Positions 1 through 64,000 of a DNA stretch of 64,000 nt are shown here, piece by piece. The notes under the pieces were generated by a model that had not been told where the DNA came from, made no database searches, and was given only the letters and a program-made list of their open reading frames with translations. This stretch comes from an uncultured Lachnospiraceae bacterium (GTDB lineage: Bacteria > Bacillota > Clostridia > Lachnospirales > Lachnospiraceae), in NCBI GenBank assembly GCA_902776305.1, contig CACYPS010000009.1, positions 1-64,000 of the forward strand, given 5' to 3'. The number at the start of each line of letters is the position of its first letter. The first letter of the stretch is position 1. A program made the translations under genes and the position numbers.

Positions 1-114
1 TAAGCAGGAGGCGTATCCGCAGGTGCGTGAGTCCGGCCGCCTAAAGCGGCCCTGCGGCGAGAGCCGCATATGGAAGCACGTGGATTTATCCATGTGAGCC
101 TTCACAGGGATCAT
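1..114 (-). CDS. Partial CDS, N-terminus only, unknown function
   Basis: The minus strand carries an AGGAGGTG ribosome site (about 127-135) a dozen bases before an ATG at 114. The frame stays open for 38 codons to the window edge. The visible peptide has three cysteines and many Arg/Pro residues and matches no family I recognise. A second in-frame Met (codon 8) could be the true start. It follows the P-loop protein at 140-877 closely, so the two probably form one transcription unit. The body of the gene lies outside the window. Confidence 0.45.
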   Translation of the reverse strand, partial: MIPVKAHMDKSTCFHMRLSPQGRFRRPDSRTCGYASCL

Positions 115-139
115 TGGTTTGGATTTCACCTCCTTATTT

Positions 140-877
140 TTACACTTTCTTGTCCAGATATGTCTGTCGCATGTAGAGCCCGATGGGGAAGATTTCCATG
201 GATGCATCTGCCGTATCGTCTTCCTCCAATTCACGGGCTATCTCCGCGCTGCAGCAGGCGCAAAGGACCGGGAGATCGCTCTCGGCGCCGACTTCGCAGG
301 CAAATGCGTAGCCCTCCTTTACGTCCTCTGCCGTGGTCTCACGAATAAAATGGCTGTTGGAAACAAGACCTGTCACGGTGAGCCCGGTCGTGGCCTCAAT
401 CGCTTTTATTTCTTCAAGGTTTTTTTCAACCGTGTCGGTGCCGGGACGGTTCTTGTTGACCACGTAGAGCATGCGGTATTCACCGCCGAAGTGCTTGCGG
501 AACTGGTTGAGGATCATGGCACCTGTGTTGTTTCCGCCGGTGTCCATGATGACATGGCAGTCGGGGTTCTGAACAGGGGCGAGAATGGCCGGGTCGAGTG
601 TCTGAAGCTCCGAGCCGTTGCGGCCGTGGTACGGGTCGGAGTAGACCCGGATTCCTATGCTCTCCATTTCTTCCGTGAGTTCACGGCTCCGGAAGTAGGG
701 ATTCTCAAGGTCGAGATCGCAGAGAGCGAGAGACGGCAGGTCGGCGACGCCTTCATCGCGCATCGCCGCGAGGGCGAAGGCAAGGGAGACGGAAAATTCG
801 GTTTTTCCGCTGCCGAAGTGTCCGGTCACGAGGATGATGCGGGGACCGGTGGCTATACTTTTCAGGAAGTTTTTCAT
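140..877 (-). CDS. P-loop NTPase, CobQ/MinD-like ATP-binding protein
   Basis: A predicted cytoplasmic nucleotide-binding protein of about 245 residues. Near the N-terminus it has a Walker A loop, GHFGSGKTE (residues about 16-24). A DLDLENPYFRS segment about 35 residues later resembles the deviant Walker regions of the SIMIBI (MinD/CobB) class, and a DTGGN motif lies mid-protein. The frame is open upstream to 958, but the ATG at 877 is preceded by GAGGAAAT, so the shorter start is chosen. A TTGACA/GATAAT promoter lies upstream. The substrate or partner is not evident from this sequence. Confidence 0.8.
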   Translation of the reverse strand: MKNFLKSIATGPRIILVTGHFGSGKTEFSVSLAFALAAMRDEGVADLPSLALCDLDLENPYFRSRELTEEMESIGIRVYSDPYHGRNGSELQTLDPAILAPVQNPDCHVIMDTGGNNTGAMILNQFRKHFGGEYRMLYVVNKNRPGTDTVEKNLEEIKAIEATTGLTVTGLVSNSHFIRETTAEDVKEGYAFACEVGAESDLPVLCACCSAEIARELEEDDTADASMEIFPIGLYMRQTYLDKKV

Positions 878-968
878 GTTTGATTTCCTCGTATTGTGAC
901 GCAAATGCTGAGCTTTGTTCGCGCGTGTCAGAAGTTTTTTTCGCATATGTATATACATTTATGAATTT

Positions 969-997
969 ATTATCTGAGACCAAGGTGAGGTTGTCAA
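969..997 (-). promoter_or_regulatory. Sigma-A promoter for the P-loop gene
   Basis: Read on the minus strand: TTGACA (992-997), a 17-base spacer, then GATAAT (969-974), about 90 bases ahead of the start at 877. It lies back to back with the T-box promoter at 1043. Confidence 0.75.
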
Positions 998-1042
998 GAA
1001 AAGTAATCGAACAGGAGTTGTCACGGCAAAGCAAAAAAAATG

Positions 1043-1071
1043 TTGACACCCCATATGTTATCTGTTACAAT
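1043..1071 (+). promoter_or_regulatory. Strong sigma-A promoter of the T-box operon
   Basis: Perfect TTGACA (1043-1048), a 17-base spacer and TACAAT (1066-1071). Transcription would start near 1078, just before the T-box leader. Confidence 0.9.
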
Positions 1072-1094
1072 TCTTTTCAGCGTTAAAGTACGAA

Positions 1095-1375
1095 AACACA
1101 TACAAAGACTGTGACGAAGACGATCGGAAACACTCCGGAGTACAGAGAACCTGTCATAGCTGAGAGCAGGGTGAAGGAATTTCCAATGATTATCACTTCC
1201 GAGTCGGAGCGCTGAGCGGCACTTGCCGTTAGGTACTCCCGCGAAGGCTGCGTTAGTGCCCGGGACTTGATGGAGTCCGTTGAGAGGCGCCGCACGGCGC
1301 AATTTGAGTGGTACCGCGAGCATGTTTATTATGCCCGTCTCAAAGAATCCTTTGGGACGGGTTTTTATTTTTTAA
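1095..1375 (+). promoter_or_regulatory. T-box leader, isoleucine specifier (ATC)
   Basis: This is a tRNA-sensing leader that allows readthrough when the matching tRNA is uncharged. The T-box core GAGTGGTACCGCGA (1306-1319) is diagnostic. Upstream lie stem I elements, including GAGTACAGAGAA near 1139. The specifier region reads ATC-A-CTTCCGAG, which aligns with TGG-G-CTTCCGAG of the tryptophan T-box in this same window. That makes the specifier ATC (1192-1194), isoleucine; the preceding triplet ATT is also Ile. TTTGAG (1303-1308) can pair with CTCAAA (1339-1344) as the antiterminator, competing with the terminator at 1334-1361. Confidence 0.9.
1334..1368 (+). terminator. T-box-controlled intrinsic terminator
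   Basis: A 12-bp stem (1334-1345 with 1350-1361, one G-U pair) with loop AATC, followed by a T-rich tract. It is the off state of the isoleucine T-box. Confidence 0.9.
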
Positions 1376-1459
1376 TTATTCAGCACCCCATTCGCAGGCG
1401 CTTCGCGCCTCGCTCATGTTGAATAGTTATATATTTTCTAAAAATGAGGAGGTAGCAAA

Positions 1460-3781
1460 ATGCCTACAAACGCAGCACACCAGCGAGCAGCAAGCGACAT
1501 GGAAAAGGAAGTCGCCAGCCGTATCATGGCGCTTCGTGTCGACAGTGGTTACACACAGGAGCAAATGGCGGATATGACCGGTTTCTCCCTCACGGATTAC
1601 ATCGATTATGAGGGCGGAAGAGCTGATCTGCCGTTCTCGTTCATTCATAAATGCGCATCCGTATTCGACGTTGAAATCATGGAGCTTCTGGAAGGCCGTA
1701 CGCCCCTTCTGACGGGCTATACTCTGACACGCGCAGGCGGTGGACAGCTCACCTCGCAGGAGCCGGGTGTTCTGATCAAGAATATGGCCCCGCTCTTCAA
1801 GGACAGAATTGCAGACCCTTACTTCGTTGTCTACAACTATGATGAGGCACAGCAGCACGAGCCGATCGAGCAGGTCACACATCCCGGTCAGGAATTCGAC
1901 TATGTCCTTGAGGGATCCATGAAGATCAAGATCAAGGATAATGAGGAAATCCTCCATGCCGGCGACAGCATTTTCTATAACTCCTCCAATCCTCACGGCA
2001 TCATCGCAGTCGGTGGGCAGGATGTCCGCTTCCTGGCTATCGTCCTTCCCGAGGAAGGAGCCGAGGTGGAATGGGAAAAAGGCCGCCTGAGATCCAAGGT
2101 TCCGGCCGATGTGATCCAGAAGGAGGTCTCACCGTCCGCACTGAGCGCCCCGAACTTTGTCTCGAACTTTGTCTCGGTCAAAGAGCGCGAGGACGGCTAT
2201 CCGGAGAGCGTTACGTTCAAGAATACGGAGAAGTTCAACTTTGCATTTGACGTTGTAGATGCGATCGCCGAGAAGGAGCCGGATCGTCTCTGCATGATCC
2301 ATTTGGATAAGAACAAATTCGAGCGCCGATTCACATTCCTTGAAATGAAGAAAATGAGCGCGCGTGCTGCGAACTACTTTAAGGCACAGGGCATCAAGAA
2401 GGGTGACAGCGTAATGCTCCTCCTTCGCAGGAACTGGGAGTTCTGGCCGATCATCGTCGGCCTTCATAAACTGGGCGCCGTTGCAATCCCGGCAACGGAT
2501 CAGCTGAAGCAGAAGGATCTGGAATATCGTTTCCAGACCGCCAATGTCAAGGCAGTCTGCTGCAACGCGGAGACAGCTTGTATTGAAGAAGTCGAGAAGG
2601 CAATGGTCAACTGCCCGTCGGTCGAGCATCTCTTCACGACGGCGGGAAGACGTGAGGGCTGGCATTCATTTGACGATGAATACGAGATGTATTCCAGCCG
2701 CTACCGCCGCACAGGCGAGTCCATCAAGGGCAATGACAAGATGCTGATGCTGTTCTCGTCCGGAACTTCGGGATATCCGAAGGCGGTCGTTCACAGCTGC
2801 AAATACGCCCTCGGCCACTTTGTCACCGCCCGCTACTGGCAGTGTGTACATGCAGAAGGACTTCATCTGACAATCTCCGACACCGGCTGGGGCAAGGCTC
2901 TCTGGGGCAAGCTGTACGGACAGTGGATGAACGGCGGAGCAACATTTGTCTACGATTTCGACCGTTTCCACGCCGACGATATCCTGCCGCTGTTCGCGCA
3001 GTATAAGATCACGACATTCTGCGCACCGCCGACGATGTACCGCTTCTTTATTAAGGAAGATCTCAGCAAATACGATCTCTCCTCCATCCGCCACGCAAGC
3101 ATCGCGGGTGAGGCGATGAATCCGGAGGTCTTCACACGCTTCCGCGAGGCGACAGGCATCTCCATCATGGAAGGCTTCGGCCAGACAGAGACCACTCTTA
3201 CCGTCGGAAACTTTATCGGCATGACGCCTAAGCCGGGTTCGATGGGCAAGCCGAGCCCGATGTACAAGGTAGCGCTTCTGGACCCGGACGGCAAGGAAGT
3301 TAATGTCGGTGAATCCGGTGAGGTCTGTGTACGTTACGGTGGCGGCGAACCGTGCGGACTGTTCAAAGAGTACCTTAATAATCGTGAAGCGACCGACGCA
3401 TGCAAGCGTGACGGCTGGTATCACACCGGAGACCTTGCATGGAAGGATGAGGACGGTTACTTCTGGTATGTGGGACGTACGGATGACATCATCAAGTCCT
3501 CCGGATACCGCATCGGACCGTTCGAGATCGAGAGCGTTATCATGGAACTTCCGTATGTTCTGGAGTGCGGCGTATCTGCCGAGAAGGACGATATCCGCGG
3601 TCAGGTCGTCAAGGCAAGTATTGTCCTTGTGAAGGGTACGGAAGGAACCGAGGAACTCAAGAAAGAGATCCAGAATTATGTCAAGAAGCGCACCGCTCCT
3701 TACAAGTATCCGAGAATAGTTGTATTTAAGAGCGAGTTGCCGAAGACAATCAGTGGAAAAATCATTCGCAATCAGCTATAA
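1460..3781 (+). CDS. XRE-cupin-acyl-CoA synthetase (AMP-forming) fusion
   Basis: A 773-residue fusion. Residues about 15-75 are an XRE helix-turn-helix; about 115-190 a cupin (HPGQEFDYVLEGSM, SSNPHG); about 230 onward an AMP-forming acyl-CoA synthetase. The ligase has the A3 loop FSSGTSGYPKAVVHS, GFGQTETT, YHTGDLAW, GRTDDIIKSSGYR and the C-terminal catalytic lysine in PKTISGKI. Expected chemistry is acid + ATP + CoA to acyl-CoA; the family has medium- and short-chain acid members. GAGGAGG eight bases upstream supports the ATG. It sits first behind an isoleucine T-box and ahead of a VOR-type oxidoreductase, so 2-methylbutyrate or similar branched acids are inferred substrates. Whether the HTH binds DNA is unknown. 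Confidence 0.9.
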   Translation: MPTNAAHQRAASDMEKEVASRIMALRVDSGYTQEQMADMTGFSLTDYIDYEGGRADLPFSFIHKCASVFDVEIMELLEGRTPLLTGYTLTRAGGGQLTSQEPGVLIKNMAPLFKDRIADPYFVVYNYDEAQQHEPIEQVTHPGQEFDYVLEGSMKIKIKDNEEILHAGDSIFYNSSNPHGIIAVGGQDVRFLAIVLPEEGAEVEWEKGRLRSKVPADVIQKEVSPSALSAPNFVSNFVSVKEREDGYPESVTFKNTEKFNFAFDVVDAIAEKEPDRLCMIHLDKNKFERRFTFLEMKKMSARAANYFKAQGIKKGDSVMLLLRRNWEFWPIIVGLHKLGAVAIPATDQLKQKDLEYRFQTANVKAVCCNAETACIEEVEKAMVNCPSVEHLFTTAGRREGWHSFDDEYEMYSSRYRRTGESIKGNDKMLMLFSSGTSGYPKAVVHSCKYALGHFVTARYWQCVHAEGLHLTISDTGWGKALWGKLYGQWMNGGATFVYDFDRFHADDILPLFAQYKITTFCAPPTMYRFFIKEDLSKYDLSSIRHASIAGEAMNPEVFTRFREATGISIMEGFGQTETTLTVGNFIGMTPKPGSMGKPSPMYKVALLDPDGKEVNVGESGEVCVRYGGGEPCGLFKEYLNNREATDACKRDGWYHTGDLAWKDEDGYFWYVGRTDDIIKSSGYRIGPFEIESVIMELPYVLECGVSAEKDDIRGQVVKASIVLVKGTEGTEELKKEIQNYVKKRTAPYKYPRIVVFKSELPKTISGKIIRNQL

Positions 3782-3809
3782 TGTGTCGTTGGACGATGCG
3801 TAACGAACA

Positions 3810-3837
3810 CCCTGACATGCGAAATTGCATGTCAGGG
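3810..3837 (+). terminator. Intergenic hairpin between ligase and ferredoxin
   Basis: An 11-bp perfect stem (3810-3820 with 3827-3837), then only TTTCTG. The weak T-run suggests a partial terminator or an mRNA-processing or stability hairpin rather than a full stop, since the oxidoreductase genes follow without a visible new promoter. Confidence 0.5.
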
Positions 3838-3875
3838 TTTCTGCCGCGATGAATCAATAAAGGAGAGACATGAAA

Positions 3876-4106
3876 ATGAAGAAAAGATTCAAGGTTGTTT
3901 TCAACCGGGAAAAATGCAAGGGCTGCGAGCTCTGCATCAATTTCTGTCCAAAGAAAATTCTTGCTCTGGATCCGGAAGTGAACGCCAGGGGATATCATCC
4001 CGCAGGTATCACTGATCAGGAAAGCTGCATCGGCTGCGCAAGCTGCGCCACGATGTGTCCGGATTATTGCATCAGCATTTATCAGTTAGAGGAGGGTGAG
4101 TCATGA
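3876..4106 (+). CDS. 2-oxoacid oxidoreductase delta subunit, 2x[4Fe-4S] ferredoxin
   Basis: A small ferredoxin subunit of about 76 residues with two cluster motifs, CKGCELCINFCP and CIGCASCATMCP. It passes electrons between the thiamine-dependent catalytic subunits and free ferredoxin. Two ATGs are possible (3870, 3876). AGGAGA at 3861 is nine bases from the second and only about three from the first, so 3876 is chosen. Its stop overlaps the start of the alpha subunit (ATGA), indicating translational coupling. Confidence 0.9.
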   Translation: MKKRFKVVFNREKCKGCELCINFCPKKILALDPEVNARGYHPAGITDQESCIGCASCATMCPDYCISIYQLEEGES

Positions 4107-5182
4107 GCAGAGTCCTGATGAAAGGTAATGAGGCATTTGCGGAAGCGGCGATCCGCGCAGGCGTCAAATGTTATTTCGGCTACCCCATCACGCCGCAGAA
4201 TGAAATCCCCGAGTATATGAGTCACGAGCTCCCGAAGGCCGGCGGCGCTTTTATCCAGGCTGAGTCCGAGCTGGCTGCCATCAATATGGCGTTCGGAGCA
4301 TCGGCGAGCGGCGGAAGAGTTTTCATTTCCACAAGTTCACCGGGTCTCGCGCTGATGCAGGAAGGTATAGGCTTCATTGCATCCTGCGAAGTACCGCTCG
4401 TTATCTTAAATGTTTCCCGCGGCGGCCCCGGCGTCGGCGGTATCCAGCCGGGACAGGCAGATTATCTGCAGGTCACCCGCGGCGGTTATAACGGCGACGT
4501 GAAGGTGCCGGTATTTGCACCGTCCAGCATTCAGGAGTGCGCAAACCTCATTTACGAATGCTTCGACATCGCTGATGAGTACAGAAATCCGGTCGTCATC
4601 CTGGCAGACGGTATGCTGGGACAGATGATGGAGCCGGTCGAGCTGCCGGAAGCAAGAGGCATCACGCCGGTCGAGAAGATCAATGATGAAAGACCGTGGG
4701 CAATCACGGGTACAGATAATCATCCGGAGAGAAACGTTGTCTATTCACTGCGTCTTGATCCGCAGGTCCTTGAGAACCATTGCTTCGATATGTTCGAGAA
4801 GTATGCAAAGGCCGAGAAGGAACTCGTCCGTTGGACAGATCAGGGACTTGAGGATGCCGAGATCGTATTTGTCGCATTCGGAACCATGTCAAGACTCTGC
4901 GTCGAGGCTATCGAGCTTCTTGAGGAGCGCGGAATCAAGGCAGGTCTCATTCGCCCGATTTCGCTGTGGCCGTATCCGAACGCAGCATTTGACAAGATCG
5001 GAAAGAACTGCAAGGTCGTTATCTCCACGGAGCTCTCCATGGGACAGATGATCACGGACGTTAAGACGGCAGTTCAGGGCCGCTGGCCGGTAAGCCTCAT
5101 CAACCGTACAGGCGGTATGGTCCCGTCATCCATTGAGATTGCGGACCGCGCGGAAAAAGCATTAAAGGAGGCGACGAAATGA
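4103..5182 (+). CDS. vorB: 2-oxoacid:ferredoxin oxidoreductase alpha subunit, VorB type
   Basis: The alpha (pyrimidine-binding) subunit of a four-subunit 2-oxoacid:ferredoxin oxidoreductase; 359 residues, close to family length. Recognisable blocks are LMKGNEAFAEAAIRAG, FGYPITPQNEIPEY, the QAESELAAINMAFGA segment, SRGGPGVGGIQPGQADY and ADGMLGQMMEP, in the pattern of the branched-chain (VOR) group rather than pyruvate enzymes. The reaction is 2-oxoacid + CoA + oxidised ferredoxin to acyl-CoA + CO2 + reduced ferredoxin, reversible. It overlaps both neighbours by ATGA. Substrate class is inferred from family resemblance plus the Ile T-box; a general KOR activity cannot be excluded. Confidence 0.88.
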   Translation: MSRVLMKGNEAFAEAAIRAGVKCYFGYPITPQNEIPEYMSHELPKAGGAFIQAESELAAINMAFGASASGGRVFISTSSPGLALMQEGIGFIASCEVPLVILNVSRGGPGVGGIQPGQADYLQVTRGGYNGDVKVPVFAPSSIQECANLIYECFDIADEYRNPVVILADGMLGQMMEPVELPEARGITPVEKINDERPWAITGTDNHPERNVVYSLRLDPQVLENHCFDMFEKYAKAEKELVRWTDQGLEDAEIVFVAFGTMSRLCVEAIELLEERGIKAGLIRPISLWPYPNAAFDKIGKNCKVVISTELSMGQMITDVKTAVQGRWPVSLINRTGGMVPSSIEIADRAEKALKEATK

Positions 5183-5922
5183 AAACAGTATTTGAGCCAA
5201 CCAAGGGTATGATCCCTGTCGATACATCCTACTGTCCGGGCTGCGGACACGGTATCGCACATCGAATTATCATGGAGTGCCTCGAGGAGAGAGGATCTCT
5301 CGGCAATACGATCGGCGTCGTGCCGATCGGCTGCGCGATCAATGCGCATCATTTCATGAACGTCGATATGTGCGAGTCCACACACGGACGCGCTCCGGCG
5401 ATTGCTGCCGGCATCCGCCGCGTGCACCCGGATCAGGTCGTCTTTACATATCAGGGCGACGGTGACCTTGCCTCCATCGGTACCGCTGAGATCATTCATG
5501 CGGCACACCGTGGCGAGAAATTTACGACTTTCTTCATTAATAATGCAATTTACGGTATGACAGGCGGACAAATGGCACCGACGACTCTCATCGGTCAGAA
5601 GACCACAACATCCGTGAACGGCCGTACAGTAGAGCAGGCAGGTCTGCCGCTCCGTATGTGCGAGATTCTTTCCCAGATCGACTGCGCGGTATTTGTTGAG
5701 CGCGTCATGCTGAACAACCCGGCAAATGTCCGCAAAGCAAAGGCAGCGGTCAAGAAGGCTCTGGATATTCAGGATGCCCGCCTCGGATTTACATTTGTAG
5801 AATTCCTTTCTTCGTGTCCCACCAACTGGGGTCTCGCTCCGAAGGACGCTCTGAACTATGTGGGGCAGAACATGGCCGATTATTATCCGGTCAGAAATTT
5901 CAAGACACCGGAGGGATTTTAA
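5179..5922 (+). CDS. 2-oxoacid:ferredoxin oxidoreductase beta subunit (TPP-binding)
   Basis: The thiamine-pyrophosphate-binding beta subunit, 247 residues. It shows the N-terminal CPGCGHG cysteine motif and the TPP/Mg loop YQGDGDLASIG followed by NNAIYGMTGGQ. With the alpha subunit it forms the active site that cleaves or carboxylates 2-oxoacids. An AAGGAGG site inside the end of the alpha gene and the ATGA overlap fix the start. The gamma gene starts two bases after its stop codon. Confidence 0.92.
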   Translation: MKTVFEPTKGMIPVDTSYCPGCGHGIAHRIIMECLEERGSLGNTIGVVPIGCAINAHHFMNVDMCESTHGRAPAIAAGIRRVHPDQVVFTYQGDGDLASIGTAEIIHAAHRGEKFTTFFINNAIYGMTGGQMAPTTLIGQKTTTSVNGRTVEQAGLPLRMCEILSQIDCAVFVERVMLNNPANVRKAKAAVKKALDIQDARLGFTFVEFLSSCPTNWGLAPKDALNYVGQNMADYYPVRNFKTPEGF

Positions 5923-5923
5923 T

Positions 5924-6451
5924 ATGAAGAAAAAACTGTTTTTTGCCGGCGCAGGCGGACAGGGTGCCCTTGCAATCGGTCAGATGATCGCCAAAGCGGC
6001 AATGGAAGAAGGACTTGAAGTAACATGGCTGCCGTCTTACGGCCCGGAAATGCGCGGCGGCACAGCCAACTGCACCGTGGTCGTTTCCGATCGTGCGATC
6101 AGCTGCCCGCTGATCAACGAGGCAGATGTGCTCGTAGTTATGAATCTGCCGTCTCTGACAAAGTTCCAGTCGATGGTGGTTCCGGGAGGCAAGATCTTTA
6201 TCAACAGTTCTCTCGTTCCGGTGACCTCCGACCGCAAGGACTGCGATGTGTTCGAGATTCCGTGTAACGATATCGCTCATGATCTCGGCAACGAGAGAGC
6301 GTCCAACATCGTCATGCTGAGCGCGATCCTGAAGGAGACAGGAATCGTGAAAGAGGAGACAGTGCGCGAGCAGATCGAGAAGATGTTCTCAGGCCGCAAG
6401 GCTAAATTCCTTCCGGCGAATTTGGCAGCGTTGAAGACATATCTTGATTAA
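5924..6451 (+). CDS. 2-oxoacid:ferredoxin oxidoreductase gamma subunit
   Basis: The gamma (CoA-associated) subunit, 175 residues. It begins with a glycine-rich Rossmann-like loop, FAGAGGQGALAIGQ, followed by SYGPEMRGGTANC, both hallmarks of this subunit family. The longer frame from 5858 is rejected because GGAGGG sits nine bases before the ATG at 5924. It is the last gene before a strong terminator, completing a ligase-delta-alpha-beta-gamma operon. Confidence 0.92.
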   Translation: MKKKLFFAGAGGQGALAIGQMIAKAAMEEGLEVTWLPSYGPEMRGGTANCTVVVSDRAISCPLINEADVLVVMNLPSLTKFQSMVVPGGKIFINSSLVPVTSDRKDCDVFEIPCNDIAHDLGNERASNIVMLSAILKETGIVKEETVREQIEKMFSGRKAKFLPANLAALKTYLD

Positions 6452-6465
6452 ATAAGTATAAATAC

Positions 6466-6497
6466 AACCCCGGCCGGGAGGCCGGGGTTTCGCTTTT
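6466..6497 (+). terminator. Terminator of the VOR operon
   Basis: AACCCCGGCC (6466-6475) pairs with the matching arm (6481-6489) across GGGAG and is followed by TTCGCTTTTTT. A strong GC stem. Confidence 0.88.
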
Positions 6498-6542
6498 TTG
6501 CACAAAAATGCTTTAGATATATGATTATTTCTCGTTTTGTTG

Positions 6543-6548
6543 TATAAT
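6543..6548 (+). promoter_or_regulatory. Candidate -10 box for the glycosidase gene
   Basis: TATAAT at 6543-6548 has no convincing -35 at 16-18 bases, so an activator may be needed. The remaining leader (6549-6703) has no recognisable antiterminator or riboswitch. Confidence 0.4.
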
Positions 6549-6676
6549 GAATATGTTTATGCGATAGTGAAAGCCTGTGCATATTTAACAAAATTCAACA
6601 GAGTTTTCGAAGCATGAGAGCACGTGACAACAGGCATTAGGCAGATTTAGGCAGGAGAATTTGCCATTTTCATTGA

Positions 6677-8128
<1,452 letters not shown>

Positions 8129-8182
8129 AGCCCGTACTTTAAGGAGAAATTGCTAAAAGAAGTTGAAAAAAAAGCGATTCGT

Positions 8183-8212
8183 TTGTCACATTCCGCGTGA
8201 ATATGATATAAT
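8183..8212 (+). promoter_or_regulatory. Promoter of ptsH
   Basis: TTGTCA (8183-8188), an 18-base spacer and TATAAT (8207-8212), about 90 bases before the HPr start. Confidence 0.8.
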
Positions 8213-8302
8213 AATCCCTAACAGCGGAAAGGGAACATTTCGGCAGGATGCCGCGATGAAAAATACAAACCCGCAACAAAATGTAAAGGAGAACAGATAA
8301 CT

Positions 8303-8560
8303 ATGACATCATTCAAGTATGTAATCACAGATCCGGTTGGTATCCATGCTCGTCCGGCAGGCGCTCTCGTTAAGGAAATCAAGAAGTATGATTCCGATGT
8401 TAAGGTTCTTGCAAACGGCAAGTCTGCAGATGGCAAGAAGCTCATGAACCTCATGTCCCTCGGCGTAAAGCAGGGCAACGAGATCGAAGTTCAGGTTTCC
8501 GGCGGAGCAGAGGCTGACAACGCAGCAGCTCTGGAAGCTTTCCTTAAGGCTAATCTGTAA
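8303..8560 (+). CDS. ptsH: HPr phosphocarrier protein of the PTS
   Basis: HPr, 85 residues, the standard length. It shuttles phosphate from enzyme I to EIIA proteins. The active-site histidine is residue 15 in GIHARPAG. The second conserved region, where Firmicute HPr normally reads KSIMGVMSL with regulatory Ser46, here reads KKLMNLMSL: residue 46 is lysine. HPr kinase therefore could not phosphorylate this position in the usual way. AAAGGAG supports the start. It has its own promoter and terminator, so it is monocistronic. Confidence 0.95.
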   Translation: MTSFKYVITDPVGIHARPAGALVKEIKKYDSDVKVLANGKSADGKKLMNLMSLGVKQGNEIEVQVSGGAEADNAAALEAFLKANL

Positions 8561-8580
8561 TTAGAATTATACGCGAATGG

Positions 8581-8612
8581 AAGAGGATGTCGATTCGACA
8601 TCCTCTTTTTTA
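8581..8612 (+). terminator. Terminator of ptsH
   Basis: A 12-bp perfect stem (8581-8592 with 8596-8607), three-base loop, then a run of Ts to 8612. Confidence 0.92.
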
Positions 8613-8633
8613 AGTTATAGACTTTGTGCGCAC

Positions 8634-8678
8634 AAAAAAACACCATATATCGCAGATGATGTCCGCAATATATGGTGT
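8634..8678 (-). terminator. Terminator of the small membrane protein gene
   Basis: Inverted arms ACACCATATAT (8640-8650) and ATATATGGTGT (8668-8678), followed on the minus strand by seven Ts (8634-8640). Confidence 0.8.
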
Positions 8679-8715
8679 GATATATCTATTGGTATTGTCC
8701 CTGATTCGTAACGGC

Positions 8716-9093
8716 TTAAGCCTGTACGCCGAGGTACTTGGAGCTGTCGAAAGCGAGGATGCCTTCGCAGATCATCGGGAAGAAGAAGAGGCCGATAGCG
8801 AATCCTGTTCCCTTGCCGAAAGCCTTAGCCAGCTTGTATGCTGTAATGCCCATGGCGATGAAGTTTACGATCGGGATGAGAAGAAGCAGGCAGTAGAAGC
8901 CGTTGCCCCATGAGATCTCATACAGTGTAAAAATATTATAGAACGGAATCAGTGCCTTCCAGCTCGGTACGCCGGCTTTCTCGAAAAGCTTGTAGAGGAT
9001 TACTGCTGTGAGGACAAGAATTGCGACGCTGAATACGAGTGATGTCGTTGACGGCATAGACATTGAAAAATCAACATTATTGAGTGCTTCCAT
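8716..9093 (-). CDS. Small multispanning membrane protein, DUF5684-like
   Basis: About 125 residues with three to four hydrophobic segments: SLVFSVAILVLTAVILYKLF, FYCLLLLIPIVNFIAMGI and GTGFAIGLFFFPMICEGI. The central PSWKALIPFYNIFTLYEI block is typical of the DUF5684 family of small integral membrane proteins, whose function I do not know. The ATG at 9108 is possible, but GGGAGAAAA precedes the second Met, giving 9093. It is a single gene with its own terminator, convergent with ptsH. Confidence 0.75.
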   Translation of the reverse strand: MEALNNVDFSMSMPSTTSLVFSVAILVLTAVILYKLFEKAGVPSWKALIPFYNIFTLYEISWGNGFYCLLLLIPIVNFIAMGITAYKLAKAFGKGTGFAIGLFFFPMICEGILAFDSSKYLGVQA

Positions 9094-9246
9094 TTTATTT
9101 TCTCCCATTTTCTTTGTGTGTGTTTGTTCTATTTTGTTTACATATAGTTATACGGGGCAATAATAAAGAGGGCTAAAAATTCTTAAAGAAATTTTTCGAT
9201 AGTTTTCGATAGCAGTACAGTTACCAATCAAGGAGTATTACAGAGG

Positions 9247-11226
9247 ATGATCAAGACAAGACTAATTAAGATGCTGTCACACGCAAGGAAATACATCATT
9301 TTCCAGGTTTTCTGGCAATGGGTCGCCCTCATTGCCCAGATTGTGCTGATGTATTCACTAACCCATCTCCTCTGGGGCGTTCTTTGTTCCGTGACGTACG
9401 GTGATGCATTTGTTTACAGGCGATATCTGATTATGATCGCCGTTGCGGGCCTTGCACGATTTGTTGCGAACCGACGAGCGGCCAGGGCTTCATTTGAAGC
9501 GAGTGTTGACGTCAAACGCATACTCCGCGATAAGATTTACGCCAAGCTTCTTCGGCTGGGCGCGTCCTACCGCGAGCAGGTGCCGACTTCGGAGATCGTG
9601 CAGCTGGTGGGAGAGGGAGTTGAACAGCTCGAGACCTACTTCGGAAAATTTCTCTCCCAGTTCTTTTACAGCCTGATCGCGCCGCTGACGCTGTTTGTCG
9701 TACTCTTCCGTGTGAGCCTGAAAGCGAGTCTTGTGCTGCTCGTGTGCGTCCCGCTCATTCCCGGCGTCATCATGATGGTCCAGAAAATTGCCAAGCGGCT
9801 TCTCTCAAAGTACTGGGATATTTACGCAGGTCTCGGCGACAGCTTCCTTGAGAACCTTCAGGGCATGACAACGCTGAAAATATACCGCGCGGACGCGAAG
9901 AAAGCCAAGCAGATGGATGCTGAGAGCGAGCGCTTTCGCGTCATCACGATGAAAGTTCTTCAAATGCAGCTGAACTCCATCATTATCATGGACGTCATCG
10001 CCTACGGCGGAGCGGCTCTGGGTATGATTATCACGATCAGCGGTTACCTGAACGGGGAGATCGATTTTCCCGGAGCGCTTTGGATCATCCTGCTCGCAGT
10101 TGAGTTCTTCCTGCCGATGCGTCTTCTCGGTTCCTATTTCCACATCGCGATGAACGGGATGGCGGCGAGTGACAAGATCTTTCACCTGCTGGATCTCCCG
10201 GAGCCGGAGGAGAAAACGACTGAGATCGGTGAGGGGAGATATGACATATGCATCCGCGACCTTTCCTTCGCATATGCTGTGAGGGAGGCGGGGCTTGAAG
10301 CAGAAGTAAAGTCCGGTGGAAAGAAAACGAAGAAGGCGGGTGCAGCCAAAGGGAAGCCCGCCTCAAAGAACGAAGATGAGGTGAAGGATACACCTCATGA
10401 TGTTCTGCAAAATATCTCCATGGACTTCCCGATGGGTTCCTTTACATCCCTCGTAGGATTATCCGGCTGCGGAAAAAGCACGGTGGCCGGCATCCTCATG
10501 GGGCGCAATCGGGGTTACCGCGGCAGCGTGACGATAGGCGGGAGCGAGCTCTCGGAAATCAATGAGAAGAGTCTCATGGATACGATCACGCTGGTGTCGA
10601 ATAACAGCCACCTGTTCAAAGGGACAGTCAGGGAGAATCTTTCACTCGGAAATCCCCAAGCGACGGATGAGCAGATGACGCAGATTCTGAAGCTGGTCAA
10701 TCTTGATAAAGAGAAGGATCTTGACACCGATATCGCCGAGAACGGAAGCAACCTGTCCGGCGGTCAGCGCCAGCGGCTCGCGCTCGCAAGGGCTTTGCTG
10801 CATAATACGCCGGTATATATATTTGACGAAGCCACCTCCAACATAGATATGGAGAGTGAGGAGCTGATCATGAGAGTTATCCATCAGCTCGCGAAGACAA
10901 GGACCGTTATTCTGATCTCCCACAGACTTGCAAATGTCGTCTCCTCCGACCGCATCTACATGCTCGAGGGCGGGCAGATCATCGAGAGCGGTACGCACAG
11001 GGAGCTCATGACAGCGGGCGGTTCCTACCGAAAGCTGTACAGACGGCAGCGCGCGCTGGAGTCCTACAGTAAGGGACAGAAAGATGCGGAAGCCGGCCGC
11101 AGGAGAAAGCCGGCTGCAAAACCCGGTGCACGAACACAGCGCGCAGTACAGAATAAGCCTACGGAACAGACTACGCAGAAGACACAGACGGAGCCCACAG
11201 AAGACAGAAAGGAGGACGAAACATGA
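9247..11226 (+). CDS. ABC exporter half-transporter, CydD-like
   Basis: A 659-residue membrane-fused ABC protein: about six transmembrane helices (residues 1-300), then a nucleotide-binding domain with GLSGCGKST (Walker A), LSGGQRQRLALARALL (signature) and VYIFDEATSNID (Walker B). The layout resembles CydD-type or lipid/peptide exporters. Between the first NBD strand and the Walker A region, residues about 345-385 form a Lys/Ala-rich low-complexity insertion not expected in the fold. The C-terminal tail (about 610-659) is also charged and disordered. It overlaps the next ABC gene by ATGA, so the two likely form a heterodimer. Cargo is unknown. Confidence 0.85.
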   Translation: MIKTRLIKMLSHARKYIIFQVFWQWVALIAQIVLMYSLTHLLWGVLCSVTYGDAFVYRRYLIMIAVAGLARFVANRRAARASFEASVDVKRILRDKIYAKLLRLGASYREQVPTSEIVQLVGEGVEQLETYFGKFLSQFFYSLIAPLTLFVVLFRVSLKASLVLLVCVPLIPGVIMMVQKIAKRLLSKYWDIYAGLGDSFLENLQGMTTLKIYRADAKKAKQMDAESERFRVITMKVLQMQLNSIIIMDVIAYGGAALGMIITISGYLNGEIDFPGALWIILLAVEFFLPMRLLGSYFHIAMNGMAASDKIFHLLDLPEPEEKTTEIGEGRYDICIRDLSFAYAVREAGLEAEVKSGGKKTKKAGAAKGKPASKNEDEVKDTPHDVLQNISMDFPMGSFTSLVGLSGCGKSTVAGILMGRNRGYRGSVTIGGSELSEINEKSLMDTITLVSNNSHLFKGTVRENLSLGNPQATDEQMTQILKLVNLDKEKDLDTDIAENGSNLSGGQRQRLALARALLHNTPVYIFDEATSNIDMESEELIMRVIHQLAKTRTVILISHRLANVVSSDRIYMLEGGQIIESGTHRELMTAGGSYRKLYRRQRALESYSKGQKDAEAGRRRKPAAKPGARTQRAVQNKPTEQTTQKTQTEPTEDRKEDET

Positions 11227-12941
11227 AGAAAACCAGTAAACGCAGACCCGGTATCGTAATCATGGGTCAGCTGATCGGTCTCGTAAAACCCCTCTTTCCC
11301 GTCATGCTTCTGTCCATTATGCTCGGCGTGAACGGTTTTCTGTGTGCCATCTCGCTCACGATCCTGGCTGCGGCAAAGCTTCTCGAAGGTCTGTCTGACT
11401 CGCTGTTGAGCGGCGGCGTGGTGCTCGAAGGTGCGGTGAGACTTCCTATAGCGACCGGCAGCTTTTTCGCTATCCTGTTCCTTGTAGCGGTACTTCGAGG
11501 CGTGCTCCATTACGGAGAGCAATATTGTAATCATTTCATCGCATTTAAACTGCTCGCAATCGTGAGACATAAGGTATTTGCCAATTTACGCCGCCTCTGC
11601 CCTGCAAAACTCGAAGGGAAAGACCGCGGAGACCTGATTTCAATCATCACCTCGGACATTGAACTGCTCGAAGTATTTTACGCGCACACGATTTCGCCGA
11701 TTGCGATTGCCGTGATCGTCAGCATATTCATGACGGCGTTTATCGGGCGTCAGAACGCTCTCGCCGGTCTGCTTGCATGCATAGCCTACCTGACAGTCGG
11801 TGTGGCAATTCCGCTCGCGATCGGACGCGCCGGAGGAGAGCGCGGGCTCGCGTTCCGGAACGGGTTCGGTGAGCTGAACAGCTACGTGCTTGATTCCATC
11901 CGCGGGGTCGACGAGACGATTCAGTATGATGGAGGCGAAATGCGACGCAAGGACATTGAGGATCGCTCGGTCAGACTGAGCAAGCTGCAGCGCGGGCTTG
12001 CCGGGCTCGAGGCGACGCAGACTTCTCTGACAAATGCCGCTATACTCATTTTCTCCTTCGGCATGCTGTTCTTTATGATGTATGAGTACAAAGAGGGGAA
12101 TGTGACATTTTCAAATGTACTGCTGGCCACCGTCTCCATGATGGGCTCCTTCGGACCGGTTCTGGCGCTCTCAAATCTCGCGAACAGTCTCAACCAGACG
12201 CTTGCCGCCGGCGAGCGCGTGCTGTCGATCCTTGAGGAGGAACCGCAGGTGGTTGAGTTGACAGACGGCGTAGATGTCGAGACGTTCGAGGGTGCGGGAG
12301 CGTACGGGGTGACATTTGCCTACGGCGGTGAAAATATCCTGAGTGATTACACGATTGAAATTCCGAAAGGCAAGGTCGTCGGCATATACGGTGCATCGGG
12401 ATCCGGAAAATCTACGCTGCTGAGGCTCCTCATGCGTTTCTGGGATGCAGGCAGCGGACAGATCCGCCTGTCCGGCGTGGATGTCCGTGAGATCAACACC
12501 GCGAGCCTGCGCGATATGGAATCCTATGTTGAGCAGGAAACATATCTGTTTCATGATACTATCGCCAATAATATAGCCATCGGGCGGCTTGACGCGACAC
12601 GTGAGGAAATCGTGGAAGCCGCGAAGAAAGCATCTATTCATGAATTTATCATGACGCTGCCGGATGGATATGACACGAAGGTGGGAGAACTTGGCGATAC
12701 CCTTTCCGGCGGCGAGCGTCAGCGGATCGGAATCGCGAGGGCTTTTCTCCACGACGCACCTCTTATGCTTCTCGATGAGCCGACGAGCAATCTGGATTCC
12801 CTGAATGAGGGTATCATATTGAAGTCCTTGGTTGAAGCCATGACGTCCGGGGAGAAGACCGTTCTTCTGGTCTCCCACAGAAAGTCGACGCTCTCGATCG
12901 CAGACAGGATCTATAAGATGGAGAGCGGCAGGCTGGGATAA
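11223..12941 (+). CDS. ABC exporter half-transporter, CydC-like
   Basis: A 572-residue partner of the preceding gene, translationally coupled through ATGA. An N-terminal membrane domain with about six helices is followed by an NBD with YGASGSGKSTLLRLLM, LSGGERQRIGIARAFL and MLLDEPTSNLD. In the CydDC family the pair exports thiols such as cysteine or glutathione. That role is only a possibility here, although the window also encodes glutamate-cysteine ligases. AAGGAGG precedes the start. Confidence 0.85.
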   Translation: MKKTSKRRPGIVIMGQLIGLVKPLFPVMLLSIMLGVNGFLCAISLTILAAAKLLEGLSDSLLSGGVVLEGAVRLPIATGSFFAILFLVAVLRGVLHYGEQYCNHFIAFKLLAIVRHKVFANLRRLCPAKLEGKDRGDLISIITSDIELLEVFYAHTISPIAIAVIVSIFMTAFIGRQNALAGLLACIAYLTVGVAIPLAIGRAGGERGLAFRNGFGELNSYVLDSIRGVDETIQYDGGEMRRKDIEDRSVRLSKLQRGLAGLEATQTSLTNAAILIFSFGMLFFMMYEYKEGNVTFSNVLLATVSMMGSFGPVLALSNLANSLNQTLAAGERVLSILEEEPQVVELTDGVDVETFEGAGAYGVTFAYGGENILSDYTIEIPKGKVVGIYGASGSGKSTLLRLLMRFWDAGSGQIRLSGVDVREINTASLRDMESYVEQETYLFHDTIANNIAIGRLDATREEIVEAAKKASIHEFIMTLPDGYDTKVGELGDTLSGGERQRIGIARAFLHDAPLMLLDEPTSNLDSLNEGIILKSLVEAMTSGEKTVLLVSHRKSTLSIADRIYKMESGRLG

Positions 12942-13029
12942 ATAAGACTCTTTGCAACGAGAGGGAAGCGCTGCACTCTGCGCAGCCGGAACGCAGATAT
13001 TCTATAAATGATGAAATGAGGAATATCAG

Positions 13030-13680
13030 ATGTATGATTACATTCAACCTGCATATGATCCTGATTATATGAAGAGGAAGCTTCGCAGAAAGAAAGTTTT
13101 TGCGAGGGACTCTCTTATCGAAGAAGAGCGGCGTGAGAAGTCTGCCCTGATCGTGCAGCATATTCTTGACAGCGAATTCTTTAAGAAGGCAAAAACTGTG
13201 ATGCTTTATCGCTCTGTCAGAGGGGAGGTCCAGCTCGATACACTGCCGGATTTCGCACCGGATAAGAGATATGTCTATCCGCTGTGTATCGATAAAACGC
13301 AGATGCGTGTTTATAAGTCAGATATAGCAGATGAGAAGGCGTGGAAAAAAGGTGCTTTCGGGATACCGGAACCGAATCCCGCATACGCCGAGGAGGTGGA
13401 ACCTGAGAAAATAGATCTTGTGATCTGCCCTTGCACGGCCTTTGACAGAGAATACAACAGGCTGGGAATGGGTGCAGGGTACTATGACAGGTATCTTGAG
13501 AAGTGTGAGAATGCGTATCTGGTTGCTGTGGCATTTGACATTCAGGAGGCGAGAGAGGTTCCTGTCTGCGAATATGATGTGAAGATGCAGGCGGTGATTA
13601 CGGAAGCAGGTATTCGTTGTGAAACAATATCAGCTGACGCTGACCTGAATCTCGCGTCAAGTCTTGCTTGCGAGACCTGA
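13030..13680 (+). CDS. 5-formyltetrahydrofolate cyclo-ligase
   Basis: Converts 5-formyl-THF to 5,10-methenyl-THF using ATP; a folate salvage enzyme of 216 residues. KRKLRRKKVFARD near the start and the binding motif RLGMGAGYYDRYL (residues about 143-155) define the family, with DLVICPCTAFD before it. GAGGAA precedes the ATG. The last 17 or so codons, from about 13630, are encoded by a degraded copy of an intergenic repeat (see 13982-14065), so the native C-terminus probably ended earlier. Confidence 0.9.
   Translation: MYDYIQPAYDPDYMKRKLRRKKVFARDSLIEEERREKSALIVQHILDSEFFKKAKTVMLYRSVRGEVQLDTLPDFAPDKRYVYPLCIDKTQMRVYKSDIADEKAWKKGAFGIPEPNPAYAEEVEPEKIDLVICPCTAFDREYNRLGMGAGYYDRYLEKCENAYLVAVAFDIQEAREVPVCEYDVKMQAVITEAGIRCETISADADLNLASSLACET
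13630..13680. repeat. Degraded copy of repeat family D inside a gene end
   Basis: This 51-base stretch aligns base for base with 14015-14066 (about four fifths identical by eye) and contains the stop codon of the cyclo-ligase gene. The gene has therefore read into, or been trimmed back to, a repeat. Confidence 0.75.
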
Positions 13681-13821
13681 CGAGCAGGTATCGCTGTAAG
13701 AGAAATCACCGGTACATTATGTGAGGTCAGAGTTATGAGTCAGCGGGTCTAAAGCTGTGAGGAAAATATGAGTATTTTGTGTCTTGGCTCAATTCCGGGT
13801 GCGAATACTGCAGGTTTCTGC

Positions 13822-13969
13822 TATAATACGCCTCATAGTACTTATATCTCAGTGTGAGATGACCCTGCCTCTATAGGCGGTGGGCAACAAAATAGTCTCA
13901 GTGGCGGGTGTCAATCCCCCACTGAGATATACGCTCAGCTACACAATGCTCCACCGGAGCATTGTGTAG
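13822..13969 (+). ncRNA. Candidate structured RNA downstream of the cyclo-ligase
   Basis: An extended -10 promoter (TGCTATAAT, 13820-13827) precedes a segment with competing helices. TATATCTCAGTG (13843-13854) and TCTCAGTGG (13896-13904) can each pair with the same strand around 13919-13931. A CCC/GGG small hairpin lies between them. A perfect 14-bp hairpin follows (13939-13952 with 13956-13969). Mutually exclusive pairing looks like a switch or a small RNA. I could not match it to a known riboswitch, 6S RNA or tRNA. There is no obvious poly-T tract. Confidence 0.35.
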
Positions 13970-13981
13970 CATGCGTAGGCA

Positions 13982-14065
13982 CGCGAGGATGCGCAGGGAT
14001 TCGGTTTGGAAGATGTCAGCTAGCGCTGACCCGAATCCCGCGCCAAGTCTCGCGAGCGAGACTTG
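13982..14065. repeat. Dispersed repeat family D, copy 1
   Basis: An 84-base intergenic element nearly identical to the reverse complement of 53332-53415, differing by one small indel and a few bases. It contains short inner palindromes (AGCTAGCGCT, CTCGCGAGCGAG). A degraded third copy is at 13630-13680. Confidence 0.85.
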
Positions 14066-14129
14066 AACTGAAAGGAGAAAGAGCGCTCATCCCTCCTTTA
14101 GGAGAGTAGGGTTTGCGCTTAAAAAGATT

Positions 14130-14915
14130 ATGAAGAAATGGACAGCACTGCTTCTGGCAGGCATCCTTACCCTGTCTCTCGGCGGATGTGCAGAAAGCGC
14201 ACGGTCTCTTGGTGGCAAAGTTACTGAGACCCAGGTTTATATGAACGCAGACGAGTCTGCGGCCCGGGACGAGTCAGGCATTCCGGACGAGAAAGTGTCG
14301 GAGCAGGCAGCAAAGGATCAGGAGAAAGATACGAGTACCGGTGATACCGGTGCAGAAGATGAAAAAGTCACGCAGAAGGTCTATCTGCAGGAACATTTCG
14401 GATATCGACTTGTTCTCGATGAGGACTGGGAATTTGCAACGGACAGGGAACTTGAGCAGATGAACCAGGCGGTGGTCAAGGCGGCTGAGGGGGATGCGAC
14501 ATTTGCAAAACTCGCCAAGGCTGACAATGTCTACACGGATATGGTCGCCAATGACACCGTCACCGGAAACTCCATTGTTGTAAAGCTGGTCAAGATCGGC
14601 CTGGCGGACGTGATCGGTTCGGATGAAGAGCGGAATGCGCTCCTTACGGATGCGTTGTATGCAGAAGCGGAGGCAGCCGGACTGACGAAACTTCAGAAGA
14701 CGACGACCGAGGCTAAATTCCTTGGGAAGGATGTCACGGCGATCGGGGTGAAGGGCGATTTGGCGCTTTCCGATGAGTACACGACCGAGATGTGGTATCA
14801 GATGATCTCGAAGCAGAAGGGACAGTACGCATCTGTGATCTTTGTGACGGGATTCTCGGAGTTTGGCGGAGACAATTTCCAGGAGATTCTTGATAAGTTC
14901 GAGACGTTGGAGTAA
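14130..14915 (+). CDS. Predicted lipoprotein, unknown function
   Basis: A 261-residue surface lipoprotein. The signal peptide ends in the lipobox LGGC (Cys about residue 20). A Glu/Ser/Asp-rich linker (about 25-80) precedes a globular domain beginning near YRLVLDEDWEF. I do not recognise the domain. No good ribosome site sits at normal spacing; the nearest, GGAGAG at about 14100, is over 20 bases away within a hairpin-prone leader. A TTG-started gene follows 24 bases after the stop. Confidence 0.75.
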   Translation: MKKWTALLLAGILTLSLGGCAESARSLGGKVTETQVYMNADESAARDESGIPDEKVSEQAAKDQEKDTSTGDTGAEDEKVTQKVYLQEHFGYRLVLDEDWEFATDRELEQMNQAVVKAAEGDATFAKLAKADNVYTDMVANDTVTGNSIVVKLVKIGLADVIGSDEERNALLTDALYAEAEAAGLTKLQKTTTEAKFLGKDVTAIGVKGDLALSDEYTTEMWYQMISKQKGQYASVIFVTGFSEFGGDNFQEILDKFETLE

Positions 14916-14939
14916 GAGCATATTCGAGAGGAACATAAG

Positions 14940-16697
14940 TTGAAGAAGATCGGAATTGGATACGAGAATTATAAAGAGTTTATAGATCAGGATCTGTATT
15001 ATGTAGATAAAACTCTGCTTGTACGGGATATTCTGGAAAATGGCGGCAAGGTAACGCTCCTGACCCGTCCCAGACGATTCGGAAAGACCCTGGGTCTGTC
15101 CATGCTCCGTACCTTTTTCGAAATCGAGTACGACCGGAACGGTAATGTCATCGATAAGCGCAGATACTTCGAGGGCATGAAAGTCATGAAATGCGGCAAT
15201 GCGGTTCTCGGTGAGATGGGAAAGTATCCGGTCATTAAGCTTAGTCTAAAGGGAGCTAAGCAGAAGGATTTTACCGGCGCGTTTCTTGCACTTAGAAGAG
15301 AAATCAACAGCGAATTTACAAGACATAGCTATCTTGCGAACGCTGAAATACTCACAGGAGAGGAGCGTAGAATCGCGCAGGAGTTTATGCATGGTGAAAG
15401 CTCGTGGATGGAACGGGCGAAGCTGTTTAAAAATCCGGAAGAACAAAATAAAGCTATTCAGGAAGAATATGTGAAATATGCGGAAGCATTAAAGCTGTTG
15501 AGCGAACTTCTGGAGAAATATCATGGCGTCGGTACTGTCATTCTTCTTGACGAGTATGATGTCCCGCTGGAAAATGCATGGCATGAAGGCTTCTATGAAG
15601 AAATGTCGGGATTCATCCGGTCGCTCTTTGAGGCGGCACTGAAAACGAATGATGCACTTGCATTTGCGGTAATTACCGGTTGCCTCCGAATAAGTAAGGA
15701 GAGCATTTTTACGGGCATGAACAATCTCAATATTATCTCCATACGCTCGGGTAGATTTTCGGAGTCTTTCGGCTTTACGGAAGAAGAAACCATGCGGATG
15801 ATAGATGAATACGGCATGGCAGACAAAGCTGATGAGGTCAGGAAATGGTATGACGGTTACCTGTTTGGTAAGGATGAGATTTATAATCCGTGGAGTGTTA
15901 CGAAATATGTATATGAACATCTTCCGATGCCGGAAGCATTCCCTGAGCCATATTGGGCCAATACTTCTTCAAATGTCATATTGAGAGAACTGGTTTTTAA
16001 GGCGGATGAGAAAGTCAGGGAGGAACTGGATGTCCTGATCGGAGGAGGTACGATCGAGAAGAAGATTCATGAAGATATAACGTACGGAGATATTTATCAG
16101 TCGGAAGATAATTTCTGGAACTTTCTCTTTTTTACCGGATATCTGAAGAAGGTTTCGGAGAGGATAGCAGGGGAAGATATCTATGTTACTATGCGCATAC
16201 CGAACCTTGAAGTAAGGAGCTTATATCGAAATCAAATCAGGGGATGGTTCGATAATGTCGTAAAAAAGGCTGACCGCAGAGAGCTGTACGCTGCTGTCAT
16301 CGAAAAGGATGCGGGCAAAATCGGCAGAATACTGACAGATCTGCTGAAACGATCTATCAGCACTTTTGACAGTGACGAAGGGTTTTATCATGGATACCTC
16401 CTTTCTATGTTGATCGGTATGAAGGATTACACTGCAAGATCAAATCGGGAAGAAGGGGATGGACGACCGGACATAGTGCTGTATCCTGAAAATCCATCAG
16501 ATCCGGCCTACATATTTGAATGCAAGGTTCGTAAAAAGTTTAATGAGATGCAGGGCGGCCTCGAAGAGGCATTTGCTCAGATCGGGACAAAGCGCTATGC
16601 TGAAGGTATACTTGAGGACGGGTATGCAGGTGTGGTGTCATATGGCATATGTTTCTGTAAGAAGAGCTGTGTTGTGGGGCTTTACAAATATAAGTGA
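14940..16697 (+). CDS. AAA-ATPase-like protein with PD-(D/E)XK domain (DUF1703 type)
   Basis: A 585-residue protein of a family abundant in gut Firmicutes and Bacteroidetes. The N-terminus carries the variant P-loop RPRRFGKTLGLSM (residues about 42-54); VILLDEYDVPL is Walker B; GRPDIVLYPENP and IFECKV near the C-terminus form a PD-(D/E)XK nuclease-like core. The start is TTG, supported by AGAGGA eight bases upstream. Family function is unsettled; roles in nucleic-acid processing or conflict have been suggested. It is followed at 16712 by an HD-domain gene in the same orientation. Confidence 0.85.
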   Translation: MKKIGIGYENYKEFIDQDLYYVDKTLLVRDILENGGKVTLLTRPRRFGKTLGLSMLRTFFEIEYDRNGNVIDKRRYFEGMKVMKCGNAVLGEMGKYPVIKLSLKGAKQKDFTGAFLALRREINSEFTRHSYLANAEILTGEERRIAQEFMHGESSWMERAKLFKNPEEQNKAIQEEYVKYAEALKLLSELLEKYHGVGTVILLDEYDVPLENAWHEGFYEEMSGFIRSLFEAALKTNDALAFAVITGCLRISKESIFTGMNNLNIISIRSGRFSESFGFTEEETMRMIDEYGMADKADEVRKWYDGYLFGKDEIYNPWSVTKYVYEHLPMPEAFPEPYWANTSSNVILRELVFKADEKVREELDVLIGGGTIEKKIHEDITYGDIYQSEDNFWNFLFFTGYLKKVSERIAGEDIYVTMRIPNLEVRSLYRNQIRGWFDNVVKKADRRELYAAVIEKDAGKIGRILTDLLKRSISTFDSDEGFYHGYLLSMLIGMKDYTARSNREEGDGRPDIVLYPENPSDPAYIFECKVRKKFNEMQGGLEEAFAQIGTKRYAEGILEDGYAGVVSYGICFCKKSCVVGLYKYK

Positions 16698-16711
16698 AAG
16701 GATAAAGTGAG

Positions 16712-17173
16712 ATGGGAAGATTAAAAGAACTTCGAAAGTATGTTGAGAGCGAACTCAATAAGATGGAGGACGCTGACAGAAGAAATTCGGCAATTGTACA
16801 CCTTTACGGCGTTTCTCTTGCCGCGACCATGATCGCAAAAAAGCGGGGGCTTGACCCGGAAATCGCATCCATGGCAGCGATGCTGCACGATATGCACGCC
16901 TATAAGACGGGTTCTTATGAAGATCATGCGCATAAGGGAGCGGAACTCGCAAGGGAGATCCTGGGAGAGCTCTCTTTAACAGATGAATCGGAGACAGAGA
17001 TGATCTGCTCGGCTATTTATCACCACGATGATAAGCTTGTCACGGACGGACCGATGGACGAGGTGCTGAAGGACGCCGATGTCATACATCACTGCATGAA
17101 TGACCTCTCTAAAGCAATCAAGGATAAGGAAAAGGTGCGGTTCGCAAATCTTTGTGCCGAATTCGGAATGTGA
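16712..17173 (+). CDS. HD-domain phosphohydrolase-like protein
   Basis: A 153-residue HD-superfamily protein. The metal-binding pattern is visible as H in IVHLYGVS, HD in AMLHDMHAY, then H in YEDHAHKGA and HH in IYHHDDK, matching YqeK/metal-dependent phosphohydrolase-like proteins. The substrate is unknown. AAAGGAT precedes the ATG, and the gene starts 14 bases after the AAA-ATPase stop, so they are likely cotranscribed. Confidence 0.8.
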   Translation: MGRLKELRKYVESELNKMEDADRRNSAIVHLYGVSLAATMIAKKRGLDPEIASMAAMLHDMHAYKTGSYEDHAHKGAELAREILGELSLTDESETEMICSAIYHHDDKLVTDGPMDEVLKDADVIHHCMNDLSKAIKDKEKVRFANLCAEFGM

Positions 17174-17216
17174 CAGATTTTGAGACGGGTACGCATCTTA
17201 TGTTTACAGTCAATAA

Positions 17217-17260
17217 ATTCTGCGTCAATGATTAATGCCACGAGCATTGCGCGATGAAGA
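17217..17260. repeat. Dispersed repeat family B copy
   Basis: Contains CACGAGCATTGCGCGATGAAGAA, the variable form of a segment repeated at 27838-27910 and 59149-59222. It lies between the HD gene and its terminator. Confidence 0.6.
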
Positions 17261-17270
17261 ACAAAAACAC

Positions 17271-17317
17271 AGAACCGGCTCTGCCGATACGAGGATTGTA
17301 TTGGCAGAACCGGCTCT
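17271..17317. terminator. Bidirectional terminator between HD gene and trpB
   Basis: A 20-bp imperfect stem (17271-17290 with 17298-17317, G-U pairs included), flanked by TTTATATTT on the plus side and TGTTTTTGTTC on the minus side. It serves the convergent genes. Confidence 0.85.
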
Positions 17318-17336
17318 TTATATTTATGAAAGTTCC

Positions 17337-17385
17337 CACTCGGGCAAGCCCGGTGTCAGAATGATACTTTTGGCACTGTGATCGT
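17337..17385. repeat. Dispersed repeat family C, copy 1
   Basis: About 49 bases resembling 48474-48523 in the same orientation, sharing the core ACTTTTGGCACTGT and the GGGCAAGCCC/GAGCAAGCTC small palindrome. Confidence 0.65.
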
Positions 17386-17390
17386 CATAT

Positions 17391-18785
17391 TTATTCGATA
17401 AAGCTTCCGTCAGCTTTCTTCGGAATGCTTGCGAATCCGCGGGCAAGATCCTCATCGGTAGGAATGTAGTCATTCATTGTGCCGTTGTTGAACTGCTCGT
17501 AAGCTACCATATCGAAGTAGCCGGTGCCGGTGAGACCGAAGATGATCGTCTTCTCCTCGCCGGTCTCTTTGCATCTGAGAGCCTCGTCGATCGCAGCGCG
17601 AATCGCATGGCTGGATTCCGGTGCCGGAAGGATACCCTCGGTGCGTGCGAACATCTCTGCTGCCTTGAACACTTCCGTCTGCTCTACGGAGACCGCTCTC
17701 ATGTAGCCGTCGTGATACAGCTGGGAGAGGACCGGACTCATGCCGTGGAAACGAAGACCGCCGGCGTGATTTGCCGAAGGAATGAAATCGTGGCCGAGCG
17801 TGTACATCTTGGCGAGCGGTGTGACCATACCGGTGTCGCAGAAGTCATAGACATATTTTCCGCGTGTGAAGCTCGGGCAGGATGCCGGCTCGACTGCCAT
17901 GATGTCGTAGTCTGCTTCTCCGCGGAGCTTCTCGCCCATGAACGGGGCAATCAGACCGCCGAGGTTGGATCCGCCGCCGGCGCATCCGATGATCATATCC
18001 GGCTTAATACCGTATTTATCGCAGGCGAGTTTTGTCTCGAGTCCGATTACGGACTGGTGCAGGAGCACCTGGTTGAGAACACTGCCGAGAACATAGCGGT
18101 AACCTTCATTTGTAACGGCAACTTCAACCGCCTCGGAGATTGCGCAGCCGAGGGAACCTGTCGTTCCCGGGTGTGCTTTAAGAATCTCGCGGCCGATTTT
18201 GGTCGTATCGGACGGAGACGGGGTTACGTCTGCGCCGTATGTGCGCATTACTTCGCGGCGGAACGGCTTCTGCTCGTAGGAAACCTTGACCATGTAGACT
18301 TTGCAGTCGAGATCAAAGAAGGAGCAGGCCATGGAGAGGGCAGTGCCCCACTGGCCGGCACCGGTCTCGGTTGTGACGCCTTTGAGTCCTTGTTTCTTGG
18401 CGTAGTAGGCTTGGGCGAGTGCGGAGTTCAGCTTGTGGCTGCCGGATGTATTGTTTCCTTCGAACTTATAGAAGATGTGAGCCGGAGTTCCCAGCGCTTT
18501 CTCAAGATATTCCGCGTGCATGAGCGGCGACGGGCGATAGATCTTGTAGAAATCATGGATTTCCTTCGGGATGTCGTAGTACGGGGTATTGTCGTCGAGT
18601 TCCTGAGCCACGAGTTCTTCGCAGAAGACCGGAGCAAGGTCCGCTGCGCCCATCGGCTCGAGGGTTCCGGGGTTCAGGAGCGGAGCCTGCTTGGTCTTCA
18701 TGTCCGCTCTTACGTTATACCATTTCTTCGGGATCTCGTTCTCTTCCAGATACATCTTGTAAGGTACATCATACTTCTTGCTCAT
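17391..18785 (-). CDS. trpB: Tryptophan synthase beta chain-like protein, TrpB2 type
   Basis: A PLP enzyme of 464 residues that joins indole and serine to tryptophan. Length and the N-terminal YNVRADMKTKQAP block fit the longer TrpB2 branch. The PLP lysine lies in NTSGSHKLNSA, followed by ETGAGQWGTALS and the phosphate-binding GCAGGGSNLGG. It is preceded by a tryptophan T-box and stands alone without trpA, so it probably salvages indole rather than working in an alpha-beta complex. AGGAGA precedes the ATG. Confidence 0.92.
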   Translation of the reverse strand: MSKKYDVPYKMYLEENEIPKKWYNVRADMKTKQAPLLNPGTLEPMGAADLAPVFCEELVAQELDDNTPYYDIPKEIHDFYKIYRPSPLMHAEYLEKALGTPAHIFYKFEGNNTSGSHKLNSALAQAYYAKKQGLKGVTTETGAGQWGTALSMACSFFDLDCKVYMVKVSYEQKPFRREVMRTYGADVTPSPSDTTKIGREILKAHPGTTGSLGCAISEAVEVAVTNEGYRYVLGSVLNQVLLHQSVIGLETKLACDKYGIKPDMIIGCAGGGSNLGGLIAPFMGEKLRGEADYDIMAVEPASCPSFTRGKYVYDFCDTGMVTPLAKMYTLGHDFIPSANHAGGLRFHGMSPVLSQLYHDGYMRAVSVEQTEVFKAAEMFARTEGILPAPESSHAIRAAIDEALRCKETGEEKTIIFGLTGTGYFDMVAYEQFNNGTMNDYIPTDEDLARGFASIPKKADGSFIE

Positions 18786-18942
18786 ATTGTTCTCCTTTCA
18801 TCACGCCGCATTAAGCGGCTGCTGCGTCGCCTTTCGGCGAGTCTTCAGGCTGTGCTTGTGTCTGCCTGAAACGGTAACGTCAGGACGATTCCTCCGGAAC
18901 GGTATCGCCCGTTTACTAATGATGGTCGGGGATGAGCGTGAT

Positions 18943-19240
18943 GCAAAAAGAAAACGCCCTTGTCCCCATCAGAACTGAAGGGACAAGAGCGATAATAAAC
19001 TCCTGCGGTGCCACCCAACTTGACGCTTGTTGCGTCCTCTCATGCATACCATCATATGCCGGATTTTGATCACGGAGATCCTGCTCCGTCTCGCCTACTG
19101 CCCGTCCGGGGTTCGGTTCGCCCTCGGAAGCCCATTCGCACGGCATTTCTCTCCGCATTTCCACTGTCTGCGGCTCACTGGTCAGAAAGAGGTTCGTGTT
19201 ACTATTTCTTCCTCATTGGTTTGTAGCTGTATTAAGTTGT
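18943..19240 (-). promoter_or_regulatory. T-box leader, tryptophan specifier (TGG)
   Basis: On the minus strand: the specifier loop GAA-TGG-G-CTTCCGAG (TGG at 19132-19134), the T-box core GGGTGGCACCGCAGG (about 19002-19017), and a terminator whose arms (about 18953-18991) are followed by TTTTCTTTTT. It raises trpB expression when tRNA-Trp is uncharged. Confidence 0.93.
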
Positions 19241-19244
19241 TAAC

Positions 19245-19273
19245 ACTTTAACATGCTGAAATAGTCTTGTCAA
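19245..19273 (-). promoter_or_regulatory. Promoter of the trpB T-box
   Basis: Minus strand TTGACA (19268-19273), 17-base spacer, TAAAGT (19245-19250). Confidence 0.8.
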
Positions 19274-19344
19274 ATGTTATTTTGCATTTTTTACAGGAGA
19301 CGAAGACCGCACGGTAATAACGCGCGGCCTTGCGATGGAATCCA

Positions 19345-21102
19345 TTATTCAAAATCCAGATAAGCACCCTTCATCGGCGACGCAGCATGCTCCGCGAACA
19401 GCCTCAGCGCGCCCCTCTTATACTTCATCGGCTTCGGCTGCCAGTTCTTCTTACGCTCGGCAAGGATCTCGTCCATCTCTTCCGGAGTCTTTCTCTCGCC
19501 CTTTACGCCGACGATCTCAAGAACTCTTTCCATGACGTCCAGATGGATGAGGTCGCCTTCCTCGACCAGGGCGATCGGTCCGCCGCTCTGAGCTTCCGGA
19601 CTGCAGTGTCCGATGACAGGTCCTGTGGATGCGCCGGAGAATCTGCCGTCTGTGATCAGCGCAATCGTTCTTCCGAGCTCCTTGTCAGAGGAGATAGCCT
19701 CCGATGTGTAGAACATTTCAGGCATACCGGATGCCTTGGGGCCCTCGTATCTGATGAAAACGGCATCCCCGGGATTTACTCTGTGATGAAGGACCGCGTC
19801 AATGCATTCCTCCTCGCTATCGAACGGTCTCGCGTTCAGAACAGCGCTGAACATCTCTTTCGGGCAGGCGGTGTGCTTGATGACCGCGCCTTCCGGTGCC
19901 AGATTTCCTTTGAGGATCGCGATGGATCCGTCTGTTCCGATTGCTTTGTCGAACGGTCTGATGATATCTTCCTTCGTGATATGACTTCCGTATCTCTCGT
20001 TGGCCTTGTCCAGCCAGCCCTGGCATCTCTCGTAGAAGCCGTTCTGTTTCAGCTCTTCCAGGTTCTCGCCGAGCGTCTTGCCTGTCACGGTCATGACGTC
20101 CAGATGAAGAACGCTCTTGATTTCCTCCATGATTGCGGGTACGCCGCCTGCATAGTAGAAGAACTCTGCCGGCCATCTGCCTGCCGGACGGACATCCAGC
20201 AGATAGTGTGCGCCTCTGTGGAGTTTGTCAAATGTCTCCCCTGTTATCTCGATTCCGTATTCATGGGCGATTGCCGGGATGTGCATCAGTGCATTTGTGG
20301 AACCGGAGATAGCGGCGTGGACCATGATGGCATTTTCAAAACTGTCCATGGTTACGATATCTGACGGTTTTAAGCCGATTTTGGCAAGCTTTACGGCCTG
20401 TTTTCCGGCATTCTTTGCGTACTGGATAAGATCCGGACTGGTCGCCGGCAGAAGTGCGCTGCCCGGCAGTGCAAGTCCGAGGGCTTCCGCCATGATCTGC
20501 ATGGTGGACGCGGTTCCGATGAATGAGCAGGCGCCGCAGCTCGGACATGCGTTGTGCTTAGCCCATGTCAGCTTTGCCTCATCGATCTCACCGCGCTCAT
20601 ACTGAGCGGAGTACATACCCAGCTGTTCGAGTGTGAGCATGTCCGGGCCTGCTGCCATTGTTCCGCCGGTCACGACGACGGACGGAATATCAACGCGGGC
20701 AAGTCCGATCAGATTGCCGGGCATTCCCTTGTCGCAGCTCGCAATGTAGACGCCTGCGTCGAACGGCGTGGCATTGGCCTGAATCTCAATCATATTGGCG
20801 ATCATCTCGCGGCTGCAGAGCGAGTAATTGATGCCGTCGTTTCCCTGGCTCTCGCCGTCGCACATATCGGTCGTAAAATAGCGGGCACCGTATCCTCCCT
20901 CCTCGCGGACGCCTTCGCGGGCAGCCTCCACGAGTTTGTTCAGGTGTCCTGAGCCCGGGTGACTGTCACCGAATGTACTCTCAATAAATACCTGGATCTT
21001 TCCGAGATCTTCCGGTTTCCAGCCGGTACCGATGCGGAGCGGGTCGAGTTCAGGTGCATTTGCGCGGAATACCTGGCTTGGCATTTCCTTAATATTCTTC
21101 AT
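19345..21102 (-). CDS. IlvD/Edd-family dehydratase, probable sugar-acid dehydratase
   Basis: About 585 residues. Iron-sulfur ligands appear as DMCDGESQG, ASCDKGMPGNL and PSCGACSFIGTA, the pattern of the IlvD/Edd family, which dehydrates dihydroxyacids to 2-keto(-3-deoxy) acids. The true IlvD substrate is dihydroxyisovalerate, but this gene lies with a LarA-family enzyme, a polyol-type dehydrogenase, a GntP permease and a DapA-family aldolase, so an aldonate is the better guess. Of two Mets, the one at 21102 is chosen because GGAGG lies five bases upstream. It is the last gene of a three-gene minus operon. Confidence 0.88.
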   Translation of the reverse strand: MKNIKEMPSQVFRANAPELDPLRIGTGWKPEDLGKIQVFIESTFGDSHPGSGHLNKLVEAAREGVREEGGYGARYFTTDMCDGESQGNDGINYSLCSREMIANMIEIQANATPFDAGVYIASCDKGMPGNLIGLARVDIPSVVVTGGTMAAGPDMLTLEQLGMYSAQYERGEIDEAKLTWAKHNACPSCGACSFIGTASTMQIMAEALGLALPGSALLPATSPDLIQYAKNAGKQAVKLAKIGLKPSDIVTMDSFENAIMVHAAISGSTNALMHIPAIAHEYGIEITGETFDKLHRGAHYLLDVRPAGRWPAEFFYYAGGVPAIMEEIKSVLHLDVMTVTGKTLGENLEELKQNGFYERCQGWLDKANERYGSHITKEDIIRPFDKAIGTDGSIAILKGNLAPEGAVIKHTACPKEMFSAVLNARPFDSEEECIDAVLHHRVNPGDAVFIRYEGPKASGMPEMFYTSEAISSDKELGRTIALITDGRFSGASTGPVIGHCSPEAQSGGPIALVEEGDLIHLDVMERVLEIVGVKGERKTPEEMDEILAERKKNWQPKPMKYKRGALRLFAEHAASPMKGAYLDFE

Positions 21103-21254
21103 GGCATCCTCCATATAAATTCAGATTGGCATTGCGCCATCGATCTGCTGACAGGTTTGAGCGCAGCAGCAATGGCAGTCTCTGCCCTTATTTAACAGAT
21201 TCAAATTCTTTTATATACTTGCAGCTTTGTAAGCGCGTCATCTCGAAGCGGAAG

Positions 21255-21385
21255 TTCTTCAATCGTCGCACTTCCGTAGGCATAGCGCCGGTAATCTGTC
21301 TTCGGTTGTCGCGTTTCCGGAGCCGGATCGCCGGCAACCTGCCTTCAGTCGTCGCACTTCCAGAGTCCGAGCGCCGGCGTCCCGA
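21255..21385. repeat. Threefold degenerate tandem repeat at the larA-like gene end
   Basis: Three units of about 43-46 bases, each with a TCGTCGCACTTCC-like start and a GCGCCGGC-like end. One unit encodes the last codons of the LarA-family gene; two more follow after its stop. They vary by several bases each. Confidence 0.7.
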
Positions 21386-22643
21386 CAAAATAGATTTCCT
21401 CGCCGTCCGGAAGGACGTTCCAGCCCTCTTTGAGCTTTGCGGGATCGTAACGCTTTGTGATCTTATCGTAATCGGCCCAGTTATAGCCGACGCTCTCGAT
21501 TTCTTCCCGGCTCATATATTCCGGCTTTGTGGCGTAGGTGATCGTAAATCTGCCTTCGCTGGATCCCTGCATGAGGTGGGCTGCAGCCATGAGTCTGCCC
21601 TCAAAAACGCCCTGACGATACAGCTCAAGGATGTGGTCCGTGCCGGTGTAGCCGTAGGTGCGGGTCATTTTATCCATCTCCTCATTTTCACCGAAAGATT
21701 TCACTCCTGGTGCAAGGACTATGAGCTCGCCGCCGTCCTCGATGATCATTCTCGTGCGGTAAACGCCTTTGTTACCGACCCAAGTGGTCTTGAGCTCGGT
21801 GGGTTCCAGATAGGTGACGACTTTTTTAGCCCGCCTTTCCACATGGAAGATGTTGAGTTTCTGAGAGAGGGCGGCTGCATTTTCAAATGGCCGTCTGCTC
21901 TCGCCTATGTACAGACCCCTGAGGGTGACCTCCTCGTTTTCGCTCGTCGTGACGGTCTGCAGGTAGACCATCGGAATAATCCCGTCCACAAAATGCTGCT
22001 GAGCATAGTCATACAACTTTCTTGCCGGACTGTCAGTCACGCCCAGAGCCTTTTCCATACCGCAGATCGCACTCAGCATGTGAGATTTGTTGATCATTTC
22101 ACGTCCGCCGGTTCCGACGAATATGTTCTTGGAGTAGTTGGCCATACCCACCACCTCGTGCGGAACGACCTGTCCGACTGAGAAGATGATATCGTAGCCG
22201 CCATCGACAAGTAAATGATTTACTTCCACGTCGATCTGTTCCGGGAAGAGTCCGTTGCTGATTTCGGAGCACACTTCAGCCGGAACGAATCCCAGACGGA
22301 CGGTATCTGTCTGCCAGTGATGGACGATGATTCTGTCTCTGGGGACAACGTCTCCGAAGAATTTGTCCAGTTCTTCTTCCGTCATCGGCATATGCGTGCC
22401 GAGAGCCGGCATGACGTCGGTGTGGATGCGCTCGTCCTCGGAACGTCCTTCGTTCATCTTCTCGATCTTTTTGTAGATCACCTGTGTGATGATACCCGCA
22501 TAGGAATAACATCTGGTGTAATCGGGCGGGATAATCAGGACTTTCTTTATGTCAGGGAACTGGGCGAGCATCCTGTCGATCATATCATCCAGCTGCGAAG
22601 CGGAGATGCCGTTTTTTTCTTCTGTTAGATATAATTCATTCAT
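21345..22643 (-). CDS. LarA-family nickel-pincer racemase/epimerase (DUF2088)
   Basis: About 432 residues. Catalytic features of LarA are present: ALGTHMPMTEEE (His108-type motif), and PHEVVGMANYSKNIF with His and Lys ten residues apart, as in LarA His174/Lys184, followed by a further His in INKSHML. LarA homologues interconvert 2-hydroxyacids using a nickel-pincer nucleotide; known members act on lactate, malate, phenyllactate and gluconate. Neighbours suggest aldonate epimerisation. LarB, LarC and LarE for cofactor synthesis are not in this window. The upstream GTG at 22652 is rejected: GAAAGGTG fits the ATG at 22643. Confidence 0.85.
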   Translation of the reverse strand: MNELYLTEEKNGISASQLDDMIDRMLAQFPDIKKVLIIPPDYTRCYSYAGIITQVIYKKIEKMNEGRSEDERIHTDVMPALGTHMPMTEEELDKFFGDVVPRDRIIVHHWQTDTVRLGFVPAEVCSEISNGLFPEQIDVEVNHLLVDGGYDIIFSVGQVVPHEVVGMANYSKNIFVGTGGREMINKSHMLSAICGMEKALGVTDSPARKLYDYAQQHFVDGIIPMVYLQTVTTSENEEVTLRGLYIGESRRPFENAAALSQKLNIFHVERRAKKVVTYLEPTELKTTWVGNKGVYRTRMIIEDGGELIVLAPGVKSFGENEEMDKMTRTYGYTGTDHILELYRQGVFEGRLMAAAHLMQGSSEGRFTITYATKPEYMSREEIESVGYNWADYDKITKRYDPAKLKEGWNVLPDGEEIYFVGTPALGLWKCDD

Positions 22644-22691
22644 TTTGAACACCTTTCGAGCCTAAGTCTAAGAGAAGTTTCAATTTTCACA

Positions 22692-22737
22692 TTCGTTATA
22701 GACTCACGTCACAAGAATTCTGCTTCAACGATTAAAC
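22692..22737. repeat. Dispersed repeat family B copy
   Basis: Contains GACTCACGTCACAAGAATTCTGC and ATTAAA, closely matching 63318-63361. It fills the gap between the dehydrogenase and the LarA-family gene, inside an operon. Confidence 0.6.
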
Positions 22738-23757
22738 CCCTACGTTCACAACGACCTTCAGGTAGTTGCCCGGATTCTTTTCGATATCGATAATAGTTTC
22801 GGGTGCTTCATCCATCGAGACTGTCTTTGTCAGGATCTTGCGAATATCAACCTTTCCGGACATGATCAGTTCGATAGCCTCCTCGAACTCGCCCGCACTT
22901 GTTCTCGCTCCGCGGATGTCGACTTCCTTCTTTGTGATGACATCTGTAGGAATAGAAGTTTCATTCTTGGGCCATCCCGTGAAGGTGATGCGGCCTGCAT
23001 TGCTCACGATGTCGAGAGTCTGGCGGATGCATACATTTGCACCTGTGCACTCCATGACAAGCTGTGCCATGTTTCCGTCGGTGATCTCGGCGACGCGGGA
23101 TACGACATCTTCCTTACCGGAATTAATGGTGTACTCAACGCCCACGCTCGTTGCGAAGTCCAGTCTCTCCTGGACAAGGTCGATAATGATTGCATGTGCG
23201 CCATAAGCCTCAGCTGTCATTGCAGCGAGAACGCCGATCGTGCCTGCACCGTAGATTGCCACATATTCGCCGGCTTTCAGGGAACCCCTGTGTACGCCGT
23301 GAAGTGAGATTGTGAGCGGCTCTGCCATGGCTGCCAGAGTCCAGTCCATGTCATCCGGCATTTTTACGAGCATATCGGCCGGATGTGTAAAGTACTCGGC
23401 CATACCGCCGTCCACATGAACGCCGAGAACATGAAGATCGGTACAGCAGTTGGTTTTTCCGATCGAGCAGGGATAGCAGTGTCCGCAGTAGAGATAGGGA
23501 TCCACGATGACACGGTCTCCGACTTTAAATCCCTTCGGGTTGTTCTCCTCGTCGATCTCTTCAATAATACCTGCCAGCTCATGACCGATGACTCTGGGGT
23601 AGGAGACGAGTCCGTTCGTTCCTCTGAACGCGCCGATGTCGCTGCCGCAGATACCTGCTGTCATAATCTTGATAAGTGCCTGGCCTTTGCCGCAGATCGG
23701 CTTGTCCTGTTCTACGCATGCTACATTCCATGGTTTCTCATATTTGATAGCTTTCAT
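22732..23757 (-). CDS. Zinc-dependent alcohol/polyol dehydrogenase
   Basis: A medium-chain dehydrogenase of about 341 residues. Catalytic zinc ligands lie in CGSDIGAF and GHELAG, structural zinc cysteines in CGHCYPCSIGKTNC, and the NAD-binding loop in YGAGTIGVLAA. It resembles the sorbitol, L-threonine and hexonate (gulonate/idonate) dehydrogenases that act in sugar-acid pathways. The start at 23757 follows AAGGAG; the longer frame to 23781 lacks a site. It is the first gene of the minus-strand operon, transcribed from the operator-bearing promoter at 24048-24076. Confidence 0.88.
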   Translation of the reverse strand: MKAIKYEKPWNVACVEQDKPICGKGQALIKIMTAGICGSDIGAFRGTNGLVSYPRVIGHELAGIIEEIDEENNPKGFKVGDRVIVDPYLYCGHCYPCSIGKTNCCTDLHVLGVHVDGGMAEYFTHPADMLVKMPDDMDWTLAAMAEPLTISLHGVHRGSLKAGEYVAIYGAGTIGVLAAMTAEAYGAHAIIIDLVQERLDFATSVGVEYTINSGKEDVVSRVAEITDGNMAQLVMECTGANVCIRQTLDIVSNAGRITFTGWPKNETSIPTDVITKKEVDIRGARTSAGEFEEAIELIMSGKVDIRKILTKTVSMDEAPETIIDIEKNPGNYLKVVVNVGV

Positions 23758-24047
23758 TACTGTTCTCCTTCTACTTTTCACACATTATTCTCGGATACGC
23801 CTTATCGCGTGTTCGCAATTATTCGGAAGATCTGCATCCGGCCGATCCGGAAAAGTACTGCGCATCTTCCTGAGACTTAAGTTTCGTCTGTCGGGATCGA
23901 ACCTTCTTTATTAATGAATGAAAATGTTTCCTGCGGTCTGTTCGATATCTTCCTGTACTGATTAAGAAAAGAATCCAGGCGGTGAAAACTCAGAAGGGGA
24001 ACAGGGGATTCCTGCGAATTCGTGCCTCTTTCAATTTCTATGATACA

Positions 24048-24076
24048 ATCATAACATCAGACGTCATATGATACAA
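24048..24076 (-). promoter_or_regulatory. Divergent promoter 1 with operator in spacer
   Basis: Minus strand TTGTAT (24071-24076), 17-base spacer, TATGAT (24048-24053). The spacer and edges contain ACATCAGACGTCATATG (24054-24070), repeated exactly in the opposite-facing promoter at 24214. A repressor bound here would block the dehydrogenase-LarA-dehydratase operon. Confidence 0.65.
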
Positions 24077-24213
24077 GCCGGAATATCTTCCATATTTACA
24101 GCTGAGAATTTGGCAAATTAGCACAAAATCTACAGGATGAGGGCAATATATACAAAAAAGAAGGTGTTCCGGTATGCAGAAATGACAATTCTGAGATTCT
24201 TTCAAAAACGGTA

Positions 24214-24242
24214 TTGACATCAGACGTCATATGTCTTATATT
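24214..24242 (+). promoter_or_regulatory. Divergent promoter 2 with the same operator in spacer
   Basis: TTGACA (24214-24219), 17-base spacer, TATATT (24237-24242). The 17-base box ACATCAGACGTCATATG (24217-24233) is identical to that of divergent promoter 1. It drives gntP. The GntR-family protein at 26198 is the obvious candidate regulator. The rest of 23758-24369 holds no other gene that I see. Confidence 0.75.
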
Positions 24243-24369
24243 GAACTCAACAAATCTGAACGCCCAAAGCAAAGGGGAACTGCAAGGGCGGCACATCTGA
24301 AAGAGACCGGGACGCCGGCCGGATCAGAGCAGCTTATAACAGGCACATGATAAAAGGGAGACAAGCTTT

Positions 24370-25734
24370 ATGTTAATGGTAATTTTTCTTATCTCAATTG
24401 CAGTGCTGCTTTTCTGCATCATTAAGTTGAAACTCAATGCATTCGTAGCACTCCTTGTTACAGCGTACGGTACCGGCATCGCATGTATGATGCCTCTGGC
24501 AGATGTCTCGGACGTCGTTACAAATAAATTCGGATCCACACTCGGCGGTATCGGTATCGTCACCGGCCTCGGCGTTATGCTCGGTATGTTCATGTACGAG
24601 TCCGGCGGTATTGACAATATCGCGAACGGTATTCTGAAAGCGCTCGGCGATGAAAAGTCACAGTTCGCAGTTGCCGTATCCGGATTTATCACCGGTATTC
24701 CGGTTTTCGGTGATGTCGTTTACATCATGTTCGCTCCGATGCTCCGCGTTCTTTCCAAGAGGACCGGCTACTCCATGACAGGTTATGCCTGTGCGATCTC
24801 CGTTGCTACTACATGTACATTTGCCCTGGTTCTTCCGACGGCACCGCCTCTTGCAGTTGCCGAGAATATGGGCATCAATGTCGGTATCTTCTTCTTCTAC
24901 GCACTGATCTCCGCATTTGTAGGTATGTTCATCGGCGGTATCATTTACGGCGGTTTCCTTAACAGACAGGATCGCAAAGCCGGAAAGACCTGGGATTTCT
25001 CCGATATGGATGCTGAAATCGAAGCAGCTACCAAAGAGACCGGCAAAGAAAGCGGAAAACCGAAGATGAGCGCAGGCCTTGCTCTTTCCATCCTTCTGGT
25101 TCCGATTCTTCTGATCCTCTTCGGCTCATTCGGACCTATGTTCCTTCCGGAAGGCGGTTTCCTGGACATCATTAAATTCCTCGGTTCAAAGAACGTAGCT
25201 ATGACGATCGGCGTTCTCTACGGAGCGGTTGTCGCCCGTCCTTATCTGCAGCGTTCCATTACAGACATTATGTCTGACGGCGCTGACAAGGTAGGTCTTA
25301 TTCTCCTGATCACCGGTGCCGGCGGAGCTTACGGCGGAATCCTTCAGGCGTCCGGTATCGCTGACTTTATCACAGGTTTCTTCGGAAACTTCAACATCCC
25401 GATCCTTGTACTCTGCTTCGTGATCTCTCAGGTCCTTCGCTGCGCACAGGGTTCCACAACAGTTGCTCTTACAACGACATCCGCAATCATGGCAAGTGCT
25501 GCCGCAACATCAGGCGTGTCTCCGATTCTTTGCGCAATCGCTATCTGCGCAGGCGGCATCGGACTCTCACTCCCGAATGACTCCGGTTTCTGGGCAATTT
25601 CCAGATTCTTCCATATCGATGTCACGGATACGATCCGCGGCTGGACGCTCGGCGGTTTCGTGGCAGGCGTTTCCATCCTGATTTTCGCCTGCATCCTGAG
25701 TCTGTTCCAGGGTGTACTTCCGGGATTGATGTGA
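24370..25734 (+). CDS. GntP-family gluconate/aldonate permease
   Basis: A 454-residue integral membrane transporter with about 12-14 hydrophobic segments. VVTNKFGSTLGGIGIVTGLG, the GIPVFGDVVYIMF segment and LPTAPPLAVAENMG are characteristic GntP-family blocks, proton-coupled uptake of gluconate and related acids. AAAAGGGAG precedes the ATG. It is divergent from the catabolic operon under a shared operator, which fits import of the substrate consumed by that operon. Confidence 0.9.
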   Translation: MLMVIFLISIAVLLFCIIKLKLNAFVALLVTAYGTGIACMMPLADVSDVVTNKFGSTLGGIGIVTGLGVMLGMFMYESGGIDNIANGILKALGDEKSQFAVAVSGFITGIPVFGDVVYIMFAPMLRVLSKRTGYSMTGYACAISVATTCTFALVLPTAPPLAVAENMGINVGIFFFYALISAFVGMFIGGIIYGGFLNRQDRKAGKTWDFSDMDAEIEAATKETGKESGKPKMSAGLALSILLVPILLILFGSFGPMFLPEGGFLDIIKFLGSKNVAMTIGVLYGAVVARPYLQRSITDIMSDGADKVGLILLITGAGGAYGGILQASGIADFITGFFGNFNIPILVLCFVISQVLRCAQGSTTVALTTTSAIMASAAATSGVSPILCAIAICAGGIGLSLPNDSGFWAISRFFHIDVTDTIRGWTLGGFVAGVSILIFACILSLFQGVLPGLM

Positions 25735-25829
25735 TCTCTGTCGCAGAAATCTTGTGACGTGAGTCTAAGATATAGGATACAAAATAGAATAGATTTCTTA
25801 ATCACAGGAAAACATGAGATAAGATGCAG

Positions 25830-25852
25830 AACCAGACATATGATGTCTGGTT
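25830..25852. promoter_or_regulatory. Inverted repeat after gntP, operator-like or weak terminator
   Basis: AACCAGAC (25830-25837) and GTCTGGTT (25845-25852) around ATATGAT. The inner AGACATATGATGTCT resembles the divergent-promoter box (CAGACGTCATATG), so it may be a third regulator site. No T-run follows. Confidence 0.4.
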
Positions 25853-25947
25853 CGCATCATATCGTAAACAATCGGGTTCTTTTCGCGTAAAACGGAAAAA
25901 ATATCTATGTTTTAGTAAAGTTTTATTCGGATTAATTCGATTTTAGT

Positions 25948-26009
25948 GAATGACTGTCATTCGTAATGTATGACGTGTCCTTGAATTTAGTCATAACTTC
26001 CAATATACT
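25948..26009 (+). promoter_or_regulatory. Promoter and palindrome upstream of the GntR gene
   Basis: TTGAAT (25981-25986), 17-base spacer, TATACT (26004-26009). Just upstream is a perfect palindrome, GAATGACTGTCATTC (25948-25962), a candidate operator. Confidence 0.55.
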
Positions 26010-26072
26010 ATGTACAAAGAGTATTAGAAATCTGAACTTCCCACTCCATACGTAGATTACAGTCGAAATCGA

Positions 26073-26140
26073 TCAAGAACGCCTCGGCGTTATTACCGCG
26101 CCGCGCATGGTGCGAAGCACCTTCCTTAATGCGCGGCTGC
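26073..26140. repeat. Compound repeat A, copy 1
   Basis: A 68-base element matching 63142-63209 at all but two positions, same orientation. It combines the AAGAACGCC/GGCGTT palindrome with a second hairpin (CCGCGCAT...ATGCGCGG). It ends 57 bases before the GntR start codon. Confidence 0.85.
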
Positions 26141-26197
26141 CGGCGAGATAAGATACGAAGCGGGGAGTATGAGTTATGAATTAGAATGAGGTCAGTC

Positions 26198-26944
26198 ATG
26201 GATGAGTCCAATTTTCAGAATGTAACAAATAATAATCTCCCTCTCCCTGAAAGGGCAGCAGATCAGATCACACAGCTTATTATCAACAGTAATCTGCAGA
26301 GCGGCGACAAGCTCCCGAATGAGTTCGAACTGGGTTCGCTTCTGAATGTCGGACGCGGAACTATCCGGGAGGCCGTCAAGATCCTTGTGGCGCGCAATAT
26401 CCTGACCATAAAGAGAGGTAAGGGTACGTTTATCGCCAATCATCCCGGGAGGGTCGAGGATCCGTTCGGATTTGCATTTTATACGGACCGGTTGAAACTG
26501 GCCTTTGACTTGTGGGAAGTCAGAATGCAGTTGGAGCCCTGGGTGGCATCTATGGCAGCGCAGCGTGCAACAGAAAGAGACATCGAGGAAATTAAGGCCA
26601 GATGTGAGGATGTTGAGCGCGATATAAGGAGCGGCGTTGACCATCTTTCCGACGATGTCAGACTACATATAAGTATTGCCAGATGTACAAGGAATGATGT
26701 GGTTCCGAATCTGATCCCTGTTATTACATACTCGGTCGGTTTGTTCGGGGCCCTGAATCAGAATCGGCTGCGTGAGGAGACGATTGTAACACACAGAGCA
26801 ATCGTAGACGCGATAGCCGGTCATGATTCCGAGGCGGCTCGGATAGCTATGATTCAGCATCTTCTGTCCAATAAAGCGACGCTGGATGAGGAGGCGGAGA
26901 AATCGAAAGAACGGGGAGAGGACTTAAAGGAGAACTTACCATGA
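26198..26944 (+). CDS. GntR-family transcriptional regulator, FadR/FCD subfamily
   Basis: About 248 residues. An N-terminal winged helix (about residues 14-70: QSGDKLPNEFELGSLLNVGR and TIREAVKILVARNIL) is followed by an FCD ligand-binding domain (about 90-225) with His residues in HISIAR, THRAIVDAI and AGHDSEAA placed as in metal/ligand-binding FCD pockets. It probably represses the sugar-acid genes until the acid is present. The Met at 26198 follows GAGGTC at good spacing; 26186 has weaker support. Its stop overlaps the aldolase start (ATGA). Confidence 0.88.
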   Translation: MDESNFQNVTNNNLPLPERAADQITQLIINSNLQSGDKLPNEFELGSLLNVGRGTIREAVKILVARNILTIKRGKGTFIANHPGRVEDPFGFAFYTDRLKLAFDLWEVRMQLEPWVASMAAQRATERDIEEIKARCEDVERDIRSGVDHLSDDVRLHISIARCTRNDVVPNLIPVITYSVGLFGALNQNRLREETIVTHRAIVDAIAGHDSEAARIAMIQHLLSNKATLDEEAEKSKERGEDLKENLP

Positions 26945-27843
26945 AAGCAAGTTATATAACGCCTGCAATAACAATATTCGGAACAGACGGAAACCTTGAC
27001 CTTAAGAGTCAGGGTTCTCTCTATGAGAATCTTATAAGCAACGGGATAGACGGTATCCTTGTGAACGGTAGTATAGGCGAGTTCTTTGCGATGACTTATG
27101 AGCAGCGGCGGGAACTGGCTGAATTTGCCGTAGATACCATTGCGCACCGCACGAAGTGTATTGTGGGCACGTCAGATATGATGTATGAGAGGATCGTGCC
27201 ATTTTCCAATCACATGCTGGAATACGGAGCGGACGCTGTTATGATCATAAGCCCGTATTATTTCCGGTTCACGGACAGTGAATTGCTTGCCTATTATGAC
27301 GAACTGCTTGATCAGATCGAGGGACCGGTCTATCTCTACAATTTCCCGGAGAGGACGGGCTATACGATCGCCCCGGAGACGGTGCTCGCTTTGAGGGAAA
27401 GGCACTCGAATCTCGTGGGAGTCAAGGATACGATCGGCGGTATGGACCATACCAGAGAACTGATCAAGGCCGTAAAGTCTGTCTATCCGGATTTTGAGGT
27501 CTATTCCGGCTTCGACGATAACGCGGCACATAACGTGCTGTCCGGCGGTGACGGAATCATCGGCGGGCTCTCCAACATCGTACCGGAGATCTGCACAGCG
27601 TGGATCCGGGCAATGAGGGAGAATGACATCGAGGGAATCGCCCGCGGGCAGCAGACGATCAACAGGCTGTTCGATATATATGCGGTCGGACCGCTGTTCA
27701 TTCCTGTTATTAAGGAGGCGGCTCTGATGCGTGGAATCATCGAGAGCAGTGTATGCAGCTTTCCGATGCCGGCCGTGACGGAAGAGCAGCGTGTAAAGAT
27801 TGCACAGATTCTCGAGAGAGAGGGGATTGTGTGTTCGCGATGA
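26941..27843 (+). CDS. DapA-family lyase, probable 2-keto-3-deoxy-acid aldolase
   Basis: A TIM-barrel class I lyase of about 300 residues in the dihydrodipicolinate synthase/N-acetylneuraminate lyase family. The tyrosine lies in YLYNFPERTG and the Schiff-base lysine in LVGVKDTIGG; GSIGEFFAMT replaces the usual GTTGE loop. In this locus cleavage of a 2-keto-3-deoxy sugar acid to pyruvate plus an aldehyde is the natural final step after the IlvD-type dehydratase. True DapA is less likely given the context. The stop codon lies inside a dispersed repeat (27838-27910). Confidence 0.85.
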   Translation: MKASYITPAITIFGTDGNLDLKSQGSLYENLISNGIDGILVNGSIGEFFAMTYEQRRELAEFAVDTIAHRTKCIVGTSDMMYERIVPFSNHMLEYGADAVMIISPYYFRFTDSELLAYYDELLDQIEGPVYLYNFPERTGYTIAPETVLALRERHSNLVGVKDTIGGMDHTRELIKAVKSVYPDFEVYSGFDDNAAHNVLSGGDGIIGGLSNIVPEICTAWIRAMRENDIEGIARGQQTINRLFDIYAVGPLFIPVIKEAALMRGIIESSVCSFPMPAVTEEQRVKIAQILEREGIVCSR

Positions 27844-27910
27844 AGCCAGATTTCACTTTGCGCGCGTATTTCACGACTGAAGTCACGAGTATTGCGCGAT
27901 GAAGAATAAA
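27838..27910. repeat. Dispersed repeat family B, long copy 1
   Basis: Its reverse complement recurs at 59149-59222 with only the middle 14 or so bases diverged. It starts GCGATGAAGCC; the TGA stop of the aldolase gene is inside it. Confidence 0.8.
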
Positions 27911-27987
27911 AGTCTCGGGCGGATCAGTATGCAGAAGGTACGATAGCGAAACAGGTGAAGGGTATTCATAATTCAGACAGAGCTATA

Positions 27988-28086
27988 AGGGCTGTCGCTT
28001 TAAGGCGCGGAGATGCAATACTATAGATATTAAATGCATATATCTTTAGTATTGCAGCGAAACCGCCTGCAGCGGCAGTCCTTTTT
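27988..28086 (+). terminator. Long compound hairpin terminator
   Basis: Outer arms AGGGCTGTCGC (27988-27998) and GCGGCAGTCCT (28072-28082), then TTTTT. A second 17-bp hairpin is nested inside (28014-28030 with 28040-28056). Unusually long for a simple terminator. Confidence 0.7.
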
Positions 28087-28110
28087 GTATGCCTGTCATC
28101 TTACGGACAC

Positions 28111-28139
28111 TTTACTTTTTCTCACGAATGTATTAGAAT
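28111..28139 (+). promoter_or_regulatory. Candidate promoter of the ABC importer operon
   Basis: TTTACT (28111-28116), 17-base spacer, TAGAAT (28134-28139). Confidence 0.5.
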
Positions 28140-28223
28140 AATAGCCAGAAAGAACACGAAAAATGGCATTCTTTTATGCAAAACGCACAAAGGGAGCCGA
28201 CAAAAGTTCAAAGGAGGTATCTC

Positions 28224-29345
28224 ATGAAAAAGGTTTTGGCATTGTTACTGGCAGGTGCAATGGCGCTCGGCATGGCAGCATGCGGCGGTGGTTCTTCCGC
28301 ATCCGCACCGGCAGCTGACGCCAGTAAAGCAGAAGCAGCAGCGGATTCCGAGCTGGTCGCGGCTGCCAAGGAAGAGGGAAAACTGGTCGTTTACGGATCC
28401 TGCGAAGAAGAATATCTTGCGGCCGCGTGCGAGAATTTCCAGGAAAAGTACGGAATCGAAGTTCAGTATCAGAGACTGTCAACAGGTGAAGTTCAGTCCA
28501 AGATCGAAGAGGAAGCCGGCAATCCGTCAGGCGACGTTTGGTTCGGCGGCACGACAGATCCTTATAACATTGCAGCTTCGGAAGGCCTTCTGGAAGCATA
28601 CGAAGCAGAAAATGCAAGCCATTTGATCGGCGACGTATACCGTGATGCCGACGGTTACTGGTATGGCATCTACAAGGGAATCCTCGGATTCATGGTCAAC
28701 AGGGACGAACTCGATCGTATGGGCATCGAGGAACCGAAGGATTGGAAGGATCTTCTTGATCCCAAGTACAAAGGTCTCATCTGGCTCTCCAACTACAACA
28801 CAGCCGGAACGGCTAAGCTCGTTGTCAACACGATGATCCAGAAGTACGGACATGATGAAGGTATCCAGTACCTTGTCGACCTCGACAAGAACGTTCAGGT
28901 TTACACAAAGTCCGGCTCCGGCCCGTCCAAGAACGTCGGTACAGGCGAGTGTGTCATCGGTATCGGTTTCCTGCATGACGGCATCACCCAGATCGAGGAC
29001 AACGGATACGGCAACATCGACCTGATCATCCCGTCCACAGGCACATCCTTCGAAGTCGGTGCTACCGCCATCTTCAAGGGCTGCAAGCATCCGAATGCAG
29101 CTAAGCTTTGGATCGAGTATGCGCTCAGCCCGGACTGCGTTGAGCTCGCAGCACAGAACGGTTCCTATCAGTTCCTCGTACTTGACAATGCCCAGCAGCC
29201 GAAAGTCGCAGCTGACTTCGGTCTTGATCCGGACAATGTCATGGACTATGACTTCGAGGATGCAAAAGAGAATACTACAAAGTACGTTGAGGAAGTCATG
29301 AATGCTCTCGGCAGCGCAGCTGACGACCGTTTCGAGACTGAATAA
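28224..29345 (+). CDS. ABC importer substrate-binding lipoprotein, ferric-iron type
   Basis: A 373-residue binding protein. The signal peptide ends in lipobox GMAAC, followed by a short Ala/Ser linker. The mature start LVAAAKEEGKLVVYGSCEEE and the block GDVWFGGTTDPYN match the FbpA/AfuA group (bacterial solute-binding family 1) that binds Fe3+ or small anions. The frame extends to 28176, but AAAGGAGG fixes the start at 28224. A permease and an ATPase follow, making a complete importer. The ligand is inferred; spermidine- or phosphonate-type ligands are alternatives. Confidence 0.85.
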   Translation: MKKVLALLLAGAMALGMAACGGGSSASAPAADASKAEAAADSELVAAAKEEGKLVVYGSCEEEYLAAACENFQEKYGIEVQYQRLSTGEVQSKIEEEAGNPSGDVWFGGTTDPYNIAASEGLLEAYEAENASHLIGDVYRDADGYWYGIYKGILGFMVNRDELDRMGIEEPKDWKDLLDPKYKGLIWLSNYNTAGTAKLVVNTMIQKYGHDEGIQYLVDLDKNVQVYTKSGSGPSKNVGTGECVIGIGFLHDGITQIEDNGYGNIDLIIPSTGTSFEVGATAIFKGCKHPNAAKLWIEYALSPDCVELAAQNGSYQFLVLDNAQQPKVAADFGLDPDNVMDYDFEDAKENTTKYVEEVMNALGSAADDRFETE

Positions 29346-29435
29346 GCGATATTTGCGCAAGGTAAGTGTAACCTGGGAATTCTGATTTACAAATGACCCT
29401 GTTCTCCGCAGCGCACCATAATTTATAGAATGTAA

Positions 29436-29486
29436 GAGGCTGCCGGTGGAAGCGAAGTGCCTGACATGATGCTTCGCGGCAGCCTC
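29436..29486 (+). promoter_or_regulatory. Intercistronic hairpin after the binding-protein gene
   Basis: GAGGCTGCCG (29436-29445) pairs with CGGCAGCCTC (29477-29486) with a further inner stem GAAGC/GCTTC and no T-run. Such hairpins commonly protect the 3' end of binding-protein mRNA and lower expression of the permease genes. Confidence 0.6.
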
Positions 29487-29538
29487 ATGTATTCCTGTTT
29501 GTCCAATTTGTCTTTTCATTAAAGGGGGAATTATCACT

Positions 29539-31248
29539 ATGGCTAAAAGTCAGGGCGCCGCTCTGGATCGCAAGAAATTCTTTGCCGATCCTATCATGGT
29601 GACGACAATTGTCGTACTGATAGCCTTCCTTACCCTGTTCATCCTCTACCCTCTGGCGATTCTTCTGGTCGACAGTTTTGTGACGGATCAGGGCATAGGT
29701 CTGGGAGTCTTCAAGCGCATCATGGCTATGAAGAACTTCCGTAGAGCTATCACGAACACATTGAAAGTAGGCTTTCTGGTAGGTATTGCGTCTGCGCTGA
29801 TCGGACTGCTCTTCGCCTACGTGGAAGTATATGTAAAACTGAAGACACGGCTCCTGGAAGGACTCTTCAAAGTCGTTTCCATGCTGCCGGTCGTCTCACC
29901 GCCGTTCGTTCTCTCCCTGTCAATGATCATGCTGTTCGGAAAAGCCGGTATCATTACCCGCTATCTGCTGCATATCTATGACAACAACGTGTACGGATTC
30001 TGGGGCATTGCCATCGTTCAGACGCTGACATTTTTCCCGGTCTGCTACATGATGATGAGAGGTCTTCTCAAAAATATCGATCCCTCCCTCGAGGAGGCGG
30101 CCCGCGATATGGGAGCTTCCCGCTGGGGCGTTTTCATGACGGTAACACTGCCGCTGATCCTGCCCGGACTCGGCAACGCATTCCTGGTAACATTCATCGA
30201 GTCAATCGCCGATTTCGCGAACCCGATGATCATCGGTGGTTCCTACGATACACTCGCAACGACGATCTACCTGCAGATTACCGGCGCTTATGACAAGGAA
30301 GGCGCTTCTGCGATGGCTGTTGTTCTTCTGTGTATCACGCTCATCATGTTCATAGTCCAGAAGTATTATCTGGAGGCAAAGAGTACCGCGACCCTTTCGG
30401 GCAAGGCCTCCCGCCAGAGAATGCTTATCGAGGACAGGAGCGTAACAATTCCGCTGACAATCCTCTGCTCACTGCTGGCACTTTTCGTCTGCCTTATGTA
30501 CATCTGTGTACCGTTCGGAGCACTGTTCAAGACATGGGGCTACGATTTCCATCTCACGACAAAATGGTTCCAGCAGGTATTCACGAGATACAAGGGCTTC
30601 AAGGCATTCAAGGATTCCTTCGTCCTGTCCTTTATCTCCGCGCCGATTACAGCTCTGCTTTCCATGATCATTTCGTATCTGGTCGTAAAGAGGAGTTTCA
30701 AAGCCAAGGGATTCATCGAGGCAGTCTCTATGCTGGCCATGGCGGTTCCCGGTACGGTTCTCGGTATCGGATATATCCGCGGTTTCTCAGCAGGTGTGTT
30801 CCGTACCGGTTTCCTGCAGGGTCTTTACGGCACAGGCACGATCCTGGTCATCGTATTTATCGTGCGAAGCCTGCCGACCGGAACTCGAAGCGGTATCTCG
30901 GCTCTACGCCAGATTGACAAGAGCATTGAGGAATCCGCATACGATATGGGTGCAGACAGCTTTACGGTATTTATGACGGTCACGCTGCCGCTCATCAAGG
31001 ACAGCTTCCTGAGCGGTCTTGTAACAGCATTTGTACGAAGCATCACGGCGATCAGTGCAATCATCCTTCTTGTCACTCCGCAGTTCCTGCTCATTACGGT
31101 TCAGATCAATGAGTTCGCGGAGAAGGGAGCATACGGTATCGCGTGCGCATTTGCAACGATCCTGATTTTGATAACGTACAGTGCGGTTATGTTAATGAAC
31201 CTGGTCATCAAGTATTTCGGTACGAGCCGGGCATATAAGGAGGATTAA
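29539..31248 (+). CDS. ABC importer permease, fused double domain (FbpB-like)
   Basis: A 569-residue permease made of two BPD-transport (MetI-like) domains. Each has an EAA loop for ATPase docking: EEAARDMGASRWGVFMTVTL (first half) and EESAYDMGADSFTVFMTVTL (second half). About 12 transmembrane helices are expected. This two-in-one layout is typical of ferric-iron importers. AAAGGGGG precedes the ATG. The ATPase starts seven bases after its stop. Confidence 0.9.
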   Translation: MAKSQGAALDRKKFFADPIMVTTIVVLIAFLTLFILYPLAILLVDSFVTDQGIGLGVFKRIMAMKNFRRAITNTLKVGFLVGIASALIGLLFAYVEVYVKLKTRLLEGLFKVVSMLPVVSPPFVLSLSMIMLFGKAGIITRYLLHIYDNNVYGFWGIAIVQTLTFFPVCYMMMRGLLKNIDPSLEEAARDMGASRWGVFMTVTLPLILPGLGNAFLVTFIESIADFANPMIIGGSYDTLATTIYLQITGAYDKEGASAMAVVLLCITLIMFIVQKYYLEAKSTATLSGKASRQRMLIEDRSVTIPLTILCSLLALFVCLMYICVPFGALFKTWGYDFHLTTKWFQQVFTRYKGFKAFKDSFVLSFISAPITALLSMIISYLVVKRSFKAKGFIEAVSMLAMAVPGTVLGIGYIRGFSAGVFRTGFLQGLYGTGTILVIVFIVRSLPTGTRSGISALRQIDKSIEESAYDMGADSFTVFMTVTLPLIKDSFLSGLVTAFVRSITAISAIILLVTPQFLLITVQINEFAEKGAYGIACAFATILILITYSAVMLMNLVIKYFGTSRAYKED

Positions 31249-31254
31249 CGGGCT

Positions 31255-32331
31255 ATGGCTAAAGAGAAAAAGGGCGTACGCCTTGAACATATTTCCAAGA
31301 TTTATAAGGACCCGAAAACGAAAAAAGATTTTTACGCGGTCCACGACACCTCGCTCGATATCGAGCCGGGCAGTTTTGTGACGCTTCTCGGTCCGTCCGG
31401 CTGCGGCAAGACGACCACACTGCGTATGATTGCAGGTTTTGAGAGCCCGGATGAGGGCGAGATCTATCTCGGCGGAGAGCCGATCAACGCACTCACGCCG
31501 AACAAGCGCGACACGGCTATGGTTTTCCAGAGTTATGCACTTCTTCCCCACTACAATATCTTTGACAATGTAGCTTACGGTCTGAAGCTCCGCAAGATGG
31601 ACAAGGAGACGATCAAGACGAAGGTTACGAACATCCTCGGTCTTGTAGGTCTTGAGGGCATGGAAGCCCGTATGACAAATCAGCTCTCCGGCGGTCAGCA
31701 GCAGCGTGTTGCTCTCGCGCGTGCGCTGGTCCTTGAGCCGGGCGTTCTTCTTTTCGACGAGCCGCTGTCCAACCTGGATGCGAAGCTCCGTGTCACGATG
31801 CGTACCGAGATCCGCAGGATCCAGCAGGAGGCCGGCATCACGGCGGTTTATGTCACGCATGACCAGAGCGAGGCGATGGCTATTTCCGATAAGATCATCA
31901 TCATGGAGAAGGGCGTTGTTGCGCAGATGGGAACGCCGCAGGAGATCTATTATCATCCGAAGAGCGAATTCGTTGCCGACTTTATCGGCGAGGCGAATTT
32001 CCTTCGCGGCGAACTGATAACGAAGAAAGGCAAAGACGGTGTGGCGAGAATCAACGGTATGAAGGTCGAAGTCAAGGATGTCGGCGACTTCTCGATTGGC
32101 GATCCGTGTACGCTTGTTCTTCGTCCGGAGTCGGCGGTTATTGCTGACAAGGGTCAGCTGCCCTGTGATGTTATCCTCAGCTGCTTCATGGGAAGTTATC
32201 AGAACTATCATGTTATGGTCGGAGATACGATGGTCAAGATTACGGACTTCAATCCGAAGAATAAGAAGGTGTATGAGGTCGGGGATAGAGCTTATGTGGC
32301 GTTTGACCCGCAGAATGTACATGTCCTTTGA
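31255..32331 (+). CDS. ABC importer ATPase (FbpC/PotA-like)
   Basis: A 358-residue ATPase: GPSGCGKTTTLRMIAGF (Walker A), FQSYALLPHYNIFDNVAYGL (Q-loop region), LSGGQQQRVALARAL (signature), VLLFDEPLSNLDAKL (Walker B/D-loop) and the switch histidine in YVTHDQSEA. A TOBE-type regulatory domain fills the last third. It energises the preceding permease. AAGGAGG lies just upstream. The operon ends at a perfect palindromic terminator. Confidence 0.93.
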   Translation: MAKEKKGVRLEHISKIYKDPKTKKDFYAVHDTSLDIEPGSFVTLLGPSGCGKTTTLRMIAGFESPDEGEIYLGGEPINALTPNKRDTAMVFQSYALLPHYNIFDNVAYGLKLRKMDKETIKTKVTNILGLVGLEGMEARMTNQLSGGQQQRVALARALVLEPGVLLFDEPLSNLDAKLRVTMRTEIRRIQQEAGITAVYVTHDQSEAMAISDKIIIMEKGVVAQMGTPQEIYYHPKSEFVADFIGEANFLRGELITKKGKDGVARINGMKVEVKDVGDFSIGDPCTLVLRPESAVIADKGQLPCDVILSCFMGSYQNYHVMVGDTMVKITDFNPKNKKVYEVGDRAYVAFDPQNVHVL

Positions 32332-32345
32332 TTTGAAAAAATGTA

Positions 32346-32380
32346 GGGGCTGTCGCATTAATGCGACAGCCCCGCTTTCT
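32346..32380. terminator. Bidirectional terminator, 28-bp perfect palindrome
   Basis: Arms of 14 bases (32346-32359 and 32360-32373), then GCTTTCTTT on the plus side. The palindrome also contains the last codons and stop of the convergent gshA-type gene. Confidence 0.85.
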
Positions 32381-33623
32381 TTATGGCATATTCCAGGCCC
32401 CGTTTCACGAAGCCGTCCGAGAAATCCGCATGCACACGCACGGCATAGCGGGCTGATTTCCCGGTAAGCTTTTGCCGTTGGAAGTCTATGATTTCCCGGG
32501 CATCCGTATCAGTGAAGAAGGTATCCATCTGATCCAGGAGCCTCGCGGAAGCCTGCCTTACGGAGAGAGAAACGCCATTTGACAATATTTTTGCGATATC
32601 AATGTCATAATGAGAAGCGTTTTTAAAATTCAGTTCCGCGGTGACCTGTTCCTCTTTGCTGAGTTCCCCGGAATGTATACAGCTGTCATATACGACGAGC
32701 AGCTGCATGAACTTCAGATCCTCGATACAGATACCTGCCTCCGCGTATGGATTCAAATCTATATTTCTCAGTTCAATGTGATCGATTCCCGTCTTTTCAA
32801 GCTCATCCAGGCTGTTTTCCCCTCTGGATTTCAATCTGACCGGATAGTAGTATTCTGTCTGGCTTGCTATCATGCCATCCTGCACCATTTCCCGAATTCC
32901 GTCAGCGTAAGTGAATACCGAATGATAGTTGATTATCGGAACAAAGTGATTCCAGTAGCCGAGTTCGCTGCAGCGGGTGGAGGCCATGCCCGAAAAGACT
33001 GTTTTGCCCGCGTCATCCCGATTCAGGAAGGAGCCGTCGAGCAGCGGCGAAGCGGCGCACAGGACCGTTATGATCCAGCCGTTTCGCATAAGATTTCTGG
33101 CCGTGTTCAGGTAGAGCCGGTCGCGGTATTTGTTAAAACTCGTCTCTTCCGAGAACGCAAAATCGGCGTGAAGCAGCTCATCTGACAGAGAATAGTTAAA
33201 GTGTATGCCGCAGAAAGTCATCTTGTACTTGCCGTATTTCTCTGCCAGATAATTGCGATAGACTGTCTTGGAGCGCTGATCTCCCGAGAACTGTGCCACC
33301 GGAATATCATCCTCGTTCCGGATGTAGGGCGGGTTCGAAAAAGGCCAGAGATATTCCGGAACCGGGAGCACATGCAAAGCCTGTTCTGCTTTTCTGTGAT
33401 GGTAAATCAGATCACGAAGTGCGCCTTCCGGAGTTGCGGCTGCTTTCGTGTTGATTTCCAGCTGGTTCTCGCAGAAATCCCGCACGAGGCAGGAATCATC
33501 CGGAAATGGATGTGCCGTATGTGAGAAATGACCGTCATCGCAAATGCGTAGGGACTCTTTTTCCAGACCGGATTTGCCTGTGAGAAGCAGTTTCTTTATT
33601 TCAGGATGTTCATGATGTAACAT
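32358..33623 (-). CDS. gshA: Glutamate-cysteine ligase, proteobacterial GshA type
   Basis: ATP-dependent joining of glutamate and cysteine, first step of glutathione-type thiol synthesis. The 421-residue protein has the N-terminal GKSGLEKESLRI, SGDQRSKTVYRNYLAEKYG, FCGIHFNYS and the HIELRNIDLNPYAEAGI segment of the gamma-GCS family 1. It is shorter than the E. coli enzyme. Its stop codon falls inside the terminator palindrome. The adjacent upstream gene is a ligase of a different glutamate-cysteine ligase family. Confidence 0.85.
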   Translation of the reverse strand: MLHHEHPEIKKLLLTGKSGLEKESLRICDDGHFSHTAHPFPDDSCLVRDFCENQLEINTKAAATPEGALRDLIYHHRKAEQALHVLPVPEYLWPFSNPPYIRNEDDIPVAQFSGDQRSKTVYRNYLAEKYGKYKMTFCGIHFNYSLSDELLHADFAFSEETSFNKYRDRLYLNTARNLMRNGWIITVLCAASPLLDGSFLNRDDAGKTVFSGMASTRCSELGYWNHFVPIINYHSVFTYADGIREMVQDGMIASQTEYYYPVRLKSRGENSLDELEKTGIDHIELRNIDLNPYAEAGICIEDLKFMQLLVVYDSCIHSGELSKEEQVTAELNFKNASHYDIDIAKILSNGVSLSVRQASARLLDQMDTFFTDTDAREIIDFQRQKLTGKSARYAVRVHADFSDGFVKRGLEYAIKKAGLSH

Positions 33624-33668
33624 ATCCGAAACCTTTCTTTAGGTAAAAGAAGTGTGAGTCAGATTGAA

Positions 33669-35051
33669 TCACAGCTTCGCATGCTCAAGGATTATTTCAG
33701 ACAATGGCTTGCCACCGGTCAGGGCGTCTTTCATATCTTTCGCCGGTGAAGAAATGCGTTCCGCTCTCTCGTATACCGGCAGGAGATACTTTTCTTCCCC
33801 AAAGCCGCGTTCCCTCAGACCCTCCTCTGAGAGTCTTGTGATTTCAATCAGAAGGCTCCGAAGAGCTTCCCGGTCAAGCACATCGGGAATGTGTCCTTTG
33901 TTGAACTGACGGCGGAGCTCATTTGCCGTGAGCCCGTGGTGATAGAGCACCGTCTCACGCGCCCACAGCTCTCTGAGTGCATCGCGCTTTGCCAGCAGTC
34001 CGAGCTGGAATGCAGCTCCGGCAAAGCTTTGTCCGAGCGGCTGAGTGCAGAGACTTCTGTATTCGATTGTTCCGCGGGCCGTCAGATCCAGAAACTTGTA
34101 GGTCCTGAGATACGCGAGGTCAGTCTCTTCCGGTTTGAACGGAAAGCTGTAGTATTTTCCGTTCTCGTAGTATTCTCCGGCGATCACATCCCTGGTGAAG
34201 TACTCGACGAGAGGTATGGGTTCGAAGAAGAGATATTTGCCATCCCTCTCCGTACAGAAGAGACTTGTGTAGGCGATATATTCTATGAGCTCCTCAATGC
34301 TTTCGGGAATGGCTTCATACCCGCCCACATTTCTCGGGTTGATACCGTGTGTACTGTACTCCCAGAGATTATCGCGTATAAGCAGATAGTCGGGTTCGTC
34401 CTGCGGCATCATGGAATTGGCGAAGAGCAGCGACTTGACCGGTTCCAACAGAGAAAATGTGCGGAGTGTGTCAAGAAGCTCATCCGTGCTTACATCCACC
34501 TGGATCTGGGAGGCGCTTGCAAATGTACCGAACTGCGGATAGGCATGGCATCCCCCCTCCTTTTTCCACTCACAGCACTTTCCGAGGTAACCTCCGAGCA
34601 TTCCGTAACGACCGCATCGTATGTAGTCTTTTCGACAGAGCCTGTAGTAGGGAGTGATTCCGAAACCGGAGATAAGGTGATTGTTCAATATCAGGTTTTT
34701 ATTCAGGTATTCGATGTAGCGGCGGAACCGGTCGTCCACATCGTTCAGGTTCTGCGATCTGGCGAAGGACATTTCAAAGTTATTGTAGGAGCAGTCGAAT
34801 GAGAACAGATCCCCTGTGACCGGATCCTGAGCTTCGTGCAGGTTGCCGTCATCGTCATACTTCAGGGGCTGAAAGCCGAAGTGCGAGACGGCACTGTTCA
34901 TGGCAGCCCGGCTTACCGTATGGTCGGTGGCTTCGCCGTCGAGGTTGATGATGGGGAGTTCTATCTCGATGCCGGCGTAGGTGTGGCGGCGGTTTTCGGT
35001 GGGTTTGATGTATTTGTCGTAAATCATGGAGCGAAGGTGATCATTTAACAT
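33669..35051 (-). CDS. Glutamate-cysteine ligase, GCS2 (plant/actinobacterial) type
   Basis: A 460-residue member of the GCS2 carboxylate-amine ligase family. Visible blocks are YAGIEIELPIINLDG near the start, FSFDCSYNNFEMSFA, ASASQIQVDVS, RDNLWEYSTHGINPRN and ARGTIEYRSLCTQP. Members make gamma-glutamylcysteine or related gamma-glutamyl amides. CGGAGAAAA precedes the ATG. It is followed 45 bases later by the other ligase on the same strand. No glutathione synthetase is seen, so the final product is uncertain. Confidence 0.82.
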   Translation of the reverse strand: MLNDHLRSMIYDKYIKPTENRRHTYAGIEIELPIINLDGEATDHTVSRAAMNSAVSHFGFQPLKYDDDGNLHEAQDPVTGDLFSFDCSYNNFEMSFARSQNLNDVDDRFRRYIEYLNKNLILNNHLISGFGITPYYRLCRKDYIRCGRYGMLGGYLGKCCEWKKEGGCHAYPQFGTFASASQIQVDVSTDELLDTLRTFSLLEPVKSLLFANSMMPQDEPDYLLIRDNLWEYSTHGINPRNVGGYEAIPESIEELIEYIAYTSLFCTERDGKYLFFEPIPLVEYFTRDVIAGEYYENGKYYSFPFKPEETDLAYLRTYKFLDLTARGTIEYRSLCTQPLGQSFAGAAFQLGLLAKRDALRELWARETVLYHHGLTANELRRQFNKGHIPDVLDREALRSLLIEITRLSEEGLRERGFGEEKYLLPVYERAERISSPAKDMKDALTGGKPLSEIILEHAKL

Positions 35052-35084
35052 GGCTTTTCTCCGAATTGTTATTCTTCATCGCGG

Positions 35085-35106
35085 CAAGAACGCCGAGGCG
35101 TTCTTG
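35085..35106. repeat. Palindromic repeat A, canonical copy
   Basis: Twenty-two-base palindrome: CAAGAACGCC and GGCGTTCTTG flanking GA. A diverged copy lies at 35164-35185. Other copies: 44237, 53460, 59237; related 41868 and 53191. Confidence 0.85.
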
Positions 35107-35201
35107 AATAATCATACTAAAACGGTAGGTTTAGTGTAGATTAACACGGCGCATACATCTTGTCAAGAACGCCGAGTCATTCTTGAAATCTTTTTGTGAA
35201 A

Positions 35202-35288
35202 GACGAATGCCTTCCCTTAGGGAAAGAAAGAGACGCACTGGTCAAAGCAGGCTGGAAAGACGAGAAGATCGGATTCTACGGCAACTGA
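35202..35288 (+). pseudogene. Remnant of a surface-protein repeat domain (DUF5648-like C-terminus)
   Basis: A 28-codon open segment ending in TGA reads KERDALVKAGWKDEKIGFYG before the stop. That pattern (sensor of E-K-D-A-L-V-x-A-G-W ... G-x-Y-G) is how C-terminal repeats of a class of Firmicute secreted proteins end. No start, signal peptide or upstream repeats remain, so it is a gene fragment. Downstream (35289-35390) nothing is recognised. Confidence 0.5.
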
Positions 35289-35393
35289 AATTATGTCATG
35301 ATCTCCGCTGTCAGTCAGCGGGAATTTGAAAAAGCTCAGACAGAGACGGCGTGAGGATTTCTTCGTACGTTCGCCTGTGAGCAAGGCAGCAAA

Positions 35394-35441
35394 AAAAGCC
35401 GCATGAAAATCGTGTTTTCACGATGAATCATGCGGCTTTTT
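35394..35441. terminator. Bidirectional terminator upstream of asrC end
   Basis: Stem AGCCGCATGA (35397-35406) with TCATGCGGCT (35428-35437), T-run on the plus side and A-run (Ts on the minus side) at 35390-35396. On the minus strand it ends the asr operon. Confidence 0.85.
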
Positions 35442-35472
35442 CGTGCCATAGCACATAGGAAGTATCTATGAA

Positions 35473-36453
35473 TCAATAATGATCATAATGATTGCCGCCC
35501 CAGTAAAGCCTCTTCGAGACTTCAGCCTTCTCCGGCAGTTCAACGCCCTCCATGATGTACTTGAAGAACTCCTCGAATCCCGTGCGGTCCACAATGTAGC
35601 CGATATGCTCCTTGTGCTCTACCGCGTTCGGATCTATGTATTCCTCGATATAAGCGTAGGAATTCTTGACGATCTTCAGAATACTCTCCTCATCGCACCA
35701 CTTGATGAAGTCTTCCGCGAGGCGCGGATTTCTCTTGCCGGTACGGCCGAGCAGGACCAGACGGAAATAGTGCTCCTTGCTGCGTGTCCATGCTCTTGTC
35801 GGGCAGTAAGCTACGCAGACGCCGCAGCCGATGCACTTGGCGGTATCGCGCACGACTTTGCCGTTGACGAGTGAGAGCGCACCTACGGACCTTCTCCTGC
35901 AGAAGTTGATGCACTGTTCACAGCCCACGCAGCGGTTCGGATCGTATTGAGGCTCGGTCATGCCGATGATGCCGAAGTCAGCCATTCTGACCTTGGCGCA
36001 GTCGTTGGAGCAGCCCGTAAATGCGATCTTAACGTGGCGGTCATTCGGAAAGACCAGTTTCTCCATTTTCTGAGCAAACGCCGTCGTGTCATAGCATCCG
36101 AACGGACAGAGGCGCGCGCCGGGACATGCCTGAATGTTTCTTGTGCCGGAGGAGGGATAGCCCATTCCGGGTTCTTTCTGGTTGATTTCAAGGGCCTCGA
36201 TAATTCCCTGGATTTCCTTGTTCACAGCGTCCATATCCGTGAGCTTGATTCCGGGAATCTCGATACCCTGACGATTAGTGATGTCAATGACGCCGTTGCC
36301 GTATTTCTCTGCGATTTCCACGACTTTGCCCAGGGAGGCTGCGTCAATTACGCCGCCGGGAATACGGATTCTGGAAGCTGTCTCGCCCCTGACCTTGGAG
36401 TAGCGGAAGGCGTTCTTTTTGAGTTTTCCGATGTTAATATCTAAATTTCCCAT
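35473..36453 (-). CDS. asrC: Anaerobic sulfite reductase subunit C (siroheme)
   Basis: The catalytic subunit that reduces sulfite to sulfide, 326 residues. The siroheme-[4Fe-4S] ligands are in CPGARLCPFGC and GCSNDC; two ferredoxin clusters follow in CVGCEQCINFC and CIGCGVCVAYCP. Last gene of the asrABC operon, 15 bases after asrB. GGAGGTAAATT precedes the ATG. Confidence 0.95.
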   Translation of the reverse strand: MGNLDINIGKLKKNAFRYSKVRGETASRIRIPGGVIDAASLGKVVEIAEKYGNGVIDITNRQGIEIPGIKLTDMDAVNKEIQGIIEALEINQKEPGMGYPSSGTRNIQACPGARLCPFGCYDTTAFAQKMEKLVFPNDRHVKIAFTGCSNDCAKVRMADFGIIGMTEPQYDPNRCVGCEQCINFCRRRSVGALSLVNGKVVRDTAKCIGCGVCVAYCPTRAWTRSKEHYFRLVLLGRTGKRNPRLAEDFIKWCDEESILKIVKNSYAYIEEYIDPNAVEHKEHIGYIVDRTGFEEFFKYIMEGVELPEKAEVSKRLYWGGNHYDHY

Positions 36454-36468
36454 AATTTACCTCCTTCC

Positions 36469-37317
36469 TTAATCCATCATCTCTTTGGCTTCAATGTAGT
36501 TGAAGACAGGTCCGTCCAGGCAGATGTACTTGTCGTTCACACGGCAGTGTCCGCACTTGCCGAGACCGCAGCACATCTTTCTCTCATAGGAGACCGTTAT
36601 ATTCTCGTCCTTAAAGCCTTTTTTCTGCAGTTCGATAATAGTAAAGCGCATCATTGGCGGCGGTCCGACCACAACGGCCTTGCAGTTAGCCGGGTCGCGA
36701 AGCGGCAGGTCTGCCACATATTTTGTTACGAGACCGATATTTCCCTCATAGCCTTCGGGAGCTCCGTCGACCGTGAGAATTAAATTGAGCTTGTCAGCCC
36801 AGCGTTTGAGATCATCGCGGAAAAGCATATCGGAGGGGCTCTTGAAACCGGCGATGACATATTTGTCTTTCGCGTTCGGCATGTTGCTGAGCGCCTCGAT
36901 TACGCCGCGGACCGGAGAGACGCCGGTTCCGCCGGCTACGACGACCGTCTCGCCGTCAGCGTACAGATCTGTGTCAAATCCGTTTCCGTACGGTCCGCGC
37001 AGAAGCAGTGTCTGGCCGGCATAGTGTTCAAATACCTCGTCCGTCACGCGTCCGACCTTTCGGATCGTGAGATCCACATAGTTTTTACCGATACCGCTGA
37101 TGGAGATAGGAGCTTCGCCGTATTTCGGCATGGAGACTTCGAAGAACTGGCCGGGTTTGCATTTGCCCTTAAATTCCATCCGGAACGTATACTCTTTCTC
37201 CGTGTGTTTGATCACCTCGAGAATTTCAGACGGGAACGGGATGTAGGGATTCTTTAAATCCTTGTGAATAATAGTGTCCAGTATTTTAGAGGAGAATGGA
37301 ATGTGGGAATTTTTCAT
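36469..37317 (-). CDS. asrB: Anaerobic sulfite reductase subunit B (FAD/NAD(P)H)
   Basis: A flavin reductase-like electron input subunit of 282 residues, with the flavin/NAD fold (VVAGGTGVSPVRG) and a C-terminal iron-sulfur motif CCGLGKCGHCRVNDKYIC. The N-terminus carries a tandem duplication: residues about 3-20 (HIPFSSKILDTI) repeat as about 22-39 (YIPFPSEILEVI). Other AsrB proteins begin at the second copy. It overlaps asrA by ATGA. Confidence 0.93.
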   Translation of the reverse strand: MKNSHIPFSSKILDTIIHKDLKNPYIPFPSEILEVIKHTEKEYTFRMEFKGKCKPGQFFEVSMPKYGEAPISISGIGKNYVDLTIRKVGRVTDEVFEHYAGQTLLLRGPYGNGFDTDLYADGETVVVAGGTGVSPVRGVIEALSNMPNAKDKYVIAGFKSPSDMLFRDDLKRWADKLNLILTVDGAPEGYEGNIGLVTKYVADLPLRDPANCKAVVVGPPPMMRFTIIELQKKGFKDENITVSYERKMCCGLGKCGHCRVNDKYICLDGPVFNYIEAKEMMD

Positions 37318-38345
37318 TTATCACTCACCTCCTTGTTTTCATCTGCGGATGCATCGAAGACTTTCTTAATTATGTTGGTGTAGGAAATGTATTCCGGACA
37401 TACGTCGTCGCATCGTCCGCAGCCTACGCACATGTCATAGCCGAAACGCTTTCTGTAATCCACAATCTTGTGGAGAACTTTGAAGCGCATGCGCTCGCCG
37501 TTAGTGCGGCGATACTGACCTCCGCCGGCGACGTTGGTGTAGCCGTCGACCATGCAGGATCCTCCGACTCTCCTGCGCTCGCCGACTTTGCCGTTGTCGG
37601 TGTAGAAGACGTCCTGCATCGTGTAGCAGGTGCAGGTGGGACAGACAAAATTACATCTGCCGCAGTTAATACAGCGTGTTGTGTACTCATCCCAGAGCGG
37701 GTCTTTCAGGATGCTTGCCGGAACTTTCTTCGGTATCTCCACCTTTACCTTGTTTTCCGTCACGAAGGCGGGGGAGAAGGTTTCGGGGCGGAGCGCATTT
37801 GCCTGAAACAGCTTCTCAAGAGATGCCTCCGCCACGTCGCAGCGAACGCCGTCATCGGACAGTTCAACGCTGAACTCGTAGCCGTCCTCTGTTTTGTTGG
37901 CGCCCATGCTTGCGCAGAAGCAGTTTTCGAAACTTTCCGTGCAGCCGATCAGGGCGAATTTCACCAGGTTTCTTCTTCTCAGGTAGAACCAGTCTTTCTC
38001 CGGTCCGTTGTCGAGATAAATCTGGTCGAGCCTCCTCACCGCGTGCATGTCGCAGCTCCGAAGGAAGATCAGGACCGGCTTGTCCGGAAGCTCGGCCTCG
38101 CGGCACTGGCTCTCCGTGAAGTAGAAGAGCGTTTCGGACAGCGGCGTCAGAAATTCCTTGAAGGAATAGTCCGATTTCTGTGCCAGCTCGATTTCGTCGG
38201 CGTGGTTGACTTCGTCGTACATGATCACATCGATGTCCGTGAAGCGGCCCATTCCTTTTTTGCGCACAGGCGCGAACAGGCGATACTTGTCAGAAAGTGC
38301 CTGTACGACCTGTTCAAATCCGTCGTTACTCAGAACATAGCCCAT
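37314..38345 (-). CDS. asrA: Anaerobic sulfite reductase subunit A (4Fe-4S)
   Basis: An electron-transfer subunit of about 343 residues. Two cluster motifs, CINCGRCNFVCPTC and CVGCGRCDDVCP, lie in the last third. The N-terminal KYRLFAPVRKKGMGRFTD segment is typical of AsrA. Two Mets are possible; AAAGGGGG sits better before the second (38345). First gene of the operon, with a perfect palindrome (38386-38404) 41 bases upstream. Confidence 0.93.
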   Translation of the reverse strand: MGYVLSNDGFEQVVQALSDKYRLFAPVRKKGMGRFTDIDVIMYDEVNHADEIELAQKSDYSFKEFLTPLSETLFYFTESQCREAELPDKPVLIFLRSCDMHAVRRLDQIYLDNGPEKDWFYLRRRNLVKFALIGCTESFENCFCASMGANKTEDGYEFSVELSDDGVRCDVAEASLEKLFQANALRPETFSPAFVTENKVKVEIPKKVPASILKDPLWDEYTTRCINCGRCNFVCPTCTCYTMQDVFYTDNGKVGERRRVGGSCMVDGYTNVAGGGQYRRTNGERMRFKVLHKIVDYRKRFGYDMCVGCGRCDDVCPEYISYTNIIKKVFDASADENKEVSDK

Positions 38346-38385
38346 TGTCATACCCCCTTTGCAGCAGGTTCTGTGGTGTGTGAAT

Positions 38386-38404
38386 CGGAACCGATACGGT
38401 TCCG
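38386..38404. promoter_or_regulatory. Perfect palindrome upstream of asrA
   Basis: CGGAACCG-ATA-CGGTTCCG. Its position 41-60 bases ahead of the asrA start fits an operator or an mRNA leader hairpin. It does not resemble a Rex site. Confidence 0.5.
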
Positions 38405-38506
38405 GGTTTAATGTTGCAGTCTATACATACGTCAGAGACGAATATGACCGGTGTGAAGGTGAAACTCAATGCCGTGCGGTCAGGAAGTAAAAGAGGTTTT
38501 TGTATA

Positions 38507-38545
38507 TACTTCCGTAGCCGGCAAGAGAATTGAATGCCGACGTCT
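38507..38545. repeat. Dispersed repeat family G, copy 1
   Basis: About 39 bases shared with 39506-39547 (TACTTCC.TA.CCGGCAAGAGAATT core), lying just past the end of the FecE-like gene. CCGGCA/TGCCG can form a small hairpin. Confidence 0.7.
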
Positions 38546-38569
38546 CGAGAATTACGGAAGCGAAAGAGA

Positions 38570-39442
38570 TTATTGTCCGCTCTCCATCATATACGGATAC
38601 AGAAATCCCGGCTCCTCAACCTTTCTCATGCCTGCGCCCATTGCCTGCCTCAGCATTCCCTGCATGGACGCAATTTCATCGGGCGTCCCGTCCGCCACGA
38701 TCTCTCTCTCAGCCATCACGCAGATCCGGTCTGCGGCAAGAAAGGCGAAGGGCATGTCATGCGATGTCATTACAATCCCGCGGCCATCGTCGCGGAGCTT
38801 TCGCAGAATACCAAGGAGCGTCATCTTATGCGAAATATCCATGTATGTGTCCGGTTCATCGAGCAGCATCATGGGCGCATCTTGCGCGATGGTCATTGCC
38901 AGGTAAGCACGCTGACGCTCGCCGCCTGACAGGGAAGAGATCGATTTATCCCGCAGATGATCCACCTCGGCTGTGCGCAGCGCGCATGCGATAACGTCAA
39001 GATCTCTTTCGCCGAGAGTTCTGGAAAAACCCATACGGCAGAAGCGGCCGTGGCTGACCAGTGTCTCAACGCTCATTTCGGGAATTGTCAGGTGCTGCGG
39101 GAGATAGCTGATGAGTCTTGCCCGCTCTTTTGATTGCAGATTTCTGATTTCTTTCTGCTTACGGTTGTTTTGTTTTGAACCGGTTTCCAACGAAGCAGGA
39201 GCGGAAGCAAGATCAGTTGAATCAACAGAAGCGACTTGTTTGGAATCATCAGCCGTATTCATACTGCAGATTATACTTCCCCGGTAGGGCAGCTGACCCG
39301 CAACTGAGCGGAGAAGCGTGGACTTGCCGCAGCCGTTCTTCCCGACAATCACAGTGATTTCCTTCTGTCTGAGCTGCAGATGATCTATCTGTACGATGAT
39401 ATTGCCGCGATAGCCTGTTTTCAAGTCCGATAATTCGATCAT
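38570..39442 (-). CDS. ABC importer ATPase, FecE/BtuD type
   Basis: An ATPase of about 290 residues for a siderophore, heme or corrinoid importer: VGKNGCGKSTLLRSVAG (Walker A), LSGGERQRAYLAMTIAQ (signature), MMLLDEPDTYMD (Walker B), TSHDMPF (switch). Between Walker A and the Q-loop (residues about 63-100) is a Ser/Asp/Ala- then Lys/Asn-rich insertion of roughly 35-40 residues, absent from ordinary FecE proteins. The start at 39442 follows AAAGGGA; the longer frame lacks a site. Confidence 0.88.
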   Translation of the reverse strand: MIELSDLKTGYRGNIIVQIDHLQLRQKEITVIVGKNGCGKSTLLRSVAGQLPYRGSIICSMNTADDSKQVASVDSTDLASAPASLETGSKQNNRKQKEIRNLQSKERARLISYLPQHLTIPEMSVETLVSHGRFCRMGFSRTLGERDLDVIACALRTAEVDHLRDKSISSLSGGERQRAYLAMTIAQDAPMMLLDEPDTYMDISHKMTLLGILRKLRDDGRGIVMTSHDMPFAFLAADRICVMAEREIVADGTPDEIASMQGMLRQAMGAGMRKVEEPGFLYPYMMESGQ

Positions 39443-39460
39443 GTTAGTATTCCCTTTAAA

Positions 39461-39500
39461 TCTTGACACGGGTTTGTATTCATGTCAGAGATAAATTATT
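39461..39500. repeat. Dispersed repeat family F, copy 1
   Basis: TTGACACGGGTTTGTAT followed by ATGTCAGAGA, matching 63260-63296 except for a few bases. Confidence 0.65.
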
Positions 39501-39505
39501 GGTTG

Positions 39506-39547
39506 TACTTCCTTAACCGGCAAGAGAATTCAATGCCGTCACGTCTA
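39506..39547. repeat. Dispersed repeat family G, copy 2
   Basis: Matches 38507-38545 and again lies exactly at a gene end, overlapping the stop codon of the permease gene. Confidence 0.7.
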
Positions 39548-40543
39548 CGCCCGCCTCGGTCTCCTCATCAGCACCAGAATAAAGAACGGAGCCCCGATAC
39601 ACGACAGCACCGCACCCGCCGGAAGCTCATACGGATAAAAGAGCCTGCCCGCCAGCAGGTCGCACAGAATAAGGAAGCTGCTTCCCCATAGCATGCAGAG
39701 CCTGATGCGTTTTCCCGCACCCTTAACTCTGAGCATGCGAAAAACATTGGGAATGATCAGTCTGACAAATCCAAGCAGCCCGCACAGACTCACCGCTGAG
39801 GCAGCGAGCAGGGATGCGATCCCTACGCAGGCGAACCTGTAGACTTTTACAGAAAGCCCCAACGCCTCCGCGGTCTCGTCTCCGAGCGGAAACAGGTCAA
39901 GCCCGCCGGAATGGGAGAGAGCAATAATGCAACAGATCGCGGTAATCACCCCGGATAGAATCAGCTGTCTCTGCGGTATAAATTGCAGTCCTCCGAGACT
40001 GAAGGCTACTTTGTCCGTCACAGTCTCGGGAAAAAGGGTCACGATCACATTGATACCGGCCGTCATCAGGGAAGAGACGGCCACGCCTGCGAGTACAATC
40101 CTGGTCCTGGATGCGCCGGCTTTGCGTGAGATGAGATAGACAAATGTCGTAGCCACCAGCGCTCCTGCAAACGCGAACGCACCCTTCATCCCCGTCTGCC
40201 CCGGAAACAGCAGAGCAGAAATCAGGACAAATAAGCCTGCGCCTCCGTTTATTCCCATAACGCCCGGAGCACAGAGCTCATTGTTCATCGCGTATTGCAG
40301 CAGCAACCCGGAGACGGACAGAGCCGATCCGCACACCAGACCTCCCAGCATCCTGGGGAGGCGGACTTTATACAGGATAAGAGCGGCGACCGGGTCGTTT
40401 CCTTCCCTGAGCATGGAAAGCATTCTGCCTAAGGAGATATCTCCGGTCGGCATAAAGAGCGCAATTGCACAGGACATGACCAGTGCAAAAGCTCCGATTA
40501 TTTCCCATTTATGATTCCTTAAGCAGGTCGCGAACGTACTCAT
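39545..40543 (-). CDS. ABC importer permease, FecCD family
   Basis: An integral membrane permease of about 332 residues with 9-10 helices. VRLPRMLGGLVCGSALSVSG and the GLLGFVRLIIPNVFRML coupling loop are FecCD/BtuC landmarks. Its 5' end overlaps the binding-protein gene. Two Mets are possible (40564, 40543); GGGAT eight bases ahead of the second favours 40543, though neither site is strong. It works with the neighbouring ATPase and lipoprotein. Confidence 0.88.
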   Translation of the reverse strand: MSTFATCLRNHKWEIIGAFALVMSCAIALFMPTGDISLGRMLSMLREGNDPVAALILYKVRLPRMLGGLVCGSALSVSGLLLQYAMNNELCAPGVMGINGGAGLFVLISALLFPGQTGMKGAFAFAGALVATTFVYLISRKAGASRTRIVLAGVAVSSLMTAGINVIVTLFPETVTDKVAFSLGGLQFIPQRQLILSGVITAICCIIALSHSGGLDLFPLGDETAEALGLSVKVYRFACVGIASLLAASAVSLCGLLGFVRLIIPNVFRMLRVKGAGKRIRLCMLWGSSFLILCDLLAGRLFYPYELPAGAVLSCIGAPFFILVLMRRPRRA

Positions 40544-41561
40544 AAGCAAGATCCCACTGCGCATTCGGTTTGTACTGGAAATAGTCCTTGGGCATCGTGT
40601 AAAGCCGACCCCGGTTCACTGCATCCAGAGAACTCCAGACCTCATTGCTCTCGAACTGGGTCTTATAGCTTTCCATCGCTTCGCTCTCTTTGCCCTGCGG
40701 AATAATGAAAATGTAATCCGGGTTGGCTGCGACGATTGCCTCTATGTTCAACTCATCGATCCGGCTGTCGTCCTCTGCGATATTTCTAAGGCCGAAGTCA
40801 CGGAAAATTTCACATGCAAAATAGTCGTCTTTCAGTACCTTATTCTTGGTAGCTGAGACGCGGAGAGCAAGGAATGTCTTTGTGTCACCGTTCGTTACCT
40901 CCGCCTTGATTGCCTCGATCCGCTCGCCCACCTGCACAGCGTTCTGCTCATACAGGTCTTCTCTTCCGGTGAGCCCCGTGAGTTCCTTCATGCAGGATTT
41001 ATAATCTTCAAATGAATTGATGTCAACCGCCATCGTCCGGATACCCATCTCGTCGAGCTCAGCTTTGAGCTCTTTCTGGGCGGGAATGTCCACTGCCAGG
41101 AGTACGAGATCCGGCTCAAGTGCGAGAATAGCTTCGCTGTTTGGTTTGCTTAACGTTCCGACGACAGCCGTATTCTCACTGATGCCATCAAGTTCCATGG
41201 CGTCTTCCGTGGTGCCGCTGAGTTCACCGCCTGCGAGGAGCCAGAGATCGGCGTTGGACTTGGAGACGGCTACGACGCTCTTAGGGCAGGAGGTATCTGC
41301 TGTGCTATCAGCCATGTCGGGTGCTTTTGACTCGGCAGAGACATCAGCCTGCCCGGCAGTGCTTTGCCCTGCAGCAGAGTCGGTCATGTCAGCTGCTTCA
41401 GATTCGGCAGAGACATCAGCCTGTCCGGAAGCATTGCCTGCAGTGGAATCGGCCGGCTGATTGGAGGCGCAGCCGGCAAGCAGGAGCATGAGAGAAGTCA
41501 TGGTGACGGCAAGGGATGCGCGAATGATTCGGTGGCTTAGGCATTTGTATAGGAAGCTCAT
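40509..41561 (-). CDS. ABC importer substrate-binding lipoprotein, FecB/BtuF type
   Basis: A 350-residue periplasmic-binding-fold lipoprotein for an iron-complex or corrinoid-type ligand. Lipobox LLAGC at about residue 31. A linker (about 35-90) contains a near-exact tandem repeat around GQADVSAES and DMxDS. The binding domain includes KPNSEAILALEPDLVLLA and NPDYIFIIPQG, typical of family 8 solute-binding proteins. First gene of the importer operon; a TTGTCA/TATGAT promoter lies upstream. The ligand is not determinable from this sequence. Confidence 0.88.
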   Translation of the reverse strand: MSFLYKCLSHRIIRASLAVTMTSLMLLLAGCASNQPADSTAGNASGQADVSAESEAADMTDSAAGQSTAGQADVSAESKAPDMADSTADTSCPKSVVAVSKSNADLWLLAGGELSGTTEDAMELDGISENTAVVGTLSKPNSEAILALEPDLVLLAVDIPAQKELKAELDEMGIRTMAVDINSFEDYKSCMKELTGLTGREDLYEQNAVQVGERIEAIKAEVTNGDTKTFLALRVSATKNKVLKDDYFACEIFRDFGLRNIAEDDSRIDELNIEAIVAANPDYIFIIPQGKESEAMESYKTQFESNEVWSSLDAVNRGRLYTMPKDYFQYKPNAQWDLAYEYVRDLLKES

Positions 41562-41589
41562 AAGATACCTCTTGTTTCTTTAAAAGATG

Positions 41590-41648
41590 TTGCAGGATTG
41601 TGGGAGTGGTAAACACGGAACAAACCTTAATCGACGTTTTGCGTCTTG
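41590..41648. repeat. Dispersed repeat family E, copy 1
   Basis: About 59 bases matching 62531-62592 in the same orientation, built on an inverted core GGATTGT..GTG..CAC..ACAA. It sits in the leader of the fecB-like gene. Confidence 0.75.
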
Positions 41649-41664
41649 AACATAAGATTTCCGG

Positions 41665-41729
41665 AAAAAACGGTACCTGTGGCTGAAAGGTACCATTACT
41701 ATCATAACATTTACTGCAAGTTCTGACAA
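41665..41729 (-). promoter_or_regulatory. Promoter with immediate hairpin/operator for the fecB-like operon
   Basis: Minus strand TTGTCA (41724-41729), 17-base spacer, TATGAT (41701-41706). Directly at the expected +1, GGTACCT (41688-41694) can pair with AGGTACC (41672-41678), followed by six Ts (41665-41670). It could be an operator pair or a very early terminator. No cobalamin or other riboswitch core was found in the leader. Confidence 0.55.
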
Positions 41730-41800
41730 TGTGATTACAATAATAAATCTGTCTGAAATTTAATGGTTTTTGGTGGAAGGACGGTGGGAATTGTTGTAAG

Positions 41801-41816
41801 TGTTGCGTACGCAACA
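41801..41816. promoter_or_regulatory. Perfect 16-base palindrome between divergent genes
   Basis: TGTTGCGTACGCAACA, 130 bases upstream of the SGNH hydrolase start. A candidate regulator site. A diverged palindrome A copy follows at 41868-41888. Confidence 0.45.
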
Positions 41817-41946
41817 AGTGAGCATTTCTTCGTTTACAGAGGGGAGGCCAAAGATATAAAATATTCATGAACGCATCGGCGTTCTTGTCGCAACGTGCGC
41901 GGCGCGTAAGTGCCATAAAAGTTTGCATAATTAAGGAAGAATAAGT

Positions 41947-42573
41947 ATGAAAATAATATGTTACGGAGACTCCAATACCTACGGTTTTGACCCTCGCATA
42001 GGTACCCCCGGACGGCATGACAAAAATGACCGGTGGACCGGCATCCTCGATAACATGCCGGAATATGAAATCATCAATGAAGGGATGAACGGGCGAACAA
42101 TCCCGGACTGCGATGCCGCTTACAACTCTCTCGGAAGCATCATCAGGCACAACATGTCCGCAGATATCCTGCTCATTATGCTCGGCACGAATGACATGTT
42201 CATGCTTCGCGGCGCAACGGCAGCCGTGCTGGGGGAACGCATGCGTGCCATGTTCGAAAATGTACCCGAACTTCGCTCATTCCGGGATTGCACGGGGAAG
42301 AGGATCTGTCTCATCTCGCCCCCGGCCCCGTCCCGGCGCGTACTCTTCTATGAGATGATCGGTGTACCGGGGTCTCAGACAGCTGATGAGGTCGCAGGAA
42401 TCATGGAAGAACTCCCGGGTGTGTATGCGAAGGTGGCATCTGACTGGCAGGTAGATTTTATCGATGCGGGAAAATGGAACATCGAGCTCCTTTTTGACGG
42501 ACTGCATTTTTCTGAGAAGGGACACAGAGAATTTGCAAGACAAATGGAGGAAAAGTTGAAATCGCTCATATGA
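41947..42573 (+). CDS. SGNH/GDSL-family hydrolase
   Basis: A 208-residue esterase-fold protein. Block I GDSNTYG (serine nucleophile), block II glycine near NEGMNGRT, block III GTND and block V DGLHFSEKGH (Asp/His) are all present. Likely a cytoplasmic esterase or deacetylase for acyl or acetyl groups, for example on sugars; no signal peptide is seen. AAGGAAG precedes the ATG. Stand-alone, with a strong terminator. Confidence 0.9.
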   Translation: MKIICYGDSNTYGFDPRIGTPGRHDKNDRWTGILDNMPEYEIINEGMNGRTIPDCDAAYNSLGSIIRHNMSADILLIMLGTNDMFMLRGATAAVLGERMRAMFENVPELRSFRDCTGKRICLISPPAPSRRVLFYEMIGVPGSQTADEVAGIMEELPGVYAKVASDWQVDFIDAGKWNIELLFDGLHFSEKGHREFARQMEEKLKSLI

Positions 42574-42610
42574 ACAACTTATAAGAAGCTGACCGGTTGA
42601 CGTGAATGAA

Positions 42611-42641
42611 GAAAAGGGACGGAAAACCGTCCCTTTTCTCA
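42611..42641. terminator. Bidirectional terminator
   Basis: A 12-bp stem GAAAAGGGACGG (42611-42622) with its complement (42627-42638). T-rich on both strands; it separates convergent genes. Confidence 0.88.
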
Positions 42642-42656
42642 TAGATTCATTGTTTA

Positions 42657-44003
42657 TTACATTTCCTCGTCGATTTCATCGATAACGATTTCGCCTACCA
42701 GATTCTCCTCCGGGGCATTGTCATTTTCAGAAACCGACTCGATTTCCTGCTCAGAACCTTCCGGCTCCTCTACAGGTGCTTCCTCAGCGGTCATCGGCAT
42801 TTCCTGCTCGGATCCTTCCGGCTCCTGATACTCATTCTCAATGACAGGAACTTCTACTATACGGCCGTCAGATACTCTTGCCTCGCCTTCCGGGAGCTTT
42901 CCGTTGTCTGTGATAGATGTTGCTTCACATACAGCGTCGCATCCTACAAAGTACTCAAGCTTTGCGTCGTCGCCGACCTGAATCGTTCCGGAGATGTTTG
43001 TTCTTTCCGTTACGAGAGCCTTAACGCCGTTCACTGTGATCCAGTTTCCGCTGTATGCTTCTACCGGTCCGCAGATGTAGCCTCTTCTTTCGATACCATC
43101 ATAGATGGTCTCTTCATCAGACTTCTTCTCGTCCTTCTTGTCTTCCTTCTTCTCAGACTTCTTGTCCTCTTTCTTCTCTTCCTTAGCCGGCTTCTTGTCG
43201 CCAAGCAGAGAAGAGGAGATGTAGCCTGTGCGGCCGTTCATTTCGACGCGGCCCCAGCCATTTGCCATACCTGTCACTTTGACTTCTCCGCCTCTTTCGA
43301 CGCCGTCAAATGCAGTAGCTCCCGTTGTGCCTGCAGATCTTACATTTGCATCAGTCTGTGCATACATCGTGTGTGTGCCTTCTGTTGAGAAGGATACGTC
43401 TGCAAGAGCGATCTCGCTGCCGTCTCTTGCTTCGATCTTGCCAAGACCGAGGTTGTTGTCATATGAATAGTAAGCTGCGTCCTCTGCAAAGATTGTCTTC
43501 CAAAGGTCTGCTCCGGCGTCCTTGCAGTAGATCTCAAAAGCCTCATCGGCCATGCCTTCTCCAAATACTTCCACGAAGTCAGCTTTTGTAGCGTTGTCCG
43601 GGATCTCTTTGTAAGATTCGATTGCGTATGTGCCGTCCGCATTCTTTGTGAGTGTGAAGCATCCATGGCTCTCATAAGCTGCGCCGTCCTCTTTGAGGGC
43701 GTTGCCATCCTGTACATACTCAGCTACTTCGAAGGCACCGTACATGTTAACGGTCTTGCCATTGTCGCGAGCAGAGCTCTTGATGATATCCATGTGCGGG
43801 ATGATCACAGAGTTCTCATTTGCGGCGTCCGTCTTGTTTACGAAGTAATCGGAGATAGCGCGCTCTGCGTTGGTTCCGTCCATGACGTAAGCCGGAAGCT
43901 TTGCATTGTCAGCGAGTACGTTCACCGTGCCCATGCCCATTGTTGTAAGAGCTGTGAGTGTTGTAAGACCGGCAATACCAAACAGTTTTGTAAATGTATT
44001 CAT
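42657..44003 (-). CDS. Secreted SH3-domain protein with Lys-rich and Glu-rich tails
   Basis: A 448-residue exported protein. Signal peptide about residues 1-31 (FGIAGLTTLTALTTMGMG, cleavage after VLA). Residues about 35-205 form an unrecognised domain; about 208-268 a bacterial SH3 (ANVRSAGTTG, NGWGRVEMNGRTGYIS) that likely binds cell wall. A KKEDKKSEKKEDKK spacer follows, then a small domain, then a Glu-rich C-terminus with two near-identical EEPEGSEQE segments. No sortase motif is seen. Stand-alone gene. Confidence 0.8.
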   Translation of the reverse strand: MNTFTKLFGIAGLTTLTALTTMGMGTVNVLADNAKLPAYVMDGTNAERAISDYFVNKTDAANENSVIIPHMDIIKSSARDNGKTVNMYGAFEVAEYVQDGNALKEDGAAYESHGCFTLTKNADGTYAIESYKEIPDNATKADFVEVFGEGMADEAFEIYCKDAGADLWKTIFAEDAAYYSYDNNLGLGKIEARDGSEIALADVSFSTEGTHTMYAQTDANVRSAGTTGATAFDGVERGGEVKVTGMANGWGRVEMNGRTGYISSSLLGDKKPAKEEKKEDKKSEKKEDKKDEKKSDEETIYDGIERRGYICGPVEAYSGNWITVNGVKALVTERTNISGTIQVGDDAKLEYFVGCDAVCEATSITDNGKLPEGEARVSDGRIVEVPVIENEYQEPEGSEQEMPMTAEEAPVEEPEGSEQEIESVSENDNAPEENLVGEIVIDEIDEEM

Positions 44004-44236
44004 AATGATTAATTACCTCTTTTCTATCACTGTAATATGTTTACCTGGATTTTGTAAATGCGTTCTAGTTGTAGGCTTTTGGTTATTTTTGTTTTGTGGG
44101 GCTTTGTTTTTATCTCTTTCGCTCTCCACATCTATGTATACGGAGGTGAGAGTAGGAGGACTAACTATTTTTAAAAATATTTTTTGACGTTTATTTGCCA
44201 TACTAAATTAGACTTTGAGCCGCTGGTTTACTTTGG

Positions 44237-44258
44237 CAGGAACGCCGAGGCGTTCTTG
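44237..44258. repeat. Palindromic repeat A copy
   Basis: CAGGAACGCC and GGCGTTCTTG around GA, one base off the canonical copy at 35085. Confidence 0.8.
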
Positions 44259-44346
44259 ATTTCTGATTTCGGGTTCTGATATAAAATTGCGTTTTGGTTT
44301 GGGTGAAAGTATAATTGGGGTGTGGGGTGGAAAGGACGAGGAACTT

Positions 44347-44644
44347 AAACTTCCCATAGGGATATTTCTCGGTCTCATCATTATAATACTGCATCGGCGG
44401 GACGCTCTCGCTCGGTCTCGCTGGCAGCGGTACTAATAAATTTTCTGCGCTGACGCTTGAAAATTTAAAGTACCGGCCGCTCGACGACGCCGCGCCGATT
44501 GGCAGTATTATATGATTTCGACCGGGGAAGACGGCTGATGGGAAGTTTGAGTTTGGAACTAACTGATAAAAGGCGAGTAGCCTAAACTTCGCATATAAGT
44601 GTATAGTTCGGTCTCATCATTATAATACTGCATCGGCGGGACGC
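44347..44644. mobile_element. MITE-like inverted-repeat element with an extra half copy
   Basis: A roughly 200-base imperfect palindrome with ends AAACTTCCCAT (44347-44357) and ATGGGAAGTTT (44538-44548). The arms carry GCATCGGCGG/CGCCGATTGGC and TATAATACTG/CAGTATTATA. A further half element (44583-44644) repeats 36 bases perfectly (44370-44405 equals 44609-44644). A related half is at 60497-60588. No transposase is inside. This fills the 667-base gap before the carbonic anhydrase gene. Confidence 0.65.
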
Positions 44645-44669
44645 GTGATGACCACAAAGGAGGCAAAGA

Positions 44670-45239
44670 ATGACAGTAAAAGATTCAAGCTGCAACGGTG
44701 TGGAAAGGCTTAAAGAAGGAAATCGAAGATACCTGCAGGTGAAGAACGAAATAGGAGATATTTCTCCCGCAGTCCGCAGAGATACCTGTGTGAACGGTCA
44801 GAAGCCGTTTGCGCTGATCATTACCTGCTCTGATTCCAGAGTTATTCCGGAAGCGATTTTTCAGGTAGGGATCGGAGATCTGTTCGTGATTCGAATCGCC
44901 GGCAATGTGATCGATAATCATCAGCTCGGCAGTATCGAATACGCCGCAGACCACCTGGGGGTGAAGCTGATCGTTGTTCTCGGACACACGCATTGCGGTG
45001 CGGTAGATGCCGCCATATCCCATAACCCGGAGGGGTATATACGTTTTATAACGGACGAGATCAAAGAAGCAATCGGAGACACCAACGATCCGTATGAAGC
45101 GAGCTGCCGTAATGTCCGTCATAGTATTGAAGCGATTGAGGCGAGCAAGATTATTCGCCATGATGAGGAAGAAGGCCTGCAGGTACTGGGCGCAGTATAT
45201 GACATTGAGACGGGAGAGGTTCATTTCCTAAATCGCTGA
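44670..45239 (+). CDS. Beta-carbonic anhydrase
   Basis: Interconverts CO2 and bicarbonate; 189 residues. Zinc ligands and dyad are visible as CSDSR (Cys, Asp-Arg) and HTHCGA (His, Cys). AAAGGAGG precedes the ATG. It could supply bicarbonate/CO2 to carboxylating enzymes, but no specific link is encoded here. It is followed 147 bases later by the Roco gene on the same strand with no clear terminator between. Confidence 0.93.
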   Translation: MTVKDSSCNGVERLKEGNRRYLQVKNEIGDISPAVRRDTCVNGQKPFALIITCSDSRVIPEAIFQVGIGDLFVIRIAGNVIDNHQLGSIEYAADHLGVKLIVVLGHTHCGAVDAAISHNPEGYIRFITDEIKEAIGDTNDPYEASCRNVRHSIEAIEASKIIRHDEEEGLQVLGAVYDIETGEVHFLNR

Positions 45240-45386
45240 GCGACGCGAAGCAGCAGGGGTTTCTGTGAAGCGCAGCAGCGGAGTACCGCGTTCGTGGAGG
45301 CCGGCACTGCGCATGGGGATAAAGGTATATGCGTCGGAACGATTGTCTTACACGAGGACAGATTCAGATTGCATGGAGATTTTATT

Positions 45387-47783
45387 ATGTATGATGAAGT
45401 AATGGATCTGCTAAAAAAAATTGACGGCGGCTATGAACCTTCAGAAGAAGAACGCACAGCTCTTTTGGAAATCGAGACCCTTTCTTTGCATAGAGGTGAG
45501 AGTATTCCGGCAAGTATAGGGAATCTGACGAATCTCTGGCATCTTGATATGAGCAATTCGGATATAAGCTTCCTGCCTGAAAACATAGGGAATCTGACGA
45601 ACCTCCAACATCTTGATATGAGCAATTCGGATATAAGCGCCCTGCCTGAAAGCATAGGACATCTGACGAATCTCCGAACTCTGTTTCTCAGAGGCACACA
45701 GATAAGACGACTGCCTGAAAGCATTGGGTGCCTGAAGTGTCTTCGGAGCCTTAATCTGAGCGCTTCCATGATAAGCGAGCTGCCGGAGAGCATAGTGAAT
45801 CTGACGAGCCTTCAGAGTCTCAATCTGAGCCATACACAGATAAGAGAGTTCCCGGAAGACATAGTGAAGCTGACAAACCTTCAGAGCCTTTATCTGAATG
45901 ATGTGCAGATAAGCGGGCTGCCGGAAGGCATAGTGAACCTGAAGAACCTTCAGAATCTATATCTGAGCGGTACAGAGATAAGAGAGTTCCCGGCAAGTAT
46001 AGAAAACCTTACGAACCTTCGGAGACTTGAGCTGGGCTCTGTCGATTTAAATTCGCTGCCGGAGGGCATAGAAAAGCTGGCGAACCTCCACAGACTTGAC
46101 CTGAGTTCCTCTCGCATAAAAGAACTACCGGAAAATATCGGGAATCTGCGTGGGTTAAAGCAGCTGCTTCTTGAAGATTGCTTCCTTAATGAATTGCCGC
46201 AAAGTATGTTATCTTTGGACCTTGATTATAAAGAAGGAAAATTCAGTGCCGGAAACTATTTTGAGCCCGGCATTTACATTAATGGGCTGAAACTGAAAAA
46301 CCAGCCTGTTGAGATATTCTTTCAGAGCCGGGATCTTATAATCAACTATTATGAATCAGTGAGAAAAGAGGTGGCCTTACCGATCAATGAGTGCAAGGTG
46401 GTATTTCTCGGGGATGGCGGAGCCGGCAAAAGCCTGATTATTGATCGTTTGATGCATGACGGAATCATTTCTTCTGATTTTGACGGAGAGTCTACGCCCG
46501 GAATCTGTATCAGCTCAAAAGAATACGCGATCGGAAAGGATAAGATAAAACTGCATTTTTGGGACTTTGGAGGGCAGGCTGTCATGCATTCCATGCACAG
46601 ACTGTTTCTCACAAATCGAACATTATATGTGGTCGTCACGAATGCGAGGGATAACAAGGCCAACGAACAGGCCTGGTACTGGATCAGAAATATCAGGAGC
46701 TTTGCAAATGGTGCGCCGGTGCTCCTTCTGGTCAATCAAAAAGATCAGAACCCTTCCGCAAATGTCAACGAGAACGGTTTGCGAAAAGAATACCCGGAGA
46801 TGAAACAGGTTCGCATTATCTCTGCGCTGAAAGACAGCAAAGCAGAATTTAACAGCGAAGTACGTGACGCGATATGTCAGATCGTGTATGACATGGAGAC
46901 GGTACACACATTATTTTCCAAGTCCTGGCTTTCTCTGATGAATGAGCTTCAGGAGATGAAGGAAGATTACATTACTTCAGATGTATTTTACGGAAAGTGT
47001 TTTAAGAATAAGGTAGGTACGGAGAGGGATATCCTCGACAAGATTGTTAAGTGGTACCGGGATTTAGGCGTATGTTTCTACAGTAAGGCACATCCGGTGT
47101 CTGCGCGATACATGGTGCTGAAACCCAGGTGGCTCTTGAATGCCTTATATGTACTGGCTTTTAACGGCAGGAAGTATGCTTCAAACGGCATTATTTCCGA
47201 AAAGGATATTTATACTCTGATTTGCGAAAAAGTGCCGGACGATGTTATCAAAAAGGTGTGGAACGATATAGCTTACAGGCCCGAAGAGGTTCAATATATC
47301 GTCAATGTTCTGCTGGATTTTGAACTGATATACAGACTCGACAATGAGAGGTTCTTTATTCCGATGCTTTGCGACGAGAACGAGCCGGAAGAAATGGATT
47401 CTTTTGACTCAGAGGAAACATTTCATGTAAGATTTGACTATGCATATCTGCCTGAAAATGTGCTCCATCGTCTCATGGTCCGTCACGGATATGAGCTGAA
47501 TACGGATATCGTCTGGAGGACCGGAGCAGTATTCGAGCGAAGGCAGCTAGGGTGGAGTTCTCTGGTGCGCATCAAAGATAATGGTCTCGATGTATACGCC
47601 AAAGCAGAGAACAAAAATGAACATCCGGTCAATTCTTATCTTGATATGATCCGCGGATCTGTTTATCAAATCAATGACGAGCTCGGATTGACTGCCGATG
47701 AGCACATCGCATATCGAAAGGGCGGATTAGAGGACCGTTTTGATTATGAGATACTGTCAGGAATTAAAAGGCCGGTCAGCTGA
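45387..47783 (+). CDS. LRR-Roco GTPase (leucine-rich repeats, Roc, COR)
   Basis: About 798 residues. Residues about 35-285 hold roughly eleven 23-residue leucine-rich repeats (LPESIGxLTNLxxLxLSxxxI). A Roc GTPase follows: P-loop GDGGAGKSL (about 341-349), G3 DFGGQ, G4 NQKD, then G5 SALKD. The rest (about 490-798) fits a COR dimerisation domain. This is the architecture of bacterial Roco proteins, relatives of LRRK2. Several repeats are nearly identical in DNA, implying recent expansion. GGAGA eight bases upstream fixes the start at 45387. Its stop overlaps the next gene (TGATG). Confidence 0.9.
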   Translation: MYDEVMDLLKKIDGGYEPSEEERTALLEIETLSLHRGESIPASIGNLTNLWHLDMSNSDISFLPENIGNLTNLQHLDMSNSDISALPESIGHLTNLRTLFLRGTQIRRLPESIGCLKCLRSLNLSASMISELPESIVNLTSLQSLNLSHTQIREFPEDIVKLTNLQSLYLNDVQISGLPEGIVNLKNLQNLYLSGTEIREFPASIENLTNLRRLELGSVDLNSLPEGIEKLANLHRLDLSSSRIKELPENIGNLRGLKQLLLEDCFLNELPQSMLSLDLDYKEGKFSAGNYFEPGIYINGLKLKNQPVEIFFQSRDLIINYYESVRKEVALPINECKVVFLGDGGAGKSLIIDRLMHDGIISSDFDGESTPGICISSKEYAIGKDKIKLHFWDFGGQAVMHSMHRLFLTNRTLYVVVTNARDNKANEQAWYWIRNIRSFANGAPVLLLVNQKDQNPSANVNENGLRKEYPEMKQVRIISALKDSKAEFNSEVRDAICQIVYDMETVHTLFSKSWLSLMNELQEMKEDYITSDVFYGKCFKNKVGTERDILDKIVKWYRDLGVCFYSKAHPVSARYMVLKPRWLLNALYVLAFNGRKYASNGIISEKDIYTLICEKVPDDVIKKVWNDIAYRPEEVQYIVNVLLDFELIYRLDNERFFIPMLCDENEPEEMDSFDSEETFHVRFDYAYLPENVLHRLMVRHGYELNTDIVWRTGAVFERRQLGWSSLVRIKDNGLDVYAKAENKNEHPVNSYLDMIRGSVYQINDELGLTADEHIAYRKGGLEDRFDYEILSGIKRPVS

Positions 47784-48445
47784 TGATATACTCCGGAGTC
47801 TTTAAACAGCTCATAAATATTGATGATATTCTCGGCATTATAAAGAGCCCCGATAAACTTATTGATGATGATTTGAACAGCCAGGTCGCGGCATTGTTGG
47901 ATTCGCTGATGATTGCACTGGGAAAATTGCAGGGCAACAGCGGATTCTATGATGCGGATGAAAACAAGTGCAATTCCTTCATAAGAGATCTTCTGGAAAT
48001 GCGCGGTTACTCATGTAAAGATCAGACACTGCACGGAACCAGTGCAACCGGCAGGAGTGACGGAGAATTGGATATTCTTATCTGCGACAAAGACCGGGAT
48101 GCCGATATCACTATTTATGAGGCATTAAAGCTGAAAGGATTCGGCAAGGCGGAACAGCAATACCTTTTGAATCACCTGAGAAAGCTGATAGACAATTACA
48201 ATCCAAAAGGGTTTTCACATCTGTTCCTGGTATCGTATGTCTCGTGGAGCAAGGATAAGTTCAATGATCTGGCATATGAGTACGGCAAATATGTAATGAG
48301 AGATGTCGATTCGAAGTTCGTGTATAGGAAAAGCGAATTTGCGGACTCTTATAACAATAATTATACCAGATGCCTGAAAGTCGGGTATGATTGCGGAGGC
48401 ATCATAATAAATGTGTATCATATAATTGTGAGGGTTGCTAATTAA
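47783..48445 (+). CDS. Roco-coupled protein, possible PD-(D/E)XK-like nuclease fold
   Basis: A 220-residue protein I do not recognise with certainty. An N-terminal helical half (residues 1-75) is followed by GRSDGELDILICDKD and TIYEALKLKGF, which resemble the Asp and E-x-K strands of PD-(D/E)XK nuclease folds, although the spacing of Glu and Lys (EALK) is non-standard. The start overlaps the Roco stop by one base (TGATG), so translation is coupled. That pairing suggests an effector or partner controlled by the Roco GTPase. Enzymatic activity is unproven. Confidence 0.7.
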   Translation: MIYSGVFKQLINIDDILGIIKSPDKLIDDDLNSQVAALLDSLMIALGKLQGNSGFYDADENKCNSFIRDLLEMRGYSCKDQTLHGTSATGRSDGELDILICDKDRDADITIYEALKLKGFGKAEQQYLLNHLRKLIDNYNPKGFSHLFLVSYVSWSKDKFNDLAYEYGKYVMRDVDSKFVYRKSEFADSYNNNYTRCLKVGYDCGGIIINVYHIIVRVAN

Positions 48446-48473
48446 GTTTATGATAAGGTCGCCAAAAGTAGCC

Positions 48474-48523
48474 AACTCGAGCAAGCTCGGTTTCAGGATG
48501 AAACTTTTGGCACTGTAATCAGT
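48474..48523. repeat. Dispersed repeat family C, copy 2
   Basis: Resembles 17337-17385 (shared ACTTTTGGCACTGT), again directly after a gene end. Confidence 0.65.
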
Positions 48524-48557
48524 TTATTGCAAAACAGCTAATAAGGAGAGAGAATTC

Positions 48558-49241
48558 ATGGTTACTGTAAAAGGGGTCGCCGCAATGGTTGACCATACGA
48601 ATCTGAAAGCGTATGCGACAAGGGAAGATTTTCAGAAGCTGTGTAATGAGGCCGTACATTACGGCTTCAAGTCCGTCGCAATCAATACATATCCGGTGGC
48701 TATGTGCCGTGAAATGCTGCGCGGAACCAATGTGCTGACCGGTGCCGCCATCAGCTTTCCGCTTGGCCAGACAACGATTGCGACCAAGGTCGCCGAGGCA
48801 CGGAATGCAGTCGCTGACGGGTGTCAGGAGTTCGACTATGTTCTCAATGTAGGCAAGGTGAAAGAGCATGACTACGATTATATCGAGGAGGAAATGCGGC
48901 AAATGGTCGCCGTCGCCCGTGAGGCGGGAATCTGTGCGAAGGTCATTTTTGAGACCTGTTATCTGACCGAGGAGGAGATCATTGAGGTGGCGAAGATCGC
49001 TTCCCGGGTCAAACCTGATTTTGTGAAGACGAGCACCGGATTCGGAACTGCAGGAGCGAAGGCTGAGCATGTCCGCCTCATGAAGCAGTATGCCGGTCCG
49101 GAAGTTCAGGTCAAAGCTGCCGGCGGGATCCGAAGCTGGGATGCCGCGAGGGAGATGATCGAGGCCGGTGCGACGAGGCTCGGAACATCCAGCGGAATCA
49201 AAATTGTGGAGGAGATGAGGGCAGCGGGGCTGCCGGAGTGA
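48558..49241 (+). CDS. deoC: Deoxyribose-phosphate aldolase
   Basis: Cleaves 2-deoxyribose-5-phosphate to acetaldehyde and glyceraldehyde-3-phosphate in deoxynucleoside salvage; 227 residues. The Schiff-base lysine is in DFVKTSTGF, the second catalytic lysine in VKAAGGIR, and EFDYVLNVGKVK matches the family core. AAGGAGAG precedes the ATG. It ends at a strong shared terminator opposite an Fe-ADH, which could reduce the acetaldehyde formed. Confidence 0.95.
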   Translation: MVTVKGVAAMVDHTNLKAYATREDFQKLCNEAVHYGFKSVAINTYPVAMCREMLRGTNVLTGAAISFPLGQTTIATKVAEARNAVADGCQEFDYVLNVGKVKEHDYDYIEEEMRQMVAVAREAGICAKVIFETCYLTEEEIIEVAKIASRVKPDFVKTSTGFGTAGAKAEHVRLMKQYAGPEVQVKAAGGIRSWDAAREMIEAGATRLGTSSGIKIVEEMRAAGLPE

Positions 49242-49262
49242 GACACCTGAGAAGAACAGAAA

Positions 49263-49316
49263 GGGGACGATTCCCGGACCGAGAAATCTACGGCCCGGGA
49301 ATCGTCCCCACTTTTC
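49263..49316. terminator. Bidirectional terminator between deoC and Fe-ADH
   Basis: A 15-bp perfect stem (49263-49277 with 49295-49309), then ACTTTTCTC. Confidence 0.88.
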
Positions 49317-49348
49317 TCTTCAAGGCAAGCCGAAATCGAAATTATTAA

Positions 49349-50455
49349 TCAGTTTTCCAATTCGAAATAAGCAATTCGCCGCACTGTCTCCGCATCCACC
49401 GCAAACGGTGCGAGTGCCATCTTTGCCGGGTTTCCGGCAAGCTCTGCCACAGCAACGTCAAGGACTTCACGAAGACGGGTCTCGTCAGCCTGAATCTCGC
49501 CGCAGGAAGCGTGGTATGTTTTGCGGAAATCCGAAACAGACGCAAATCCTGCTGTCTCAAGCAGATACTTTCTGTCGCTCTCCGGTGCCGCGGTCAGGTA
49601 GCCTGCTGTGAAATAAGCCGTCGCCATACCGTGCGGCACGCCGAGATGAGTCGTCACCGCGTAGGACAGGCCGTGCGGAATTGTCGTTGCCGTGTGAGCG
49701 ATTGCCATACCGGCCATCATAGATGCGCGAAGCATATTGAGAAGGTCCGTTTCGTCGGCCTCACGTTCGCCCCGGATCACAGGCAGACTTTTTGCCCAGG
49801 TCTTGAGACCTGCGTCCACACACATCCTGCTGTAGTCTGTCGCCTTGGAGTTGAGATAACTCTCGATGAGATGTGTCAGTGCATCAAACGCCGTATTGCA
49901 GAGGACTTTTCTCGGTGCACCGGTCAGGTACTTGCCGTCAAGCAGGGCGAGATCCGCAAATATTTTGTGCGGTATTGATTTCTTGACCATCTTATCCGTG
50001 TCCGTGAGGACCGAGACGGCTGTAACTTCCGAACCGGTGCCGCAGGTCGTCGGAATTGCGACGATCGGCAGAGTCACGCTGTCGCCGTCCGGTTTATAGA
50101 GATAGTCGACATCCTTATCGGCTTTTTTGATCATGAGGGCTATTGCTTTCGACGCGTCAAGCGGGGAACCGCCGCCGATGCCGATTACGAAATCAACATG
50201 TTCCGCAACGCCGAAATCGCGGGCTTTCATGATTGTTTTGACGGAGGGGTTTTCCTCCACTTCATTGAATACAACATGTGCGATGCCTTCACTGTCGAGG
50301 GTTGCGGTGAGATCATCGTAGGAGCCATTTGCAAATGCAGAATGACGGCCGGTTACAATCAGCGCCTTCGTGCCGAGTGCAGCGATATCTTTTGCGTGGT
50401 TTTGTATTGCGTTCTTCTCTTCAAATACTTTGACGGGCATATAGAACATGGCCAT
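49349..50455 (-). CDS. Iron-containing alcohol dehydrogenase
   Basis: A group III (Fe-type) dehydrogenase of 368 residues. The NAD-binding IGIGGGSPLDASKAIA, TTCGTGSEVTAVSVL, and metal ligands in FDALTHLIES, TTIPHGLSYAV and GVPHGMA are present. Acts on primary alcohols, aldehydes or diols; exact substrate unknown. GGAGG lies seven bases before the ATG. Single gene. Confidence 0.93.
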   Translation of the reverse strand: MAMFYMPVKVFEEKNAIQNHAKDIAALGTKALIVTGRHSAFANGSYDDLTATLDSEGIAHVVFNEVEENPSVKTIMKARDFGVAEHVDFVIGIGGGSPLDASKAIALMIKKADKDVDYLYKPDGDSVTLPIVAIPTTCGTGSEVTAVSVLTDTDKMVKKSIPHKIFADLALLDGKYLTGAPRKVLCNTAFDALTHLIESYLNSKATDYSRMCVDAGLKTWAKSLPVIRGEREADETDLLNMLRASMMAGMAIAHTATTIPHGLSYAVTTHLGVPHGMATAYFTAGYLTAAPESDRKYLLETAGFASVSDFRKTYHASCGEIQADETRLREVLDVAVAELAGNPAKMALAPFAVDAETVRRIAYFELEN

Positions 50456-50665
50456 GATAGTACCTCCGTGTGATTCGTAGAGTTATTTTCAGACTTCTCG
50501 CCTTATAATAAAGTGGCTCAATAATGCCTGGCGGGAAGTTTTCGTTATTTATTATAAACCAGGTTAGGAGATGTTGGAAGGTTTTCCGCCATCTGAGTAC
50601 TTTTTACTATAAGGACTGTTTTCAATCGCCTGGAATCGTGCCGACGGTAATTCGATATGCATATA

Positions 50666-52258
50666 TCAGCTTTCGCTTCCTTTATGGATCGCTTTATCCC
50701 CGTATTTCTTCCGCACTTTCGCGAGCATTTCGTCGAGCCGCTGTTTCTTTGCTGTCTGCTGCCGGTCTCTCTCAAGCATTTTTTTCTTTTCTCGTTCAGC
50801 CTTCTCAGCCTCAAGCCGGGCCTCTTCCAGGCGCTGCCGTTCAGCTTTCTCAGCTTCAAGCCGGGCTTCTTCCAGGCGCTGCCGCTCGACCTTCTCAGCC
50901 TCAAGCCGGGCCTCTTCCAGACGCTGCCGCTCAGCTTTTTCAGCCTCAAGCCGGGCCTCTTCCAGGCGCTGCCGCTCAGCCTTCTCAGCCTCAAGCCGGG
51001 CTTCTTCTTCCCTCTTGCGCTCCTCGTCCGCCTTCACAGTCTTAGCCCAGGAGAAGAGATCCATCTGCACATATTCACTCTCATCTATATTGGTGCAGCC
51101 CACGCCTATGAGCCTCACTGTCTGATCTTTGGAAAATAGCCCTTCCCTCCCGAACAGGATCGCGTCCATGAGCGCTGCAGCCGTATCGCGAATGACATCC
51201 GTGTCGTTCGTGGAATCCGGAAGCGTCGTCTGCCTTGTATGACGGCGGAATTCCCCGGTCTTGACGATGACGTAGACCGTGTAAGCGCGGACATTGTCCC
51301 TTCGGAGGCGTGACGCCACGCTCTCAGATAAGCGCTGTATGATCGGCAGGCCGTTTGCCTGGTAATTTGAGGCGGTGATATCCTCGGCAGTGGTGGTCTC
51401 ATTGGAGTAGCTCTTGGCTTTCTCCCGCTCGCTGATGACGGGAGAGTCGCTGATGCCGTTTGCATTCTTATGCAGGTATTCTCCCGCTTTGCTTCCGATG
51501 ATGCTCTGCAGATTTTCGAGACTCATCGTCGCAGCATCCCCGATCGTAGTAACGCCGACTGATCTGAGTTTATCGGCGGTTTTGCGTCCGCATCCGAAGA
51601 GCTCGCCGATCGGCAGCGGCCACAGCTTCGTGGCGATTTCGTCCGGATAGAGGGTATGGATTTTGTCCGGTTTCTCGAAATCGCTGGCCATCTTTGCGAG
51701 GATTTTGTTTGTGGATATACCGACGTTGACCGTGAATCCGAGGGTGTCACGGATTTCATTTTTGATAAGCCATGCGGCGCAGAGGGGATAGGGTAGGTCT
51801 GACATAAGCTGTCGTTTACTGTCATCCCCTGTCACCGATGTATATGTTTTTCGCACCCCCTCATAAAATCGCTCGGGATCGGACATATCAAGAAATGCTT
51901 CATCTATCGAGACCTGCTCGACCTCGTCGGCATATTTGCGCAGAATCCTGATGAAATCTGCGGAGTACGCCTTGTATGTTTTTCTGTCATTCGGGACAAG
52001 GATGAGATTCGGGCATTTTTTGAGGGCCGAGATGACCGGCTCCCCGGTCGTCACGCCGTATTTTTTCGCAGGGATGGACTTGGCGGTTATGATACCGTGC
52101 CGCGTCTCGACGTTACCGCCTACTGCGGAGGGGACTGTGCGCAGGTCCAGGGCAGAAGGGTCTTCCCTGAGCCGCTTGACTGCGCTCCAGGAGAGAAATG
52201 CGGAGTTTACATCAATATGGAAGATAATGCGGTCAGCTATGTCGTGCGTATCATTCAT
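50666..52258 (-). CDS. dinB: DNA polymerase IV (Y-family) with tandem coiled-coil tail
   Basis: A translesion polymerase of 530 residues. Catalytic carboxylates lie in FHIDVNSAFLSW and VSIDEAFLDM; FGCGRKTADKLRSVG is the helix-hairpin-helix. After the little-finger domain (near residue 410) the tail contains five tandem 15-residue repeats of EARLEAEKAERQRLE, a charged coiled coil encoded by a 45-base minisatellite (about 50805-51010), then a Lys-rich end. Ordinary Pol IV is about 350-410 residues. AGGAAA precedes the Met at 52258; the longer frame is unsupported. Confidence 0.92.
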   Translation of the reverse strand: MNDTHDIADRIIFHIDVNSAFLSWSAVKRLREDPSALDLRTVPSAVGGNVETRHGIITAKSIPAKKYGVTTGEPVISALKKCPNLILVPNDRKTYKAYSADFIRILRKYADEVEQVSIDEAFLDMSDPERFYEGVRKTYTSVTGDDSKRQLMSDLPYPLCAAWLIKNEIRDTLGFTVNVGISTNKILAKMASDFEKPDKIHTLYPDEIATKLWPLPIGELFGCGRKTADKLRSVGVTTIGDAATMSLENLQSIIGSKAGEYLHKNANGISDSPVISEREKAKSYSNETTTAEDITASNYQANGLPIIQRLSESVASRLRRDNVRAYTVYVIVKTGEFRRHTRQTTLPDSTNDTDVIRDTAAALMDAILFGREGLFSKDQTVRLIGVGCTNIDESEYVQMDLFSWAKTVKADEERKREEEARLEAEKAERQRLEEARLEAEKAERQRLEEARLEAEKVERQRLEEARLEAEKAERQRLEEARLEAEKAEREKKKMLERDRQQTAKKQRLDEMLAKVRKKYGDKAIHKGSES

Positions 52259-52411
52259 AGTTTTGTTTCCTGATGATTTACGGTTAAGACAATTGCAGTT
52301 GATTAGATTATACCATTTTTTTATAGGAATGTAGAATCCTGCATGATATACTTGATGCAAATGTTATGTGCCACAATATTTGATAATCTATGACTTTTGG
52401 AGGCGGGAGAG

Positions 52412-52425
52412 TATCACCGGTGATA
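52412..52425. promoter_or_regulatory. Perfect 14-base palindrome upstream of dinB
   Basis: TATCACCGGTGATA. No LexA-type GAAC-N4-GTTC box was found before dinB, so this may or may not be its operator. The rest of 52259-52577 shows three loose CCTG(T/C)(A/G)GA direct repeats and nothing else recognised. Confidence 0.35.
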
Positions 52426-52577
52426 TGTGACTTAACAGAGGTAGTATCCTGTAGAGGGGAATTCAGAGAAACCTGCGGAAGGAACATAAGGGGTAACCTG
52501 TAGAAAGACGGCTTATTACAAAGCGGGATCGTAATGTAGCCGAGACCTTTGGGTCCGGCATGTGCCATGTAGAAAAA

Positions 52578-52637
52578 AGCTTCCCTCCATCCGGTTCAGC
52601 GTGTATGTCTGTCGGATGAGAGGGAAGCTCTATTTTC
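52578..52637. terminator. Bidirectional terminator-like hairpin
   Basis: AGCTTCCCTC plus CATCCG (52578-52593) pairs with CGGATG, an AG bulge, and AGGGAAGCT (52613-52629). As on the plus side, TCTATTTTC; on the minus side, a run of Ts. Confidence 0.7.
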
Positions 52638-52741
52638 ATTATTCATATTTCCTGCTTTATACGGATCACTGTCTCAATCATTGCTTAATGATAAGACTCA
52701 CGGGCGTTCTTGATTAAGATGTTCCGGCTCCTCTTATCGAA

Positions 52742-53140
52742 TTATCCCCAGAAGCCGCCGATCGTCATAATCATCCATGCGATGATCGTCACAGTGGCTA
52801 TAATGCCGAACATCTTCATGAATGTGACCATGAAAGTTCTGCTCGTTTCTTCCGATCTCTTGCGCCAGGCAGCTCTTTCCGCGCGGCTTTCTTTCATCTG
52901 CTCGGCTGCAAAGTTCAAAACAGAATCCACGGATCCCTTCATGTCGACGGTCACATTATCAACATGCTCGATATTGGCGTGTGCAATATTGTAGTTGTTG
53001 ATGGCCTTTTCAACGATGAATGCCGTATCGCAGTACGGGCAGACAGCTGCATCCTGGCTCGGGTCGACATCAAGAGCGGCGCCGCACTTGGTGCAGGTCG
53101 CGGGTACAAATCTCATTTTCTGCTCTGTCTTTATTTCCAT
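52742..53140 (-). CDS. Zinc-ribbon membrane protein
   Basis: 132 residues. An N-terminal zinc ribbon CTKCGAALDVDPSQDAAVC-PYC (two CxxC knuckles) is followed by a helical region and one C-terminal transmembrane segment (MFGIIATVTIIAWMIMTIGG). Small zinc-ribbon/TM proteins of this kind are common in Firmicutes; function unknown. GGGAGAAG precedes the ATG. Stand-alone. Confidence 0.78.
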   Translation of the reverse strand: MEIKTEQKMRFVPATCTKCGAALDVDPSQDAAVCPYCDTAFIVEKAINNYNIAHANIEHVDNVTVDMKGSVDSVLNFAAEQMKESRAERAAWRKRSEETSRTFMVTFMKMFGIIATVTIIAWMIMTIGGFWG

Positions 53141-53190
53141 GTTACTTCTCCCTTTTACATTAGAGCTCGGTGTGAGCTATTCGACATTTC

Positions 53191-53210
53191 AGGAACGCTT
53201 CGGCGTTCCA
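53191..53210. repeat. Variant of palindromic repeat A
   Basis: AGGAACGCTTCGGCGTTCCA, a hairpin related to palindrome A. Confidence 0.65.
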
Positions 53211-53331
53211 TACACATAAATACTATCGGAGGTTTCACTACCTCGCATATTTTCGAATTCCTAATTATATACGTTGCTTTGTGCGTCGAGGTCCAATCCT
53301 AACGCAAAAGAGAGGATGGATTGATAAATTC

Positions 53332-53415
53332 AGGTCTCGCTCGCGAGACTTGGCGCGGGATTCGGGTCAGCATAGCTGACATCTTCCAAACCGAATCCCT
53401 GCGCATCCTCGCGGA
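53332..53415. repeat. Dispersed repeat family D, copy 2 (inverted)
   Basis: Reverse complement of 13982-14065 with one indel. Together with palindrome A copies on both sides it occupies most of the 53141-53495 gap. Confidence 0.85.
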
Positions 53416-53459
53416 GCGTATAGACACTAAATTATACAGAACAGAAAACTCTCGTCACT

Positions 53460-53481
53460 CAAGAACGCCGAGGCGTTCTTG
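53460..53481. repeat. Palindromic repeat A, canonical copy
   Basis: Identical to 35085-35106; lies 15 bases past the stop of the transporter gene. Confidence 0.85.
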
Positions 53482-53495
53482 ATACTGACAGAACC

Positions 53496-54866
53496 TCACC
53501 TGAAGTATGTCACCAGACCGTAAATTACCAGGAAGCCGATCAGAAGCGGCAGTATGAACTGGAAATAAAAACGCAGCCCGCGCGGGACTTTGACGCCCTC
53601 ACCGATGTTGACCTCCTTGAAATAGTTCTCAAAGCCCCACCCGAACTTCCAGGTACAGAACAGGGATGTGATCAGAGAGCCGATCGGCAGTACGAGGTTG
53701 CTGACGAAGAAGTCTTCGAGATCCATGACGCAATTGCCTTCTTTCAGAGGCTGGAATGAACTCCATACGTTGAAGCCCAGCGCGCACGGGATCGACAGTA
53801 TGATCAGGGCGATTCCGTTTATGATAGCTGACTTTGCACGGCTTGTGCCGAACATGTCCATAGAGAAGCCCATGATATTTTCAAATACGCCGATCATTGT
53901 CGACAGTGCAGCGAAGAACAGGAAAGCGAAAAACAGCGTTCCCCAGAAGCGGCCCATCGCCATAGTGCTGAATACACGCGGAAGAGTCAGGAAAATGAGG
54001 CTCGGTCCCGCATCCGGTGCTATTCCGTAGGCAAAGCAGGCCGGGAAGATAATGAGGCCGGCGACGATCGCGACAAATGTGTCGAGTCCCGCTACTACGA
54101 GCGCCTCCCCGAGGAGCGAACGCTTCTTATCGATGTAACTGCCGAAGATTTCCATGCCGCCCATACCGAGACTGAGTGTGAAGAAGCTCTGGTTCAGCGC
54201 TGCATAGAAGACGTTGCCAAGTCCGGCGGCTTTCATATTTTCAAACGACGGCTTCAGATAAAAGCTGAGTCCCTCGGAAGCGCCCGGCAGCGTAAGACTG
54301 CGGATGCCGAGGACGATCATAATGCTGATCAGTGCGAGCATCATGATCTTTGTGATTTTTTCCACGCCGTTCTCAAGTCCGATTGCACAGATTATGATGG
54401 TCAGAATAAAAACGAAGAGCATACAAAGTATGAGAGTCTTCGGCGAGGCCATCATTTTTCCGAAAATGTCCGCGATCTCGTCGGTATCCGCACCGACAAA
54501 ACGTCCGGAAGCCATCAGGATAAAATAGTGGATGATCCAGCCTGAGATGACCGAATAGAACATGAGCAGGCAGTAGTTGCCGGCGACAGCGAAGTAGCCC
54601 ATGAGGTGCCATTTGGTGCCTTTCGGTTCCAGCATCTTGTATGCGGGGAGAATGCTCTTTCGGCTGTGACGGCCTATTGCGTATTCCATGGTCAGGACCG
54701 GGACGCCCAGGATGATCAGGAAGAGCAGGTACACCAGAACGAAAAGACCGCCGCCGTTCTGACCGGTTATGTACGGAAACCTCCAGACGTTGCCGAGGCC
54801 GATCGCGCAGCCGGCAGAGAGGAGGATGAAGCCGAGGCGGGAACCTAAGTTTTCTCTGTTTTGCAT
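53496..54866 (-). CDS. Neurotransmitter:sodium symporter (NSS/SNF family)
   Basis: A 456-residue Na+-coupled transporter with 11-12 helices. The N-terminal SAGCAIGLGNVWRFPYIT and the GGGLFVLVYLLFL segment contain the sodium- and substrate-site motif of LeuT-type proteins. The likely substrate is an amino acid. Single gene. AAAGGGG precedes the ATG. Confidence 0.93.
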   Translation of the reverse strand: MQNRENLGSRLGFILLSAGCAIGLGNVWRFPYITGQNGGGLFVLVYLLFLIILGVPVLTMEYAIGRHSRKSILPAYKMLEPKGTKWHLMGYFAVAGNYCLLMFYSVISGWIIHYFILMASGRFVGADTDEIADIFGKMMASPKTLILCMLFVFILTIIICAIGLENGVEKITKIMMLALISIMIVLGIRSLTLPGASEGLSFYLKPSFENMKAAGLGNVFYAALNQSFFTLSLGMGGMEIFGSYIDKKRSLLGEALVVAGLDTFVAIVAGLIIFPACFAYGIAPDAGPSLIFLTLPRVFSTMAMGRFWGTLFFAFLFFAALSTMIGVFENIMGFSMDMFGTSRAKSAIINGIALIILSIPCALGFNVWSSFQPLKEGNCVMDLEDFFVSNLVLPIGSLITSLFCTWKFGWGFENYFKEVNIGEGVKVPRGLRFYFQFILPLLIGFLVIYGLVTYFR

Positions 54867-54938
54867 ATTATTTTTCCCCTTTAAACGACAAAAGTAAGTT
54901 TAGTATAGTGCTTAAAAGGGGATGAGACAAGTGCATAA

Positions 54939-56458
<1,520 letters not shown>

Positions 56459-56549
56459 TTTGCCATAGGTATGCAGGGCGAAATCGTTTCGAAATCAGAT
56501 ACGGCACGATGTTTGCTGCATAGCTGAGTTAAACAGATATAACGTGAAA

Positions 56550-56597
56550 AGGGACGGCTCTTTTACGTGGAAAATCCACGCGAAAGGAGCCGTTCCT
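56550..56597. terminator. Hairpin after the GH1 pseudogene
   Basis: Arms AGGGACGGCTC... (56550-56564) and ...GAGCCGTTCCT (56583-56597) with an inner ACGTGG/CCACG stem. No T-run follows, so termination is uncertain. Confidence 0.45.
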
Positions 56598-56694
56598 GAT
56601 TGCTAAGGACTGTCCTATGTGAAAACACTCGAACTTCTCTTATATACATGGTAAAATAGTGGCAGGCGAGACTTGAAATTAAGAAGGTGTTACC

Positions 56695-59028
56695 ATGTTA
56701 GAACGCATTAAAGGCAAAGCCGTGCTTTGTCTCATTTTAACCATATTCTGGATCGGTCTTATCCTGATCCACAATCCACATGTGACAAATAAGTATGCCA
56801 CCCGTTACTTCGGCATTTCGCATGCAGGAGGTATCCCGGTTAACGGAGGTGAGACCGTTGAGCAGGCCTTTACCATAAAAGGCGGCGGTCTTATGCGCCT
56901 CAAATGCTTTGTCGGCGGAGTTGATGCGGAAGGCGAACAGCTGCGTTTTCGTGTCAAGACGGGCGACGGCAAGGTCGTGGGTGAGCAGGTCCTCGCTGAG
57001 GATTCCTATGAAATCTGGCACATCATAGATATTGAGATGAATACAGATCTCAGCGGCGTCAGCGATTACACACTGGAAATCACGAATATCAGTCCTCCGA
57101 ACGGTCCCGGCTTCGTTGTATACGGCTATTTCCCGAATCAGAAGGGTCTGACGAGCCGTCAGCCGGCAGCCAAACTGAACGGTGCCGATTCCGGTATGTC
57201 CGTCGTTATGCGTGCCGGCATCTGGGACGGGACCATACAGAAGATATATTACGGCCAGTGGCTGATCATGATTCTGCTTTCGTACCTTGTGGTTCTGCTT
57301 CTTAGCGACAGTCCTTCGCGCAATTTCCTGGTCATCTCGGCTGTGATCGGTTTTCTTTTTGCGGTCTACAACCCGTTCTGGAATTATCTTGACGAGAATA
57401 CGCATTACTTCCGATCCTATGCAATCAGCGAGGGATACTGGCACGACGGAAAAGACGAGAACGGATCCTATGGCGGAAATCTTCCCGCGAACTTTGATGA
57501 TTCGCTCATCGTCACGCTGAGTCCGATAAATTATTATGCAAATGCCGACATACTTAGCGCCCCCTACTCCTCCGAGAAGGAGTGGTACACGACGCCCTAC
57601 ATGTCGTCGGTGCTGCCGTTTGATCACATGATAGCGGCAATCGGTATAAAAATCGGTACGCTGCTCCGCCTGCCGATCGTGTGCGTCGTACTGCTTGCGC
57701 GTCTGACGGACCTCGCGTTCTACATTGCCCTGTCCTATGTGGCAATCCGCAGAATGCATTACTACAAGATTGTCTTCTTCACGATGGCTACGATTCCGCT
57801 CGCAACATATCTTGCGGGTGCGTGCAGCCAGGATGCGGTGCATATCTCCGCGACATTCCTGTTCCTTGCGGTTCTGCTTTCCTACGTGTTCGAGGACCCG
57901 GGTGCACGGGTGAACGCAGTCACGACGGAGACGGGCTATATCGATGTGAACGCGGTTCGAGCCGCGGCGGGCGAGGGCGACGCATCACGAGCGGAGGTGA
58001 GTGCATTTGCAAATGAAAAACATGCGGCAAATGCAACAGAGATGAACTCAGCGGGCGGTGCTGAAGGACGCACAGATTATGGGACAAAGGAAGCGGACAA
58101 AAGTACAAGTCAGGCTACAGCAGAAGCGATAGGTAATGAGTTCGCCTCAAGTACAGAAAATGCAGTCAGTACATCGCCTGAAACAGGTTCTTCAAGCGGA
58201 CAGAAAAAGAAACACAGCCACGACCAGCTCTCAGCTGCCCAGCTGGGAGGGTTTGCCAAGGTCGAGCAGGTTTCGAAGATAGGACTTCCTCAGATTGTCG
58301 GACTGCTCATACTCTTTGTATTCGTGGCGTCCATCAAGTATCTGATATACTCGCTGCTATTTGTCCTTGTTTTCTTCATTCCGAAGGAGAGATTCGCGAA
58401 ACCCGGAATGAAAAAGTGGTTCATACTGTCGGGAGTTCTGCTCGGTGTCCTGCTGATGGTTTACCAGGTGTATATGCTGAAGACATATCCGTTTGTCGAG
58501 ATGAGGAACGGAGATGTGGATGTGGCGGGTCAGATGGCATTTGTCTTCGGAGATTTTTACGGTGCGTTCCGTATTCTTGCGCACTACTTTACAGGGCAGT
58601 TCCTGCTCCAGCTGTATGGCATTTATATGTTCAGGGAGTTCAATGGGATTGCATATCTGCTCAGCGGCGTGATTCTTCTGTCAGGCGTACTCGCCGCAGA
58701 CAAATACCACTGGGAGAACCCTCGCCGCCGCGCTGCTTTCCACTGGGTCGCTTTCATAACGATCATCGTGATGTGCGCGCTCATTATATCCGCACTTTAT
58801 GTCGGTTACACGCCGGTGGGGAGTACGGACGTTGACGGCGTGCAGACGCGTTACCTGATACCGTTCCTTCCTCTGCTCGGTATTGTGATAGCCGATCTGC
58901 CGGTCGAGAGTAAGATCAGGCATCTGGAGGAGAAAATCGCATTTATTATGGTGCTCGGAAATATGTTGTTCCTGGCATACTATACGCTGATAGACAGGCT
59001 GTTTTACTGGCCGTCTGTGTGGAACTGA
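56695..59028 (+). CDS. Large membrane protein, DUF2142-like (GT-C-type topology)
   Basis: A 777-residue multispanning protein. One N-terminal helix, an extracytoplasmic beta-rich region (about 30-170), then about 10-12 helices. FWNYLDENTHYFRSYAISEG (helix-loop Asp/Glu) and YLAGACSQDAVHISA match DUF2142, a family with glycosyltransferase-C-like topology found with cell-surface polysaccharide genes. Residues about 402-520 are an Ala/Ser/Thr/Glu-rich low-complexity insertion in a loop. AAGGTG precedes the ATG. Single gene, no polysaccharide cluster beside it. Confidence 0.75.
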   Translation: MLERIKGKAVLCLILTIFWIGLILIHNPHVTNKYATRYFGISHAGGIPVNGGETVEQAFTIKGGGLMRLKCFVGGVDAEGEQLRFRVKTGDGKVVGEQVLAEDSYEIWHIIDIEMNTDLSGVSDYTLEITNISPPNGPGFVVYGYFPNQKGLTSRQPAAKLNGADSGMSVVMRAGIWDGTIQKIYYGQWLIMILLSYLVVLLLSDSPSRNFLVISAVIGFLFAVYNPFWNYLDENTHYFRSYAISEGYWHDGKDENGSYGGNLPANFDDSLIVTLSPINYYANADILSAPYSSEKEWYTTPYMSSVLPFDHMIAAIGIKIGTLLRLPIVCVVLLARLTDLAFYIALSYVAIRRMHYYKIVFFTMATIPLATYLAGACSQDAVHISATFLFLAVLLSYVFEDPGARVNAVTTETGYIDVNAVRAAAGEGDASRAEVSAFANEKHAANATEMNSAGGAEGRTDYGTKEADKSTSQATAEAIGNEFASSTENAVSTSPETGSSSGQKKKHSHDQLSAAQLGGFAKVEQVSKIGLPQIVGLLILFVFVASIKYLIYSLLFVLVFFIPKERFAKPGMKKWFILSGVLLGVLLMVYQVYMLKTYPFVEMRNGDVDVAGQMAFVFGDFYGAFRILAHYFTGQFLLQLYGIYMFREFNGIAYLLSGVILLSGVLAADKYHWENPRRRAAFHWVAFITIIVMCALIISALYVGYTPVGSTDVDGVQTRYLIPFLPLLGIVIADLPVESKIRHLEEKIAFIMVLGNMLFLAYYTLIDRLFYWPSVWN

Positions 59029-59103
59029 GCGGACAGGCATGGAGATTAGGTATGTAGATGATGAAAATTAAAGAATAACACATAATACTCATGTCAGATG
59101 ATG

Positions 59104-59140
59104 GCCGGCGGAAAATGATTTTTCCGCCGGCTGTTTTTTT
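59104..59140 (+). terminator. Terminator of the DUF2142-like gene
   Basis: A 12-bp stem GCCGGCGGAAAA (59104-59115) with TTTTCCGCCGGC (59120-59131), then TGTTTTTTTT. Confidence 0.92.
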
Positions 59141-59148
59141 TGCATCGT

Positions 59149-59257
59149 ATTTTATTCTTCATCGCGCAATACTCGTGACGTGAGTCTATGATACGCGCGC
59201 ATAGTGAAATCCGGCTTCATCGCCTTATACTCGCGGCAAGAACGCCGAGGCGTTCTT
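59149..59257. repeat. Repeat family B long copy (inverted) plus palindrome A
   Basis: 59149-59222 is the reverse complement of 27838-27910 apart from its centre. 59237-59257 is a palindrome A copy directly beside it, close to the stop of the threonine aldolase gene. Confidence 0.8.
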
Positions 59258-59273
59258 TAATTACGGAGAGTTG

Positions 59274-60332
59274 TTATTTCATACCGGCAAGGATTTCAAG
59301 AAGCTTATATACGTCTTCCCGGGCCGTTGACCAGCTCGTCGCGATGCGCATAACGACTCTGCTCTCATCAAGCTGCTCCCAGAAACTTATATCGACCTTG
59401 CTCTCCAGATACTCTCTCTGACGATTATTTAATACTACAAAAAGTTGATTTGTCGGGGATTCGAAATACAGTGGGAGTTCCGCGCTCTTTATTGCAGCCT
59501 GAATCTCGGAGGCATAGCCGAGCGCTGTCCTTCCGACATTTTCATACAAGCCATCGGTAAAGAGGACGTCGAACTGAAGCCCGAGAAGCCAGCCTTTTGC
59601 GAGCAGAGCCCCGTGCTGCTTCATGATGGTGAAGAAGTGAGGGATGTAATTTGGTCTCGGTATAACGAGAGCTTCGCCGAAGAGCGCACCGCATTTTGTG
59701 CCGCCGATGTAAAAAGCGTCGCAGAGGCGGGCGAGATCTTCGAGTGAAACGTCATTTGCAGGGGATGCGAGAGCGTATGCGAGCCGGGCACCGTCGACGT
59801 AGAGGGAGAGGGCGTTTGCATGGCAGATATTGCTCAGCTCGTTAAGCTCATCGAGTGTGTACAGAGTCCCGTACTCAGTCGGCTGGGAGATATAGACCAT
59901 ACCCGGCATGACCATGTGGTCGTGGTTGGCGTCGTTTGCATATGTTTCCACGTAACGGGCTACATCCGCGGGATGTAGTTTGCCGGGAGCGGTATGAGCC
60001 GAATGAGGAATCGTGAGCACCTTGTGACCGCCAAACTCGATTGCGCCGGCTTCATGGGTGCTTATGTGGCCTGTGTCCGCGGCGATAACGCCCTGATACG
60101 AGCGGAGGATGGAGTCTATGACCGTAGCGTTCATCTGTGTACCGCCGGTGAGGAAGAAGACTTCGGCATCCGGGCAATTACATGCGGCGCGTATCTTGTT
60201 TTTGGCGGATTCACAGATCGGATCTGTGCCGTAACCCGGCATGGAGAGTTCGGCGGTATCGGCCAGACGGCTGAGGATGGCCGGGTGGGCGGCGCGGGTG
60301 TAGTCGGAGGAGAAGTTGAGTTTGGTATCCAT
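59274..60332 (-). CDS. Low-specificity L-threonine aldolase-like PLP enzyme
   Basis: Splits L-threonine/allo-threonine to glycine and acetaldehyde; about 352 residues. The PLP lysine is in YIGGTKCGALFGEA; FLTGGTQMNATVI, DTGHISTHEAGAIE and LYVDGARLAYAL are family blocks (beta-eliminating lyase superfamily). The start at 60332 follows AAAAGGAG; the longer frame is unsupported. Single gene. Confidence 0.92.
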   Translation of the reverse strand: MDTKLNFSSDYTRAAHPAILSRLADTAELSMPGYGTDPICESAKNKIRAACNCPDAEVFFLTGGTQMNATVIDSILRSYQGVIAADTGHISTHEAGAIEFGGHKVLTIPHSAHTAPGKLHPADVARYVETYANDANHDHMVMPGMVYISQPTEYGTLYTLDELNELSNICHANALSLYVDGARLAYALASPANDVSLEDLARLCDAFYIGGTKCGALFGEALVIPRPNYIPHFFTIMKQHGALLAKGWLLGLQFDVLFTDGLYENVGRTALGYASEIQAAIKSAELPLYFESPTNQLFVVLNNRQREYLESKVDISFWEQLDESRVVMRIATSWSTAREDVYKLLEILAGMK

Positions 60333-60496
60333 AAAAGCTCCTTTTAGTGAATTCTTTGTTGTATTCGATAGGGATAAGTATAGCATGCATCTTCGTGAAT
60401 TGTGACATGGATTGTTTTCTTAAGTGATTTGTGAATTATTGTTGCGGTGGAGAGAATAAATTCGTAAGATGCTATGTAAATGAGGAATGTCTATAA

Positions 60497-60588
60497 TTTT
60501 TAAAGTAGCGGCCGCCAGGCGACGCCGCTCCGATTGCATTTTTAATGATATCGACTGTAATGTAGGTATGGAGTGGGAAGTTTGAAAT
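60497..60588. repeat. Half copy of the MITE-like element
   Basis: Aligns with 44464-44552 (AAAGTA.CGGCCGC, GACGCCGC.CCGATT, TGGGAAGTTTGA). It ends 20 bases before the rsmH start codon, so it may carry or disturb the promoter. Most of 60333-60607 is otherwise unrecognised. Confidence 0.6.
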
Positions 60589-60607
60589 AGTGGTAGAAGG
60601 AGTTCTT

Positions 60608-61768
60608 ATGGAGCAGAAACATAAACGCCGCCCGCACTACAGCGGAAAATATCCGCGGCGATTTGAAGAAAAATACAAGGAGCAGAATCCGGAGAAGTAC
60701 GGAGATACGATTGAGCATGTTATCTCGAAGGGGAGTACCCCCGCGGGTATGCACATCCCGATCATGGTGGATGAGATTCTCGGTTTTCTGGAAATCAAGC
60801 CGGGAGAAATCGGGCTCGACTGTACGCTCGGATATGGAGGACACAGTCTCAGAATGCTTCAGGCTCTGAGCAGTCAGACCCAGAATGCTGAAATGTCTGC
60901 GGATTCCATGACATGTATGAGCTCGAGCACTGAAATTTCAGAAGCCGATGAAAAAAAGGAGAGAGGAGTCGCGCACGGTGCAGGACACCTCTATGCTCTT
61001 GACGTAGACCCGATTGAAATCGTCAAGACACGGGAACGACTGAAGGAGAAGGGGTACGGCGAAGAAATCTTCACTGCGATACGCACGAACTTCCGCAACA
61101 TAGATGAGGTGGCGGAGAAGTACGGTCCGTTCGACTTCGTGCTTGCGGATCTCGGAGTTTCATCGATGCAGATCGATAATCCCGAGCGCGGCTTTTCCTA
61201 TAAGACCGACGGTCCTCTGGACATGCGGCTCGATCCCTCGAGAGGGGAATCTGCGGCGCAGCGGCTCGCAGCGCTGTCTGAAACGGAAATCGCTTCCATG
61301 CTGTATGAGAATTCGGATGAACCTTATGCAGCGGAAATCGCAAAAGCTGTGGGGGATGTGTACCGACGCGGAGGAAAAATTGGAACTACAGGTGAACTTC
61401 GCGAAGTAGTGAAAAAAGCTGTTGTAAGGATACCGGCAAAGAAGCTGGTGGAGGAGAGCAGGGAGGACGCGATAAAGAAGGCTTACGCGCGGACATTTCA
61501 GGCTCTCAGAATCGACGTGAACAGCGAGATGGAGGTCCTCTATGAGTTTCTGGAGAAGCTTCCCGGAGCGGTCAGAGAGGGAGGACGTATATGCATACTG
61601 ACTTTCCACTCGGGTGAGGATAGACTTGTAAAGAAGGCCTTCAAGGCAGGGCTTCGCGACGGCTTGTATAGTTATGCTTCGAAAGATGTGATCAGACCCT
61701 CGAAGGAGGAATGTTTCCGAAATCCGAGGGCGAGGTCGACGAAGCTGCGGTGCGCGATGAAGGCTTGA
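60608..61768 (+). CDS. rsmH: 16S rRNA m4C1402 methyltransferase (RsmH) paralogue
   Basis: A SAM-dependent methyltransferase of about 386 residues. HIPIMVDEILGFL, GLDCTLGYGGHS, FVLADLGVSSMQID, ERGFSYKTDGPLDMRLDP and the C-terminal TFHSGEDRLVK are RsmH hallmarks. It carries an N-terminal basic extension (about 45 residues) and, between the GYGGHS motif and DVDP motif, a Ser/Glu-rich insertion (residues about 86-126). No mraZ, ftsL or pbp genes follow, unlike the usual cell-division locus. GAAGGAG fixes the ATG at 60608. Confidence 0.88.
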   Translation: MEQKHKRRPHYSGKYPRRFEEKYKEQNPEKYGDTIEHVISKGSTPAGMHIPIMVDEILGFLEIKPGEIGLDCTLGYGGHSLRMLQALSSQTQNAEMSADSMTCMSSSTEISEADEKKERGVAHGAGHLYALDVDPIEIVKTRERLKEKGYGEEIFTAIRTNFRNIDEVAEKYGPFDFVLADLGVSSMQIDNPERGFSYKTDGPLDMRLDPSRGESAAQRLAALSETEIASMLYENSDEPYAAEIAKAVGDVYRRGGKIGTTGELREVVKKAVVRIPAKKLVEESREDAIKKAYARTFQALRIDVNSEMEVLYEFLEKLPGAVREGGRICILTFHSGEDRLVKKAFKAGLRDGLYSYASKDVIRPSKEECFRNPRARSTKLRCAMKA

Positions 61769-61773
61769 TTTGC

Positions 61774-62430
61774 TTAAAAGTATCTGTCTGCCCCGCGGAG
61801 ATCCTCCACAATATCAATGATCTGAGGGAACTTCGGGTAGTGCGGTTCCATGGTTTCTTTGTGGATAGCGACGATGGATGCGCCAATTTCCGCGGCGCAT
61901 GTTATACCGGAGAGAGAGTCCTCGAAGATGAGGATATTTTCATGTGTGCCGATCCGATCACATGCATCTCGGAACATCATGATTTTATTCTTGTAAGCGT
62001 TGTTGTCGTAGACGATGTGGTCCATGTCGAACCATTTGTCCAAATGGAATGTCTCGACGAAGAACTCGATGTTCTGAATGATGGAAGCTGTGGCGATGGC
62101 GCAGGGGATTTCGTGCTCTTTCAGGTAGTCGAAGAGCTCGTTGGCACCCGGAACAAGTTTCGCCCCGCCCGGAACATTACGGACGGTCTCGCGGTAGAGT
62201 TCCTCCTTGCGGAGAGAGTAGTATTCTAATTGATCCGGGGTGAGGGTGCCTCCGGAGAGGCGGCGAAGAATCTCGATATTGGGGAAGCCTGCGTATTCGG
62301 TGTCCATCTGCTCGGCGGTGAGGTGCTTGCCGGCGACTTCCATGGCGATGCGGTCCCAGGCGACGACATGATATGCGTCGTCGAAGAGAAGAGTGCCGTT
62401 GAAATCAAAAATAACGCCGTTATAGTGCAT
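61774..62430 (-). CDS. HAD-superfamily hydrolase, beta-PGM-like
   Basis: A 218-residue haloacid dehalogenase-type phosphatase. Motif I reads DFNGTLLFD, with Asn in place of the usual second Asp, a variant seen in some HAD subgroups. Motif II is TAS after AIATAS, and motif IV EDSLSGITCA. A helical cap lies between motifs I and II. Substrate unknown. The stop is five bases from the convergent rsmH stop. GGAGG precedes the ATG. Confidence 0.85.
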   Translation of the reverse strand: MHYNGVIFDFNGTLLFDDAYHVVAWDRIAMEVAGKHLTAEQMDTEYAGFPNIEILRRLSGGTLTPDQLEYYSLRKEELYRETVRNVPGGAKLVPGANELFDYLKEHEIPCAIATASIIQNIEFFVETFHLDKWFDMDHIVYDNNAYKNKIMMFRDACDRIGTHENILIFEDSLSGITCAAEIGASIVAIHKETMEPHYPKFPQIIDIVEDLRGADRYF

Positions 62431-62530
62431 AGTGCTTCCTCCATCTGGATTTAAAAACTACTGATAAAGTAATTGTGAAGGATGAGGGGGAGAGTGTCAA
62501 GGCAAAATAAATGCAGGAAACAACGAGATG

Positions 62531-62592
62531 ATTACAGGATTGTGGGAGTGCGTAAGCACGGAACAATCCGTAATCGACTTTTGGAGTCTTAA
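62531..62592. repeat. Dispersed repeat family E, copy 2
   Basis: Matches 41590-41648. Core GGATTGT...GTGC...GCAC...ACAATCC forms a hairpin. It abuts the Nudix start codon. Confidence 0.75.
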
Positions 62593-62599
62593 TAATTAC

Positions 62600-63121
62600 A
62601 TGGAATACTTAGATATATATGATGAAAATCGCAAATGGCTCGGCTACTCCCGCCCCCGCGGCGCTTCCTACATGCCCGGCGAGTATCATCTGATCGTGCA
62701 TGTGTGTCTTATGAATGAGAGGGAAGAGATGCTGATTCAGCAGCGATCCGACAGCGTTGCAAAGTGGCCGGGGATGTGGGATTTGACAATCGGCGGGCAT
62801 GTTCTTGCAGGGGAGACGCCTGAGCAGGCGGCAGAGCGCGAGGTGCAGGAAGAGCTGGGACTGCAGATTATACTTTCCGAGGCAGGGATCGTTGAGATGA
62901 CGATTCAGAATCGGCTTGATACAATATTTGTCGTGCCGGTCAAATGTGTAAGGGAATATGACGGGGATGCGGAGCATCTGCTTAAGAAACTTGTGCTTCA
63001 GGAGGAAGAGGTAAAAGCGGTAAGATGGGCTTCTATAGAAGAAATCAGGAGCATGATTGAGAATAGACGATTTCTCGGCTATCCTATGGATATAATTGAG
63101 AAGATATCCCTTCTGATGTGA
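62600..63121 (+). CDS. Nudix hydrolase
   Basis: A 173-residue Nudix protein. The Nudix box GGHVLAGETPEQAAEREVQ-EELGL is complete (G-x5-E-x7-REV-x-EE-x-G). The N-terminal YDENRKWLGYSRPRG and following block resemble the IDI-like/YfcD Nudix group. The frame is open to 62528, but that part is the family E repeat, so the Met at 62600 is preferred; the only nearby site, GGAG, is 13-14 bases away, so expression may be weak. Confidence 0.88.
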   Translation: MEYLDIYDENRKWLGYSRPRGASYMPGEYHLIVHVCLMNEREEMLIQQRSDSVAKWPGMWDLTIGGHVLAGETPEQAAEREVQEELGLQIILSEAGIVEMTIQNRLDTIFVVPVKCVREYDGDAEHLLKKLVLQEEEVKAVRWASIEEIRSMIENRRFLGYPMDIIEKISLLM

Positions 63122-63141
63122 TTTATCGTCATGACATGAAA

Positions 63142-63209
63142 TCAAGAACGCCTCGGCGTTCTTGCCGCGCCGCGCATGGTGCGAAGCACCTTCCTTAATG
63201 CGCGGCTGC
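63142..63209. repeat. Compound repeat A, copy 2
   Basis: Two mismatches to 26073-26140 over 68 bases. Lies just after the Nudix stop. Confidence 0.85.
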
Positions 63210-63259
63210 GATCCGCCGTGCCTAAGCATGCGTAACAAGCATTGTGCAGCTGAGGCTTT

Positions 63260-63361
63260 TAATCTCTGACGCGGGTTTGTATCCCATGTCAGAGACAAGT
63301 ATCATTTTGCGCATTCATCTCACGACTTAAGTCACGAGAATTCTGCGTCAGAGATTAAAAA
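63260..63361. repeat. Repeat families F and B joined
   Basis: 63260-63296 matches family F (39461) and forms a TCTCTGAC/GTCAGAGA hairpin; 63307-63361 matches family B (22692). The latter ends 21 bases before the ammonia-lyase remnant start. Confidence 0.7.
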
Positions 63362-63381
63362 CAGAAAGGGGAGACGGGACT

Positions 63382-63817
63382 ATGAACGAATCAGTAAAAT
63401 TGGTACATGCTGACCACACGGGCATGGAAAAAACCAGACATTACAATCGTGGAACCCAATAAAGCGGACTGCATCTTCCGCACAGCTGAAGCCGGTGATG
63501 GGAGATTACATAATGTAGAGGGGAGTCTGTCAACGATTATGGCAGGACTTGCCTGCGGGGAACCGTGTATGATCGGATGGGAGGAGTTGGATGCATATGC
63601 GGACAACTTTATGTCTGTGCCTGATTACGTTGCGGCTAAGGGTATGCGGATTCTCGGCAACCCTACAGGGAATGATGGCAGAGTGATCTCCGGAGAGAGC
63701 GGGGCCGCTGCACTTGGATGTGCTGTTGAGATTCTGCAGAATGAGAGTCTGGAGTATATTCGCAGAATACTGAAACTGGATCAGAATTCAAGAAGAATAG
63801 GCAAGGATTCTTGGTAA
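63382..63817 (+). pseudogene. Diaminopropionate ammonia-lyase remnant
   Basis: The start region is intact (GGGGAG site; ATG at 63382), but the first frame ends after 26 codons. The next frame contains the C-terminal third of a PLP diaminopropionate ammonia-lyase: VEPNKADCIFR, STIMAGLACGEPC, VAAKGMRILGNPTG, VISGESGAAALG. The central PLP-lysine region is missing, and the last residues after LDQNSR are altered. A large internal deletion plus end damage beside the IS200 element explain this. Confidence 0.85.
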
Positions 63818-63845
63818 TTCAATTGCCGAGAGGAATTGCCCCTTT
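63813..63845 (+). terminator. Hairpin between the remnant and the IS200 gene
   Basis: GGTAATTC (63812-63819) pairs with GAATTGCC (63833-63840), then CCTTTTTATC. Either the old gene's terminator or the subterminal hairpin of the element. Confidence 0.55.
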
Positions 63846-63859
63846 TTATCTATTGACAA

Positions 63860-63898
63860 GAACAAATGTTTGCAAACATGCGTTTGGTGTGATATACT
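63860..63898 (+). promoter_or_regulatory. tnpA promoter with LexA-like box and palindrome
   Basis: TTGCAA (63870-63875), 17-base spacer, TATACT (63893-63898). Overlapping it are the palindrome ATGTTTGCAAACAT (63866-63879) and GAACAAATGTTT (63860-63871), one base from the Firmicute LexA box GAAC-N4-GTTC. Confidence 0.5.
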
Positions 63899-63900
63899 AG

Positions 63901-64000
63901 ATGTATGAAACAAATATTGTCAGATACAGGACCTGTGTGTGTAATATTAACTACCATGTGGTATGGTGCGTGAAGTACCGTCGTAAGATAATCACCCCTC
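63901..64000 (+). CDS. tnpA: IS200-type Y1 transposase, N-terminus (partial)
   Basis: An ATG at 63901 opens a frame to the window edge. The visible peptide includes NINYHVVWCVKYRRKIITP, the highly conserved N-terminal strand of TnpA_REP/IS200 HUH transposases (single-strand transposition, no inverted repeats). The catalytic HUH and tyrosine lie beyond the window. The element lies beside a damaged ammonia-lyase gene. Confidence 0.88.
   Translation, partial: MYETNIVRYRTCVCNINYHVVWCVKYRRKIITP

Follow-up and report, generated by a model that had tools for sequence, protein, structure and literature searches.

What does an isoleucine T-box control when the genes behind it encode an acyl-CoA synthetase and a ferredoxin-dependent oxidoreductase? 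T-boxes switch genes on when the cognate amino acid is scarce, and Ile T-boxes precede, for example, ileS and ilv operons. The locus considered here lies at the start of contig CACYPS010000009.1 (assembly GCA_902776305.1) from an uncultured Lachnospiraceae bacterium, in a window (the whole stretch of DNA analyzed, 64,000 nucleotides) that runs from position 1 to 64,000. Like known Ile T-boxes (RF00230), its leader is a full-length match with an ATC specifier, a TGGNACC bulge, and a terminator, but it precedes an acyl-CoA synthetase (the ligase) and a VOR, a 2-oxoisovalerate:ferredoxin oxidoreductase. The features are as follows.

1043..1071, + strand, promoter-like site, TTGACA-17-TACAAT with TG before the second hexamer
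1102..1345, + strand, T-box leader, from Stem I to the antiterminator
1192..1194, + strand, specifier codon ATC (Ile), followed by A
1307..1318, + strand, antiterminator core AGTGGTACCGCG with the TGGTACC bulge at 1309-1315
1333..1362, + strand, leader terminator (terminator-like site), a 13-pair stem then a T-run, overlapping the 3' part of the antiterminator
1460..3781, + strand, fused HTH(XRE-like)-cupin-acyl-CoA synthetase (AMP-forming), 773 aa, with W460, G478, L481, L580, and T581 among the residues taken up below
3809..3838, + strand, stable hairpin between the ligase and ferredoxin genes
3870..4106, + strand, VOR delta subunit (2x[4Fe-4S] ferredoxin)
4103..5182, + strand, VOR alpha subunit, VorB
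5179..5922, + strand, VOR beta (TPP-binding) subunit
5924..6451, + strand, VOR gamma subunit
6466..6489, + strand, operon-end terminator, a 10-pair stem with a T-run

The promoter-like site agrees with the consensus at 11 of 12 positions and is a consensus match only; 9 sites of that stringency were found in a consensus scan against 5.0 expected. At the RF00230 gathering score of 93 bits, no T-box is listed in the window, so a lower-threshold Rfam scan was needed, in which the leader matches the entire model (cmscan, positions 1-219 of 219, 72.6 bits, E 9.3e-16). The gathering score was not treated as defining, because the same genome has two further T-boxes, one before thrS and one before a trpB-like gene (both named by eye), that also fall short of it at 63.3 and 66.9 bits. 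The original prediction placed a T-box with an ATC specifier before the operon, and in a check against the Rfam model set beforehand, covariance-model alignment and specifier-loop geometry both gave ATC at 1192-1194; the refutation envisaged, another codon in the specifier, failed. At four other T-boxes of the genome the codon agrees with the gene behind it: ACC before thrS and TGG before a trp operon (genes named by eye), CTC before a leuA-like gene, and, read by eye, TGG before the trpB-like gene. The antiterminator core was placed by the covariance-model hit, and the variable base of its bulge is T, which by the rule we assume would fit an A discriminator in the tRNA. A single-sequence fold of the leader is weakly better than shuffles (z -1.94; 8 of 200 equally stable). 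Judged by these sequence features, the leader is confirmed as a T-box with an Ile specifier, a TGGNACC bulge, and a competing terminator, for which tRNA-dependent antitermination is predicted.

Pfam and NCBIfam matches bear out the predicted gene content, an AMP-forming acyl-CoA ligase and all four VOR subunits (alpha, beta, gamma, and delta). The ligase exceeds the Pfam cut-offs for PF00501, PF13193, and PF07883, and its HTH_19 match (E 2.5e-6) lies just under the cut-off; the HTH and cupin domains had not figured in the original account. VorB scores 474 bits against the NF005507 cut-off of 399 and contains POR_N (PF01855) and PFOR_II (PF17147). The enzyme thus resembles VOR in its four subunits and in a VorB above the subfamily cut-off, but its other three subunits fall below their NCBIfam cut-offs: the delta subunit, with Fer4 domains, has OorD as its best model, the beta subunit carries PF02775, and the gamma subunit (PF01558) scores 79.7 bits with PorC_KorC against 81.1. 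A branched-chain substrate is predicted for it from the model name only, and, in a further difference from VOR, it is predicted to act as a carboxylase.

The hairpin that separates the ligase from the VOR genes weighs against their co-transcription. The segment from 3782 to 3869 folds with a z of -4.5 (0 of 200 shuffles equally stable). We rejected the hairpin as a terminator because only three T follow the stem (TTTCTG), and the site is not listed as one; it is possibly a partial attenuator or an RNA-processing site. A T-box core was found by motif within 1.3 kb upstream of 0 of the 27 vorB genes checked. Of the VOR gamma genes, 17 have an ilvE nearby or no less than 1.2 kb of sequence downstream, and in 8 of these 17 ilvE lies close to VOR.

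We consider it very probable that the operon is a tRNA-Ile-gated system for salvage and biosynthesis of isoleucine, and an example of a broader scheme with a separate ligase for each branched-chain amino acid. Under isoleucine starvation uncharged tRNA-Ile would build up and pair with the leader at two places, the ATC specifier and the TGGTACC bulge. This pairing would let the antiterminator form and RNA polymerase continue into the ligase and VOR genes. From 2-methylbutyrate, which other microbes release from isoleucine, the ligase would produce 2-methylbutyryl-CoA. VOR, using CO2 and reduced ferredoxin, would carboxylate this product to 3-methyl-2-oxovalerate. The last step to isoleucine would fall to an IlvE-type aminotransferase whose gene lies elsewhere in the genome, and the operon would substitute for the missing ilvA/ilvC pathway. 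In the broader scheme, the T-box of a ligase would correspond to the amino acid that it feeds, pairing Ile with 2-methylbutyrate, Val with isobutyrate, and Leu with isovalerate.

That amino acids can be made by carboxylating branched volatile fatty acids has long been known. The relevant parts of PMC7356843 and PMC2812497 describe rumen anaerobes that convert 2-methylbutyrate to Ile, isobutyrate to Val, and isovalerate to Leu, chemistry identical to that predicted for the window operon. In those parts the conversions are described without T-box control, whereas T-box gating in Clostridia is predicted here. By word search, neither "ferredoxin" nor "CoA" occurs in the main text of a T-box survey (PMC2494555) or of an RNA-regulon survey (PMC3766115), and tRNA-gated wiring with one ligase per amino acid was not found in our literature search.

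The route from 2-methylbutyrate through 3-methyl-2-oxovalerate to isoleucine, as originally proposed, gains support from the rest of the genome. No ilvA, ilvC, or ilvD above cut-off was found in the window's genome, which is 97% complete, or in four family relatives with the fused ligase. The window's genome has a single ilvC match of 23.8 bits (cut-off 226) and ilvA and ilvD homologues below cut-off, and it does encode an ilvE-type aminotransferase. Within the family, ilvC is missing from 5 of 5 genomes with the fused ligase versus 3 of 115 without it; the comparison genomes have both ilvC and ilvD (13 of 13). Strict mutual exclusion of fused ligase and ilvC is too strong a statement, as ilvC persists in 20 of the 68 genomes that carry the fused ligase across the class. 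Among sampled genomes, ilvC is retained in 9 of 58 whose fused ligase is T-boxed, so that the operon is not always a replacement, and in 10 of 13 with only T-box-less ligases.

These observations bear on the direction of the pathway. The enzymes found do not alone fix it, and VOR enzymes also work oxidatively in amino-acid fermenters, so that VOR could instead oxidize Ile-derived 3-methyl-2-oxovalerate, with the ligase handling the acyl-CoA for energy. We regard such degradation as highly improbable: T-boxes activate genes under amino-acid scarcity, an AMP-forming synthetase spends ATP rather than making it, and within the family the fused ligase occurs in genomes lacking ilvC. Synthesis might also start from propionate, given that short-chain synthetases are among the ligase's NCBIfam matches and that 2-oxobutyrate synthase routes occur in anaerobes; VOR would then supply 2-oxobutyrate to the usual ilvBCD route. 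With ilvC not found in the five genomes, however, 2-oxobutyrate would be a dead end, which contradicts this proposal unless a non-homologous isomeroreductase exists. As it also does not predict the Val or Leu specifiers of paralogues, we find it scarcely credible.

The ligase itself points to a branched substrate. Its best PDB match is MacsMa of Methanosarcina acetivorans (PDB 3etc; E 6e-186, covering residues 233-771 of the window protein), for which 2-methylbutyrate is the preferred substrate. The window ligase has Gly574 at the Acs Trp414 site and Trp460 at the MacsMa Trp259 site, and both features are shared with MacsMa, its closest solved relative; this combination of Gly and alternate Trp marks MacsMa-type medium-chain synthetases. 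Trp460 is kept in 116 of 116 Ile-type and 35 of 35 Val-type ligases. The HTH-cupin part and the T-box are additions relative to MacsMa. MbcS (NF047394) is the top NCBIfam model, but at 436.4 bits the ligase reaches only about half the cut-off of 850, and we describe it from these scores as MbcS-like in expected substrate rather than as an MbcS member. In Staphylococcus aureus, MbcS activates 2-methylbutyrate and isobutyrate and feeds lipid synthesis, and the main text of the MbcS paper does not contain "T-box." By analogy, branched acyl-CoA in the window organism could mainly prime membrane branched-chain fatty acids. Besides the low MbcS score, such priming leaves the Ile, Val, and Leu T-boxes, VOR, and the clustered ilvE unexplained, and we judge it very unlikely as the main function, though the ligase may have a secondary role in lipids.

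If isoleucine synthesis is one case of a wider design, related ligases should carry matching specifiers. The pairing of T-box and ligase exceeds chance: in 79 of 80 related loci, the 1.5 kb upstream of the best ligase match contain a relaxed T-box core motif. In loci chosen after this motif search, the covariance model found a T-box in all 12 that had the motif and in none of the 13 that lacked it. Among 186 ligase matches extending over the N-terminal part, as judged from a single tblastn match, a specifier could be read in 168, 165 by geometry and 3 from covariance-model hits: Ile 130, Val 36, and Leu 2, with some duplicate loci because the collections overlap (e.g. L042 and L163). No other amino acid occurs among the 168. 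No T-box was found for 17 of the 186, 9 of them from one genus; cmscan was negative for L158, L182, L196, L032, the f17 loci L173, L180, L184, and L193, and L110, and the remaining negatives rest on the motif. In L110 and L111 the N-terminal and ligase parts are separated by stops. L063 is cut by a contig end. The motif missed divergent cores at L181 and L208, first scored as T-box-less, and at L020, first unresolved; cmscan gave ATC in all three.

The layout is not unique, as T-boxed ligases recur across many clostridial families, with Val and Leu versions. VOR genes were seen close to the ligase in no more than 23 of the 80 named loci, many of which lie on short contigs. With such matching switches in related bacteria, the RNA codon seems to name the enzyme's substrate. 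The window's own genome yielded no Val-type T-boxed ligase, which leaves its source of valine unaccounted for and weighs against our preferred reading.

Specifier class tracks the ligase tree (198 different ligases, with L020, L181, and L208 still labeled as having none), with 20 label changes versus a shuffled mean of 76 (0 of 200 as low). Residue 478 is Gly in 115 of 116 Ile-type ligases and Ala in 35 of 35 Val-type and 2 of 2 Leu-type ligases. It aligns with E. coli Acs V310 and is the best-separating residue within the ligase domain; the other top column there, 481, is three residues on. We take Acs V310, T311, V386, and W414 to line the acetate pocket, and ligase positions 478, 481, 580, and 581 presumably match NRPS code positions 236, 239, 330, and 331. 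A literature search on the Acs pocket residues returned nothing relevant. Shared descent might by itself link specifier and residue, if the ligases fall into a handful of ancient paralogue groups with differences throughout their sequences. Many columns separate the classes, several of them N-terminal, and the best in the whole protein is column 101 in the N-terminal part, which weighs against a pocket code; at column 481, Leu gives way to Met, Cys, or Ala, changes that do not all shrink the pocket. We nevertheless think shared descent alone unlikely. Val-type ligases fall in three clades, and well-supported branches force at least three changes; the top ligase-domain columns lie at or near the Acs V310 site; and L020, L181, and L208 had Gly at 478 before their ATC specifiers were discovered.

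Taken jointly, and with somewhat better than even confidence, we propose that many gut and rumen Clostridia have lost the ilv pathway and rely on tRNA-gated salvage, with one ligase per amino acid under a T-box whose codon names the product and with a shared ferredoxin-driven carboxylase and IlvE, that the codon changed in step with the pocket residue (Gly for C5, Ala for C4) on at least three occasions, such that the leader RNA would predict enzyme specificity, and that the HTH-cupin part provides a second, protein-level control of the same pathway. Branched volatile fatty acids are added to ruminant feed because there are rumen bacteria that need them, yet the genes and control behind this dependence have been poorly marked so far. 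The T-box-ligase signature would reveal from sequence which branched acid each uncultured clostridium uses and would suggest what a large set of acyl-CoA synthetases acts on. It would also offer a natural case of a regulatory codon and an enzyme pocket evolving together.

The operon under study opens with a promoter-like site and a T-box, which lie ahead of five + strand genes.

1043-1071, + strand, promoter-like site ahead of the T-box and five genes
1102-1345, + strand, T-box, aligned by the covariance model over its whole length
6466-6489, + strand, terminator-like site after the five genes

In that alignment, ATC at 1192-1194 occupies the specifier columns. A geometric rule separate from the covariance model (a codon, one base, and a stem of four bases that pairs with the K-turn region's 5' strand and is followed by GAG) also reads ATC, and the two approaches agree on the isoleucine specifier claimed in the original prediction. 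By single-sequence folding, the leader is only weakly better than shuffles. An inverted-repeat-like stretch was seen by eye at 1380-1432, after the T-box terminator and before the ligase gene begins; among close relatives, the T-box core lies at variable distances from the ligase. A very stable hairpin at 3809-3838 separates the ligase and ferredoxin genes.

T-boxed ligases recur in other genomes: among the best 80 loci of a named-genome scan, mostly from metagenome-assembled Bacillota and many titled by ruminant gut site, 79 show a T-box core, by a relaxed motif, ahead of the top ligase match. With further loci, 213 ligase matches were examined, and the N-terminal part is present in 186. For these 186, motif and geometry gave ATC in 127, GTA in 30, GTC in 4, GTG in 2, CTG in 2, none in 19, and an unresolved call in 2; three of the last 21 (loci L181, L208, and L020) have T-boxes found by cmscan, all ATC. 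Specifiers were finally read for 168 of the 186, every one Ile, Val, or Leu, leaving 17 ligases in which no T-box was found (with cmscan run on part of them) and one that is cut off. Among the 27 matches lacking the N-terminal part, 24 have no T-box core within 900 bases, and in two an ATC T-box lies some 700 bases ahead of the ligase, a gap that would leave room for a separate HTH-cupin gene; at L218, an N-terminal-part match was seen between T-box and ligase. A CGT call on one of the 27 scored low and is distrusted. In sets chosen after the motif search, cmscan found a T-box in 12 of 12 motif-positive loci and in 0 of 13 that were motif-negative (L110 and 12 that lack the N-terminal part). 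Two T-boxed ligases occur at sixteen loci (14 Ile with Val, 2 Ile with Leu), of which L042 and L163 are the same place. At L089, two tandem Clostridiales-1 RNA matches (1182-1499, - strand) lie close to an Ile-type ligase.

A tree of 198 different ligases, labeled Ile, Val, Leu, none, or no HTH, has 20 label changes compared with a shuffled mean of 76, and 0 of 200 shuffles are as low; there are three Val-type clades, and well-supported branches force at least 3 changes. When 116 Ile-type and 35 Val-type ligases are compared, position 478 (window protein numbering) is Gly in 115 of the former and Ala in all of the latter, as it is in both Leu-type ligases. This position aligns with V310 of E. 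coli Acs, an acetate-pocket residue. L181, L208, and L020, whose ATC specifiers were read later, all have Gly at 478, matching the prediction of the rule. Position 581 is Ser/Thr in most Ile-type ligases (91 of 116) and usually Ile or Val in the Val-type, and the 478 and 581 changes mostly make the side chain larger, in keeping with the needs of a smaller acid. Position 481 goes from Leu to Met, Cys, or Ala, and not every change adds bulk. When all 773 columns are ranked by balanced accuracy, 478 is second and 481 fourth, with 101, in the N-terminal part, ahead of 478.

The first gene encodes, in order, an XRE-like HTH (just below the Pfam cut-off), a cupin, and an AMP-binding ligase. The arrangement suggests that two neighboring genes have merged, because a second ligase of the same genome, for which no T-box was found, has a separate HTH-cupin-like gene (by eye) just upstream; several class-search matches of fused-protein length contain internal stops, as an adjacent gene pair would. 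Columns 77 and 101 of the HTH-cupin part (window 1460-2150) differ between Ile- and Val-type proteins, which suggests that the regulator may be class-specific too.

Within the family, ilvC is above cut-off in 13 of 18 genomes and absent from exactly the five with the fused ligase, the window's included. The 13 comparison genomes all have ilvD above cut-off, compared with 0 of the 5, and 11 have ilvA, the other two having split pieces; ilvA in the five is represented by weak homologues, none above cut-off. Citramalate synthase is above cut-off in 0 of the 18. In the window's genome, an ilvD homologue below cut-off lies within the window itself.

19345-21114, - strand, IlvD/Edd-family dehydratase, 523 bits against a dihydroxy-acid dehydratase cut-off of 644

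Across 120 family genomes, ilvC is missing in 5 of 5 with the fused ligase versus 3 of 115 without it (Fisher p 2.9e-7, uncorrected for phylogeny); completeness is 60% and 84% for two of the three.

In 393 genomes of the class (filtered at completeness 90, with two candidates per genome scored), ilvC is lacking, among the matches listed, from 48 of 68 genomes with a full-length ligase match, 20 of 113 with other ligase matches, and 100 of 212 with none; its absence is therefore common without the ligase too. Loci were fetched for 71 of the 72 listed genomes with a full-length match (the 68 plus four family genomes; the exception is genome G496). After cmscan corrections, and again among the matches listed, T-boxed genomes number 49 without and 9 with ilvC, and those with no T-box found 3 without and 10 with it. 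By motif alone, the listed matches place T-boxed ligases in 33 genera from 20 family codes; ilvC is uniformly lacking in 28 of these genera and uniformly present in 2, while 3 are mixed. Fused ligase and ilvC occur together in family f17 (L170, L172, L173, L176, L179, L180, L184, L185, L187, and L193). At these ten loci, nine of one genus and one of another, no T-box was found (by cmscan for four of the ten), and much of the no-T-box contrast is driven by one f17 genus. The genomes compared are mostly metagenome-assembled, and all evidence is comparative.

Of 17 VOR gamma genes that have either 1.2 kb or more of downstream sequence or ilvE nearby, 8 have an ilvE-type aminotransferase gene no more than 4.5 kb away in the same orientation. 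Locus L162 runs Ile T-box ligase, Val T-box ligase, VOR, ilvE, Leu T-box, leuA-like gene, and L197 holds Val, Leu, and Ile T-box units inside about 10 kb. A single Aminotran_4 protein occurs in the window's genome, and no Val-type ligase under a T-box was found there. Elsewhere in that genome, the geometric rule reads ACC ahead of thrS and TGG ahead of a trp operon (genes named by eye), and its relaxed form reads CTC ahead of a leuA-like gene. The window itself holds a second T-box.

18976-19225, - strand, T-box, 66.9 bits, specifier TGG by eye
17391-18785, - strand, trpB-like gene downstream of it, named by eye

CTC T-boxes stand on 14 of 18 leuA-like genes. At L222 (3461-7691, - strand, contig C11 of genome G000), a Leu (CTC) T-box is followed by a leuA-like gene, which scores 303 bits against a cut-off of 532, and then by a protein of 832 aa that resembles AMP-ligases over residues 281-824. 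None of the five family genomes with the fused ligase, the window's included, showed a LeuC-sized aconitase-family protein; could L222, with a CTC T-box yet no LeuC-sized protein, be a non-classical leucine unit?

A T-box on acyl-CoA synthetases with its specifier matched to the paralogue was not found among the T-box papers listed, nor in passages of the surveys PMC2494555 and PMC3766115; the search reached part of a literature that includes other T-box surveys, and is no proof that the wiring is unpublished. The chemistry and the RNA class are already known. MacsMa, the closest solved relative of the window ligase, prefers 2-methylbutyrate (PMC10455477). MbcS is the top NCBIfam match, yet the window ligase falls far below its cut-off; MbcS substrates are 2-methylbutyrate and isobutyrate (PMC10026030). 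Rumen studies of branched-acid carboxylations are cited in PMC7356843, and the isoleucine route was inferred in the M. ruminantium genome paper (PMC2812497). In the mechanism we propose, poor charging of tRNA-Ile would open the leader, the predicted ligase and VOR would turn 2-methylbutyrate and CO2 into isoleucine's keto acid, and IlvE would complete the route to isoleucine.
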